Origin: Ischnura elegans
Lineage: Eukaryota > Arthropoda > Insecta > Odonata > Coenagrionidae
Assembly: GCF_921293095.1 (NCBI RefSeq)
Contig: NC_060252.1
Coordinates: forward strand, 81,922,866-81,986,865
Direction: 5' to 3'
Length of the DNA: 64,000 bases
Numbering within the stretch: the stretch's first letter is position 1; each line of letters starts with the position of its first letter. Shown here piece by piece: positions 1 through 64,000 of this stretch. Under the pieces are notes generated by a model that was given only the letters and a program-made list of their open reading frames with translations, made no database searches and was not told the origin of the DNA. Position numbers and translations under genes: made by a program.

Positions 1-356
1 ATAATTCATATCATGAACTGAAGCACCACTTTTTGCCCAAGTGACCCTACAGGGAAATAATTTTTTTTCAAAATCCGCTTCCTACTATTTTTATAAATAG
101 GTAGTCTCACTTTATCACTATGATGGCCTAATTAGAATATTTAGCTCTTGAATCGGTGCTGTCTTCCGTTAAATTCTAACTGGATTCCTCTATACTTAAA
201 AACTCGTCTTAAATGCCAGAACATACAGTATTCCTTTTGGATATTGATTATTAAATTGAACTCTAAATTATATATATCTATCATTTGATTTTAAGAGTTC
301 ATTTTTTGAGTCGCTAATCCAAAGTAAAATACGTCCATTTTTTTCCCTTTCCATAG
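1..356 (+). other. Intron 2 (3' part) of CTL-A
   Basis: This stretch aligns along its length with intron 2 of the downstream lectin copies, for example the DNA just after 9726 and after 15958. It ends in a pyrimidine-rich tract and the acceptor CCATAG at 351-356. Exons 1 and 2 of this gene lie beyond the left edge. Confidence 0.8.
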
Positions 357-535
357 GCCAACCTCTGCAATCTACGGGATTCACAAGATGGTCACATCCT
401 AATCAGCCTGATGACTATAAAGGTGCTGAAAACTGTGGTAGTGTTCATCGTAATGGAGGCCTTAATGACATAGCATGCGGAGGGCATTATCCATTTTTCT
501 GTGAATATGACCTTTCTTGGGCAGAGCACTTATAG
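357..535 (+). CDS. CTL-A: last exon of a C-type lectin, 5' end beyond window
   Basis: This is the third exon of a secreted C-type lectin of the insect hemolymph lipopolysaccharide-binding type. It starts in phase 1 after the acceptor CCATAG, runs 179 nt and ends at TAG 533-535. It encodes the C-terminal half of the lectin domain. That half has the sugar and calcium motif QPD, the C2 cysteine in AENCGS, LND in place of the usual WND, the C3 cysteine in IACGG, and FFCEYD with the last cysteine. The final residues LSWAEHL are the same in all five copies. It differs from CTL-B, -C and -D by HPN before QPD and AEN rather than AED or GED, and it shares AEN with CTL-E. The family assignment is firm. 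The ligand is unknown, although QPD usually goes with galactose-type binding. Confidence 0.9.
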
Positions 536-980
536 CTTTTCCCCCAGTGTTAAAACAAAAGAAATATATTCAGTTATGGAAAGTCAAGATATTTAATCTA
601 ACTCTTATTCTTAAAAAATACAACAAAAGCTGGTTCAAAATGATAATTATAATACATAATGGACATTTTCTTAGTCGTCAGTGTGTTTGTAAAAAACTGT
701 AACTTTCTATTCTCATTAAATATGACATTACTACAAAAATTCCAATTAAATTACTTACTAGTTTCCACATGAAATTTATATCATAATACAGGAATAAAAT
801 GTATTTACGTTCATGTAATATGTAATGAAAGACAGATGCTTCCACCCAAATTTAAGTTATAGTATTGGGAAAAAAAACTAGCTGCAGTGAAACCATGATA
901 GGTTAAGTACATAATCAAATTTGAATTGACACTGGGATTTTAATTTTGACATGGATATAAGCAAAATCCACAAATTCAGA
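536..980 (+). other. 3' flank of CTL-A
   Basis: No gene is visible here. The sequence is homologous to the DNA following the stop codons of CTL-B, -C and -D. AATAAA at 793-798 is a candidate polyadenylation signal. Confidence 0.5.
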
Positions 981-1092
981 TAAATAAGGGATAATCAAAG
1001 CACTGAAGGAACAAGTGACTTTGTACGCAGTCACGCGCACGGGTGCAAAGTTAAATACACCAAAGGATGAAGTTCGCCATGAAAAAATATTT

Positions 1093-1163
1093 GACTTAGC
1101 CGGGATTCGAACCCGGATCTCCCGATTGCCGGTCAGGCGTGCTACCAGTTACACCACCAAGCC
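1093..1163 (-). tRNA. tRNA-like gene, copy 1 (apparent anticodon GGC)
   Basis: On the minus strand 71 nt fold as a full cloverleaf. The acceptor is 7 bp with two G-U pairs, the D stem GTGT/GCAC, the anticodon stem CCTGA/TCGGG with loop CCGGCAA, and the T arm CCGGG-TTCGAAT-CCCGG. The B box is consensus. A T6 run begins a few bases after the 3' end and would stop RNA polymerase III. The loop gives anticodon GGC (alanine), but position 33 is C instead of the near-universal U and there is no G3-U70 pair. A translating tRNA is therefore doubtful, and a pol III-competent SINE-like head is as likely. Confidence 0.5.
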
Positions 1164-1412
1164 ATCTTCTCAGAGCGAACTTCGGGATGGGTTTTACCGA
1201 ACAAGATGTTGACGTCACAAGTCCACACTGTGGCACATGTGGCGAGGGTCGTGCTTACTAAGCCACTGTCGGGGAGAAAAACCCTTATTTTCCGCTGGTC
1301 TGCGGCGACGATTTTCAAAGCACTGAAGGAACAAGTGACTTTGTACGTAGTCACGCGCACGGGTGCAAAGTTAAATACACCAAAGGATGAAGTTCACCAT
1401 GAAAAAATATTT

Positions 1413-1483
1413 GACTTAGCCGGGATTCGAACCCGGATCTCCCGATTGCCGGTCAGGCGTGCTACCAGTTACACCACCAAGCC
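1413..1483 (-). tRNA. tRNA-like gene, copy 2
   Basis: This copy is identical in the tRNA-like part to copy 1, with the same C33 anticodon loop and the same T6 terminator downstream on the minus strand. Confidence 0.5.
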
Positions 1484-1732
1484 ATCTTCTCAAAGCGAAC
1501 TTCGGGATGGGTTTTACCGAACAAGATGTTGACGTCACAAGTCCACACTGTGGCACATGTGGCGAGGGTCGTGCTTACTAAGCCACTGTCGGGGAGAAAA
1601 ACCCTTATTTTCCGCTGGTCTGCGGCGACGATTTTCAAAGCACTGAAGGAACAAGTGACTTTGTACGTAGTCACGCGCACGGGTGCAAAGTTAAATACAC
1701 CAAAGGATGAAGTTCACCATGAAAAAATATTT

Positions 1733-1803
1733 GACTTAGCCGGGATTCGAACCCGGATCTCCCGATTGCCGGTCAGGCGTGCTACCAGTTACACCACCAA
1801 GCC
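1733..1803 (-). tRNA. tRNA-like gene, copy 3
   Basis: This copy is identical in the tRNA-like part to copies 1 and 2, including the loop CCGGCAA and the downstream T6 run. Confidence 0.5.
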
Positions 1804-2052
1804 ATCTTCTCAGAGCGAACTTCGGGATGGGTTTTACCGAACAAGATGTTGACGTCACAAGTCCACACTGTGGCACATGTGGCGAGGGTCGTGCTTACTA
1901 AGCCACTGTCGGGGAGAAAAACCCTTATTTTCCGCTGGTCTGCGGCGACGATTTTCAAAGCACTGAAGGAACAAGTGACTTTGTACGCAGTCACGCGCAC
2001 GGGTGCAAAGTTAAATACACCAAAGGATGAAGTTCGCCATGAAAAAATATTT

Positions 2053-2123
2053 GACTTAGCTGGGATTTGAACCCGGATCTCCCGATTGCCGGTCAGGCGT
2101 GCTACCAGTTACACCACCAAGCC
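2053..2123 (-). pseudogene. tRNA-like gene, copy 4 (T-arm variants)
   Basis: This copy has the same cloverleaf as its neighbours but two changes near the T arm (plus-strand TGGGATTTGAAC where the others have CGGGATTCGAAC). One of them alters the normally invariant T-loop and B-box C, so this is probably the least active unit. Confidence 0.5.
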
Positions 2124-2372
2124 ATCTTCTCAGAGCAAACTTCGGGATGGGTTTTACCGAACAAGATGTTGACGTCACAAGTCCACACTGTGGCACATGT
2201 GGCGAGGGTCGTGCTTACTAAGCCACTGTCGGGGAGAAAAACCCTTATTTTCCGCTGGTCTGCGGCGACGATTTTCAAAGCACTGAAGGAACAAGTGACT
2301 TTGTACGCAGTCACGCGCACGGGTGCAAAGTTAAATACACCAAAGGATGAAGTTCGCCATGAAAAAATATTT

Positions 2373-2443
2373 GACTTAGCCGGGATTCGAACCCGGATCT
2401 CCCGATTGCCGGTCAGGCGTGCTACCAGTTACACCACCAAGCC
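2373..2443 (-). tRNA. tRNA-like gene, copy 5
   Basis: This copy is identical in the tRNA-like part to copies 1-3. It is the last complete unit before the array is truncated and continues as an inverted partial copy. Confidence 0.5.
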
Positions 2444-2484
2444 ATCTTCTCAGAGCGAACTTCGGGATGGGTTTTACCGAACCG

Positions 2485-2530
2485 GCCTGACCGGCAATCG
2501 GGAGATCCGGGTTCGAATCCCGGCTAAGTC
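2485..2530 (+). pseudogene. Inverted partial tRNA-like copy
   Basis: The 3' two thirds of the tRNA-like sequence appears here in plus orientation, starting in the anticodon stem. It is followed by the T6 run and by unit sequence up to about 2565. It lacks the A box and 5' acceptor strand. Confidence 0.8.
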
Positions 2531-2578
2531 AAATATTTTTTCATGGCGAACTTCATCCTTTGGTGTAAATAAGGGATA

Positions 2579-3016
2579 CATTAAGCCATTATTTTGCTTA
2601 TTCTTATCTCTTATAATTTGTGGATTTTACTCTCAGGAGTGTAAAATCCACAAATTCATGGTAAAGGCCAATCTATCTCACTCCATGGGGATTCATCTCA
2701 AAGGATTCCAAACTACCCCTAAGATTTAAAAACGAAATCCTTCACTCACTACTTAAACAGAGTCTGTGACACAACTGCACTCTGGAGAAATGATAAGGAT
2801 AAATAATTCTGGCCAAATGTATCATGCAAGAGCTCACAGCAAACAACTGAAGTGAGTCCTTAGGTAGCCATTTCAAGCTGACATACTGACATACTGAGTG
2901 CATCGGGCAAATGTTCCATGAAATACATATTGGCAGCCCATAGACAAGTAACGAGTCTGTATCTCACTGCCTTTTCCATGCTGCATGGGGTGAACTCAAT
3001 GAATACAACATAATTA
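2579..3016 (+). other. Lectin-unit spacer, 5' part
   Basis: No gene is seen here. This is the spacer that recurs upstream of CTL-C, -D and -E. It lacks the roughly 0.9-kb hAT-like insertion those spacers carry, and the uninterrupted pre-insertion site lies at about 2706-2726. It also contains a perfect 16-bp inverted repeat (2615-2630 and 2641-2656) with a 10-nt loop that the sister spacers lack. Confidence 0.7.
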
Positions 3017-3021
3017 CTGAG

Positions 3022-4630
3022 TGTGGTGGAGCTCTTAGTATCGAGCGCCGTCACCAAGGCCAGCCACCCAGCTGATGTTGTTGCCTTGGGACCCTGAGGT
3101 CCCTGCCACTACCACTAGAGTACGCGGAACCTAGCGCCAGGAAGGTGCCGCGAGAGAGAGATGCTCACGGAAAGGCAATGGAGGACTTCTGTGCGTGAGA
3201 GACATAGAGCATCTGTATCACTTACCATTGTCATAAGAGTGGTCGAATTTACTTTTGTGCAATTTATTGAAGTGATGTTAATTATGTACTGACTTTTCCC
3301 AATCCCCTACAAGAGGTGACCCCCGACACGTGTTATTTTCACCAAAAAACGATTTTTTCGAACCATGTGCACAACCACGCTGAGTTACTGTTAGCCATGC
3401 CGCCGACATCGTGTTAATCCTTCGCCATCGCATCTCGAAGTTAATTTTTTATTGTGATCCCGTGTTATATATGTGTGCGTAAATAGTTTTCCTTAGTTTC
3501 TGTGAATTATATTATGTTTCTGAAGATGTCTGATCCACCAGCATCGCACCCCGGGGCGGACTCCATCACTGTTCTAGCACCACTATTTTGGCCAGAGGAG
3601 CCTTCTCTCTGGTTTTCTCAGCCAGAAGGACAATTTTATCTTGCTGGTGTCAAGGAGGACGACACAAAATTTTGGTTTGTGGTTTCGCAGATAGATCACC
3701 GCTATGCACAGGAGGTAAAAGGCATTATATTGTGCCCTCCTGCCTCAGATAAGTACAACACATTCAAGGGTGAATTAATTAAAAGACTCTTTGAATCACA
3801 GGAGCATAAACAAAAACTCCTTTTGGAACATAAAGAGATGGGGGATAGGAAACCATGCCAGTTTTTACGACATTTATGAGATTTGGCGGGTAATTCTGTC
3901 ACGGATGAGTTTTTTTAAGATCGCTGTGGCTTTCAAGACTCCCAAGACATTTGCACGCTATATTAGTGGCACACGATGTAAGAATCCCTCCACCAACTCC
4001 CACACCGGCAGCTCCAGGGGCAGAACATACGCAGCCCAGCGGCCGCCCCAAGTGATGCGTCCATATCCCTCGGCAGTTGTTGCACTACCAACTTCTAACC
4101 TTTTCCAATTTTTTTCCTCAAAACATTTGCCAATTTTATGCCGTCTTCCTTCCTTTCCCTCTTTTTTTTCCATTTCTTCTCCATGCTAGAGTAACTCACT
4201 GCCAGGGGTGTGATGTGGCGGAGCTCTTAGTTTTGAGTGCCGTCACCAAGGCCAGCCACCTGGCTGAGGTTGTTGCCCTGGCACCCTGAGGTCCCTGCTG
4301 CTACCACTAGGGTACACGGAACGAAGTGCCAGGAAGGCACTGCGAGAGAGAGACGCTCATGGAAAGGCAACGGAGAAGGACATCCACGCCTGACAGATCA
4401 GTGAATAGATATCGTCATTTAAAAATCTAAAAGCGTGAAATACATACTCCAGGAGTAATAATCTTTCGATTTAGGCAATAAAAAAATAATAGGAAACCAC
4501 CTTATTCTGTAAGTATAAAATCATTTACCAAATAGAACATGTGTATCGCAAACCAATGTATTAAAACGTGGTCGAATTTACTTTCATGTAATTCATTGAA
4601 GTGAGATTAATTACTGACTTATCCCCTTCA
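3022..4630 (+). mobile_element. Old Gypsy-like (Mag-type) LTR element, broken
   Basis: This is a fossil LTR retrotransposon flanked by the 5-bp duplication CTGAG (3017-3021 and 4631-4635), inserted in a lectin spacer that is uninterrupted in the sister units. A 5' LTR spans about 3022-3311 and a 3' LTR about 4214-4630, both starting TGTGG. Between them is a short gag remnant (about 3502-3879) with the phrases LWFSQ, KFWFVVSQ and DRKPCQFLRHL typical of Mag-lineage gag. No pol is present, so the copy is internally deleted and non-functional. LTR divergence suggests it is old. The 3' LTR contains a foreign patch listed separately. Confidence 0.8.
4404..4527 (+). repeat. Patch copied from a lectin intron, inside the 3' LTR
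   Basis: About 124 bp match 7288-7418 nearly base for base. The match covers the end of the AGGG-ended element there and continues across its boundary into lectin intron sequence (CTGTAAGTATAAAATC). It therefore looks like a copied patch, for example break-repair filler, rather than a transposition. The 5' LTR lacks it. Confidence 0.75.
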
Positions 4631-4635
4631 CTGAG

Positions 4636-5006
4636 CATAGGTTCACAAGTCATTCCTAACCTGACACAAGCATATAATATCTAACTCATGCAACAGTCCA
4701 CAGGAAAAATACTGTACTATCCCATCTTTGAGTGATACTGGAACAGTCACATTCATATTTTCACAACAAGTGGGCATTTACTGGTTTCTTCATTTTCATT
4801 GGTCAAAGTGCAACATAAATATAACCACGAAATGACACACATCTTCCAAAGACATTGGTAGGGCGAACAGAAGAAACAAAATTGGCCAACAATTTATCAA
4901 TAAAGGTTAGAGTTCAGAAGGGCTAAGATCAGTGAAACTGTCATGATAAATTATACTGCTGCTATTGAGGTTAACTTGCTCCAAGATAGTGTCTTAATAT
5001 CAAGAG
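4636..5006 (+). other. Upstream region of CTL-B
   Basis: No gene is seen. The stretch is strongly conserved with the regions upstream of CTL-C, -D and -E, and conservation rises toward the TATA box. Confidence 0.6.
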
Positions 5007-5030
5007 CTATAAAAGGAATTGGAAAATTCC
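5007..5030 (+). promoter_or_regulatory. CTL-B core promoter: TATA box plus kappaB-like site
   Basis: TATAAAA lies at 5008-5014 in CTATAAAAGG, 69 bp before the ATG at 5077. The palindrome GGAAAATTCC (5021-5030) follows 6 bp later and fits a Rel/Dorsal/Relish-type kappaB site. Both are preserved at the same spacing in the other three complete genes. The promoter role is inferred from position and conservation. Confidence 0.65.
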
Positions 5031-5076
5031 CAGCAAATATTCCTCTTGAGTCGCCGTTCAATCCGAAAAGGAAAAC

Positions 5077-8000
5077 ATGTCAAAAACATTCCTTCCATCA
5101 TTTTTAATGCCATGGTTAGCATTCCTCATCACATTTCAAGATGTATCTGGTGTGGACTACAACAAAACCCTTTCCCTGGTGGTATCAAGTAGACAGAACC
5201 AAACAGGCCACTCCATTGCACAAGCGGTGGTGAATACTGAGGGAGATAATGTCCCAAAGCACTGGAGGATGAACATGCATCAATCAAACTCCGAGCATCA
5301 AGGAATTCAGTCCTTCCAGTTGGTGACCACATTAGTTGGTAAGTTGCCTAATTTTAATTTTCTCTTGGTAATCACAAGCAACCCTCTCAAAAATATCCAA
5401 GGACACCCATTAAAATGTATCCATAAAAATAGATAACTGCCTGTGAAAATCAAATTTTTACTAATGCGACGTTAACTTTCCATAGCCAATGCCATTTCCA
5501 TTTTTCTTGCAGTTAAAATTAGCCAATTATGAGCATTTTTATAGTCCATGATTGGTTCCTTGCAGAGGCGGATCCAGGGAGGGGGGGGGGCACGTGCACC
5601 CCCCAGACCCTTAAAAATATGCTAGATTTTTAATAAGGTCCCATTATCATTTCGTTCGTTTTGTATAACGAGGTATCCTTGTGCCCCCCCCTGAACAAAA
5701 TCATGGATACGGCCTTGCTTGTGCCCCTCCCAGAAAGAAATCCTGGATCCGCCCCTGGTTCCTTGTACTAATTGATAATTTATAAAGATAACTGATAAAA
5801 AAATGAAATAGGTAGGGGAACATGGGGTACGGGGCAGAATGGAGTTTGGGTTTTTTGTGACAAGGAGGTGCTGTCAACTATCAGAGAAAATTTGAAATAG
5901 TTTAACCTCTTATTGCCCACTTTCTACAGCTATATTAGTTTAGTTAATTGATTTTTTACAAGTGAGTTGTGTGAATTTTTTTCGTCTTTTTCTAACTTCG
6001 GAAGATTTTGTATCAATGGTAAGTCATATTCAAGTATTTAAATAACAGTACATAATTCTTCGTATGTTTTTGAAGTGCGTAGGTATAATTATTGTTAGTT
6101 TCATATAATTGAACATCTGAATAAACATTATATTTGAGCATCAGTTCCTAGGTAAGCATAAGTGTTCTTGGGGCAGAACGGGTGGGGTGGAAGGGGGAAG
6201 TAAGAAAAATGGGAAAAAGAATGGGATGGGATGAGACAACTATATTTATACTGCAGTGATTTTCATAAAAAAATCAGCTGAAGGCTGGGTTACTTGTTAC
6301 ATTTGTAAGAAATTGGCTTACAACTTGCGTGCAGGAGTGGATAGCAAAGCAGATTATTCTGTACTTGTGAGTGAATGTTATGATTAGGCTCCAAAAAAGA
6401 CTAATGTAAGTAAAAGTGTGCTGCACCTAAAAATGAAAGACATAATGATTATGCGACCATTGATACCACTCTGAGCACTCACACTGTTTGGTAGCTGACC
6501 TGAAAAAGTAAAAAGCACCCTTTTGTCATAAGTACGGCCTACTGACTTTACTCCATCTCACATGCCTGGATGGCAACAAAATGCCCTCCTTACAAGTTGA
6601 ACTCAGCACATTCATCCATGATTTTCATATTTTTGCTGTGCCTCTAGAGTTTTTACATGACCATAAAATAATTTCCCTCACATTACCATGACTTCCAGTC
6701 GAAATTTTTATTTCCTGACTGGTATGAATAGGGTAGTTTCCTTCATCAAAGAAAACAAAAGGCATTGATTGCGATGCGTTACCCACCATTAGTGTACTCA
6801 TAATATACAAATTATTTGGTTTTAGAAATACCGGTTCAGACGAATGGCAATGGTCCATTTAATCCTCATTTGAAAAGGGCCAGATTGGCGCCCATGCGAT
6901 GCCACTCCACGTGACGTCACAGGGACCTAGTTTCTATAGGAGAAGATAGGAGTTTTACATCGTCTGAGATTACCAATGCATGCATGAGGCACAGAGCTTA
7001 GGGAAACATGTCTTAATAATCACCTATTAAAACTGGCTAAGGTCGGAAAGTTTTCTTCGTTTGATAAAGTATTAATAACCATTATTTAAGCCAAGTGCTA
7101 CCAGCCAGCAGGGTACTCTGCTACCTGCTAGCATACTGCGTCGTATCAGCTCTCAAAGCCTCGCCCCAAGGTCACCTCACTTGCAGCAGCAGGAACCAGA
7201 ACGACGTCACACAGAGTTTTCCCAGCATTCATACTTAGCCGATGCGTTTTCGCGCGCTTGAAAATATTTACTTTTCATTTAATCGCGAAAAATAGATATC
7301 GTCATTTAAAAATCTAAAAGCGTGAAATACATACTCCAGGAGTAATAATCTTTCGATTTAGGCAATAAAAAAATAATAGGAAACCACCTCATCCTGTAAG
7401 TATAAAATCATTTACCAAATATTGAGGAATAACTCGAAGAGCTGAGTAATCTTTGCCCGTCACCCATGAAAAATTGTAACTTTTCCTATAAACTGGAAAA
7501 ATTGTAAACACTCCTATATCTCATTTATGCAACTATTATTATTTATTTTTTTGACATCTTCCAATGTCACCTGTACATGTGATCTCTTGGAGCAATGCAA
7601 AATCATTATTATTGTTACCAGGGCTGGGCAAAATACAGGCCGAGGAGTATTTGAAATACAAAATACAAAATACTGCACAAAATGTATTTGAAATGCAAAA
7701 TACCAAATACCTTGGACTTCGGTATTTGAAATACAAAATACAAAATAGTATTTTAAATACTTTTTAAAATACAAAATACACTTGTAAGGAAACTAAGACA
7801 TCTTTAAAAAAGTTCTAACACATAAATAAACATAAAAGTTCTAACATACACATATACATTTGAGATTTTTCAATGTAAAAATTATCAAATGTTGCTCTCT
7901 ATGAATGAATTATTCCCCTTGAGGAATACAAGTTTTTCAAAAAGTTTGTCTGACAGAGATGCCCTCACAAGGGAATGGATAAACCAGCAAGTGAAAATAG

Positions 8001-10440
8001 TCTTTCCACTGGTGAAGATGAGCATAGGCTTGTATTAAATCTGATGAACATTTTATTAATATTCAGATAATTTTGTAAACTCGACAGCGATTTGTTCTTG
8101 TCATTGAAATAGCTGATCACTTCCAACTCAATGTGGGACTGTTGCTTTTTCTCACTAGTATTTGATAGCACAAAGAAGTCGAATGTAAGACTAAAGAATT
8201 TATACATGGATTTTGAATGCGCTTTCGTTCATAGTTTGAAATATGGTCAGGAAGCCACCGCAACTTGAAACTAGGATGAAAGCAAGCAGCTAAAATAGCC
8301 TCATTCACTAGAGGAGACAAACTGAAAAATAATTCAAATCTATCATGCAAGCTTTTCACCAATGCTGTTACTATTCCAGCTGTGTGACGCAAATTATTTT
8401 CCATCAAATATTGCAACCTGATACGCAGAGACATCAGTGTGGGTAGTAATTGTCCATAGTAACAGGCTTTCTGGCCCTGAAGGTAATCTAAGGCAGTGGC
8501 GATTGGCTTCATCATGACGATGAATTCCTCTAAATATTCAATTTCTACTTCTTTGGATGAATTGCTTAAATTGAGTTTCTCAAACACTTTATTCAACCTG
8601 TCTTTGTGCTTCATTAACTGACTAATTGAGTCGTACAGTGAATTCCACCTCGTGGGGCAAGGATATAATAACTGATATCCTATAATATACCCTGAATGAC
8701 TTCTGAAGATTTTGGTCGACACGATACATTCCATAATGTGGAGCACTTTGCAAGAGCTGGATAATGTATTCTATTGACAGACGAACCCTTAAGAGCATTT
8801 TGTAAATCAGTTGTCACCAGTAAATTTAAGGTATGACTCGCACACCTCATATGGTGGGGTAGAATTATGCCAGCGTTCCTATAGTCCATTTCTGAACCCT
8901 CTCCGTCTTTCTCACAATCTATTGCTCGAGGCTCCAAGCAATGGAAATCTACATTTTCAGCTTCAAAATCATTTGCAGGATATAAATTTTAAAGAGATGA
9001 TCATTATTACATTCTTGTGTATACTCTTAAGATAATAGAATAAGCTCATAATTACCGTCGAAATTCAATGGAGTGGAAAGAGAACAGCCAAATTCTTTGC
9101 ATGCTTCAGTAAATGTTTTAATGCATAGTGTTACAAAGCTACTTCAAAAGTATTTTACAAATGTATTTTGTATTTTAGAATAGTAAAATACCAAAAATTT
9201 GTATTTGAAATACAAAATACAAGATACATTCAGGCCGTGTATTTGAAATACCAAGCACAAAATACAAATGTATTTCAAATACGTATTTTAAAATACTTGT
9301 ATTTGAAATACTGCCCAGCCCTGATTGTTACACTGTCTGTGAGGTTGAAATCTCTGAATCTGAGACTCAGCTTCTTATGCTAAAAATCAACTGTACATTT
9401 TTTTCCTTTTATCTTTAAAACTTCATAATACATATTACCTATTCAATTTTTGTTAATTTCAGCACCACCACCGCTTCCATCTGATTACGAGTTATTCCCA
9501 GGAGTTGGATATTACAAGTTCCATACAGCCAGTGCCAAAGGTTTTGAAGATGCATCTTCAAAGTGCGCTATGGAAGGGGGTCATTTAGCCATTGTCAACT
9601 CAGAAGCTGAGCATCAAGTATTACAAACTATGTTCGCAAGGTATCCAGAGAGTGAATTGAAAACCGTTTGGGCTTTTGTAGGCTTTCATGATAGAAAGAA
9701 AGAAGGAGAATATGTGACCATTTTTGGTGAGTAAATCTATGTTAGGTATTCAATATCAGAGACCGATAATATGCAGAGAGAATATAAAATAAATTAAGGG
9801 TCAAAGCGAGACTGACCTGTCACAGACCCTGGGGAAAAAGGTTGTGGCAACCATCATAATTGATATCATGAACTAAAGCGACACTTTGTGCCCAAGTGCC
9901 CCAACAGAGAGATAATTTTTTTTCAAAATAAGATTTCTGCTATTTGTATAAATGCTATATAAACTAAAACAAAAGGGAGTCTATGGGAATACAAATTATA
10001 AATAAAAAAGTCTCATTTTATCACCATGATGGCCTAATTGGAATGTTTAGCTCTTGAATCAGTGCTTTCTCCCATTAAAATTTAACTGGATTCCTCTATG
10101 ATCAAAAATTCATTTTAAAGGCCGGAATATATGCTAATACTTTTGGATGTTGGTTATTAAATTGAATACTAATTTATATTTCCATTGATTGAATTTTAAG
10201 AGTCCATTTTTTGAATCGTAATTCAAAGTTAAATACACACGTTTTTTTTCCCTTTCCATAGGCCAGCCTCTTCAATCTACCGGTTTCACAAGATGGTCAT
10301 CTCCTGGTCAGCCTGATGACTATAAAGGTGGTGAAGACTGTGGTAGTGTTCATCGTAATGGAGGTCTTAATGACGCAGGTTGTGGAGGGCATATTCCATT
10401 TTTCTGTGAATATGACCTTTCTTGGGCAGAGCACCTATAG
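5077..10440 (+). CDS. CTL-B: secreted C-type lectin (hemolymph LPS-binding type)
   Basis: The exons are 5077-5338, 9463-9726 and 10262-10440 (705 nt, 234 residues), all phase 1 with consensus GT-AG sites. Residues 1-25 are a signal peptide ending SG. Residues 26-93 are a low-similarity N-terminal region with NKT and NQT glycosylation sequons at N29 and N41 and a PPPLPS hinge. The C-type lectin domain covers about 95-228, with cysteines C122, C202, C216 and C224, the calcium and sugar motif QPD at 192-194, and LND at 211-213. The EGGHLAIVNSEAE stretch is typical of cockroach-type hemolymph lipopolysaccharide-binding proteins, which act as secreted pattern-recognition lectins. Intron 1 (4.1 kb) has been enlarged by a hAT MITE, an AGGG element, a LINE 3' end and an entire hAT element. 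Microbial recognition is inferred from the family. Confidence 0.9.
5563..5757 (+). mobile_element. hAT-type MITE (CAGAGGCGGATCC ends)
   Basis: The 195-bp element has inverted ends CAGAGGCGGATCC and GGATCCGCCCCTG. A perfect 8-bp duplication GTTCCTTG flanks it at 5555-5562 and 5758-5765. CTL-C and CTL-D have the uninterrupted site, and CTL-E has a truncated copy at the same site. It has no coding capacity. Confidence 0.9.
6730..7390 (+). mobile_element. AGGG-ended TIR element with AT duplication (copy 1)
   Basis: The ends are AGGGTAGTTTCC and GGAAACCACCT, flanked by AT on both sides (6728-6729 and 7391-7392). CTL-C (about 15350) and CTL-E (about 31682) have the empty site, and CTL-D has a deleted copy at the same place. 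A nearly full relative lies at 53586-54247. It has no transposase, and I do not recognise the superfamily. Confidence 0.8.
7431..7618 (+). mobile_element. LINE 3' end, shared by CTL-B, -C and -D
   Basis: This matches the 3' untranslated end of the antisense LINE at 19851-20470. Shared features are GAGTAATCTTTGCCC, the ACTTCCAATGTCACCTG region and an ATT-repeat tail. It sits at the same place in intron 1 of CTL-B, -C and -D but is absent from CTL-E, so it predates the split of the three. Confidence 0.75.
7619..9323 (-). mobile_element. hAT transposon with degraded transposase
   Basis: The ends CAGGGCTGGGC and GCCCAGCCCTG are flanked by the exact 8-bp duplication ATTGTTAC (7611-7618 and 9324-9331). 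The same site in CTL-D is uninterrupted. Subterminal DNA is packed with TATTTGAAATACAAAATAC-like repeats. On the minus strand, fragments (about 8937-8680, 8746-8117, 8207-7965) recall hAT transposase: HMRCASHTLNLL, CPTRWNSLYDS, and SSPVERLFSLAG of the dimerisation domain. The N-terminal half is missing and the frame is interrupted, so this copy is inactive. Confidence 0.92.
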
Positions 10441-11005
10441 ATTTTCCCCCAGCACTAAAAAAAACAAGTATAGGAAGATGGGTTAATAATCTACCTGATG
10501 TTCTTAACAAAAAGCAACAAAAGCTGGTTCAAAATGATTAATACAATACCTAATGGACGTTTTCTTATTCAGCAGTTTATTTGAAAAAAAACTGTAACTT
10601 TCTATTCTCATTAAATGTGACATTTCTCCAACAAATCCAATTAAATTGCTCTCCTGTTTTCTCAAAAGTTTCTTTATGAAAATCATGTTGTAAAACAGGA
10701 TTAAAGTGTACATTCATGTAAACATTAAAGACAAATGCTCTCCAACCAAATATAAGTTATGGTATTATGAAAGTCTTGGGAATAAAAACTGGCTGCTGTG
10801 AAATCATGATGAATTAAGGAATCAAATTTGTGTTGATACTGGGTTTTTAATTTTGACATGGATGTAAGCAAAGTCAACAAATTAGATAAGTAAGGGATAC
10901 ATTATGCCATTATTTTGCTTCCTCCTATTAAGTCACAGGAATGTAATTCCACAAATTCTGGGTGAAGGCAAATCCAACTCTATCCATTGGGATTCATCTG
11001 AAGGG
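10441..11005 (+). other. 3' flank of CTL-B
   Basis: No gene is seen. The stretch aligns with the DNA after the CTL-A, CTL-C and CTL-D stop codons. Confidence 0.5.
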
Positions 11006-11193
11006 ATTCCAAGCAGGAGCATACCTAGGATATAAACTAAGGGGGGTGGAAAGGGTGGAAAGCAATGGTCGTTCAAGCTTTAACAATATCAATTTTACAT
11101 TGAAAAAGTGAATGGAACCAACATTTTAAGACAATTATAACAGCGATTTATTAGATTTTAAAATTAATTGTTTAAAAAAAACATTTTAATTAA

Positions 11194-11196
<3 letters not shown>

Positions 11197-11230
<34 letters not shown>

Positions 11231-11233
11231 ATG
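11197..11233 (+). repeat. (AAAT)n microsatellite
   Basis: About nine AAAT repeats interrupt the spacer element. The sister copy near 17420 lacks them, so the expansion is recent. Confidence 0.9.
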
Positions 11234-11393
11234 TCTAAAACTAATATTAAAGAAAAAATGCTGAAAATTTTCAATTCAATCCAGTCTCATTTTCCTTAAC
11301 ACATTCAGCGTGGAGCACTACAATTGACGTGGTCCCGTCCAAGCCAAGATATGGAGCATGTCAATTAATGTGCTCTGCCAGTCGCGCCGGGAG

Positions 11394-11655
11394 CAGTGGT
11401 GTAGCCAGGAATTTCGTTCGGGGGGGGGTCCAAAACCAGGGTGGGAAATTTTTGAAAAATAGGGTACTAAGTAATCGGTTTTAAAACTAATTTTAACACT
11501 TTACACAATCAAAAAAAACTTCATTTGTTAAAAGAATACTTTGAAAATACATGATTTTTCAATAATTTGTTTTCTTTTATTAAGGAAAAATATTGTGCTT
11601 TAATATATTGGGGGGGTCCGGACCCCCTCAGACTCCCACCCTGGCTATGCCACTG
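11394..11655 (+). mobile_element. hAT-type MITE (CAGTGGTGTAGCCAGG ends)
   Basis: The ends CAGTGGTGTAGCCAGG and CCTGGCTATGCCACTG are flanked by GCCGGGAG and GCCGGTAG, an 8-bp duplication with one change. It is nested in the spacer element. The CTL-C/CTL-D spacer shares it, and the CTL-D/CTL-E spacer has the empty site near 24145. Confidence 0.85.
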
Positions 11656-11971
11656 GCCGGTAGCACTTTCTTCACGTCCATACGTGACTAATATCCACTT
11701 CCGAGACTTCCGATCGTGTGCATGACCTTCAGCTGCTTCCCTCTTTTGAACCGTGTGCGCAGTTTGTGAAAAGCGGTTTTTTAATGGAAGTTATTTAGCG
11801 GAAACCTCCGTGTATCTATCTTACTTATTTTAATGGCCATTTCTGACTGCTTTCATGAAAATCGGGACCGCATTGAATGTGTTAAAGACATAAGTGATTT
11901 CTGCTTCTGTGGGGTGGGAGGGGGTCAGCTGCCCCCTCCCGCACCTCGCTGGGTACGCCCATGATCCCAAT

Positions 11972-12569
11972 CCTTCACCTAGGATTTAAATATGAAATCC
12001 TTCACTCACTGCTCAAACAGAGTCTATGACTCAGCCGCACTCCGGAGAAAAGAAGATATTATACTGATGTATATACTCAGTACATCCTGCAAATTTTCCA
12101 TGAAATACATATTGGTAGTCCACATATGAGTAACGAGTACCTCACTCCTTTTCCATGCTGTGTCGGAAGAACTCAATGAATACAACATAATTACTGAGCA
12201 TTGGTTCACAAGGCATTACTAACCAGATAACTTGGCATAATATCTAAATCATATATTAGTCCACAGGAAAATACTGAACAATCCCATCTTTGAGTGATAC
12301 TGGAACAGTTACATTCATATTTTCACAACAAGTAGGCATTTTCTGGTTTCTTCATTTTCTTTGGTCAAAGTGCAACATAAATATCACCACGAAATGACAC
12401 ACATATTCCAAAGACATTGGTAGGGCGATCAGAAGAAACAAAATTGGCAAACGATTTATCAATAAAGGTTAGAGATCAGAAGGACTAAGATCAGTGAAAC
12501 TGTCATCATAAAATATACTGCTGCTATTGAGGTTAAGCTACTCTAAGATAGTGTCTTAATATCAAAAGC
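11972..12569 (+). other. Upstream region of CTL-C
   Basis: No gene is seen. This is the conserved lectin-unit spacer. Relative to the CTL-D spacer it lacks part of the segment near 12050. Confidence 0.6.
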
Positions 12570-12592
12570 TATAAAAGGAATTGGAAAATTCC
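12570..12592 (+). promoter_or_regulatory. CTL-C core promoter: TATA box plus kappaB-like site
   Basis: TATAAAA at 12570-12576 and GGAAAATTCC at 12583-12592 sit at the same spacing as in CTL-B. The ATG is at 12639. Confidence 0.65.
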
Positions 12593-12638
12593 GAGTACAT
12601 ATTTCTCTTGAGTCACCGTTCAATCCGAAAAGGCAAAC

Positions 12639-15600
12639 ATGTCAAAAACATTCCTTCCATCATTTTTAATGCCATTGTTAGCATTCCTCATCACATTTCA
12701 AGATGCATCTGGTGTGGACTACAACAAAACCCTTTCCCTGGTGGTGTCAAGTAGACAGAACCAAACAGGCCACTCCATTGCACAAGCGGTGGTGAATACT
12801 GAGGGAGGTAGTGTCCCAAAGCACTGGAGGATGAACATGCATCAATCAAACTCCGAGCATCAAGGAATTCAGTCCTTCCAGTTGGTGACCACATTAGTGG
12901 GTAAGTTACCAAATTTTAATTTTCTCTCAGAATTACGTGCTACCCTGCCAAAAATATCCAATGACACCCATTAAAATGTACCCATAAAAATAGATAACTG
13001 CCTGTGAAAATCAAATTTTTACTAATGCGACGTTTACTTTCCATAGCCAATGCCATTTCCATTTTTCTTGCAGTTAAAATTAGACGATTATAAGCATTTT
13101 ATAGGCCATGATTGGTTCCTGGTACTAATTGATAATTTATAAAGTTAAACTGATTAAAAATAAAATAGGCAGGGGAACAAGGGGTACTGGGCAGAATGGG
13201 GTAGGCTTTTAGGGTTAGACTAGGAGTTGTTGTCAACTATCAGAGAGAATTTGCAATAGATTAACCTGTTATTGCTCACTTTCTGCAGCCATGTTGGTTT
13301 AGTTTATTGATTTTTAACAATTAAACTGTGAGTTGTGTGCATTTTTTTTGTCGTTTTCTAACTTCGGAAGATTTTTATGAATGGTAAGTCATACTCAAGT
13401 ATTTAAATAACAATAACTCTTGGTATGTGTTTGAAGTCCGTATGTCTAGTCATTGTTAATTTCAGATAATTTCACATCGGTATAAACATTTTTTTTGGGC
13501 ATCAGTTCCTAGGTAAGCATAAGTCTTCTTGGGGCAGAACAGGTGGAGCGGAAGGGGGAAAAGTAAGCGGAAGTAAGAAAATAATGGGAAAAAGAATGGG
13601 ATGGGATGATACAACTTTGTTTATACTTCAGCGATTTTCCTAAAAATCAGCTGAAGGCTGGGTCGCTTGTGAATTTTATAAGGAATAGGCTCAGAGGCGG
13701 ATCTAGTATTTCTTTCTGTGGGGGCACACCCAAGGCCGTGTCCAGGATATTGTTCTGGGGGCAGTGGTGGCGCGTGCATATACGCATGTTTGCAAGTGCA
13801 CACGCAAGGATGAATGAATTTTAAAAGAAAACTATTCCTTTGTAACGAGAAGGATAATAATCCTGTCTACAAATGTAAGAAACATGAGCCTCCGAATGCT
13901 ATAGCTATCTCCTTTTTGAATTCAATGCTCTACAAGTGTGCGATCCCGTGGCATCGCGCCGGTCGCATATTCGGTTCATGTGATCGCTTATGGGTGCTCG
14001 GGCGGGATGAAGTAAGCTGCTCATGTGTGCTGTTGAAATGGGTGATGGGAGCAGACTCAAAACGATGCGAGTGCGCACGCGCATGTTGTTGGTGAGTAAC
14101 TCGCAGGTAGTGTAGCCACCACCTACACTACCTGTTCCCAGGATCCTAGTCAAGGTCGGTAAAATCCTAGTCTGTGTGACACAGAGTCATCTGTATGGCC
14201 ATTTTCTACACTACTTCCTCAAAGGGTGTAACTCATTTTGAAACTTGAAATAATTTACATGCGCCAGGACTTCCGGAAAGTCTCTAGTGTCGTTGCTCTA
14301 ATAGGATTCATTGTTGACTATAAAATTCAAAACACATTCAGTGAAACAAACTACTGAAAATTCTGGTGACAATTCCGATGAATCCAGTGAAGCATAGAGG
14401 TGTTTTTACCCTTAAGCGTGTTAAATATTTTTACGTAGCACGATGAACGAGGACAGGCTCACTGCTTTGGCGATGTTGTCAACTGAAAAAAAGTTTCTGG
14501 TTGGTATCGAAGGTTCCAACGACAAGGTGATAGACAAGTTTGCTCAGAAGAAGGAAAGGAGAATGAATTTCATCTTCTACCACTTGTAAAGGTGTGTTTA
14601 GAATAATTATTTCCATTAGTGTGCTAATATTATTTCTATTAATGCAATTTTAAGGGTAGAATGTACTAGTGAAATGTTTTGCTTGCTTTGCATTCTATTA
14701 CTACGAAATATGATGCTCATGGATTAGGATTAACATAAAAATTAAATCATCCCATATCTGCTCTAATACACACCCTAGATAAATTACCACCAGCCGCTAA
14801 TGTTGGGGGGCACACAGTTACCTCGTAATACAAAACGAATGCAATGATAATGGGACTTTATTAAAATCTACCATATTTTTAAGGTTCTGGGGGGGGCACG
14901 TGCCCCGGTGCTCCCCCTAAGATACGCCTATGAATTGGCTTAAAACCTGTGTGCAGGAGTGGATAGCAAAGCAGATTATTCTGTACTTGTGAGTGAATGT
15001 TGTGATTAGGCTTCAAAAAAGACTAATGTAAGTAAAAGTGTGCTGCACCTAAAAATGAAAGACAGAATGATTATGCGATGATAAATACCACTCTGAGCAC
15101 TCTCACTGTTTGGTAGCTGACCTGAAAAAGTAAAAAGCACCCTTTTGCCATAAGTATGGCCTACTGACTTCACTCCATGTCACATGCCTGGACGGGAACA
15201 AAATTCCCTCCTTACAAGCTTAACTCAGCACATTCAGCCATGATTTTCTGTTTTTTCCTGTGCCTCTAGAATTTTAAATGACCAAAAAATAATTTTCCTC
15301 ACATTACCATGACTTGCAGACGAAATTTTTATTTTCTTACTGGTATTAATTCTGTAAGTATAAAATCATTTACCAAATATTGAAGAATTACTCAGAGAGC
15401 TGAGTAATCTTTGCCCATCAGCCATGAAAAATTGTAATTTTTCTTCTAAACTGTAAAAATTATAAATGTTCCTTTCCTCTTTTAATGCAACTATTACGAC
15501 TTCCAATGTCACCTGTACATGTGATCTCTAGGAGCAATACAAAATTATTATTATTATTATGAGATTGTCTGTGTGGTTGAAATCCTTGAATCTGAGACTC

Positions 15601-16672
15601 AGCTTCTTATGCTAAAAATCTACTGTATATTTTTTTCCTTTTATCTTTAAAACTTCATAACACATATTACCTATTCAATTTTTGTTAATTACAGCACCAC
15701 CACCGCTTCCATCTGATTACGAGTTATTCCCAGGAGTTGGATATTACAAATTCCATACATCCAGTGCCAAAGGTTTTGAAGACGCATCTTCGAAGTGCAC
15801 TATGGAAGGAGGTCATTTAGCCATTGTCAACTCAGAAGCTGAGCATCAAGTATTACAAACTATGTTCGCAAGGTATCCAGAGAGTGAATTGAAAACCAAT
15901 TGGGCTTTTGTAGGCTTTCATGACAGAAAGAAAGAAGGAGAATATGTGACCATTTTTGGTGAGTAAACCTATGATGGGTATTCAATATCAGAGACCGATG
16001 ATATGTAGAGAGAATATAGCATAAATTAAGGGTCAAAGTGAGACTGACCTGTCGCAGACCCTTGGGAAGATGTTTTGGCAACCATCATAATTGATATCAT
16101 GAACTAAAGTGACACTAAGTGCCCAAGTGTCCCAATAGAGAGATAATTTTCCTCAAATTCAGCTTTCTGCCATTTTTATAAATTACATATAAACTGAAAA
16201 CAAAAGGGAGTCTATGGGAATACAAATTATAAATAAAAGAGTCTCATTTTATCACCATGATGGCCGAATTGGAATATTTAGCTCTTGATCCAGTGCGCTC
16301 TCCTATTAAAAGTTTAACTGAATTCCTCTATGATGAAAAGTTCATTTTAAAGGCCAGAATACATGCTAATCCTTTTGGATGTTAATTATTAAATTGAATA
16401 TTAAATTATATTTCCATTGATTGAATTTTAAGTTCATTTTTGGAATCACTAATCCAAAGTTAAATAGGCACCTTTTTTTTTTTCTTTCCTCAGGCCAACC
16501 TCTCCAATCTACAGGATTCACAAGATGGTCATCTCCTGCTCAGCCTGATGACGCTGGAGGTGCTGAAGACTGTGGTAGTGTTCATCGTAATGGAGGACTT
16601 AATGACATTGGGTGTGGAGGGCAATTTCCATTTTTCTGTGAATATGACCTTTCTTGGGCAGAGCACTTATAG
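12639..16672 (+). CDS. CTL-C: secreted C-type lectin
   Basis: The exons are 12639-12900, 15695-15958 and 16494-16672, giving 234 residues with phase-1 introns. The layout is that of CTL-B: signal peptide 1-25, a 60-residue N-terminal region, and one C-type lectin domain with four cysteines, QPD and LND. Differences from CTL-B include MPLLAF in the signal peptide, GGS for GDN around residue 57, HTSSAKG, KTNWAF, and a changed sugar-site loop with AQPDDAGGAEDC. The loop change may shift ligand preference. Intron 1 carries a 1.2-kb hAT-like element and the shared LINE 3' end but lacks the AGGG element and the whole hAT transposon seen in CTL-B. The frame is open throughout, so it is probably functional. 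Confidence 0.9.
13692..14932 (+). mobile_element. Long hAT-type element of the CAGAGGCGGATC family
   Basis: The ends CAGAGGCGGATC and, reverse complemented, CATAGGCGTATC are flanked by AATAGGCT and AATTGGCT (8 bp, one change). Its termini match the 195-bp MITEs at 5563 and 23901, but about 1 kb of extra interior is present. It could be a longer relative or a MITE with a nested insert. No transposase frame is visible. Confidence 0.8.
15391..15565 (+). mobile_element. LINE 3' end in CTL-C intron 1
   Basis: This is the same insertion as 7431-7618, ending in an ATT-repeat tail. It is uninterrupted here because the hAT element of CTL-B is absent. Confidence 0.75.
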
Positions 16673-17246
16673 ATTTTCACCCAGCGCTAAAAAAATCAGG
16701 TACGGGAAGACGGGTTACTTAACCTACCTGATATTCTTAAAAAAAAAAAAACAACAAAAGTTGGTTAAAAATGATCAATACAAACCATAATGGACATTTT
16801 GTTAGTCAAAAGTGTGTTTGCAAAAACCTGTAACTTTCCATTCTCATAATTTGATATTTGTCCAACATATCCAATTAAATTGCTCTCCTGTTTTCTTAAA
16901 AGTTTCTTTATGAATATAATGTCGTAACACAGGATTAAAGTGTATATTCATGTCAACATTAAAGACAAATGCTCTCCACCCAAATTTAAGTTATGGTATT
17001 ATGAAAGTCTTGGGAACAAAAACTGGCCGCCGTAAACGTTGATAGGTTAAATAAACAAATTTGTGTTGATACTGGGTCTTTAATTTTGACATGGATGTAA
17101 ACTAAGTCAACAGATTAGAAAAGAAAGGGATACATTATGCCATCATTTTGCTTCCTCTTATTAAGTCACAGGAGTGTAATTCCACAAATTCAGGGTGAAG
17201 GCCAATCCAACTCTATCCATTGGGATTCATCTGAAGGGATTCCAAA
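16673..17246 (+). other. 3' flank of CTL-C
   Basis: No gene is seen. It is homologous to the other lectin 3' flanks. Confidence 0.5.
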
Positions 17247-18153
17247 TAGGAGCATACCTAGGATACTAGGGGGGGTGGAAAGGGAGGCAAGCTATGGTCG
17301 TTCAAGCTTTAACATTTTAAATTTTACATTGAAAAAGTGATGGAACCAACATTTTAAGACAATTATAACGGCGATTTATTAGATTTTAAAATTAATTGCT
17401 TAAAAAAAACATTTTAGTTATATGTCTAAAACTGACATTAAAGAAAAAATATTGAAAAATTTCAATTCAATTCAATTTCATTTTCCTTAACACATTCAGC
17501 GTGGAGCACTACAATTGACGTGGTCACGTCCAAGCCAAATATGGAGCATGTCAATTAATGTGTTCTGCCAGTCGCGCCGGGAACAGTGGCGTATGGGGAA
17601 TTTCGTTCGGGGGGTGGGGTCAAAAACCAAGTGGAGGAATATTTGAAAAATAGGGTACTAAGTAATCGGTTTTAAAACTAATTTTAACACTTTACACAAT
17701 CAAAAAAACTTCATTTGTTAAAAGAATACTTTGAAAATTCATGATTTTTCAATAATTTGTTTTCTTTTATTAAGGAAAAATATTGTGCTCATATATTTTG
17801 GGGGGGTCTGGACCCCCTCAGACTCCCACCCTGGCTATGCCACTGGCCGGTAGCTCTTTCTACGCGTCCATACGTGACTAATATCCACTTCCGAGACTTC
17901 CGATCGTGTGCATGACCTTCAGCTGCTTCCCTCTTTTGAACTGTGTGCGCTGTTTGTGAAAAGCGGTTTTTTAATGGAAGTTATTTCGGGGAAACCTCCA
18001 TCTATCTTTCTTTCTTATTTTAAAGACCATTTCTGACGGCTTTCATGAAAATCGGGACCCCATTGAATGTGTTAAAGACTTAAGCGATTTTTGCTTCTGT
18101 GGTGTGGGAGGGGGTCAGCTGCCCTCTACTGCACCTCGCTGGGTACGCCCATG
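17247..18153 (+). mobile_element. hAT-like non-autonomous element in lectin spacer (copy 2)
   Basis: This is orthologous to 11014-11963, with the same ends and the same internal order, and was inherited with the duplicated unit. The right end GGTACGCCCATG is intact. It carries the nested MITE. Confidence 0.85.
17584..17845 (+). mobile_element. Nested hAT-type MITE, orthologue of 11394-11655
   Basis: It is at the same position in the spacer element as the copy at 11394, with a small loss near the left end (GTATGGGGAATTTCG). The right end CTGGCTATGCCACTG is preserved. Confidence 0.8.
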
Positions 18154-18161
18154 ATCCCAAG

Positions 18162-18846
18162 CCTTCACCTAGGATTTAAATATGAAATCCTTCACTCACT
18201 GCTCAAACAGCGTCTATGACTCACAATCAGCCGCACTCCGGAGAAAAGAAGAGATTAATAATTCTGGTCAAATATATCCTGAAAGAGCACTCAGCCAGCA
18301 ACTGAAGTGAGTCATTAGGTAGCCATTTCAAGCTGACATACTGATGTATATACTCAGTACATCCAGCAAATGTTCCATCAAATACATAGGTAGTCCATAG
18401 ACGAGTAACAAGTACCTTACTGCCATTTCCAAGCTATGTGGGAAGAACTCAATGAATACAACATAATTGCTGAGAATTGGTTCACAAGGCATTCCTAACC
18501 AGATAAATGGGCATAATATCTAACTCATGCAACAGTCCACAGGAAAAATACTGAACTATTCCATCATTGAGTGATACTCGAACAGCTACGTTCATTTTTT
18601 CACAACAAGTAGGCATATTCTGGTTTCTTCATTTTCTTTGGTCAAAGTGCAACATAAATTTCACCACGAAATGACACACATCTTCCAAAGACATTGGTAG
18701 GGCGATCAGAAGAAACGAAATTGGCCAACAATTTATCAATAAAGGTTAGAGTTCAGAAGGGCTAAGATCAGTGAAACTGTCACCATAAAATATACTGCTG
18801 CTATTGAGGTTAACTTGCTCCAAGATAGTGTCTTAATATCAAGAGC
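18162..18846 (+). other. Upstream region of CTL-D
   Basis: No gene is seen. It is nearly identical over its last 300 bp to the upstream region of CTL-E. Confidence 0.6.
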
Positions 18847-18869
18847 TATAAAAGGAATTGGAAAATTCC
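18847..18869 (+). promoter_or_regulatory. CTL-D core promoter: TATA box plus kappaB-like site
   Basis: TATAAAA at 18847-18853 and GGAAAATTCC at 18860-18869, with the ATG at 18916. Confidence 0.65.
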
Positions 18870-18915
18870 CAGCAAATATTTCTCTTGAGTCACCGTTCAA
18901 TCCGAAAAGGCAAAC

Positions 18916-21900
18916 ATGTCAAAAACATTCCTTCCATCATTTTTAATGCCATGGTTAGCATTCCTCATCTCATTGCAAGATGCATCTGGTGTGGACTACA
19001 ACAAAACCCTTTCCCTGGTGGTATCAAGTAGACAGAACCAAACAGGCCACTCCATTGCACAAGCCATGGTGAATACTGAGGGAGGTAATGTCCCAAAGCA
19101 CTGGAGGATGAACATGCATCAATCAAACTCCGAGCATCAAGGAATTCAGTCATTCCAGTTGGTGACCACATTAGTGGGTAAGTCACCAAATTTTAATTTT
19201 CTCTCAGAATCACGTGCTACCCTGCCAAAAATACCCAAGGACACCCATTAAAATGCATCCATAAAAATAGATAGCTGCCAGTGAAAATCAAATTTTTACT
19301 AATACGACATTAGCTTTCCGTAGCCAAAGACATTTCCATTTTTCTTGCAGTTAAAATTAGACAATCATAAGCATTTTAATAGTCCATGATTGGTTCCTTG
19401 TACCAATTGCTAATTTATAAAGTTAAACTGATAAAAAATAAAATAGGTAGGGGAACACGGGAGAATGGGGTTTGGGTTTTTTGCGACTAGCACGTGCTGT
19501 AAACTATGAGACAGTATTCGAAATAGATTAATCTGTTATGGTCCACCTTCTGCAGCTATCTTGGTTTAGTTAATTGATTTTTAACTAGTGAACTGTGAGT
19601 TGTGTGAATTTTTTTCGTCGTTTTCTAACTTCGGAAGATTTTGTATCAATGGTAAGTCATATTCAAGTATTTAAATAACAGTAATTCTTGGTATGTGTTT
19701 GAAGTGCATATGTCTAATTATTGTTAGTTTCATACAATTGAACATCTGAATAAACATTATATTTGGGCGTCAGTTCCTAGGTGTTCTTGGGGCAGAATGG
19801 GAGGGGTGGAAGGGGGAAGTAAGAATAATGGGAAAAAGAATGGGATGGGATAATAATAATAATTTTTATTGTTCCTAGAGATCACATGTTCCGGTGACAT
19901 TGGAAGTCGTCAAAATAAAGTAAATAATTAAAGTAATAGTTACAAATAAATGAAGTGATATAACATTTACAATTTTTACAGATAAAAGAAAAAAAGTTAC
20001 AATTATAGTGGTTGATGGGCAAAGATTACTCCGAGCCCAACATAAAATCCTTCAGGCTATAATAGTTACTTTCCATTAAATATTTCTTCAAAGCATTCTT
20101 GAATGGTGTAGGTGGAAGACATTTAATATCATACGGTAGCTTGTTGTATATTTTTGATAGGGAGAAAAGGGGTCCTTTTTGGCAGAAAGTGCTATGGTAG
20201 TCTTTGAGGTGAATGTCATTGGTGGTTCTGGTAGCGTGATTATGAAGAGAACTATTTTTTGGAAAGTATTCAGGGTTATTCTTAACAAAAGAGGCACAGT
20301 TGAGTATGTACAGTGATGGGAATGTTAGTATTTTCAGATCATTGTAAAGAGGTAAGCCAGGTGCTCGCATAGAAACTCTGGCCATGGCTTTCACTGCAAA
20401 TTTCTGCATAGAGAAAACTTTGTGGCAGCAGCTAACATTTCCCCAAAAGATGATGCCATAAGTTAGGTGGATAAGACAACTATGTTCATACTGCAGCGAT
20501 TTTCATAAAAAATCAGCTGAAGGCTGGGTAGCTTGTTACATTTGTAAGGAATTGGCTTACAACTTGTGTGCAGGGGTGGATAGCAAAGCAGATTATTCTG
20601 TACTAGTGAGTGAATGTTGTGATTAGGCTCCAAAAAAGACTAATGTAAGTAAGAGTGTGCTGCTCCTAAATATGAAAGACAGAATGATTATGCGGCCATT
20701 GATACCACTCTGAGCACTCACACTGCTTGGTAGCTGACCTGAAAAAGTAAAAAGCACCCTTTTGCCATAAGTATGGCTGATGACTTTACTCCATGTCACA
20801 TGCCTGGACGGCAACAAAATGCCCTCCTTATAAGTTAAACTCAGCACATTCAGCCATGATTTTCATATTTTTGCTGTGCCTCTAGAGTTTTTATATGACT
20901 ATGAAATAATTTCCCTCACATTACCATGACTTCCAGTCAAAATTTTTCTTTCCTGACTGGTATGAATAGGGTACAGTTTCCTTCATCAAAGAATACAAAA
21001 GACATTGATTGCGATTCCTTACCCACCATTAGTGTATTCATACTATACAAATTATTTGGTTTTAGAAATACCGATTCAGACAAATGGCAATGGTCAATTT
21101 TATCCTCATTTGAAAAAGGCCAGATTGGCACCCATACGATGCTACTCCACGTGATGTCACGTGGAGCAAGCATGGAATACATACTCCAGGAGTAATAATC
21201 TTTCGATTTAGGCAATAAAAAAAATAGGAAACGACCTTATTCTGTAAGTATAAAATCATTAACCAAATATTGAGGAACAACTTGGAGAGCTGAGTAATCT
21301 TTGGCAATCAGCCATGAAAAATTGTAATTTTTCATCTAAACTGTAAACATTGTGAATTTTCCTATACCTCTTTCATTGCAGCTATTATCTTTTATTTTTT
21401 GGATGACTTCCAATGTCACCTGTACATGTGATCTCTAGGAGCAATACAAAATTATTATTATTATTACACTGTCTGTGAGGTTGAAATCCCTGAATCTGAG
21501 ACTCAGCTTCTTATGCTAAAAATCAACTGTATATTTTTTCCTTTTATTTAAAACTTCATACCACATATTACCTATTCAATTTTTGTTAATTTCAGCACCA
21601 CCACCGCTTCCATCTGATTACGAGTTATTCCCAGGAGTTGGATATTACAAGTTCCATACAGCCAGTGCCAAAGGTTTTGAAGATGCGTCTTCGAAGTGCA
21701 CCATGGAAGGAGGTCATTTAGCCATTGTCAACTCAGAAGCTGAGCATCAAGTATTACAAACTATGTTCGCAAGGTATCCAGAGAGTGAATTGAAAACCGT
21801 TTGGGCTTTTGTAGGCTTTCATGATAGAAAGAAAGAAGGAGAATATGTGACCATTTTTGGTGAGTAAACCTATGATGGGTATTCAACATCAGAGACTGAT

Positions 21901-23041
21901 GATATGCAGAGAACATATATTATAAATTAACCCTTTCATTGTGTAACATTTTCTCAGATTTGTTTCACATTGGCGGAGAATTTTTTTTCACTGCATTCAC
22001 TTTGTTTTTCGAAAATATGAAAACAATTTTAGTAAAAAAAGGATTTGTATGTTTATTTGACTATTTATTAAACAATTTGTTGATGGCATCATAGTGATGC
22101 CATCCGCACTCGTGTGATAAATGCTCCGGATAATTATGCAACCCGTTACAAAACAAAATTTTTTAATAATGGCAAAATATCTTACAAATTAAAAAGTACT
22201 CCATAGATGTAAAAAAAGCACTCTAAATATATAAACTAATTTTCAAAAACTGAAGGCATATCAAGGTAGCGTAATCCAGTGCGTTTGCGGGAAACCATCA
22301 TGAGAGTAGATAGAACAGAGCGGAGGAGCGTATGGAGCGATTGAAGATTATAGGCCGGTGTGGCATCAATGTGATGCCATCCGCACTCAAAGGGTTAAGC
22401 GTCAAAGTGAGACTGACCTGTCACAGACCCTGGGGAAGAAGCTTGTGGCAACCATCATAATTAATATCATGAAGTGAAGCAACACTTTGTGCCCAAGTGC
22501 CCCAACAGAGAGAGATTTTTTTTTCAAAATCAGCTTTCTGCTATTTTTATAAACTATATAAACTATACACAAAAGGGAGTCTATGGGAATACAAATTATA
22601 AATAAAAAAGTCTCATTTTATCACCATGATGGCCTAATTGGAATATTTAGCTCTTGATCCAGTGCGCTCTCCTATTAAAAGTTTAACTGAATTCCTCTAT
22701 GATGAAAAGTTCATTTTAAAGGCCAGAATACATGCTAATCCTTTTGGATGTTAATTATTATATTGAATACTAAATCAAATTTCCATTGATTGAATTTTGA
22801 GAGTCCATTTTTTTAATCGTAATTCAAAGTTAAATACACACGTTTTTTTTCCCTTTCCATAGGCCAACCTCTCCAATCTACCGGTTTCACAAGATGGTCA
22901 TCTTCTGCTCAGCCTGATGACTATAAAGGTGCTGAAGACTGCGGTAGTGTTCATCGTAATGGAGGCCTTAATGACATAGGTTGTGGAGGGCATATTCCAT
23001 TTTTCTGTGAATATGACCTTTCTTGGGCAGAGCACTTATAG
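18916..23041 (+). CDS. CTL-D: secreted C-type lectin
   Basis: The exons are 18916-19177, 21596-21859 and 22863-23041, giving 234 residues. The signal peptide carries ISLQDASG where CTL-B and -C have ITFQD, and CTL-E shares this. Exon 2 differs from CTL-B at only one or two residues (KCTMEGG for KCAMEGG). Exon 3 reads SSAQPDDYKGAEDC. All four cysteines, QPD and LND are present. Intron 1 holds an antisense LINE fragment, a shortened AGGG element and the shared LINE 3' end. Intron 2 holds a TTAA-flanked piggyBac-like MITE absent from the other genes. The reading frame is intact. Confidence 0.9.
19851..20470 (-). mobile_element. LINE fragment (3' end of a non-LTR element), antisense
   Basis: The minus-strand frame about 20409-20026 encodes the tail of a non-LTR reverse-transcriptase ORF2 with QKFAVKAMARV, LKILTFPSLYILN and SKIYNKLP. 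These phrases are common at the C-terminus of Jockey/CR1-like proteins. The 3' untranslated region follows and ends in an ATT-repeat tail at 19851. It is 5'-truncated and is inserted only in CTL-D. Confidence 0.85.
20968..21238 (+). mobile_element. AGGG-ended element, internally deleted (copy 2)
   Basis: This lies at the same intron site as 6730-7390 and is flanked by AT on both sides. Roughly 390 bp of the middle are missing. The left part matches to the CACGTGATGTCAC region and the right part resumes at the ACTCCAGGAGTAATAATC region. Confidence 0.75.
21281..21466 (+). mobile_element. LINE 3' end in CTL-D intron 1
   Basis: This is the shared insertion. It ends ATTATTATTATTA and is followed directly by CACTGTCTGTGAGG, which is the empty site for the hAT element found in CTL-B. 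Confidence 0.75.
21931..22394 (+). mobile_element. piggyBac-like MITE, TTAA duplication
   Basis: The 464-bp element starts CCCTTTCATTG and ends CACTCAAAGGG, with TTAA at 21927-21930 and 22395-22398. The other lectin genes have a single TTAA here. A motif TGATGCCATCCGCACTC occurs near the middle (about 22094) and again at the right end. Confidence 0.88.
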
Positions 23042-23605
23042 ATTTTCCCCCAGCGCTAAAAAAAAAATCAGGTATGGGAAGATGGGTTATTTAATCTACC
23101 TGATATTCTTAAAAAACGCAACAAAAGTGGTTCAAAATGATTAATACAATACATAATGGACATTTTGTTAGTCATTAGTGTGTTTGCAAAAAACTGTAAC
23201 TTTCTATTCTCATTAAATGTGACATTTGTCCAACAAATCCAATTAAATTGCTCTCCTGTTTTCTTAAAAGTTTCTTTATGAATATCATGTAATAACACAG
23301 GAATAAAGTGCACATTCATGTCAACATTAAAGACAAATGCTCTCCACCCAAATTTAAGTTATGGTATTATGAAAGTCTTGGGAACAAAAACTGGCTGCTG
23401 TGAAACCATGATAGGTTAAGTAATCAAATTTGTGTTGATTCTGGGTTTTTAATTTTGACATGCATGTAAGCAAAGTCAACAGATTAGATAAGTAAGGAAT
23501 ACATGATGCCATCATTTTGCTTACTCTTATTAAGTGACGGGAGTGCAAATTCCAAAAATTCAGGGCAAAGGACAAGCCAACTCACTCAAGGATTCATCTC
23601 AAGGG
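23042..23605 (+). other. 3' flank of CTL-D
   Basis: No gene is seen. It is homologous to the other lectin 3' flanks. Confidence 0.5.
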
Positions 23606-23613
23606 ATCCCAAG

Positions 23614-24447
23614 CAAAAGTGTACCTAGGATCAAAATTAGGAAGGGGGTCAGGGGGGCAAGCCATGGTCGTTCAAGCCGTAATATTTTACATTTTGCATG
23701 GAAAAGGTGAATGAAACCAACATTTTAAGACAATTCTAACAGCGCTTTATTAATTTTTAAATTTATTTGCCTAAAAAAACATTTTAGTTACATGTATAAA
23801 ACTGATATTAAAGAAAAAATGTTGAAAACTTTCAGTTCAATCCAGTCTCGTTTTCCTTAACACATTCAGCACGGAGCACGTCAATTGACGTGGTCCCGTC
23901 CAGGGGTGGATCCAGGATTTCTTTCTGGAGGGGGCACACGCAATGCCCTGTCCAGGATTTTGTTCTGGGGGGGCACAAGGTTTTCTCGTAATACAATACG
24001 AATGCCTTGATAACAGGACTTTATTAAAATCTTCCATATTTTTTAAGATTCTGGGGGGGCACGGTCCCCCATACCCGCCCCTAGATCCGCCTATGGTCCC
24101 GTCCAAGCCAAGATACGGAGCATGTCAATTAACGTCCTCTGCCGGTCGGGGCTGGGAACTCTTTCTACGCATCCATACGTGACTAATCTTCTAATAATCC
24201 ACTTCCGAGTCTTCTGATTGCGTGCATGGCCTTGAGTATGCTTCCCTCTTTTCAACTGTGTGCGCTGTTTGTGAAAAGCAGTATTTGCATGGAAGTTATG
24301 GCGTGGAAACATCCCTCAATCTTATTTTAACGGCCAATTCTGACGACTTTCATGAAAATTGGGACCGCATTGAATGTGTTAAATGCTCGAGTGACTTTTG
24401 CTTCTGGGGGGGCTGGCCCCTCCTGCCCCTCGCTGGGCACGCCCATG
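23614..24447 (+). mobile_element. hAT-like non-autonomous element in lectin spacer (copy 3)
   Basis: This copy is flanked by a perfect 8-bp duplication ATCCCAAG (23606-23613 and 24448-24455). It lacks the nested MITE of copies 1 and 2 but has a different one at 23901. Confidence 0.85.
23901..24095 (-). mobile_element. hAT-type MITE nested in the spacer element
   Basis: The 195-bp relative of 5563-5757 lies in the opposite orientation, with the exact 8-bp duplication GTCCCGTC (23893-23900 and 24096-24103). The CTL-C/CTL-D spacer has the empty site near 17530. Confidence 0.9.
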
Positions 24448-24455
24448 ATCCCAAG

Positions 24456-25138
24456 CCTTCACCTAGGATTTAAATGTGAAATCCTTCACTCACTGCTCAA
24501 ACAGAGTCTATGACTTAGCCGCACTCCGGAGAAAAGAAGAGATTAATAATTCTGGCCAAATATATCCTGAAAGAGCACACAGCAAGCAACTAAAGTGAGT
24601 CATTAGGAAGCCATTTCAAGCTGACATACTGATGTATATACCTAGTACATCCTGCAAATGTTCCATGAAATACATATTGGTAGTCCACATATGAGTAACG
24701 AGTACCTCACTGCCTTTCCATGCTGAGTTGGAAGAACTCAATGAATACAACATAATTACTGAGCATTGGTTCACAAGGCATTCCTAACCTGACACAAGGA
24801 TAAAATATCTAACTCATGCAACAGTCCACAGGAAACATACAGAACTATGACATTTTTGAGTGATACCAGAACATATTGCAACAATTTTTTCACAAGAAGT
24901 TTTCACATTTTCTGGTTTCTTCATTTTCTTTGGTCAAAGTGCAACATAAATTTCACCACGAAATGACACACATCTTCCAAAGACATTGGTAGGGTGATCA
25001 GAGGAAACGAAATTGGCCAACAATTTATCAATAAAGGTTAGAGTTCAGAAGGGCTAAGATCAGTGAAACTGTCACCATAAAATATACTGCTGCTATTGAG
25101 GTTAACTTGCTCCAAGATAGTGTCTTAATATCAAGAGC
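24456..25138 (+). other. Upstream region of CTL-E
   Basis: No gene is seen. This is the conserved lectin-unit spacer, closest to the one upstream of CTL-D. Confidence 0.6.
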
Positions 25139-25161
25139 TATAAAAGGAATTGGAAAATTCC
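25139..25161 (+). promoter_or_regulatory. CTL-E core promoter: TATA box plus kappaB-like site
   Basis: TATAAAA at 25139-25145 and GGAAAATTCC at 25152-25161, with the ATG at 25208. Confidence 0.65.
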
Positions 25162-25207
25162 CAGCAAATATTTCTCTTGAGTCACCGTTCAATCCGAAAA
25201 GGCAAAC

Positions 25208-28200
25208 ATGTCAAAAACATTCCTTCCATCATTTTTAATGCCATGGTTAGCATTCCTCATCTCATTGCAAGATGCATCTGGTGTGGACTACAACAAAACC
25301 CTTTCCCTGGTGGTATCAAGTAGACAGAACCAAACAGGCCACTCCATTGCACAAGCGGTGGTGAATACTGAGGGAGGTAATGTCCCAAAGCACTGGAGGA
25401 TGAACATGCATCAATCAAACTCCGAGCATCAAGGAATTCAGTCATTCCAATTGGTGACCACATTAGTGGGTAAGTTACCAAATTTTAATTTTCTTTCAGA
25501 ATCACGTGCTACCCTGCCAAAAATATCCAAGGACACCCATTAAAATGAATCCATAAAAATAGATAACTGCCTGTGAAAATCAAATTTTTACTAATGTGAC
25601 GTTAACTTTCCATAGCCAATGCCATTTCCATTTTTCTTGCAGTTAAAATTAGACAATAGGGAAGTGCACTAATTTTTTTTTATTGCTGAATTTGAAAGAT
25701 TAGCCTAAAAAAGAAACATTAGTATAGTCACTTTTATTTTCTGCATCTGGGGTATGCACTTTAAAACGTTTTGAAAGTCGGAAAATTTCATGTTGCGCTG
25801 AAACACAGTGCCTCCATCTTGATTGAGATGTGACGTCACAATACAGTAGTCACCAGTGGAGTATCGCTGTATTCCGTCGCCTTCTTTAGCGCGGCGAGAG
25901 TTTCCGGGAATCGGTGGAGTTTGCTTCCTAAAAATGTCGTCTAGTACCGAAAACATGAATTCAAAATAGAATTATAAATGATTTTTTATTCCAAATTTTA
26001 TCTCGACGTCGAAACAAAAGCCTGGAGAAGATATTCATTCCCGTGCCTTAAGCACAAGCTATACGGAATAAATGGTTCAAGGCTGCTCCTGACTCTTACC
26101 TATCGATGATATTCTGTTTTGAAGATCATTTGAAGTTATTGTAAGATGAAATTGATATTTATATTATAATAATTTACTTAATAGGTACCTCAGTCACATC
26201 AGAAAGTGAGTTGAGTCAAAATATAGCATCTTCCGCGTTGACCTACGTAATTTATAAACTGAAAGTAGTTTGGTTAAAGAATTATGGCGCGACTGTTATT
26301 TTACACGACCGGGCAAAATGTGTACTTTGCCCATGATATGCGCATATATGATAACAAACGATTTTTGTTAAAGTTAATCTTTATTTGTTGAAATTAGTAC
26401 ATTTATTGGTGATAGAGATATAAAGGTACATGGCAGGTCGCGCGGCGTAATTTGTACTCCCCTGGTGACAGGTTCATCTTGCTGTTCTAAAAAATTAGCT
26501 ACAATACCTCGAACTTTGAAAACTCGCAATATAGGCAGTCAAAGTACATTGTAGGAATACACGAGACCACTCTAGCCCAAAATGTACGTACAATGTTGAA
26601 ATCCTTGGTTTTCAAATGTTATACGCCAGCTCGCCCGGTCCAGGGTTATCAACTTTTATTTCATCATATTTGTTATTTGAAATTATATTTCGGAATGGTT
26701 CTTTTAGCACTGCTACTGAGGTAAACTGGTAGGTACTGAGTACAAGGTACTGAGGTAGGTACTGAGTAAGTAAACTCCCTTTGGAGTAATGTGAATTACA
26801 AGTGTTCGAGATATATGGCATTTTATATTCGCTTTGTGTTCTTATTAATTATGCCTGTACGCATATTATTGCTTGCCGCGAGCCTTTAATGGTATGTGCT
26901 CTTGCAAGAGTGGTTTTCATTTTTAATGTGGAAGTTGGTCAGTATAAGCAAAGAAAAAAATTAACATTTTTGCGCACACCAACCCTCGTAGTCATCGTAT
27001 CTCTGCGTTTGTAATGACACTGTTAAAATATCTTAACGCCATTATGATGATAAAAAAATTGTCTCATGTCAATTATTGCTACAATTATAATTAATGATAA
27101 ACTTGACTCCGTATGATCACAATGAAGACAACAAAAAATAATGCCATGACGAAATCTTGAGCACTGGTACCTAGGGTGGGATTCTTTCGTTGACACTGTA
27201 CAGTGTACACGCTACCACTACCCCAACCGACCCAGTGAATAACGGTGGATATTTTAAATTTATATATATGACTTGTGAAAAGTAACGCATGAAAATTAAT
27301 TAATTACAGCCTAACTAAGGCCCTAATTGAAAAAGATGGAGCAAGGTACGTGGTCTCCCCTTGTTAGCCTTAACGTCTCGCATTTCTATGGAGCGTTGAA
27401 CCTGTCCTCCTTTTTCAAAAATTCAGTGACCATAAATACATCAAAGTTTGGTATACCGTTTATAAATCGTTGGAATTTTCCTTCTCCCAGCCAAGATTAG
27501 CTTTTCTTGAACCCATCCTGGACAGCGAACCATTGCAACAACCAGCCAGCACGGAAATAAGGCTAACATCCCATGATTCTAGTTGCGAAGGGCGAACGTT
27601 CCGGCCGGCGTGAATACATACGCAGCGAATAAGTCTTGCAGAAAACGTCTGAAATAGGTTTATTAGTTTGACTCATTGTCAGTTCTAAAAAAAAAGTTTT
27701 GGCATGATAAACGGCATTGTGCCAAAATATACCCAGCAAAAAATAAATACCATCATCTATTTATTAAAGATTCAATGTGCTAATCGTACTACTCTTTCCA
27801 AACTTGAAGTTGACACGTAAATGAATATTAATATATTACGCAACGATGAAGTCATTTACTCAAAAGAGAAGCAGCCACATATATATTCTGAAGATAATAT
27901 ATGACAGCAAAAAACGGATACCCTCAAATTCTGTAATTTTTCTATGCAATAATAGTGGTAGAACTAAACGGCGTAGAAGCTGCCTTCTGCTACTGCCTTG
28001 TGACGTCACGGCCAATATTCAACATGGACACCCGTTTTAGCGGCCTTTGATTTTTTCCATATTTCGGACGGTCATCTCGAATCAAGTATTCACTATTAGG
28101 ATTTAAACTGTGGTTTTACGACATTATGTTATTCTGAACTCTAATTTAAAAAATGTGTTTGGTGCATTTGAAACACTAGTGTACTTCCCTATTATGAGCA

Positions 28201-31200
28201 TTTTTAAAGTCCATGATTGGTTCCTTGCATAGGCGGATCCAGGGGGGAGGGGGGGCACGTCACCCCCCCAGACCCTTAAAAATATGCTAGATTTTTAATA
28301 CGGTCTCATTATCCATGAAACTCTATCCATGACAATATATAACTACCATTTAAAATAAATTTTTTATTGAAAGGATTACCATTAACTTTCCATAGCCAAT
28401 AACATTTCCATTTTTTTCAGTAAAAATTAGACAATTACAATAAGCATTTGTATAGCCCAATATTGGTTAAATGTACTAATTGATAAGTTAAAAAGTTAAA
28501 CTGACACAAAATAAAATAGGTTCATATCATGAATAATTCCTACCCTGAATAAAACAACAACCTATAGCGCTATATCTACTTCAAATCTTCATCAAAATTT
28601 CCTGTACCAAAAATGCAATTCATTTCTGAGAACAAATGGAATAATGAGCAAACATTAGTAATTCATAATGGAAGCGTAGAAAAATTATTTCATCATGTAG
28701 ACAGGAATATTTATTTATGTTTGCCTTTTCTGATGGAATCATTACTCAGAGGAATATTTGCTATGAAATTACCAATTCCTTTTATGGCATTAGTATAAGG
28801 TAGTCAGATTCAAATTAAGAGAAAATGCATGCTGAAATTTGAAAAAAAAGCTCTGTTATTTGTCACAATTTTTAATTAAACAAATAATTCTAAGTCTGAG
28901 GCAACATCTTCAGCTACTTAAGGAGATTCATCATCCTCACAATTAGCTTTTAAAGTAGTCCCAATTTCACATCCCAAAGATTAAACTCCAGGGTATAGTA
29001 ATGATTCGTACAAGTTTTCCATTTTCTCTCCCAGACTTTTTCCTTATTTCCAGTCTGAATTTTTAAAATTTCGCCGACTATATCGATACATCCACTACAC
29101 AAACGCTCAACAATCGCCCATCAAATCAAATCCGCTCATCTAGGAGCCCAACGATACGAATCGGCTCGGCTAGCAGTCGCCAGAACACAAACACTCACTT
29201 CCGAAGCTTGGAGATTTGGAGGTGAGCGTTTTTGCTCCAGCTACTGCCAGGTGAGCGCATTAGTATTTTTAGGTAACTAGATGAGCGGATTTGATTCGGT
29301 GGGCGATTGTTGAGTGTTTGTGCAGTGGATGTATCAATATGTCACCAGAAAAAGTAGTCATACATTAGGATTTTTTTGATAAAACTTGTGAAATAAAATC
29401 TTAAGCAGTAGAAATGATGATTTAAGGCGTGACTACGTGAAATTGCTTGATGTAAATAAAAAAGCTTTGTAAATTTCACAAGTGATTTTGTGACAACCGG
29501 TTTCGTCACTGTGCAACATCGTCAAGTTCAATACCGGATACAAGGTGAGTTTGACCTTATATTCATTGAGTCAATTGCAGGGGTGTCATGATGCCGGAAT
29601 GCTGTTCCGGGCAATGGTTAAAACAAGACATAATAGTCAAATAACACATTCATCAATTTTGTTGCCTAAATTTCTAATATTCGTAACAAAAAACTTATGT
29701 CATAAAAAAATAATAATTAATAATAAAAACCACATAGAGTAATATTTCACTCATAACAAAAAAGAGGGAAAGTGAGGTCCAGCACTGCTAATTTTGCCAT
29801 GACGTCACTGGTCAGTTTAACCCAAACAATATAGAAATATTATTTCGACTAAGTTCAGTTTTTGACCGTTAGATGCCGGGAGGTAGCACATTCGTGCATC
29901 CTCCCGGCATCTCTCTACGTGCGGCGGTATCTCTCTTCCGCATCCCCTCGGCAGCGGTTCGGCATATGGATGGCATTTTTATGAAAGGATGCACTCATAC
30001 TCTTTGCATCTGGATGACATCCATCTGCCAACAAGAAATTTGATGGTTTGTGCCGGCTGGGGAAGCTTGGGAAGGAGGCATGTAATTTTGTAACTTTTGT
30101 TCCTCCTCTTTCGCAACTTTGATTGACTTGAGGACCACCAAACCCTCATTCCTAACTTCCCAACCTTGGCCAGCCTTTCAACCCTACTGACTCTATGAAT
30201 GTAAGGCCATACTCTCCCTGTATCCTGTATTTGAACCTGACAACGTCACACAGCGACGAAACTGGTTGTAATTAAAATCATACCTGAAATTTGCAAAGTT
30301 TTTTATTTAATGTTAAACATTAGAATTTGACTCACGTAGAGCCCAGGGCCGGATTTAACCAAAGTTATGCTATAGGCATCTGTCCATTGAGCAATTTCCA
30401 TCAATTCTCGATGGAGCGATCTACATCTCGATTTTTATGATAAGGCATAGCCACTCGCATGAGGTAGGGTTCGGAAAAAAGGAATAAAAAAATATATGGC
30501 TGACAGCATAAGTTTATGCTTGAATTTTTACGTGGGGAAAACAAAGCCGGCCGGCCTCGGTGGCGGCGGGGTAAAGTCCTCGACTGCCAAACCGAAGGTC
30601 GCGGGTTCGAGTCCCGCCTGGGTAAGTTACCCTTATCCAGGGCATGGGCGTGTGTGAATGTCGTTAATTGTTAATTCCCCATTGTAAAGGCCGTAAATGT
30701 GCTGTTTATGGGGTAATGGAAATAAATAAATAAAAGAAAATACAATTAAAAAAAAAGCTTGGAGTAAAACTACACTGTTTAACTTTTATGCAACTAAAAC
30801 ACTCTGTGGATACCCTTACCAAAAATAATGTCTAGCCTTAATTCATGCAACAAAAAGAAGAGTAAATTCAAAAATAAAAACATTATGTAGTGCTTTACAT
30901 GATTCAACTATATTAGCACGAAATATGGTAAAAAAAATAGTAGAACACACACTAATTTTAAAACGCATGAAGAGCAGTGGTACGAACGACATTTGAAATT
31001 GAACAAAGCCTCTAAAATACAAATACGGCCAACTGCATATCTTCATAAATATCTTCTAGAGAAATTCAATTACAGATTAATAACATGAATGAAGACATAA
31101 CAGGGCCTGCCTCAAGCTCAACAAGAACTACTTCAAAAGTTTCCTTCTTGTCTTCTTTTCGGCAAATTAAATTAATTATGGCATCGCAGTTCAAATAATA

Positions 31201-34200
31201 ACTTAGCACATTCAAAGAGGCCACCTCCAGGCAGACGGATCCCACATAATAAGCCTAGTGATGGCGGTGCCCTTTGAGGCACCTCCAGTACAGATCATTG
31301 CTGGTTGCTTAACAGAAGGCGCCCCTTGGACTGCCCCTAGGCACGTGCCCACTTTCCCTTACGGTGAATCCGGCCCTGGTAGAGCCAAATCTATGGTACT
31401 CCATGCCACCATGGCAACAAAATGCACAGCTCACCATCAAGCATTACAAACCATGTACGCAAGGGATCCACAGAGTGAATTGAAACAAGTTAGGGCATTT
31501 GTATGCTTTCATTATAAAAAGTAAAAAGGACAATATGTGACAATTTTTGGTGTGTACATCTAAAATGGGTAGTGATTTTCATCTTTTTTCTATGCCACTG
31601 GAGTTTTTCTCGACCATAAAATGATTTCTCTCACATTACCATGACTTTCAGTCACAATTTTTATTACCCTGAATGGTATGAATTCTGTACGTATGTAAAC
31701 ATTTCACAAATATTGAAGAATAACATTATCTGTCTGTTTGAAATCCTTGAATATGAGACTATGCTTCTTTTGCTAAAAATCAACTGCATGTTATTTCCTT
31801 ACATCTGTAAAATTTCATGCCACATATTTCATATTTGCCCATTTCAGCACCACCACCGCTCCCATCTGACTATGAGTTATTCCCAGGAGTTGGATATTAC
31901 AAATTCCACACAGCTACTGCCAAAAGTTTTGAAGATGCATCTTCGAAGTGCACTATGGAAGGAGGTCATTTAGCCATTGTCAACTCAGAAGCTGAGCATC
32001 AGGCATTACAAACCATGTACGCAAGGCATCCTGAGAGTGAACTGAAACAAATTTGGGCTTTTGTAGGCTTTCATGATAGAAAGAAAGAAGGAGAATATGT
32101 GACCATTTTTGGTGAGTAAACCTATGATGGGTATTCAACATCAGAGACCAATGATATGCAGAGAGAATAAAAAATGAATTAAAAGTCAGATCGAGACTGA
32201 CCTGTAATAGATACACCCTGGGGAATACAGTAGCAGCAACCATATTAGTGCCACTTTGTGCCCAAGTGCACTAACACTGAGATAGTTTATTTTTCAAAAT
32301 CGGCTTTTAAAATTTCAAAATTTTTATAAATAGGGAAAGTAAAACTTTATCACCATAATGGCCTGATTTGACCAATTTAACACATAAATTGGTGACTCAG
32401 TGTCATATTCATTTACCGTATTTCTCCGAATATAGTCCCCCCTCCTAATTTTGAGGCTTCAGTTTCGAGAAAAGTAAAAAAAAAATGCGTTTGAATATAG
32501 TCCCTCCCTTTACTTTTACCACAGGCATTTTTGGAAAAAAAGGGGGGACTATATTCAGACATATACGGTATGCTCTCAGTTCCCAAGGCAACCTCACAAG
32601 GTTCAGTTTATTCAACTTAACAATGTCTGATATGCACTGAATAGTAGAGGCCTTCACGTTGTAGAAATCCATCTTACTGATTTGTAAATGAAAAACTTTG
32701 CTATTTCTACAATTTGGAACTTTATTTTCCTGACTAGTTTCGATACACTGTATCATATTCATAGGACTAGCACAAGGACAAGTTCACTATTTATCGTAAA
32801 CCCACGTGCACCGATCAGGTCATCCACTCATCCTCAAAACATTCCATTAATCAAAAATTAGCAGCCTTTCACTGCATGCTGCACAGAGCATTAGCCGTAC
32901 CATTAGAGCCAACAGCTTTCATGTCAGAAATAATCACAATTAAAAAAATTGCAGTCGCTAACGGTTACGCTGAAAAATTAATCGACGATTTACTGGCAGG
33001 CAAAAGGAAAAAAATGTTAATCAAGGATTTTTACTCCTCAACCACAAATGACAAAGGATCGTGGCGACGCCTGAAGTATGTAGGACAACCCTCTATTAAA
33101 ATAGGAAAGTTTCTCAAAGAAATGAACATTCATCCGGCTTACTACAATAACAGGAATCTAAAAAGCTTGCTTCCACCCATCAAAGACTCCATAAACCCAG
33201 CCCTCCATAGTGGGGTTTACCAACTAAAATGCAGTGATTGTGGCGCCAAATACGTGGGACAAACGGGGAGGAACCTAGCCATTAGAGGCGAAGAACACAG
33301 ACGAGACTACATCAAGAAAACGGGACTGTCCCAATTTGCCTCCCACCTCCTTGAAGAAGGACATCAGGCGGATTTCACCCCGGAGTTGCTGCACCGTGTG
33401 AAGAAAGGGTCACAAATGGACATCAGGGAGCAACTGGAAATTTTAAGAATAGTTAAAAAGAAAGAGCCCATCACTAATGACCACCTTTTCCCATTCCACT
33501 CCCCCCTCCTGAACATCCCAATTTTGCACCCGAAAAATAATCCCCATGACGCTAACCCACGCCGCCTCCCCTAAGTACGTTCCCTTTCCTCCCCCCACCT
33601 CCTACGCGAAGTGCAACAATGTAGCGCTCTACAGACATCTCCTCTCCACCCCTTTCCCCTCCCCTCCCCTTCCACTCTTTGCCCCCCCCTTTTTTGGTAT
33701 ATAACCCACGGCAACGCTACTTGTACTGCTAGTCCTATGAATATGATACAGTGTATCGAAACTAGTCAGGAAAATAAAGTTCCAAATTGTAGAAATAGCA
33801 AAGTTTTTCATTTACAAATCAATGTCTGATATATCAAAATACAGCCTCAATGTTATAAACCAAATTTCATCAAATAGCACCAACTTGGGTTTTCCGCGAT
33901 CATTTGAAGAATAATTTTCTTGATTGCAAGTTTCAAATTACCATAAACTCCAGCTGTATTAAAACGATCCGTTCAAATCTAGATTTTGGGCTATGCTCAC
34001 GATACCACTTTTAAATTATTATTACTTGAGCAGTACTGCCTTTGCTGCTTTCATGTGGTCACTGCACATGGAGGACATATAGATAAAGCAGTTTTTGAGC
34101 TCCTTCCACTAAATGCAGAGATCATAGATTCTGTAGTCCAGCAAGAAAGTTTGAAAACTGCCACTATGACCATGGGCTTAACCAGCGAGGGGCAGTTGCC

Positions 34201-35124
34201 TCCCTTAGAAGCAAAAATCACAGAAGTCTTTAAGCAACATCAGAACTGAATTGAAACGAAAGTATTCAACAAATTTTAACTCACTTAAATTTTAACTTTT
34301 AACATTTTTTAAATTTAAACCCATGAAAAATGATATGTATTAGTATAAGATATGTAACTAAAATAAAACTATTTTTTCAAGGAAATGAACTCATAAACCA
34401 ATAAAGCGCTGCTATAATTTTCTTAAAATGTTGCTTTCATTCACCTTCTCCATGCTAAAATGTCACGACTTGGCTTGCCCCCCTAGACCATGGCTTGCCC
34501 CCCCCCCCTTCAGTTATGATCCTGGGTACGCCCTTTACTATGACATCCGACCCCGAGTATAAGATGCACTCAGACTGATTTAAGTATATCTGGACTAGCC
34601 ATGGCGAAGTAACAGTATAGCCCTCAAATTTCCACAGAGGAGAATGAAGCCTCAGTAGCTTAACTGGCTAAAACACTCGATCAGAATCCAGGAGATCTAC
34701 ATCTGAATCCCAGTCAAGGCAAATGATTTTTTCTCTGTGTATTTTTCGCACAATTTGGACCCTGACTGTTGAGATGATTTTCATGGAATAAAAACTCATC
34801 TTAAATACCAGAAGACACAGTTATCCTTTTAGATGTTAATAATTAAATGTAACAGTAAAGTATATTTCTATTGATTTACTTAAAGAGTCCATTTTTTAAA
34901 TCACTAATCCAAAGTAATACACGTACATTTTTTCTCTTACCATAGGCCAGCCTCTGCAATCTACTGGATTCACAAGATGGTCATCTCAAGGTCAGCCTGA
35001 TAACTATAACGGTGCTGAAAACTGTGGCAGTATCCATCGTAACGGAGGCCTTAATGACATAGGATGCGGACGGCAGATTCCATTTTTCTGTGAATATGAC
35101 CTTTCTTGGGCAGAACACTTATAG
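25208..35124 (+). CDS. CTL-E: C-type lectin, chimera of a young exon 1 and older exons 2-3
   Basis: The exons are 25208-25469, 31848-32111 and 34946-35124, giving 234 residues in an open frame. Exon 1 is almost identical to that of CTL-D. Exons 2 and 3 are the most divergent of the set: HTATAKSFEDASSKC, HQALQTMYARHPESELKQIWAF, then SQGQPDNYNGAENCGS and CGRQIPFFCEYD. All cysteines, QPD and LND remain, but the acidic residue after QPD is N. Intron 1 (6.4 kb) contains two successive copies of the same intron segment (25590-25657 continued at 28191, and again from about 28317), marking a recombination joint. It also holds a partial duplicate of exon 2. Intron 2 holds a Penelope-like fragment. Splicing across the joint is inferred from preserved GT-AG sites. 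Confidence 0.85.
25658..28190 (+). mobile_element. 2.5-kb TIR element with AGGGAAGT ends and AT duplication
   Basis: The ends are AGGGAAGTGCACTA and TAGTGTACTTCCCT, flanked by AT (25656-25657 and 28191-28192). Sister introns have the empty site (for example near 5528 in CTL-B). The interior has only short broken frames. Near 26065-26125 a phrase like NKWFKAAPDSYLSMIFCFEDH recalls a THAP-type zinc-finger region, but this is weak. The superfamily is unresolved. Confidence 0.75.
28228..28312 (+). mobile_element. Truncated hAT-type MITE at a recombination joint
   Basis: The left part of the CAGAGGCGGATCC family (here CATAGGCGGATCCAGG) sits after GTTCCTTG, the same target as the complete copy at 5563. 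It stops at about 28312, where the sequence switches to a second, diverged copy of early intron 1. Confidence 0.75.
28317..29040 (+). other. Second, older copy of early intron 1
   Basis: About 28317-28520 aligns with the DNA 30-250 bp downstream of the exon 1 donor in the other genes (CATAGCCAAT, TTCATTTTTTCAG-like, TAGACAATTA, TTGGTTAAATG). It is more diverged than the copy at 25545-25657. The rest holds no recognisable gene. Confidence 0.7.
29081..29339. repeat. Foldback element with 63-bp inverted repeats
   Basis: The arm 29081-29143 (TATCGATACATCCAC to GCTCATCTAG) is the near-perfect reverse complement of 29277-29339. The 133-bp centre has no coding capacity. Confidence 0.8.
29454..30309. 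repeat. Element with about 95-bp inverted terminal repeats
   Basis: The arms at about 29454-29548 and 30211-30309 are inverted copies at roughly 80 percent identity. They contain ACCGGTTTCGTCACTG and CAGCGACGAAACTGGTT. The style resembles the terminal repeats of the Penelope-like copy at 32634, so it may be a non-autonomous relative, but no coding sequence supports this. Confidence 0.6.
30344..31378. mobile_element. hAT-type non-autonomous element (CAGGGCCGGATT ends)
   Basis: The ends CAGGGCCGGATTTAACC and GGTGAATCCGGCCCTG are flanked by the exact 8-bp duplication GTAGAGCC (30336-30343 and 31379-31386). A SINE is nested inside. No transposase frame is seen. Confidence 0.88.
30553..30740 (+). 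mobile_element. tRNA-derived SINE
   Basis: A tRNA-like head has the A box TGGCGGCGGGG and the perfect B box GGTTCGAGTCC. It is followed by a roughly 100-bp body and an AAAT-repeat tail ending near 30740. It is nested in the hAT element at 30344. Confidence 0.85.
31427..31551 (+). pseudogene. Partial duplicate of CTL exon 2, decayed
   Basis: About 125 bp match the 3' half of exon 2 of CTL-E (LQTMYAR, SELKQ, then YVTIFG) at roughly 85 percent. The copy has a stop after HYKK and a changed donor (GTGTGT for GTGAGT). It lies in intron 1 of CTL-E with no upstream half and is followed by ordinary intron sequence, so it should be skipped by splicing. Confidence 0.85.
32416..32568. mobile_element. 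pogo-type MITE (153 bp)
   Basis: The ends CCGTATTTCTCCGAATATAG and CTATATTCAGACATATACGG are flanked by TA (32414-32415 and 32569-32570). The ends match the 1.8-kb element at 50630. Confidence 0.88.
32634..33820 (+). mobile_element. Penelope-like retroelement fragment with GIY-YIG domain
   Basis: The frame 32876-33574 (232 residues) encodes the C-terminal part of a Penelope-like protein. It has a GIY-YIG nuclease core (GVYQLKCSDCGAKYVGQTGR and following R and H residues) with the CxxC usual in these elements. The reverse-transcriptase portion is absent. Perfect 92-bp inverted repeats lie at 32679-32770 and 33729-33820, and a 12-bp duplication AATGTCTGATAT flanks the whole (32622-32633 and 33821-33832). 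The left side has a 45-nt extension beyond the inverted repeat. The copy is 5'-truncated but looks recent. Confidence 0.9.
34171..34536 (-). mobile_element. hAT-type MITE of the lectin-spacer family
   Basis: The ends are CATGGGCTTAACCAGCGAGG and GGGTACGCCCTTT, flanked by the exact 8-bp duplication ACTATGAC (34163-34170 and 34537-34544). It is a shorter relative of 11014-11963 in reverse orientation. Confidence 0.85.
34649..34720 (+). pseudogene. tRNA-derived sequence
   Basis: The 72-nt stretch has a good A box (TAGCTTAACTGG) and a decayed B box (ATCTGAATCC), with acceptor ends GCCT and AGGC that still pair. It is probably a tRNA pseudogene or SINE head. Confidence 0.6.
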
Positions 35125-35439
35125 ATTTTTCCCGTAGGTTTCAAAATAAAAAAGAAAAAATATTTTCAGTGGTGGAAAGTAAAGGAGTTTCATCTAACTG
35201 AAATCCTCAAAAAGCAGAAAATTTCCATAATAGTTGTGTCAAAATGATAATTGCAATACATGGACATTTTTAGTCACGAGTGTCAAAGTAATACTGTAGC
35301 TTCCTATCCTCATTAAATATGACATTTTTACTTAAATTCTATTCTATTTAAATTACCCACTAGTTTTTTTGCCATCCTTTAAAAGTTCCTTAAGAAATTT
35401 TATATCATAACACAGCAATGAAATATGTTACATTCATGT
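35125..35439 (+). other. 3' flank of CTL-E
   Basis: No gene is seen. The first part aligns with the 3' flanks of the other lectins, and the A-rich stretch near 35140-35165 contains AATAAA. Confidence 0.5.
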
Positions 35440-35573
35440 CAAAATCAATGTTGATGTAACCTATTTATTTGATTGTATGTGATTTCCCTTGTATATTTTT
35501 GTATGTACTACTTTTTCCTGACGAGGTCTCAATATTTCTGAATACTATTGACCAATAAAAATTATTATTATTA
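35440..35573 (+). mobile_element. LINE 3' end
   Basis: A short 3' untranslated remnant of a non-LTR element includes TGACGAGGTCTCAATA and ACCAATAAAAATTATTATTA as its tail. Confidence 0.55.
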
Positions 35574-37408
35574 ATGACAAATGGTCTTTCCCAAATTTAA
35601 ATTATATTATGAAGGTCTTGGGGATGGCAACACTAGGTGCTGTGAAATATTGTTAGGTTAAGTAATCAAATTTGTGTGCATTCTAGGTTTTTAATTTTGA
35701 CAAGGACATAAGCAAAGTCCACCAAGTCGGATATAGTTTATATACAACGTAAATACATATATAAATGAGCTTTGGTTATTTGATTGAGACATCAAATAAA
35801 AATGGGCTATACATATAAAACTGAAAGCATATCTATACATTCAATAACGGATGTGGGTACTGGACTTTCCTTATAAATGGTTCCAATTTCTTCATTTGGT
35901 CCAGGTCTAAAGTAATTCTGAAATCAAGCCTATAAAAGACTGCATAAAATGTAAAAAAGGAGCTGACTGAAGAATACAGTCATGGACAGGACCTAGTCAA
36001 GAGAGTTTCTATAATATATATAACATAGATTAAGCAAAAACACACTGGAATTAAGAACCACATCCATTGACCCAGTCCACGAGTTGAAATAGCCATAAAC
36101 TGCATCACTTGAAGAGGTCAACACTAAAGATTTATCAGTATATTTGAGGGAGATTTAAAATTTATTCATTAGAATATCCAAAACTGTTTTTTAACCAATA
36201 CTTCACCAGCAAATAGAGGACCAGAATCAATAATTCCAATTTAATTAAAACTGCTTATATCAATTGCCATATGATAATAACATTTCTTCATTACGTAAAT
36301 AACAGCACAGCAGCGACCATATGGGATTTAGTGCAGGAAGAATTAAAATCTGAACTCAATAAAATACTAAGTTAAGTTGCAGGATTCATCAAAAATACTA
36401 CATATGAGCAAACAGAGTCTGGGAGCCACTAGAAACTTGGATGCTACATGACAGGCTTTGCTTGAGCTACTAAGAACAGATATCGTTCAGAGTGACATGG
36501 AGAGAACCGCCTTCTATTTCTAGGTCCGACTAAAACGATAAAGTAAGAGAGATATTATGCCAAACAGATAGGTATAGGAATTCATTTTTCACCCACACAA
36601 TAAGGGAGTTTAAGAAATTTTAGGAGTGACTCAGTACTCATTGCTCTCTCCATTTCTTTATTTAGTCCTTCTATTTTTTTTGCTAAAGGCTGTTGTCCTA
36701 ACACCCCCTGCCATAAAGCCTGTTTCGGTGGCTTATGGGAGAGTATGCAGAAGTTGGAGAAAATGAGAGTTAAAGTTGTGCGAGCATTTTTAGTCACCTC
36801 AGAGCAAAAACAAGATGATAACCTTGGTATCTTTAATCCGTTCACAGATAAAAGAACAATGCAACACTAAGGCCTATAATTTTACTGGTATATTTCAATT
36901 TCATTTTTAGTAAAAACGGTACAATACTATTCACTAATTTTAACTTGGCATTTTATCATTGACATTAGAAATATACTGATAAGAAACATGACAAAAGTTG
37001 AAGCAATTACTAACATGCTAAAAAAATTTATTACAGGTTCAATATAAGTCAGGATATTCTAAGAAAATAACTATCATGAATAAAAAACCAGTATTAATGA
37101 TACACCTACCTTCATTAAGACTATTCCTTCCACATACAGAGTTCACCGTAGAGATGTCACTGAAGTGAATAATTCTCAGCTGTTAATTCTCATCTATCAC
37201 AGCTCCTGGTGAACAACATTTCTTAAGAACTGAATTTTTGAACAAGACAACAGTACCAGTGGAAAATTAAGGTAAAAATACCATGAAAATAAAATTAACA
37301 GATGAAAGCATTAGTTTGAGGAAATTCTAAACATTAAGCATGGTAAATGAAACAACTTTCAACTTTCCACATAGCTTTATAAGTTCAAAGTTGTTTCATT
37401 TTCCTAGT
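35574..37408. other. No gene recognised
   Basis: This is AT-rich sequence with short frames only. The last trace of lectin-unit homology fades near 35730. I see no RNA gene, terminal repeat or protein motif in the remainder. Confidence 0.5.
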
Positions 37409-37412
37409 TTAA

Positions 37413-37887
37413 CACGTTCACTGTTGCTTCAGTCATAATGACCGAAACACATACTTCATCTTCAAGCCGTTTCTGTCATTATGACTGAAGAATGAGTCAC
37501 TTTGTTTGGCCTTTCGTAGCATGCCAATGGTCATAGCTGCTTCAGCACCGTGTAGGCGGATCCAGGGGGGGGCACGGGGGCACGTGCCCCCCCCAGACCC
37601 TTACAAATATGCTAGATTTTTAATACGGTCCTATTCTCATTGCGTTCGTTTTGTATAACAAGGTATCCTTGTGCCCCCCCCCTGAACAAAATCCTGGATA
37701 CGGCCGTGCTTGTGCCCCTCCCAGAAAGAAATCCTGGATCCGCCCATGATGTGACCAACACGGTGCACGCAGCCGAATGCACACGAAAACTCAAATGGAA
37801 AGTATCAAATTATTAAAACGAAAGAAAAAAGAAAAACAAGTCAGCGCAATGGGTGGATTCGTCTAAAAATCTGCGGCAGGGAACATG
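37413..37887. mobile_element. piggyBac-like MITE, TTAA duplication, with nested MITE
   Basis: The ends CACGTTCACTGTTGC and, reverse complemented, CATGTTCCCTGCCGC are flanked by TTAA (37409-37412 and 37888-37891). A perfect 16-bp inverted repeat CTTCAGTCATAATGAC lies at 37427-37442 and 37475-37490. Confidence 0.75.
37551..37748. mobile_element. hAT-type MITE nested in the piggyBac-like element
   Basis: The body matches 5563-5757 (GGCGGATCCAGGG left, CTGGATCCGCCCATG right). I could not see a clear 8-bp duplication, so the exact ends are uncertain. Confidence 0.8.
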
Positions 37888-37891
37888 TTAA

Positions 37892-38205
37892 CCATGAAAG
37901 TGAGTAATAATCGAAGCATCCTTGATATGGTATTTGTGGAAGACTACCGACAGGTAAGGCCATTTGTGCCATGAGGGAAGGGTTGAGAGAAATCTGAGGT
38001 CGGCATTTGCCTGCTCTTAATGAAAGGTGCCAAGGGGACCATGGCGTAACGTTCAATCCGATGGACTGAGTACTGCACTTGAAGTGTCCTCCATGAAATG
38101 CTCAAGCACGGATCAGGTAGCCCCAGAAAAATCTCTGCCACTGCCGGGATTTGAACCTGGACCGACTGGGTAGGAAGCCACTTTGGCCACTACACCAGCC
38201 TGATA
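37892..38205 (-). mobile_element. tRNA-derived SINE
   Basis: The minus strand begins with a tRNA-like head (about 38202-38139) with GTGTAGTGGCC near the A box and the B box GGTTCAAATCC. A roughly 230-bp body follows. The left limit is set by the neighbouring TTAA site and is approximate. Confidence 0.65.
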
Positions 38206-38244
38206 TCCCCGAAGCATTCTTCTAACAGTTCTACTTAGTTCCTG

Positions 38245-39701
38245 CAGGGCTATTCTACTAAACGGGGCCATACGTATGGCCGGCCGTAAGTTTCTTATGG
38301 TCTGACCCGAAATTACGGCCTAAACCGATTCCACTCTCGAGGGGCCATATCGTATGGCCCGGTCAAAAGTCTTAACGCCCTTTCTGCAGGCGAGTATGAG
38401 AATTATAATTGGTACTATAAGTTTGGTTCACTTTTTTATACACTAGTCATTTTTTTGAGAAGGAAGTTTGTTCCAACGTGAATAAAAAATTAATTATATG
38501 TTCCTTAACCGAAATGGACTCTTATTAAAGGATAAATTTTAATTTTCTTTAAACTAATCTAGCGGCAGACGCTGAAGATCTTTAAAACAAGTGAAGAACG
38601 TAAATCATGGGCGAGAAGAAGCAGAAGAAATTTGTGCCGTGCAGTATTATGATATTCGTGAATTGTGCATGTAATGGATAGAGTTAGAACATGACATCCT
38701 ATTGTAGTTCTAACCCCCTTCCTCTCCTTCCAATGGTCTAACTATTGTCTCATGGCTGCAATCATTTGCCCCCAAAAGCCTTATAAATCCACCCAATGCA
38801 CGAAATCTAAAGATGAAATTGAAACTTTAAGTTTCATCAATTTTATTATCAGAGGCTTATGTTTCGGTAGCTGTATAAAGTTAAAACATCAATATGAGAC
38901 TATCATTCTTTCCTTGATTTGTGGACGACATTTGTCCTTTACGCATCGACTTACTGAAGATTGCCTTACTGCCAAAAAAAAATTCTTGCCCTATGTTTCT
39001 TAGATTTCCTCCCTCATGAACCGTTATGCTACGAGAATCTTAAAATATAAAACATTTAATAGCGGATATTTCAAACTACCTACAGCTTTTCGAAACAAGT
39101 AAGGAATCTGCTAGCAAATGTAGCACAGAAAGCAAATAAAAGCCGGCTCCGGGAAGAGGAACGGGCCCGTTCCTCCGTTCACTTTAGCAGAGCATCCGTT
39201 AAAAGTATTCCTAACTTTTTAACTACAAGCAAACTTTTAGTTCATCCGCTATATCTACTTAAAAATTAAGTAACAACTTTTGACGTACGGAAATAGTTAA
39301 TGAAAACATCATCATCGTACGCGAACGGATTACCTACACGTATCCCGTATCCTCCTTATGAAATCGACGTCTTTTTGAAATATATCTAGCCAATGCCCGT
39401 TGAATCCGTATGTGCTCACCCACAATATTCATATATTTCTTGAAACAATCGCTATGTAATCGATGACACTTCGTAAGTTTCTTTTATAACACCTTAGGCG
39501 AGCAATGTTATTTCGTATGGCCCATGTTATGACCGCCTCCTAGGCAGGCCATAATATTACGGCCTTTAGGCCATAGCTACCGCCCGACTTATGGCCTTTC
39601 GCTCAGAGTAGAATCGCTCGAAGCCATACGTATGTCTCAAGGCCGTAGTTATGGTCGATTTCGACTTATGGCCCGGCCATACGATTAGTGGAATAACCCT
39701 G
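38245..39701. mobile_element. 1.46-kb TIR element with CTG duplication
   Basis: The ends CAGGGCTATTCTACTAAACG and, reverse complemented, CAGGGTTATTCCACTAATCG are flanked by CTG on both sides (38242-38244 and 39702-39704). Subterminal palindromes such as GGCCATACGTATGGCC occur at both ends. No transposase is visible. A 3-bp duplication would suit a PIF/Harbinger-like origin, but that is a guess. Confidence 0.75.
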
Positions 39702-39915
39702 CTGGTCCCAAATTTGCTTCTAAATGAACAAAAAAGTGTTATCCAGGGGAGTTTCAAGGAAGGTAAAGTCAGGATCAACACACTAAAATGCACAGTCCTA
39801 ATGCTGCCAATTTCAAAGGTGTTTCAGGTCACTTGCTTACTCCCAGGGATGGCTCACAATCAGAGGTAGGCCCTGAGGTTGTGTCCTAACTTTGGCATGA
39901 TATGCTATGGAGTGT

Positions 39916-40953
39916 GTGATACCAACTTCTGCGTCTGCAATGATAAAAAGCACGCAAAAATTAAAATGTTTCATTTCGACCCGAAGCGAAACGAAAATAC
40001 GAGGCCTGGGTTTGGTTTCTTTCCCGCACAAAATTAAAATCACCAAGGAGTTCAGTTTCGACCCCGGATGAAACTTTACTCCCGGGAACGAAACTAAATT
40101 AATCGAAACTCCACTAAGCACAGTTCATTTTTGATCCCAGAAGTTGAGCGGAGGGGGATAAGAGGGAATATTTTGGAAACATTACGTTTGACATGCGTGT
40201 AAAAAGGTTAAATCATTGAGCTTAACACGTTGCATACCGGGGTATTTAAATTCCTAGGAACACCCATTCTGGGTAATATGTGCCTATTAGGGCGTAATGC
40301 CTTTGGTTTAAACATGGTTAAAAAGCTAATGCATAGAATATAACTATACCCAATCAAACGTTATGATGCATCAATTCATTATGAATACCGAACAACAACT
40401 GAAAATATACTGACGAATACCTATTGTATGCTTTAAAATTGTTTAGGTTGACGCACCTAAATGATGAGAATCTTCGTCATCCATCTGGAACATACGGAAA
40501 AAAAATGACGAGAATTCTTGCTATCTGTACGCAAAGTGTTAAAAATCGAATGGCCAGTTTACATTCACCATTCTCCTGTGAGAGGTAAAAATATGAGTGC
40601 CCCATGCATCTAATGGCGGTAGGCCAAACCTCTACTTCATTCAACCATACTTAGTACTCGGTATGTGGGTCGAATCAAACTGTTCGAAGGTGAAGCACGT
40701 GGTCCCTCTGGTGAGAAAAATTTTCTGTTTTGTTTTGTCCCAGAGTTTTAGTTAAGTTTCGACCCCAAGTAGTTTTGACTCGGATTCAATTTTTTCCCTG
40801 AGTTTAGCTCAAATCCATTTAGTTTCGTTTCAACATTTCGCTTCCGGGAACGAAACTATTGAAATTTTACTGGTTTTGACTTTCGTTTCATTTCACTTGC
40901 CGTCCCTGGTAAAAAGTTCATTCGTAATTGCTGATGCCGAAGTCTGGTATCAC
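39916..40953. mobile_element. TIR element with GTGATACCA ends
   Basis: GTGATACCAACTTCTGCGTC at 39916 pairs with the reverse complement of the right end (GTGATACCAGACTTCGGCATC). The interior is rich in GAAACGAAA-type motifs and contains a nested TTAA element. Superfamily and target duplication are unclear. Confidence 0.6.
40226..40538. mobile_element. piggyBac-like MITE, TTAA duplication
   Basis: The ends CACGTTGCATACC and, reverse complemented, CACTTTGCGTACA are flanked by TTAA (40222-40225 and 40539-40542). It is nested in the element at 39916. Confidence 0.8.
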
Positions 40954-42406
40954 TAATCACAAATCATTAGATGCCTATATAATGAATTAACCCCCTGGGA
41001 TGTCCGATACTGATTATATATATGGTTTACCTAATGGTTGTGATGCTAAATTATAATATAAATTAAAATTATAGGCAACTACATATTTGATGTAAATTCA
41101 AAATATCTCCACTGAAACTTTTTTTTTCAAAAAACAAAAAAAAGATCGAAAATTCTAGATAACAATTTACTAGAAAATTATAACATTAAATATTAGCTAA
41201 TAAGTAACAATGAAATTTTTAAGGCCACTCTGGGAAGTTGAATGAGCTCCTATGAAAATAACCTCCAAAATAAATTGTGATTGCCAGTGAATGAAATTAC
41301 AAAAGAATTTTCCCACTGGCTACTTTAACTGTCCAATAAAATATACTTCTCAGTAAATTACCAGAAAATGCCAATGATGTGCTATGGAATGCATAGAAAA
41401 GATGAGAATTGAAAGATCTGAAAATCCTCTGGTGCTAGTTGCTAATGGAAATTATAGGAAGACAATTTGTTGAAGATTCCCTAATTCACTGAGAGATGAA
41501 TGAGAATCTTACTCTTAATAATGAATGAATTAATAAATGGAGGTATGTTTTAATACAACATGATTAATTAACATTAAAACTACTAATATTTTCAAATACT
41601 TATATTTTCAACCAAAGAGCTGAAATTTAATGTTCAATGGAAAGTAATGCTTTGGTTCAAGGTACATACAGATACTGATATTCAAATATCCAAAAAATAT
41701 ATTAAAAAATCACAATTAGCATGTTTTTCTTTTCCATATCAATACTTTTTTCTGATAGGAAATAAATAACATTTCAGGCAGTTATTTTTAAAGGATAGAA
41801 TGCTGTGAACATGATCCAAAGGGTAAGTATGCAGATGGATACAAATGAAAAAAAAAATGGCTATATAAAGATTCACACACTTTCATGCAGATTTTCGATT
41901 TCATTATATGTGATGTACTAACATTTTTGACCTAACTTCTTTACAAAAATATCCAGTAAATTTGGGAGTAAATTCAACGCAATTCACTGAAAACAAAAAC
42001 ATATTGGACGTATCACACAAATACTCATCAAATACAAATGTTTATTGCTAGTTCACAAAAAATATATCACTCTAGGACAAGGATCTATTCCTTTAAAAAA
42101 TAAGTGAACATATTTTTAGTACTATGGGTGTTGATAGGATTCTTTTCAGATGATTAATGTTTCACTGACATAAAACATCTAGGTAGCAACTCCACAAAGA
42201 TTGCGAAAAGATGAAAAACACCAACTCAAGTATAGATAATGAGCAGATAAATTAATGAGTCCGTACCCTTTAGCAAACTTCTATTGATGCTATATTTAAT
42301 GAGGTGGGCTTTGTTTAGAGAAGTCTTAAAGTCTTCTTTAAACCCTGAATTATTTGTGCAACGATTCCTTTGCAATAAATTACAATTCCAAATCACACCT
42401 GGATCA
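40954..42406. other. XPC 3' flank; no other gene seen
   Basis: This is AT-rich, unstructured sequence. The XPC 3' untranslated region should lie in its right part. Confidence 0.5.
42041..42046 (-). terminator. Candidate XPC polyadenylation signal
   Basis: TTTATT on the plus strand reads AATAAA on the minus strand, about 360 nt after the XPC stop codon. Several weaker variants lie nearby, so the choice is tentative. Confidence 0.35.
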
Positions 42407-45400
42407 CTACGACTTTTTTCCAGTTGACTTTTTCTTCTTCCCCCCAGATGATGACTCTCCCACCTCTCCGAATGAGTATTTGTTCTTCAATGATTCTCGA
42501 ATGAGCAGGCCCCTAACCAGCCGCACCCAATTCCCATACACCCTCTTCTCCCGTTTCTCTCTCTGTCTCTTTTCCTGTTCCTCTTGTTCCTAAACGAAAA
42601 GAAAAATTCCATGCAATAATAATAATGCTATATTTGCCATGTTAAGGCCATTTTATACAGGGCTGTCATGGTGTAATTTGGCATATGTACAATGGCACAG
42701 TCAAAATTGAGCGGTGTAAAGCGGAGAATTGCTAGAACGCATACAAGAATGCATGGATGCGAGATGGCAAAATAGCCCCTGCTCTAAATCCAAGCTCGCA
42801 ATCTTGCAATTTCAAAAATGTTTTCTGAGCTAACCTACACAATGAATTGCGCTGTGTAGATATATGGCATTTCAAAAAAAAAGAGAGGGCAGGAAAACAA
42901 AACAAGATCATGAAAAAAAGTTTATCAATAAAGATGGAATAATCAATTGAATGCACAAAGCAATCTATATATATAAAAGAAAGTCGAAAATCGTGTTAGT
43001 TAGAACACTTATAACTCGAAAACGGCTGCACCGATTTCAATGAGATTTGGTTCTTTGGATTCGTCTCAGGCGGGGTTAACATATAGGCCATTAAAAAAAG
43101 GATAATTTCACCAAAAAAATTCATCTCTTTCCTATGGACATGCTTTTAGGAGTTATAGTAACACAACAATTGATAAGTCGGTCAAAACTTCAAATTAAAT
43201 AATTTGCTTTGTTTTTACCACTTTAATAACTGAATTTAGTAACAATATAACATTTTAATTACAAAATATATTCAAAATATTAATTAAATTGAAATTACAT
43301 TTTAAAAATTTAATTCGAGCTGATTGTAAGCCCAGCCGTGGCCCAGCTCGAGTTGACACTTCACTACCGTGTTTGTAAACAAATCTCCAAGCAATTGTTG
43401 ACAAACGGTAATGTCCGTGTTCCGAATCAAAGATGGTTGATTTAGCGAGCAAGAACGAAGATGTGGATGACTAAAACGAGGTAAATTCAAATAGTTCGTA
43501 CTCTGCATGGATTCGAATCTTTTAAATGTGTAACAAACGAAGACGAAATCACCAACTATCTATCTGTATATTTTAAGTCCTTGGACATACCTGGCTTACC
43601 AAGGCACGATTTACAGAAAAATGTAGTTTCTGTGCTCATGATCTTTCGAAGCCTAAACCAACCATAACTATCCAACGGAACGTGTGTGATCATGAAAAAA
43701 TTGGTGATGAATGTGATTCACGCAACTTTACTCAAAGGAAAATTCAAAGGTTAGGAAGTCCTCATTCCGTAGATTCCATGATCTCAACTCATATGCCCTT
43801 TTGAGCTTAAACGTATCCAATTTCAAATTCGTTATGCATTCGTGATAACGATAAAAAATCGCATGGTCATTCTTTCAGTTTTTGTGTTGTTTGTGATCAT
43901 GTGCTAATGAAAACCCATGATTTTCTCATGGTCAATTTAGCGTGCTATGTTCAAGAGTCGATAAACCATCCTCTGTATTTCTTCCTTCGCTTCAAGTGCG
44001 TAGCTAGGATAGGGAGTTTTGGGCGCAGCTAATACCACGGGTCTGTAGGGTATAGAAAACTCGCTAAGGTAAGCGGGAAGTGTGGGGGCACTTCCCTCAG
44101 ACATTTTTTAAGATAAATGGTTCAAAATAGTGGGTTTTGTGGCTGTGTGAATAGTTAAATATGTTTTGTTTGTTAGTCATCCGTCCCCCTAATATTAATA
44201 ACAAAATCTTTCATAAAAAAATTCTCTAAGCTCTTGGGGGGGGGGGGTTTATCCCCCAAAGCCTCCCCTCGCTGCGTCACTGCTTTGCTTCGCTATATTT
44301 ATTTAGCTTCATCCGCTTCATCTTGCGCCTGATACAAAACAAAAACTGTTGTTTATCAGAAGGTGGTTGACGCAAGACATTAAACCCGAATGTGTAGGGC
44401 TCACCGTGGTGCGTTTACGCATGCAGTACGTTTGCGCAGTGCATTTTTTCCAAATAGAGATACTAAAACTGGCGCGCCTTAAGTCATTTAATGCGAATGC
44501 TGCTTCATAGGGGCTTTTCTTGCACGATTTTGAGCATCAGTCAAGCGTCGGTCTGGGGTTGTGTCAACCTGCCCTCTGAAAGGGCCAAGTGTATGCAACA
44601 GACTTGGACCTAAAAACATTTTTTTACAGCTAATAACGCAAATAGCCAACAACTGAATGCGTATAATTTTTATTCCATAAACTGCTTTATTAAACCACAA
44701 TGCCCAAAATTTCTTAAGCCAAAACGTAAGAAAATTTGTTGAAAAAAATCCGCGTAAACGTGCTCCGATCCACCCCATGTAGATTCAATAAAGAAAATGT
44801 CTTTCTGACAAGCAATTTTGGTACTCATTTACATATTTTTATTGAATTTGTATCCTTATTTTATTATAATAAATTAAACATGGTTAAAAACGATACAGCC
44901 GCTCTTGATTTATAAATGGTGTAAGTAAACTGTAAGTTCATTTATTGTTAGGCGGTACGAAGTTCGCCGGGTCAGCTAGTATCTTTAATAAATTGATAAA
45001 ACATTGTCAATGTCAATTTAAGAGGTAAATAATAAACTCACTATCAAATCACAGAAAAATTTACATAAGTGATAAAAACTTTCATGAAAAGAAGGTAATT
45101 GTTTATAAGTATGACTATGAGTACGGAAAATTGTGAGAGACAAGAAATTTTGATGAAGTATGTTTTATTGCGATGATTCCTAAAAGAAATGTTCATACGA
45201 ACTTTGTTATTATGAACCTCCAGTTTTTCAGTCCGGTGAATTTCGTAATAATACTGCCTACTGCATATATTGGATGATAAAAATAATGAATTACATATTA
45301 ATTGATGTATAAAATTTAATTCATGCATAAATGAAAGGGAATGCCCCTAAACGTGAATAAAAGAGAGCAGTTCAAGGCAGAAGAGCAGACAGATCTGGAT

Positions 45401-48400
45401 GATTTGAAAATGCTTCTTTCAAACCTATCTTACATAGAGAATACTTTAAAAAGAGTAATGGTAAGAAAGGAAGCACATGCTGACAATTCTGAGATCTATA
45501 AAAAAATTAATGAAATTAGGAAGAATAAATCAGTTGGGTCAGATGGCATATCAATTGATTTACTCAAATGGGAGCCCGTGAAATTTCAAAATACAGCTGA
45601 GGTCCTCAAATCTGCATTCCAGAAACCCGGTGTAGAATAGGCACTTTTTTAGACGTCATGGAGGTGATAGTATACACGCAGAAACGATTTAATATATTTT
45701 TATTGCTCAGTATTGCCGATACACAGAGACAAGCATTCAGGTGCAGCAGTGAGGGGCGTAGCAGGTGGTGTGTCGACGCCTGGGCACACAACTCCTTGAC
45801 GAGTGACTCCCCTGGGACCTGCGCGTATCAGTTTGTCACTGTTTTTCCAAAAAGTTCTTTAATTGGCTGCAGAGGGCGCATGATGTGCCATTGTGAGACG
45901 GAATACCTCCAACCATTATAGCGTGCGATGCAATACTGCCACACCGGAAACCAGAAATCCGGAATTTTTGAAAATTCCTCTGTGTAGTGTTTTGACTTGC
46001 CACCTCTTGGGACCACTCTCCTAGCACTTGTATAAGACACTAATCCCACCGATTTTAGAATATGCATCACTAGAGAGGGAACCGTATGAAAAGGGACAAA
46101 CAGAATCGATTGAGAAGGTGCAAAGAAAGGCAGCAAAGTACATACTTAGTGGGGAAGCATAAAAAGACCGAAAGTGTCCCTAAAATGCTGCAAGTACTGG
46201 GATGGGACTCACTAGGACGGAGAAGAAAAATAAATAGGCTTTGCTCACTCTCCTGCATACTTACAGGGGAAAAGGCATAGGGGGAACTATGAGATAAGAT
46301 TAAAAACCCCAGATATATAGATAAGAAAGATCACCAATAAAAGATGAAATCGTGGCCTCAAAGGACTAACGTAAAAACGTTTTCATATCTCAACAGGACT
46401 ATTAATGAATGCAATACACTCCCTGCAGAGCTGTTTCACCCCTATCCTAGCAACATAAAGATTTTCGAGAAGAAGTGTAAAAAATTTATCTTGGAAAATT
46501 AATTTCATTACTTACTTCAAATGTTTGATTTCACTGATATAGTTTCATTTTGGTGATGAATTTTCATTTATTCATTTTCATTACATATTAACTGTTACCA
46601 CCTGGCAAATAGCCAACTTGTAACTTGCATAATATAATATTAATAAAATAATAATAATACCTGATTCCATGCATCAATCACAATTTCCTTGAACTCCTCA
46701 CAAACAATGAAGCCATCGAAGGTAGGGTGACTTCCCCCACTGTGGAAGTCAAACCCAACCACAGCTGGAGCACAATCTATCTGTAGCTTTTTGGCGACTC
46801 TGTTCAGCCCAGGCACTTCAAAAGAAGCAGAAAAGAATAACTTTTTTAAAATTTGGTTGATATTGTTATACCATGCTTATGATATCAGGCAATGGAGGTT
46901 CCAGGATAGGGACAAGGGGGGGGGGGGCTCAGTGGGGATCTACCAGCAGTAGTGGGGGTTCGAACAAAATTACAATTCTATCTAGTGTAAATTGGATGCC
47001 CAAGGGGGGGGCTATAGCCCCCTAAGCCCCCCCCTCCTATAGATCCGCCACTGATATCAGGCAATAAGAAACAGTATGCTACAGTACCAAAAATTTCCCT
47101 CAAGCTATCATTTATGTTGAATTGATTACTGACATGATCCATCATCAATATAGTCTAAAGATGTGCTAACATTATCTTTCAACTCACATCCAGTTGAGCT
47201 AAAACAATAAGTTACAATACTATATTTTCTGTTCTTAGCAAAAATAACATTGTAGAGTTTAATAAACCTTTCTCTGCCATGGGAGAAGATAATTTTGAGC
47301 CTATGTTGTAGTGTGGGAACAACTTGCACCATGTGTCAGCAGTTGGCTGCTTGTTGACGCAGTGGCATAACAAATGTATGGGTTTTTGTGTTACTTGTAA
47401 ATAAAGGATTATAAGTTCACGTTTAGCTCTAATTAAATTTTAAACCAAGATCTACCATTATGTTTGGCATAGTTTATGAAGAGGGGAGTAAGGAAAAATT
47501 TAAATACCTTCAATAAAAGTCCTAGAAATGAGAGCTACTTCTAAAAAATGACTGCAAAATAATTGACCTCAAACACACACCTTCATGGTCAACCCAAGGG
47601 GAAGTGGGCCTAGATAATTTAAACCATCACAGCAAGTAAAAAAGGTAAGGCACTCAACTGGGTACAAGACCAAGTTGAGGAAAAATGCACTGGAGGGGAT
47701 CCAAGCCCAGAGAAAGCTCCATATTAGGAAAGCAAAAAGAAAAAGTTTAAAGGACATTAGTGCCACAAGTAGCATTTCTGACGCCTGGCCCCATTGCAAA
47801 ATGTTACCAGCTAAAGGTAAATGGCTCAACTTATACCTTTTTCCTTGACCTATACTCACATCGTAAGTGAACAGTCCCAGCAGGTAGCATGCAAGTCTTA
47901 TATAAATCAACATTCCCATACTCATTTCGAGGCACTTTGCCATCAACAGCTGGGGGAGGTATATAGTCATCCACTTGCCAGGGCCCAAACAATTCAAGAG
48001 GTAGATCTGTTATAACTTTCCCTGACATCTATGAAAAGGATAAAATTAGGAATCAGTTTACTAGATATTTAGATAAAATCATTCATCATCATTTTAAAAG
48101 CAGTTGAAAAAACAAGCATAAATATGAGTGAAAATCAGACCCAGTTCATTCACTATTGAACAGGTAAGTGGTTGAAATTATATGGTGTGCAAATAGATAC
48201 GTACATGGAATGAAGATACATGGATATTTGCAAAATTAAATTTATATGTAATAGATTATCTTGACACAAAGGAGGACACAATATTAATATGTATAATACT
48301 GTAAAAGAGGAAATATTACTCATATGAGTACTGTAATCTCTTAATTATCTGTCAGATTAAATCTTACTGAATTATCTCCACATGATTTTTGTATATTAAT

Positions 48401-51400
48401 GGTTATGCACAAGGTTTTTTAATGTCCCTCAAATTTCTCTCTTCAAAAATAGCCACTTTCCAATCTTGATGACAACAAATGTATCATGTTTTCTTTACAT
48501 GCTTTAACACTAGAACCGCTGAACTTTCCAACCCCACCAAAACCGCGGCATGGGACTTTCTTGTCCCATTGACAAAATACGTTGATCCTGTCATGTTCAA
48601 GAATAATTGATGGTTTTTTTGTGGTTTGTGTGAACAAAACACGTGTTTAGGTAATGTTTAAAACGCTTTATTAAGTATAACTAGGAATACAGTAAACTTT
48701 TCAAGGAGCGACACAGTACTGCTGCAAGGCGAAGAGTGTTGGTTGCAAGCTCAGACCTGCCGGCGCTGCGTGAGTAGGCGGCCGGCGCAGTGCACAGATT
48801 ATTCCCTTCTGCGCTTCTAACTGGCAGAATAACGGTATCTGTGCATCGATCCCCTTCGTAATAAACTGTTATTATGTTAAATACAAAATAAGTGCACAAA
48901 AAACACTGAAATTGTATGTTTTCCCCATATGGGACAAAAAAGTCCCATCCCGCGGTTCTAGGTAAATCGTTGTTTTTCTCGTGAACCAAACATCGTACAA
49001 TATAATCAATATGACCATTCGAAAGAGCATAAAAAATGAGTAAAAGTCAGTACATTTCAAAGGGATCAAACCACTAGTACATGAATGGCAAACATTTGCA
49101 AAGGGCGATGGGACAAAAAAGTCCCGTCCGCGGTTCTAGTGTTAATCCACTTTGTTTTGCAACATCATACTCACTCTATCATATTTAGGCCTGGCTTTCA
49201 CTATTTTATATGGCTTTTCTCCTAGTCGAACCAGCTTTGCCTCTTTTATCCATGTCTCCCTGGAGTGCAGCTGATGAACACAATCACGAGAATACACAGG
49301 CTCACCGCGAATGAATCCCAAAGTTGGGGCATCCGGGGGATATATTGCTTCAAACTTGAGCAAGTGACGTTTCAGGGCATACAATGGGTGATTTTTGTAC
49401 CTAAAGACAGAAAAAAATCATCATTGAGCATTGATAGAAAAACAATTCCAATCTCTGAAAAAAAAACCAACCTACAATACAACTATTCTCTAAGGAGCCA
49501 AGCATCCACAAAATTCTTAAAAGTACGTAATCTCCCTCAAACTCTTGTCTTAAAATTAAGGTAAAGTATTTAATATCTTTTATGGATTACTAAAGAAATT
49601 AGTTAGACGTGACAACATGGAACCACTCAATAGTGGAAATTAAGAGTTATTTAGTTCATAATGCTACAATACCAATATTTATTTGTTGAGATCAGAGTTG
49701 CTAAACATTTTCAATTAAGAGTTCATCTGTAACTATGAATTAAATTGGAGCACAAAACACAATGTAATACATACAGACATGTAAACTTTATTCAGTAAAT
49801 ATTGAGAAAGTTGAATACTATCCCAGATTCAATATTTTCTGATGATGATGTGATAATGGTTGAGCCCAGGAGGTACATATGTAATACATTCATTTTTTAA
49901 ATAGAGAAAAATTGCTTTTTATGAGTGCAATGTACGTACTGCATGCATTCATGCGTGGGAATAATCGCTGTGGCCACCTCTCCCTATACTCTCTCAATTC
50001 CCATACCACATAGCACAGGAAGTAGACCTTTCCTCGAGTAGGCTTTCCCATGTCCATTCCGGCAGTGATTTTGACATGACACCATCACCTGGACTACCTT
50101 CAGTCTGGCTCCTACCCTTCAACCTATCAGGCATGGGAGCCCCCACCAGAAATGATTAAGAGAATATTTGAAGAACTTGCTAAAGAACTTATTTAGACTT
50201 GCGTACATGGAACCTGTACAGTGGAAATTAAGAATTATTCACTTCATTATGCTCCAATACCTAGATTTATTTTTTTCACATTAAATTTTATGTGAGCATG
50301 GGTTTATCACATAGTGACATTTTCAAATGGTAAAGATGAGTCTGCAATAGACAGAAAATATCATAGCATAGGTCTTTATGCCAGCTAAACATTTTCAATT
50401 TTCAAGATGCCAGGGAGTATGCTGGTGTTGAAATGCACACGACGGGAGATTATGCCATGAGAGGTGAAACGCCGCAAGTGACAGGAGACAGCAAGGGGAG
50501 GTGGAAGGGGGAAAGGTCGGGGAACAGGGGACTGTCCTCAGGGAGTCTCAAGGATGCTGTGTAGCTGTATGGACTTGTGTTATGGAGATGAGTTTACGGA
50601 ATAAACTGATTGAAACCAAGTATGACTTACCGTATATCTCCGAATATAGTCCCCCCTTTTTTTCCAAAAATGGCCGCGGAAAAGTAAGGGGGGGGGACTA
50701 TAATCGAGTGTAATCCAATTTAGCATACTAAAGGTGACCATAAAGTAATAAATAACGGCATAATGGCTAATGTTCTCGTAGTCTTTCTATTTGAGTATAT
50801 TTATGAGGATTATAATCGGAGATATTAGTAAATACTGCCACGTTTTACCGGAAATTAAGACAATTTTTACCACAAATGTTGTACAGATACGATTATTCCG
50901 ATTCAAATAGCATATCGAATATGCGTTTTCACGGAATCCATCGGGTAGCCGCTAATTTTTCTTGGAAAAGTATTGTTAGAATAATTCAATCGACACTATG
51001 ATCACTTAATGACGCAAAACAGTAAATAATTAAAATGAAAACTAAACACACACTATCATTACATTAATCGAACACTAGAATTGAATCAAAAGTATATGTA
51101 CCCGTCGCTTATTTAATAACTACACGATTTAAATAATTGCGAAAAATAAACAGATAAAGTGAACCTTTCGTGACGATTTAGCATTTCATTGCGTCCGTAG
51201 CTACTATACGTCCGTGCGGTTCGTGTTTACAACCACTGCCTTTACCGCCTTCACAGAACAAGAATGCGCAATAGGTGATGCATTTGTTTCTGAAAAGGCG
51301 CAATAATCGACGACTTTAAACCAGAAGCGCCGGCATTACTGCATTTGATCGAAATACAGCGACTCAGCATCGAAAGTGTAATCAATTTATTGAGGAATAT

Positions 51401-54400
51401 CTTCAATTCGTCAGGGTAAATAGGATCGATAAATTACGTCGCATAACGTTTCGCAATTATTTCCGCGATATTTCCTTTATTAAAAATAATTTTACGTTCA
51501 ACAGTGAGGTGATGGATCAAGTAGAAAGATGAGGATCAATCCTGCCGCAGATTAGAGGCCTTCAAAGACGGAGTTTCGATGCCAATTTAAAAATAGCCGT
51601 TGCAGAATACGCCGTAAATCATAGTATTTACAGCGCTAGCAAAGCGCTAATACACCGCGGAAGTCATTTCGGGGGTCTCGATGCGGCAGATTCAAAGAAT
51701 TAGAGGAAAATATCGTCGAATTTGTGCGCAAATGCAGAGCAGAAGCTCTTTGTGTAACTTATGCAATGATTCGCGACGAGGCATTGAAAATTGATATAAT
51801 TTTTTTTCAGTTTTAATGTTTGTTGGAAAAAGTTTATTTCTTAATTTTATTACTTTGATATTTGTAAGTCCTGTAGTTTAATTGTTTTGCTTAGCAGGCA
51901 TTTGATAGCAATATTTTTATAATATTTATAATTTATTTAACACAATTTTATTTAGATTTCCTAAATTCTTCAGGTCACTTGGATTTGTGATGACTTGATG
52001 GGTGTGTTGCACTGGATCTAAGGAAGTTTCAGGGCCAAATGCAATAATGTTTATGGGCTTTAAGTTAAAGCTTATATATTGACATTGTCTGTAGTCATTT
52101 GGAAATCAAAAATATTAATAATTTGTGAAGGTTTAAAAAATACAATAGCCTTACTTACTATAATAGGATATTTAAAAAAAATTTCTCATTTCTTCATTAC
52201 ATCTGGTTAAGGAACTATAAATTACTGATACATGCAATGGATCACAACATGTTTTAGGTATAGTTATTTTGTTGTGATGGAAAATATGTGAACAGATTTG
52301 TTCTTAATCTTCACAGAAAATAATAGTTTTTATCGAATCTAGAATCTTAACTTGCTAACCACAGAAAAATTGCCTTCCTTTACATTTTAAAATTTTTCCC
52401 AAAACTGAGGTCTCAAAATTGGGGGGGGGGACTATATTCGGGGGGGGACTATATTCGGAGATATACGGTAATCTTTACTGACTTTCCCAAACCCCATCCG
52501 GCCGAATATACAGGGTGTTTCAGGAAGAATCAGCAATACTTCAGGAGGTCTTTGAGCTTAATCAAACGAGAGATTTGAGCGAGTATCAAAAATATGATTG
52601 TGCAATCTCACCCATTTTGACATTAATTGTTTCAGGCAATTATAATCACACATTTTTAATGGCGACCGTTATCAATGCATTTTGTATTATCGTCTCGTCT
52701 TCACCTTAAGATAATACAAAATACATATTTAAAAATTGGTAAGTATTAGTAGAAAATTGTCAATGGCTTTTAGTTTATTAATAACCCATCCTGGCACGGA
52801 ACAATTTTTCGTCCACTCATCGTAATATTCAACAGCAACATCAGAATGAAACAACAATGGCCATGTTATCAAGTAGAAAACGAATTATATGACAAGTGAA
52901 TAGCCATACGAAAAAAATACTAATTTCATTCAGAAAGAGACTTGAGCTCCTGCTATTTAGTTTTCTACATATAAAGCAAAAGTAATGTAAAAATTGGAAA
53001 TTCCTTACGCATGAATTTGGGGGAGGAGAGGGATTCTACATGATGTTTCCCGATTTATTTTCCATATTCAGTGTCATGCAGTTACTTTCCAGAAAAATAC
53101 TTACAGTGAAATAGCTCCTTAAGTTAACAGCCAGTTAGCCAGCCAGCAACTTATTTGAGACAATAACCCAAAATTTAAATATTAGGGAGTATTTGCAAAG
53201 TAGGGAGTAAAGAGGGGGGGAGGTAGAAAATGGATTAGAGAGTTTGATGCAAGCACATTATAGGCCATTTTAACCCATTCCTCTCTCTTGTGTGCAAAAA
53301 TAAGCATATGCGGAATCCCTAAATTTATCTCAATTGTTAGGGGTATTACTTCAGGAGTTGGTAACACTGCCACAGCAGTTAAGTAACTAAAAATTACTAA
53401 TTGAATTGTTTGTTTTATATTTTACCATTTAAAGACTGAGCTTTGTAACAATATAACATTTAAATAGCTAAACATACGTATTACAATTATTGAAATTATA
53501 TTTTAAAAATTTAATTCGAGCTAATTATATGGCCATCTTGAGTAGACACTTCACTACCGCGTTTTTAAACTAATCTCCAAGCAATAGGGTAGTTTCCTTA
53601 ATCAAAGAAAACGAAAGGCATTGATTGCAATTCGTTACCCACCATTAGTGTATTCATAATATACAAATTATTTCGTTTTAGAAATACCGGTTTAGACGAA
53701 TGGCAATGGTCCATTTTTATCCTCATTTGAAAAGGGACAGATTGGCGCCCATGCGATGCCACTCCACGTGACATCACAGGGACCTAGTTTCTATAGGAGA
53801 AGATAGGAGTTATACATCGTCTGAGGTTACCAATGCATGCATGAGGCGCAGAGCTCAGGGAAACATGTCTTAATAATCACTTATTAAAACTGGCTAAGGT
53901 CGGAAAGTTTTTCTCGTTTGATAAGGTATTAATAATCCTTATTTAAGCCAAGCGCTACCAGCCAGCAGGGTACTCAGCTACCCGCCAGTAGCCTGCGTCA
54001 TATCAGCGCTAAGCCTGGCCTCAAGGTCACCTCACAGGGCGGCAGCTGGAACCAGAAATACGTCGTACGGAGAGATTTCCCGGCATTCATACTTATGCAA
54101 CGCGTTTTCGCGCGCTTGAAAATTTTCGCTTTTCATTTAATCGTGAAAAATAGATATCGTCATTTAAAAATCTAAAAGCGTAAAATACGTACTCCAGGAG
54201 TAATAGTCTTTCGATTTAGACAGTAAAAAATAATAGAAAACCACCCTATTGTTGACTATTGGTAATGTCTGTGTTCCTGTCGATTAATGAAGCAGTTTGA
54301 TTTCATTTCCTCAGAATTTTCGAAAATTCGTTTCATCGGAAGGCGGCCTCAACAACAAAGTGTTCCCGAAGATGATTGATCGCCATAGAAATCACATATG

Positions 54401-57400
54401 GTTGATTGAGCGAGCAATTTTGACAGTCTATAATGAAGATGTGGATGACTCAAACAAAGTAAATCAGGATAAAATAGTTGGTACTCTACATTCATTCAAA
54501 TCTATTGACTGTGTAACAATCAAAGACGATGTCTTGAACTATCCCCCTCAAATTTTTGAGGTACAGCACACTCCCGATTATCTGGGCTAATGATGGGGAG
54601 AGACGGCACGAATAATTCGAAAACACAGATAACCAAAACTTTCAGTTTAATGCCTTGTAATGTTCATAATTTATGTAAAACAAACAATATATTATTATTT
54701 TTGCTGTTATTCTGTTATCATAGAGTGCTTACCAGACTCATTGAGAGCTTTCTCCGCTATCTTTTTAGAGGCGATAATGTGGATGAACTCGTATTATTAA
54801 TGCTCCATGTAAGGCCTGGTTTCAAAAACCACAGATTCGAGGCTGTGTGATCACCGAATCAGAAAAGTGTTTTGCACGAATGCTTCAAAACCACTGCTCG
54901 ATGTCGAAAGCTACACTGTCAGGCAACACGCCATGTAGTCACGCCTCGCACAAGTTGCCCGGGTTGCAACTGTTTTGGGACGTGTATCCATGATCATGGA
55001 GCACGGTTGCGCACTGTGAGGCTTGGAAAACAGGTACACGCTGCTCCCGTGAATTCAGCCAGCGGAAGGGGATTCTAATGAAAATAATAAGCCCAGTGTG
55101 TCCTAGCATTAATGGAGTAATTCCATTTTGAGCATCAGTCAAGCATCGGTCTAGCCTTGCGCTAACTTGCCCCGCAAACGGTCCAAGTTTACTCAACAGA
55201 TGTAGACCTAAACACATTTTTTTTACAGTTCATAACACAAATAGCCAACAACTGAATTTATATAATTTTGATATTATTAACTGTTTTATAAAACAACAAT
55301 GTCCAACATTTCTTAAGTTAAAACATCAAAATTAGAAAGTTCATTAAAAAAATTTGCGTAAACATGCTCCGATCCACCCTATGTAGATTCAATAAAGAAA
55401 ATGTCTTTCTGACAAGCAATTTTGATACTTATTACGTAGCTGTATTGGATTTGTTTCCTTATTTTATTATAATTAGTCAAATATGATTAAAAATGGTACA
55501 GCCGCTCTTGATTTATAAATGGTGTAACTAAACTGTTCATTGATTGCTAGGCAGTACGAAGTTCGCCAGGTCAGCTAGTATTACATACAAAACTAAATAT
55601 TTTAAACTACTTAAGTACCGCACAACAATTATTATTTACTACCAATTTATACAATGCTGTGTATTATCTAGACATTTGGTACCTCTTCAATATGCTCTAA
55701 CAAACCACACCTCTTTTCTTTGCTATTTGCATCTTTCTGTCTAAAATAAGCAATACCATGACATCCACTCTCCTACTTTTCAGAAAAAATGAACAAAAGC
55801 CTGGCTACTCCTTCTCCAGGGGTGCTTATTTGATTCTTGAACATCCCTGTACTTACTCATTGATACTGGATGGAAGGGGCCTGGACTCCAATTCTTCATC
55901 CATTTCTTCCTCCTCACGGCGATCAAATGCATTTCTTGGCGGCTTGAATGGAGCAATGGCACGATTCCACCATCTCTCGTCCACACGCTTCTTCTGGGTC
56001 ACAGAGAGCCACTGGGGGCAATATCTACGGGTGACATCCTTCAAGCACAAGTCATTTCCAAAAGCCAAAATGTACAATACGGGTGATGTTGCCTTGGCCT
56101 GAAAAAGAGCAAATAAACTGCACCTAGAACCACATGAAACTCACCACCAAAGATGGTTCCTTACTTTTATGCAAAGCTCTCATACCAATGATGATGAAAA
56201 TGTTAATGTGTGATCCAGAAAATCCAGCCAATGGAGGACAATGTGTAAATTATACCACCTGCAGTGCACATATCACCGAACACAATACATACATACATAT
56301 TAGCTTCACATGACAATTTATAGGGACATATCTTAAGTGTTAAGCCAGGAATACCTATACATCTGTTCTAATAAAAAATGAGACAATAGAGGACATATTC
56401 CCTGATTTATGTGCATTTATCTTCCTACAAGAGGCGTCTCTAGAGGCCTGTTTACACGGTACATTAACACGTACGGGTTAATGTCTAAATGTATGAACGC
56501 GAGAATGAACGCCAAAATGCACCGTGTCACCACCCAACTTGTGCAAATGCATGCACAGAAAATAGAACCTGTTCTAATTTGGTTCATGCATTCGTACATG
56601 TTCCGTTCTGGTCCACAAAAATCATTCACGCAAACGTACATTAACTCGTACGTGTTAATGTATCGTGTAAACAGGCCTTAGGACTTTCTGCATGAACAGA
56701 AATTTTAGCAATAATAGTAATATACACTTGCTTCAGCAGCTCAGATTTTTCTTTTGAATTGATGCTGTGACATCAATTCTTGTTCTGATTGTGGTTGGGG
56801 ATAAATAGATATTATATACTACTTCAAGTAGTACTGATGCCAAATAGTTCAAAGCGTGAGCGGCAGATAAAGGGGACAACATGATGGAATCAGATTAATA
56901 ATTTATTGGATTGTACGTGGGAAGCCTTACTATGACAAAAATGAGTAAATACTGAGAGGCTTTTCAAAGTTTCTATTTCAAAGAAGTTTGAAGAATATCA
57001 ATTAAACCCTCCATGGAAGATTTCTTGAGAACAAATTATAACTCAAAGAGGTATTCTAGAAAATTTCCAGAGAATTTGAAGAGGTTCCCCAAGCTAATGC
57101 TATCTGATGCTAGACAGATGTTAACAACAGCAATTTGTAAAGGTCTCAAAAGTCAAATTGGAGAGAATTTGAAAGAGGGTCTAGAATACCTCTGTTGAGG
57201 TTTGCAAGAGACTCACTAGAGGTTATCTGCAACACCTAATCAGAAGGTATTGGCTAGGATTTGTAAATGCTATGAAGAGGTTTTGCAACAGTCAAATAAG
57301 AGAGGTTTTTGCAAGAAGTGTCTCTAAAACCTAAAAAAAAGAAATTTCTTTTGCCAATCCCAGAGATTTTCAAAGGAAGCACTACAAAATGATTTACCAA

Positions 57401-59605
57401 ATATTGCACAAAAACTTAATAGGCAACTTCAATGAGTTTTCCAGGGGATTTTGATGAACAATCCTCCTGAAAACCTGAACAAATTGACTCACGATTTCCA
57501 TCATTGTATCCTAGGCCTCTATTTAATTACTAAAGAAAAATGAGAATTGAACTTACATGAAGCTCCACAACGCAGTGGACTTTCCCATTCGGGACATCCA
57601 CACTGATCCACTTCTCCTCCATTTCCAGGAACACTTCGGCCCAAACATCAACACCATCTCTCTTTCTTGATTTGACAGCTCCACTTTTTCCTTCGTTCTC
57701 TGACGACGAGGAGAGTACCTTCCTGTCCTTCTCCTTCACTGTTATCCCCTTCGTCTTCTTCACGGTCAAAACCTCAGGCTCAAAATCGCTATCGCCCTCG
57801 GAGGGATTCTTTCTTCCTTTTCCTGATTTAGCCGCCGTATCGGATCCCTTAACGGACTTCCCTTTGGATGGTCTATTTTTTTGCCCCCTCTTCGTTTTGG
57901 ACTCAACCTCTTCTTCAGACTCGGATGAGTCCGAATATCGGTTGACTTTCTTATTTTTGCAGCTTCGAGATTTAGTGGATGCCCCAGCCTTCTCTCCCGG
58001 TCTCGATGACGACGATTTCCCCTTCTCTGAGTTCTTGTCCGATGGTGCAGCCTTCGGGAGAGGTTTATCGCTCGTGATACGCTTCTTCTCGTCTGATTTT
58101 CGCCCGGGAACGTTACCTTTTCCTTCAGATTTGGGTGTCTTCTTAGAAACGGTCTTTGAGGTAGATGGGCCTTCTTCCGCAACGGTGGTCCCAGTGCCGC
58201 TAGAGGACTTCGCAGAGGGCCCGGTTTTTCCGTCAGTGGACTTCCTTGGAGCTATGCTACACAGTTCGTGGCTAGGGGGTTTGAGGGGCGCAGGTTGGAG
58301 GGAAAGAACAAGCCTAGCTTTAATGCCTAACGACCTCATCGCACACACGAACATGAGGACTTGATCTTTCACAGAACGAGCCTTCCTCTCGTGGAACTGG
58401 ACCTCGAGAGATGTCTCCAATGGGATATTTGGCGGCGACTCCTTGGGGACAACAACGGGCACAGCCTTTCGAAACCAATTAACCACCTTCTCCAAGTAAT
58501 CTAAGTCTGTCCTGCTTGGTGGATAACAATGGTTCGAAGGAAGGAGGGAAAGTGCTACACCCATTAAGTTCTGGGAGTTCAAGATAGAATTGAGCCACCG
58601 GCCGTGGGCGATCCAGCACAAAAGGTGAACCTTGTGAATGAGTACCTGAATACCGCGCTTCGTGCGGTTCAATCGCCGCTTGAGGCACGCCTCCAAGTCT
58701 ATACCTTTCTTCTTCCTGCGATAAAACAATTCCGGCGCGTCGAGAGTGATTTGGACTCCTTCTTTGGGAATAACGTGAGGTTTTTCATCTTTCTTGACAT
58801 CCGCGTCTCCGGTGACTTCTTCCCAGTCTCCTTCCTCGTCACTTTCGCTCTCTGTTGACGCCTCCATTTCATCCATGTCAACTACCGATGGCCCCTTACA
58901 ACTTTCAGCAAACCTCTCACCCAAGGCTAGCAGTTGGGTCACATCCATTTTCGTGACGTCCACCGTGGGCTTTTCGGTGCTCTCGGATTTTTCCGTAGCC
59001 TTAGCCCGTGAAGAACTTCTACCGCCGGATTTCTTCTTAGTAACATCCTTGGCGGTTCTCGGCCTCTTCCCTTCTTTCGTCGTAAGTTTCTGTCCACGTC
59101 TTCTTTTACCATCATTATCCACTTCAGCTTTCACAGGGGTCTCCAATTTAACTTTCGATTCCGCAGGCTCAACGTTAATCTCCGAATCTCGTTCTTTCGA
59201 TTGCAATGCGGCAGGTAGAACGTCTTCGAAGTCTGAGTCCTCAGACTCGCTCAGGCGACCAACATCGGCTAATATGTTGTCCTCAATGGCAGCAAAGTCA
59301 TACTCTTCCTTGATTTTTAATTCTTCCATTTCAATGCGTGACAGATCAGGCTTTTCAAACTCATTGGATGAACTATCTGAGGATTCATAACCATCCATCA
59401 CACCCAGTGGAGGTTTGTCTGCTTCCTCATCACCCATATTCTCTCTTGATTGAGATTCTTCGGAAACCAAAGACGCTTTAGTTATGTTTTTTGCAGACAG
59501 CCTTTTCCTTTTACTAACAATTTCAGATGCTGAGGTCTCTGCACAACTACTAACCTCGCGTTTAGTGGACAATCCATTTTCTATGACACGTTTACTCCTC
59601 CTCAT
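42407..59605 (-). CDS. XPC/Rad4 nucleotide-excision-repair damage sensor, complete
   Basis: Six exons in transcript order: 59605-57557, 56098-55857, 49400-49175, 48028-47860, 46815-46661 and 42589-42407 (3024 nt, 1007 residues). All junctions are GT-AG and the phases agree (0, 2, 0, 1, 0). Start: the in-frame codon at 59626 is TTG, and the first ATG is 59603-59605 in context AAAAATGA. XPC recognises helix-distorting lesions in the nucleus and recruits TFIIH. Residues 1-260 are acidic and disordered. The Rad4 transglutaminase-like fold spans about 290-440 and 650-683, split by a roughly 200-residue Lys/Ser-rich insert. BHD1 ([18 protein letters not shown], about 767 on), BHD2 and BHD3 ([36 protein letters not shown]) follow. 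The C-terminus is basic ([14 protein letters not shown]), as in human XPC. The introns are loaded with mobile DNA. Confidence 0.95.
42590..42963 (-). other. XPC intron 5, 3' part
   Basis: No feature is seen beyond the polypyrimidine tract and acceptor next to exon 6. Confidence 0.5.
42964..44979 (+). mobile_element. Helitron, degenerate, in XPC intron 5
   Basis: It begins TCTATATATATAAA after an A and ends GTCAGCTAG before a T, as Helitrons do. The 3' end has GGCGGTACGAAGTTCGCC, a short hairpin-forming stretch. Near 43460-43760 the plus strand has broken remnants of the Pif1-type helicase C-terminus (NEDVDD, later [11 protein letters not shown]). It is homologous to 53395-55578, and the site corresponding to 43395 is the empty target of the element nested there. 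Confidence 0.85.
43993..44281. mobile_element. hAT-type MITE nested in the Helitron
   Basis: The ends CAAGTGCGTAGCTAGG and CGCTGCGTCACTG are flanked by CTTCGCTT and CTTTGCTT (8 bp, one change). It is absent from the second Helitron copy. Confidence 0.75.
45341..45640 (+). pseudogene. Possible LINE reverse-transcriptase fragment
   Basis: A 99-codon frame includes [19 protein letters not shown], resembling the palm start of non-LTR reverse transcriptases (KNNKAPGSDGI). The match is short. It may belong to the same degraded insertion as 46010-46658. Confidence 0.4.
45641..46009. other. XPC intron 5, unassigned
   Basis: Short frames only. I recognise no element ends. Confidence 0.4.
46010..46658 (+). 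mobile_element. LINE fragment abutting the XPC exon 5 donor
   Basis: Broken frames encode the C-terminus of a non-LTR reverse transcriptase: [10 protein letters not shown], then [28 protein letters not shown] and [15 protein letters not shown] 3' untranslated region and an AATAAAATAATAATAATA tail follow. The tail runs up to the GT of the XPC donor at 46659-46660, read on the minus strand as CAG then GTATTATTATTATT. Confidence 0.8.
46890..47053 (-). mobile_element. hAT-type MITE in XPC intron 4
   Basis: The 164-bp element has ends CAATGGAGGTTCC and GATCCGCCACTG and the exact 8-bp duplication ATATCAGG (46882-46889 and 47054-47061). Confidence 0.88.
47062..47859 (-). other. XPC intron 4, 5' part
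   Basis: No gene or element is recognised. The frame at 47569-47997 is a shadow extending through exon 4. Confidence 0.5.
48508..49141. mobile_element. piggyBac-like non-autonomous element in XPC intron 3
   Basis: The ends CACTAGAACCGC and GCGGTTCTAGTG are flanked by TTAA (48504-48507 and 49142-49145). The palindrome GGGACAAAAAAGTCCC, or a close variant, occurs at both ends and internally near 48930. It ends only about 30 bp before the end of exon 3. Confidence 0.85.
49401..50627 (-). other. XPC intron 2, segment next to exon 3
   Basis: No gene is seen and no clear element ends are present. Confidence 0.45.
50630..52468 (+). mobile_element. pogo-like (Tc1/mariner) element with internal deletions
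   Basis: The ends CCGTATATCTCCGAATATAG and CTATATTCGGAGATATACGG are flanked by TA (50628-50629 and 52469-52470). Near 51545-51800 the plus strand has a broken transposase N-terminus: [19 protein letters not shown] (helix-turn-helix), then [31 protein letters not shown], a CENP-B-like DNA-binding segment seen in pogo/Tigger proteins. The catalytic domain is missing. Confidence 0.85.
52471..53394 (-). other. XPC intron 2, middle part
   Basis: No gene is recognised. The short frame at 52515-52709 has no known motif. Confidence 0.4.
53395..55578 (+). mobile_element. Second Helitron copy, 5'-truncated, in XPC intron 2
   Basis: The 3' end AAGTTCGCCAGGTCAGCTAG matches the Helitron at 42964-44979, and homology runs back to about 53395. 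The frame 54297-54590 keeps a helicase C-terminal piece with [25 protein letters not shown], like the Pif1-type RepHel tail. It is interrupted by the AGGG-ended element at 53586. Confidence 0.82.
53586..54247 (+). mobile_element. AGGG-ended TIR element with AT duplication (copy 3)
   Basis: The 662-bp copy is about 90 percent identical to 6730-7390. AT flanks it (53584-53585 and 54248-54249). The Helitron at 42964 has the uninterrupted target CAAGCAATTGTTGAC near 43388-43402, which fixes the ends. Confidence 0.9.
56099..56440 (-). other. XPC intron 1, part next to exon 2
   Basis: Nothing is recognised beyond the exon 2 acceptor (TTTTTCAG on the minus strand). Confidence 0.5.
56444..56678. mobile_element. 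MITE with long TIRs and TAG duplication
   Basis: The terminal inverted repeats exceed 40 bp (AGGCCTGTTTACACGGTACA and its inverted partner) and contain ACATTAACNCGTACG. TAG flanks it at 56441-56443 and 56679-56681. A 3-bp duplication fits a PIF/Harbinger-like MITE. Confidence 0.8.
56685..57556 (-). other. XPC intron 1, part next to exon 1
   Basis: No gene is seen. The part 56980-57480 has repeated short motifs such as AGAGGTT and GAATTTGAA but no clean unit. Confidence 0.4.
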
Positions 59606-60339
59606 TTTTGCAGTAGTGACACTCAATACACTCGTAAATGAATCTAATTAATTCTTACTCCTGTTTTCCTAGGTAAAATATGCTTACCATGAGAGGATCT
59701 CAGCTTAGTTCTCAAACAAAAACACAAACCGGAACCGAACAACTTACATTCGCCCATTATGGCTCACATAGATTGCTGCATCGCACTACTCCGCGGCAAT
59801 GCACGCGAGATAAATTTCTGTCTTAGGTATCACATCTACTTGCATTACCGAGGAATAACAAAGTCACCGAAATAAGCACGCTGTATTATTGACAAACATT
59901 ACCCACGATCTGTTACGTAATTCCGATTTCCCCTTCCCTCCCTCCCTATCGGAATTCATGTTTTTCGATTGTCATTTGTTCAGTCGTAATGGCGCGCCCA
60001 TTGAATTTCAAAAGCTTTGGCACGAGCACATTCCAGCCGTTTATTTCTTTATAAGAAGGAAAAAAGTGGCTAAATTAATGAAATTTTCCAACTGTAAGAG
60101 CCCAATTTAATGAATCAAAAAGATTAGTTACAAAATCAAGCCTTGAAACAAATCTAGCGTTAATACCAGCACTATTCTCACTCCCTGAATCATATTATCC
60201 TATCATAAGATAATAAAATAAGAAGATTTAGCCATAAAGTAAAGGTATCTGATTCAAATATTCGAAGAAAACTGATTCAGCAATCCTAATAAAGTCCTCA
60301 TCATTATCTATCTCTCAAGATGATTGGGGGCATCCATCT
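59606..60339 (-). promoter_or_regulatory. XPC upstream region
   Basis: This is non-coding DNA upstream of the XPC start. No clear TATA box is seen, which suits a housekeeping promoter. The 5' untranslated leader should lie here. Confidence 0.4.
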
Positions 60340-61153
60340 TCTATACATATAAAAGAGGATGTCTGTTTGTGTGTCCGCCATGAATTTCCATACGTCTGCA
60401 CGGATTGCAACAAAAGTTTGTGCTTATGTGCATCTCATGCTGCTAAAGCCCGTAATGCTACTTCTGGTTGACTTCAATGCGTCGTTTACTCATTACCATT
60501 TGTTACGTCATGTCAAAAAACTTGGTGGCTGTGGTTGGACATCCTGCCGGGTAGGCATACCTATTTACACGCTTAAAGGGAAAACATAACTCAAAAGGAT
60601 TCTACAATTAATTATTAATCCTCTTGTTACAAACTTTTTTGCTGGGGCATGCGTCCACACTATTTTTAGGTATGCACACATATGGACAAATATAATGATC
60701 AATTATGTTGTGGAGCAGGGTATAAGCTGATCCTGTGTGCAGTATACAGAAACCATTTTTTCCATTGTTTTTTGTTACATATGCAAACCATCATCATACC
60801 TGCTTCATTCCTTTACCTAAAAATCCTGCCTTATGACCATGAATTCCAAGTTTCAAGTTTCCCACTTCTCCGGGTCAGTAGGTAGCGGGCACAGAAAAAA
60901 CTCAAGGGGGTGGCACAAAAGATATTTTGAGCTACCTATATAGTTTTATCGTAATGAAAAATAATCAAGTTAGATGCAAAATTCAAGATAGTTTTATTTT
61001 AACTGATTATACGCATATACAACACAGTGCTTCTAGTGATATAAAAAAGTTAAAATTATGGTTCTGCAATGTTTGGCAATGCAGGCAGTCCCGAAAGGGC
61101 CCCCTGCACCCCCCAAATGTATCCTTCCCAAGCAATGCCGGGTAGCCTACTAG
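60340..61153 (+). mobile_element. Short Helitron-like element
   Basis: It starts TCTATACATATAAAAG and ends GCCGGGTAGCCTACTAG before T, both Helitron-like. It has no helicase. Its middle (about 60637-60830) is a diverged copy of 61963-62160, the DNA just downstream of the pro-resilin stop. Confidence 0.7.
60637..60830 (+). repeat. Copy of pro-resilin 3' flank inside the Helitron
   Basis: It aligns to 61963-62160 at roughly 85-90 percent over about 190 bp, including TTTTTTGCTGGG, GGGTATAAGCTGATCC and CATACCTGCTTCATTCCTTT. Direct orientation. Confidence 0.8.
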
Positions 61154-61962
61154 TAAGGATATTAACATGTACTACACATTGAGAACTTTATATTCACTGA
61201 TCAAGAACAGATAGTTGGGAGCAGAACAGGAATCGTGATTGGCTTTTTGAGTTTACATAGAGGTGACAGAAAACCAATTGCAGCCTTAATTTTTTAATAC
61301 CAATAAAATTATTACGAGGTGACGGAATAAAATTTTTATTCAAATGCTTCACCTTGTAAAAATCCACCCATGCACACACCACACACAGGAATATTGAGCA
61401 TATGCAGAGAATCCACAACAATTTTCCATGTGACTAAAAAATAAAGGAAAAAATGTATTTGTATGTCTCACTAAGGGATGGCCGAATACATCATGTATAG
61501 GAATCATGGCACTCTGACTTCATTTTAAGTGACATTAATTGACTCATAGACAAACTTTTAACAAATCTTCCTTCTTGAGAAATACCTTGTGATTTTAAGG
61601 GCAGAGGTTTGTTTAGATGGTATGATATTTGGAGGAGGCAACTACAGCTGAGATCATTTGTATCATTGGGGAAGGAAGGAAAGGAGCCCTACTTCAACCT
61701 CTCCCAAACCCTATGTGTATACCTTTTTAGCCAACCCTTTCTTGGACTCCATCCCCGATGTTATAGATGAAAGCAAATGTAATTCATTTAAGCATCATCA
61801 TTATTTGAGGCAGTGACCACGCTCCCCAAATGAACTACCCCAAAATGAACCCCTCCATCAATGGGGAAATTTGATCATGAACAAATCATCTACACCCACG
61901 CACAAAACAGCATACAAAGTCATTCAGTTATGTGTTCATAGCAGTCATGCATACATGCAGTT
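61154..61962. other. Intergenic, nothing recognised
   Basis: No coding, RNA or element signature was found. Confidence 0.45.
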
Positions 61963-62160
61963 CTTTTTTGCTGGGATATATGTCTACACTATTTTTTAGG
62001 TCTGCACACATATGGACAGATGTAATAATCAATGTTGTGGAACAGGGTATAAGCTGATCCCGTGTGCAGTATAAAGAAATCATTTTTTCCATTGTTTGTT
62101 GTTACATATGTAAACCATATTCATACCTGCTTCATTCCTTTACCCAAAAATACCAAACAA
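61963..62160 (+). repeat. Second copy of the duplicated segment, in the pro-resilin 3' flank
   Basis: This is the partner of 60637-60830. It lies 67-264 bp beyond the pro-resilin stop codon, so it may be part of that gene's 3' untranslated region. Confidence 0.75.
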
Positions 62161-62226
62161 TTATCCCCAACTAATATTTGGTCACAGCCTCCCTTGGATT
62201 CTCCATTTATATTTGTCATAGAGGCT

Positions 62227-63823
62227 TTAGTATCCATTATGACCATTCTGGCTACCATGTAGGCCTCCATTCACCACTCGATTGTATCCTCCAGTGCCTG
62301 TATCCTCATAACGAATTTCGGGTTGGTATCCTTGCTGATCGGCTGTGTACGACACAATTTGTCTCCTGCCATCTGGAAGCAAGACTCTGTACTCGCCCTG
62401 AGCCTCATGTCCCTCTCTTGATTCTTGATGTCCAAACTCTGTACCCTCACCATCATTGACTGCATAATGGAAGCTGTAGCTGGCAGGATGCTGTGATTGG
62501 GAAAAAGTATAAGTTCAAACATCTTTTGCAATGGGCTTTATAGGATAGAATTTTGTGAGTGTTTCTGATGAATCAAACACCAGTGTACATAGTAAAGAAA
62601 AACTGAAAACCTGTAAAATATAGAATATAGGTACAATTCACAACTGTACTCGAGAATGATGCCTCAGAGTTGAAACGAGTCTTACCATTAATAAAGAAAA
62701 TTTCTGTGAACAATACAAAGGTTGTTTTTATTCATTCAGCATGAATTTTCACAAAGTGAAAGCCAAATCAATCAATTTCTCCTCGCAGGAATTTGAAGAT
62801 ATTTGACTTATGATTGATATTAAATTAATTTAATTATTGACTTACTGATATATCATTTCCTCCACCATAGCCATCATAGCCACCAGCTAATCCTTTGGCA
62901 CCTCCATGATGACCCAAGGCTGCAGTGTTATATCCTCCATTATTGCTGTTAGGTAACCCGTAAGCCACAGATGGCCTCTCCACGTATGATCCTCCGGCAG
63001 CTCCCTGGTGATTGAAGTGATGTCCATTTCCATCAAAACCATTCCCATGCAGTTGACCGAGCGTGCTTGAGAGATGGGCACTATTGCTCCCTTGACTGTG
63101 TGGGGCACCATGTGCACTGAAAGGCCGAGAACCACTGATTGCACCAAAACCATTATTATTGTGAGGAGTGCCATAAGCACTGGAAGGGCCACCTCCATTG
63201 CCGCTGTGTCCATTGGTTGGACCGTGGGCACCAGATGTGTGACCGTTACCAATGAAACCATTGCCGCCTAGTGAATTATGGATAGTTCCTCCCAAGTGCT
63301 CATTCCTATGTTTGCTGTGAGCACTATACGAACCGAAACCACTTCCATGGCTGCTACCTTGACCAAAATGGCTGGAAGCAGGTCCAGTAAAATCATTAAA
63401 ATTGTGTCCTCCATCGGTGCTAGGATGGATACCCCGATGGTGTCCAGTGGTTGCACTGAAAGAGCTTGACAGATGGTGTGTGAAGCCACTATGTGCTCCA
63501 TGAGAGCCGGGAGGAGGTCGTCTATCCCCAAAGTTGCCAGAATGGGCACCATCAGTATGACCATTATGTCCAAAGCTGTGTGTTCCGTGGGCAAATCCTG
63601 GCCCATCAAAGCCGTTGGGATGTCCATAGGAATTTGATGTCTGGCCACCAAAACCAACATTGTTGGGCTCTCCAAAAGGACTGGCTATTGCACCGGTTAT
63701 GCCATTGTTGCTGTGCCCGCTGTGTCCTGAGTCTCCGTGAGGTGGGAGGTACCCATTGATGCCACCAGATGGTGGTTCAGGGGCTGCCAAGGCAACCACC
63801 AGAGTGCTTAGGGTGATGAAAAA
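62227..63823 (-). CDS. Pro-resilin-like RR cuticle protein, first exon beyond window
   Basis: The exons are 63823-62846 and 62490-62227 (minus), both starting and ending on codon boundaries. The larger exon starts after the acceptor ATATTTCAG with the rest of a signal peptide (FFITLSTLVVALAAP). EPPSGGINGYLPPHGDS follows, matching the start of mature pro-resilin, then about 300 residues rich in Gly, His, Ser and Asn with loose GHSG and YGxP motifs. After the GTAAGT donor at 62845-62840, the last exon encodes a Rebers-Riddiford chitin-binding domain: YSFHYAVNDGEGTEFGHQE, GEYRVLLPDGRRQIVSYTAD, GYQPEIRYE. It then ends in a short Gly/Asn tail and TAA. Such proteins are secreted into elastic cuticle. 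The repeats are more His-rich than classic resilin, so elastomer function is inferred. The initiator exon is outside the window. Confidence 0.9.
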
Positions 63824-64000
63824 CTGAAATATAAGATGAGAAATAGGTAACACTTCATATGTTTTTGAATATATTGTTTAATTATTTTAAAATTATATAT
63901 TCTAGCCAATAAGAGCCAAATTTCTGTGAACTTTCTGTTCCTACTAATTGTGGTTATTAATTATTGTTTATATCGCTTCTTAGGTTTCTGCAGAGTAACA
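63824..64000 (-). other. Intron 1 of the pro-resilin-like gene
   Basis: This is AT-rich intron ending in a pyrimidine-rich acceptor. I found no ATG-plus-donor that could be the first exon before the window ends. Confidence 0.7.

Follow-up and report, generated by a model that had tools for sequence, protein, structure and literature searches.

A dispersed tRNA-like element of Ischnura elegans whose inserts suggest dual-primed copying of a small circular RNA

How does a tandem array of tRNA-like units, complete with an inverted end, come to lie between two copies of one short target sequence? The question is raised by positions 981-2578 of a 64,000-nucleotide stretch of the Ischnura elegans genome (contig NC_060252.1, 81,922,866 to 81,986,865), referred to below as the window. 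A sequence-only reading had taken this array to have arrived as a unit, or else to have grown from a single SINE-like insert.

Make-up and arrival of the insertion

Positions 981-2578 were resolved as a single compound insert, consisting of a direct tract, 2 extra bases and an inverted piece, with a 13-bp duplication on either side. The direct tract (995-2482, plus strand), for which Tandem Repeats Finder gave a 320-bp period, 4.7 copies and 98% matches, starts at phase 1 of the unit (end P1) and stops at phase 208. The five units described earlier are really 4.65 direct units, the last of which ends at that phase, plus 0.26 of an inverted one, although five tRNA-like cloverleaves are indeed present. 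The inverted partial copy thought to close the array was located at 2485-2567 (minus strand, 83 bp, 0.26 unit); its outer end lies at phase 62 (end P57) and its inner end at phase 144, within the tRNA-like. The target duplication TAAATAAGGGATA was found, as claimed, at 981-993 and 2566-2578, the right copy overlapping the end of the inverted tract by a 2-bp microhomology. Just one ORF of at least 160 aa was detected at the array (2067-2729, plus strand), running over the last units and the flank. Elsewhere in the window, a 698-aa ORF (57533-59626, minus strand) matched a transglutaminase core and, weakly and below the cut-off, Rad4; it is perhaps an XPC/Rad4-like exon. Diverged direct repeats (162 bp at 86% and 46 bp at 87%; 3022-4613) flank a stretch that appeared gypsy-gag-like by eye.

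The cloverleaves were detected by ARAGORN on the minus strand at 1091-1164, 1411-1484, 1731-1804, 2051-2124 and 2371-2444, including that of the cut last unit, and scored 52-58 bits with the tRNA model of Rfam. That of unit 1 has the anticodon GGC, and its A and B boxes were recognized by eye. The anticodon loop, CCGGCAA, carries C at position 33. Since tRNAs carry U33, the element is tRNA-like and probably yields no working tRNA; of the cloverleaf, B box and terminator reported earlier, all three were present on the minus strand, but not as parts of a likely functional gene. The terminator corresponds to a U6 run in the RNA (1082-1087, minus strand), a possible Pol III terminator that is predicted to pair with a purine tract upstream of the tRNA-like. 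Folding also gave an extended acceptor stem, a 9-bp helix whose 5' arm is RNA GAAGUUCGC (1175-1183, minus strand) and whose 3' arm is RNA GCGAACUUC (1069-1077, minus strand). The predicted fold is a long hairpin around the tRNA-like, in which the helix GAAGUUCGC/GCGAACUUC is continued by the purine tract paired with U6 and the tRNA-like sits on top. This tRNA-capped hairpin was evaluated at -47.9 kcal/mol (z -3.8), and 0 of 300 shuffles were as good, in an energy model that omits the full cloverleaf, which ARAGORN and Rfam do find. The whole 320-nt unit, when folded, showed no unusual stability (z -1.65; 6 of 100 shuffles did as well). Pol III should terminate at a U6 run, which would leave its transcripts ending after the tRNA-like and short of the full unit; a full-length RNA may instead be owed to read-through or to Pol II. 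On general grounds, one could guess that pairing between leader and trailer might protect the tRNA-like against RNase P and tRNase Z. Matches to non-tRNA Rfam families (microRNA, mascRNA, sRNA, viral pseudoknot and snoRNA) were below gathering scores and were attributed to chance or to secondary matching of the tRNA-like.

The flank of the insertion has been duplicated several times along the window, which provided empty sites. When the flanks were joined across the insert, they aligned through the junction at 10772-10920, 16958-17246 and 23326-23530 (0 matches in 100 shuffles). Each of these three paralogous sites lacks the array and has the 13-mer once, as TAAGTAAGGGATA at 10887-10910 and as this or a close variant at 17120-17143 and 23489-23512 (all on the plus strand). 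This indicates that the array came as one insertion; most simply, it entered in one piece, inverted end included, after the flanking stretch had duplicated. The same joined-flank test, applied against the sequence in hand to the 31 of 40 family loci with an end repeat of at least 10 bp, gave spanning matches for 2 of the 31 (the window copy and L020). By eye, 356-535 and its duplicates near 10.7, 17.0 and 23.3 kb resemble a lectin-like exon.

The dispersed family and its ends

A search of the 1.72-Gb host genome with the 320-bp unit, as the sequence-only reading had proposed, revealed a large dispersed family, the window array not being a lone event: at least 185 matches were obtained in the best 40 of 3,684 candidate places. 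A 38-base segment taken from the tRNA-like had 2,152 genome matches at up to 3 mismatches, compared with 0 for its reversed control. The window array represents a single copy within a young family of small, non-coding mobile elements, whose dispersal, duplications and empty sites are seen directly from the sequence. Phage and plasmid searches returned short matches only, with tRNA genes accounting for many, and viral contigs had no match to an exact 31-base pattern. The 40 loci analyzed were the best-scored, selected on score and not on architecture, and are hence mostly young; 8 extra loci were hand-picked from pattern matches on one chromosome, 3 of them with matches on both strands.

Two opposed tracts were observed in 34 of the 40 loci and a single tract in 6. 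All 34 had the order plus then minus, which is convergent, so that reading inwards from either outer end gives the same sense. One P1 end (phases 314 to 8) was combined with one P57 end (50 to 67) in 32 of the 34, and two ends alike were found in none; the exceptions, L037 and L039, have P1 with one odd end. The extra loci comprised 5 two-tract and 3 single-tract inserts, with 3 of the 5 falling within the strict cut-offs and the other 2 pairing P1 with phase 76 or 88. The end phases of the 40 loci point to two start sites of reverse transcription, P1 (phase ~1) and P57 (~57), which would bound a "tail" interval drawn on unit 1 at 995-1050 (minus strand). End repeats of at least 12 bp were found for 29 of 40 true end pairs versus 0 of 1,560 mismatched pairs, and those of at least 10 bp for 31 of 40 versus 9 of 1,560. 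Enclosing whole compound inserts, they join the empty sites in bearing out the arrival of the array as a unit. In 30 standard loci the repeat was 12 bp (17 loci), 13 bp (8), 14 bp (3), 11 bp (1) or 10 bp (1), those longer than 12 bp being compatible with microhomology. A leaning to AAC was present before the duplication (20, 19 and 13 of 30) and to GTT after it (11, 18 and 22 of 30), with per-position p values of 0.00006 to 0.009, which suggests a two-fold symmetric cut. When the two sides of the same site were tested for pairing (palindromy) against re-paired flanks, no excess was detected (33 matches versus 37 shuffled), so that target symmetry rests on the single-position enrichments.

The longest tracts reach 6.4 units, and tracts of 5-6 units occur in four loci (L016, L018, L021 and L030). 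Inner tract ends were concentrated at phases 116-147 (25 of 72, p 1e-8 against a uniform spread) and within the tRNA-like at phases 92-170 (37 of 72, p 1e-6 against uniform); with tracts of 200 nt or less excluded, the counts were 17 of 54 (p 1e-5) and 24 of 54 (p 0.001), respectively. The excess in the tRNA-like is partly due to short P57 tracts that end on the first pass, and the reverse transcriptase may halt at a folded structure there. Junctions between tracts, examined in 33 loci, had either up to 16 overlapping bases or up to 31 bases of filler, a pattern that resembles the product of end joining. The lengths of the P1 and P57 tracts did not clearly differ (p 0.10) and were weakly correlated (rho 0.37, p 0.04, n 31).

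Target-site duplications of 12-14 bp and 5' inversion are traits of LINEs too, and fit LINE-type target-primed reverse transcription with classical twin priming as the source of these inserts. In LINE twin priming, however, the second site is internal and variable and a minority of inserts is affected, whereas here both start sites are fixed and dual priming is seen in 34 of the 40 loci. The lack of poly(A) that had been remarked at the window copy also holds for the family, as neither poly(A) nor a simple-repeat tail recurs at insert ends. We therefore consider a LINE-type origin improbable. Integration of a DNA element or DNA circle, either MITE-like or produced as rolling-circle DNA, would account for the inverted symmetry and the duplications, but the two ends differ in sequence, their phases vary by several bases (roughly 314-8 and 50-67), and the tracts meet at a variable junction that includes overlap or filler, which makes this origin very improbable.

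A second tRNA-like family was found beside L056, with a 326-bp unit and 3,935 pattern matches. Its tRNA-like has GGA in the place of the anticodon, C33 as in the first family, and a U7 run. A helix of different sequence, AUCCACAG/CUGUGGAU, is predicted at the same place (z -3.3; 1 of 300 shuffles as good), and a nearby upstream RNA motif of the first family, CAACAUCUUGUUCGGUA (1195-1211, minus strand), is kept at 16 of 17 positions as CAACAUCUUGUYCGGUA according to the unit comparison. Its inserts end at about 3-15 and 268-276, with one end of each kind in 7 of 7 two-tract loci (10 loci read) and end repeats of 12-15 bp in 6 of the 7 and of 8 bp in L081. Thus, four features, namely the tRNA-like, a predicted helix extending it, a U run and the end rule, are kept by two related and much diverged families, of which the second is the older. 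The window also holds an old fragment of the second family, 82% identical, at 34626-34755 (minus strand).

Penelope-like elements of the same genome

A 320-bp unit is far too short to encode a reverse transcriptase and a GIY-YIG endonuclease. Penelope-like elements (PLEs) of this genome were represented by at least 149 matches in a GIY-YIG search, taken from the best 150 of 2,199 candidates. In contrast with the tRNA-like element, which codes for nothing evident, the PLE locus L069 carries both RVT_1 and GIY-YIG domains. Two PLE families were compared with the tRNA-like inserts. For PLE-B, 17 stretches were read and 14 inserts had two ends, with one of each kind in 12 of the 14, namely one at 1022-1032 and the other at 1060-1075 in L069 coordinates, and target-site duplications of 12-15 bp; the exceptions are L065, which lacks a duplication, and L073/L074, which has one far end. 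For PLE-A, 6 of 9 inserts were two-ended, and in 6 of 6 the ends were near 1206-1231 and 1260-1269, where 1206 is the start of the query and the end there may be longer; the end repeats were 9-12 bp, with those of L049 and L059 being poor. Taken together, one tailed and one untailed end were observed in 18 of 20 two-ended inserts, with tails of ~37 and ~45 nt as against ~57 nt in the tRNA-like element. The two-end rule thus largely holds for the PLEs of this genome as well, which favors Penelope-like machinery over ordinary LINE twin priming for the tRNA-like element.

The start sites of the unit showed no convincing similarity to PLE-A or PLE-B. A unit-based search for a partner PLE returned tRNA-like copies near L055 and L056, the latter of the second family, together with chance-level pieces. 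A short likeness, TTAAATACAC, between P57 and the odd PLE-B end of L073/L074 was dropped because that end lies outside the PLE-B start sites. Several further PLE features were noted. A third PLE family, at L097 (238-3650), forms a direct partial tandem with 2,525-bp spacing and an 804-aa ORF, two copies of its 888-bp stretch being 99.8% identical, and is also present at L057. The PLE-B insert of L071/L072 is a near-perfect palindrome of 2,126 bp (99.9%). A 232-aa ORF in the window (32876-33571, plus strand) matches GIY-YIG weakly, at 19.3 bits against a cut-off of 22.6, and resembles the end of another PLE.

The hammerhead core CTGANGA was absent from either strand of both tRNA-like units (320 and 326 bp). 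A minimal hammerhead pattern was found in 29 of 30 GIY-YIG loci, some of which are two ends of one insert, nearly always at one place after the endonuclease; L062 is the locus without it. As this minimal pattern also matches 6 times on both strands of the 64-kb window, the match in L057 is probably due to chance. Rfam ribozyme models gave 0 matches on the array (E up to 5) and 0 on the second-family loci (E up to 1), but they also missed the minimal hammerheads of the PLE loci, so that their silence on the array is weak evidence. A genome search for the Rfam hammerhead likewise gave 0 matches with its controls also at 0, and is hence uninformative on absence.

For the enzyme, there is published biochemistry on a PLE protein from the anole, PAc. 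According to the available text of PMC11167929, PAc cuts and extends both strands, prefers AT-rich DNA, is predicted to form a dimer, and begins reverse transcription at two internal RNA sites, which delimit the tail seen in the genome. Less in line with the model proposed below, the in vitro start site was the same for both strands, linear RNA served as the template and hammerhead cleavage was dispensable. In Adineta Pen2, the tail is described as optional and located at one of the inverted pLTRs in the available text of PMC3846280. The exact rule of one tailed and one untailed end is not described for PLEs in the available parts of these two papers.

Template, mechanism and relation to known elements

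Variation among units bears on the template. The variant counts exclude 10 bases at ragged tract ends as well as positions with single coverage. In 38 cases, a variant was fixed in all informative units of its own locus, up to 11 of 11 (T318A in L016); other examples are A193G (10/10 in L018), T297G with T318A (6/6 in L030) and del312 (6/6 in L036). This homogeneity within loci, like the one-of-each ends and the common polarity, can be read off the sequence. Among the 38, 21 rest on at least three units, 26 occur in both tracts and 7 come from single-tract loci. Amplification in place of a single SINE-like insert, the other origin that had been considered for the array, would not be expected to give 26 of 38 fixed variants in the direct and inverted tracts alike, nor one polarity in all 34 two-tract loci, nor outer ends at fixed phases beside the target-site duplication. 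Although local exchange may account for units 2 and 3 of the window copy, we regard such amplification as scarcely credible.

Five variants fixed in at least two loci, T318A (10 loci), A85G (4), A193G (3), T297G (3) and del312 (2), were fixed in 22 of 22 locus instances, from which each insertion seems to have been copied from one monomer. The 74 partial variants were confined to a single unit in 70 cases, and about 20 of them, in L012, L028 and L037, resemble misaligned or deleted tract ends. Those that recurred between loci lie at CpG sites (42, 144, 183 and 205) and near-end sites (2, 105 and 106), together with G71A, G72A, C18T and A68G; C18T is in 5/5 units of L025 and 1/2 of L027, and A68G in 3/3 of L039 and 1/7 of L022. 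Mosaic variants are C144T in L009 (2/8) and A202G in L030 (2/6), and units 2 and 3 of the window copy share C34T (2/5) and G82A (2/6). Such mosaics (the window copy, L009, L030, L027 and L022) need conversion, recurrence or a mixed template, and the window pair in particular requires later exchange or a mixed template. No scar was seen at the unit joint, with no same-phase indel in two loci except del312 and the gaps at 105/106 beside tract ends.

The same dual-primed PLE insertion could instead have used a linear multimeric transcript of an existing array. In PMC11167929, multimeric transcripts are proposed for PLE arrays, and linear RNA was used by PAc in vitro, as noted above. Some mosaic arrays exist, and a homogeneous parent array would likewise yield homogeneous daughters. 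A linear multimer should nevertheless hand down mosaics, whereas 22 of 22 instances are fixed despite common single-unit mutations, and daughter tracts could not exceed the parent, yet 5-6 units are reached in the four loci named above. We judge this template rather unlikely. The homogeneous units favor a circular monomer read repeatedly, and with cDNAs longer than the unit itself, the inserts suggest repeated passes over one monomer.

The element is thus probably a non-coding retroelement of ~320 nt, in which a monomeric circular RNA would be read by a dual-primed Penelope-like enzyme. If target 3' ends are the primers, both tracts are antisense to the tRNA-like, and the template would be an RNA of tRNA sense, ~320 nt long, whose circular form and closure we infer. 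A PLE reverse transcriptase/GIY-YIG endonuclease, probably as a dimer, would bind this RNA at P1 and P57, ~57 nt apart, and would make staggered cuts, about 12 bp apart, in the two strands of an AT-rich target. Each cut 3' end would prime one cDNA, one from P1 and the other from P57, and both enzymes would follow the circle in one direction, often for more than a full turn, with a tendency to stop in the folded tRNA-like. End joining of the two cDNAs would leave convergent tandem tracts between 12-13 bp duplications. Here, we infer a PLE as the enzyme, transcription by Pol III, and a tRNA-capped hairpin in the place of the hammerhead. Twin priming and a rolling-circle product, both of which had been raised for the window copy, are supported together by the empty sites, the end repeats around whole inserts and the fixed convergent geometry, though twin priming of the ordinary LINE kind is not favored.

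Comparison with known systems places the element between several of them. It resembles the metazoan non-LTR retrozymes (Cervera and de la Pena 2020, in its available text) in being tandem and non-autonomous with target-site duplications, and its units of 320 and 326 bp lie within the retrozyme range of about 150-450 bp. Unlike retrozymes, it has a tRNA-capped hairpin instead of a hammerhead core, none being found per unit, and its convergent tracts with two different fixed ends are not described in the available text of PMC7229834 and PMC7761336. In the animal retrozyme model presented there, circular RNA is reverse-transcribed into multimers. The element would accordingly seem to work like a retrozyme while failing the defining feature, the hammerhead, with the circle suggested by the variants. 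It also resembles PLEs, such as PAc of Anolis and Pen2 of Adineta as far as their available descriptions go, in its inverted and tandem inserts, optional tail at one end and target-site duplication; an inverted copy with the tail at one end only is present in 32 of 34 two-tract loci. It differs from them by its lack of any evident coding capacity, which means that it is no PLE itself, and by the absence, in both tRNA-like units, of the minimal hammerhead that PLEs have upstream of the reverse-transcription start. With tRNA-derived SINEs it shares a tRNA-like head that tRNA models match, with A and B boxes seen by eye, a candidate Pol III promoter, but its inserts are tandem or head-to-head, have no A-rich or simple-repeat tail, and have ends set by two start sites. 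The SM-alpha/Sa repeats of Schistosoma are SINE-like, about 330 bp long and said to have a Pol III promoter, and they carry a hammerhead; the present element is similar in unit size and SINE-like character and differs in the hammerhead.

The available text of the 2020 review (PMC7761336) describes animal retrozymes as without a motif that reveals their autonomous partner and names PLEs/Terminons as likely movers, hammerheads being common to both, so that PLEs moving animal retrozymes have already been proposed in print on that basis. The present analysis adds the end structure and a family that lacks the hammerhead in question. A more tentative reading, to which we give somewhat less than even weight, is that the element represents a PLE-mobilized class of circular RNA that would circularize without a known ribozyme, via the tRNA-capped hairpin, each one-tailed insert being the fossil of two reverse transcriptases on one circle. 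Under this tentative reading, the circles might be made by host tRNA-processing or ligase enzymes or by an undescribed ribozyme.

The short inserts record the start and the stop of each cDNA, and they follow the end rule of PLEs with no hammerhead in common. Long PLEs cannot easily show that one monomer is read repeatedly, as the inserts of a 320-bp unit suggest. The rule of exactly one tailed end provides a testable statement on PLE insertion, namely two enzymes at two RNA sites on one RNA, whereas the anole study reports two start sites but no difference between strands. If the inserts are indeed copies of RNA circles, they may throw light on the spread of such elements in animals.
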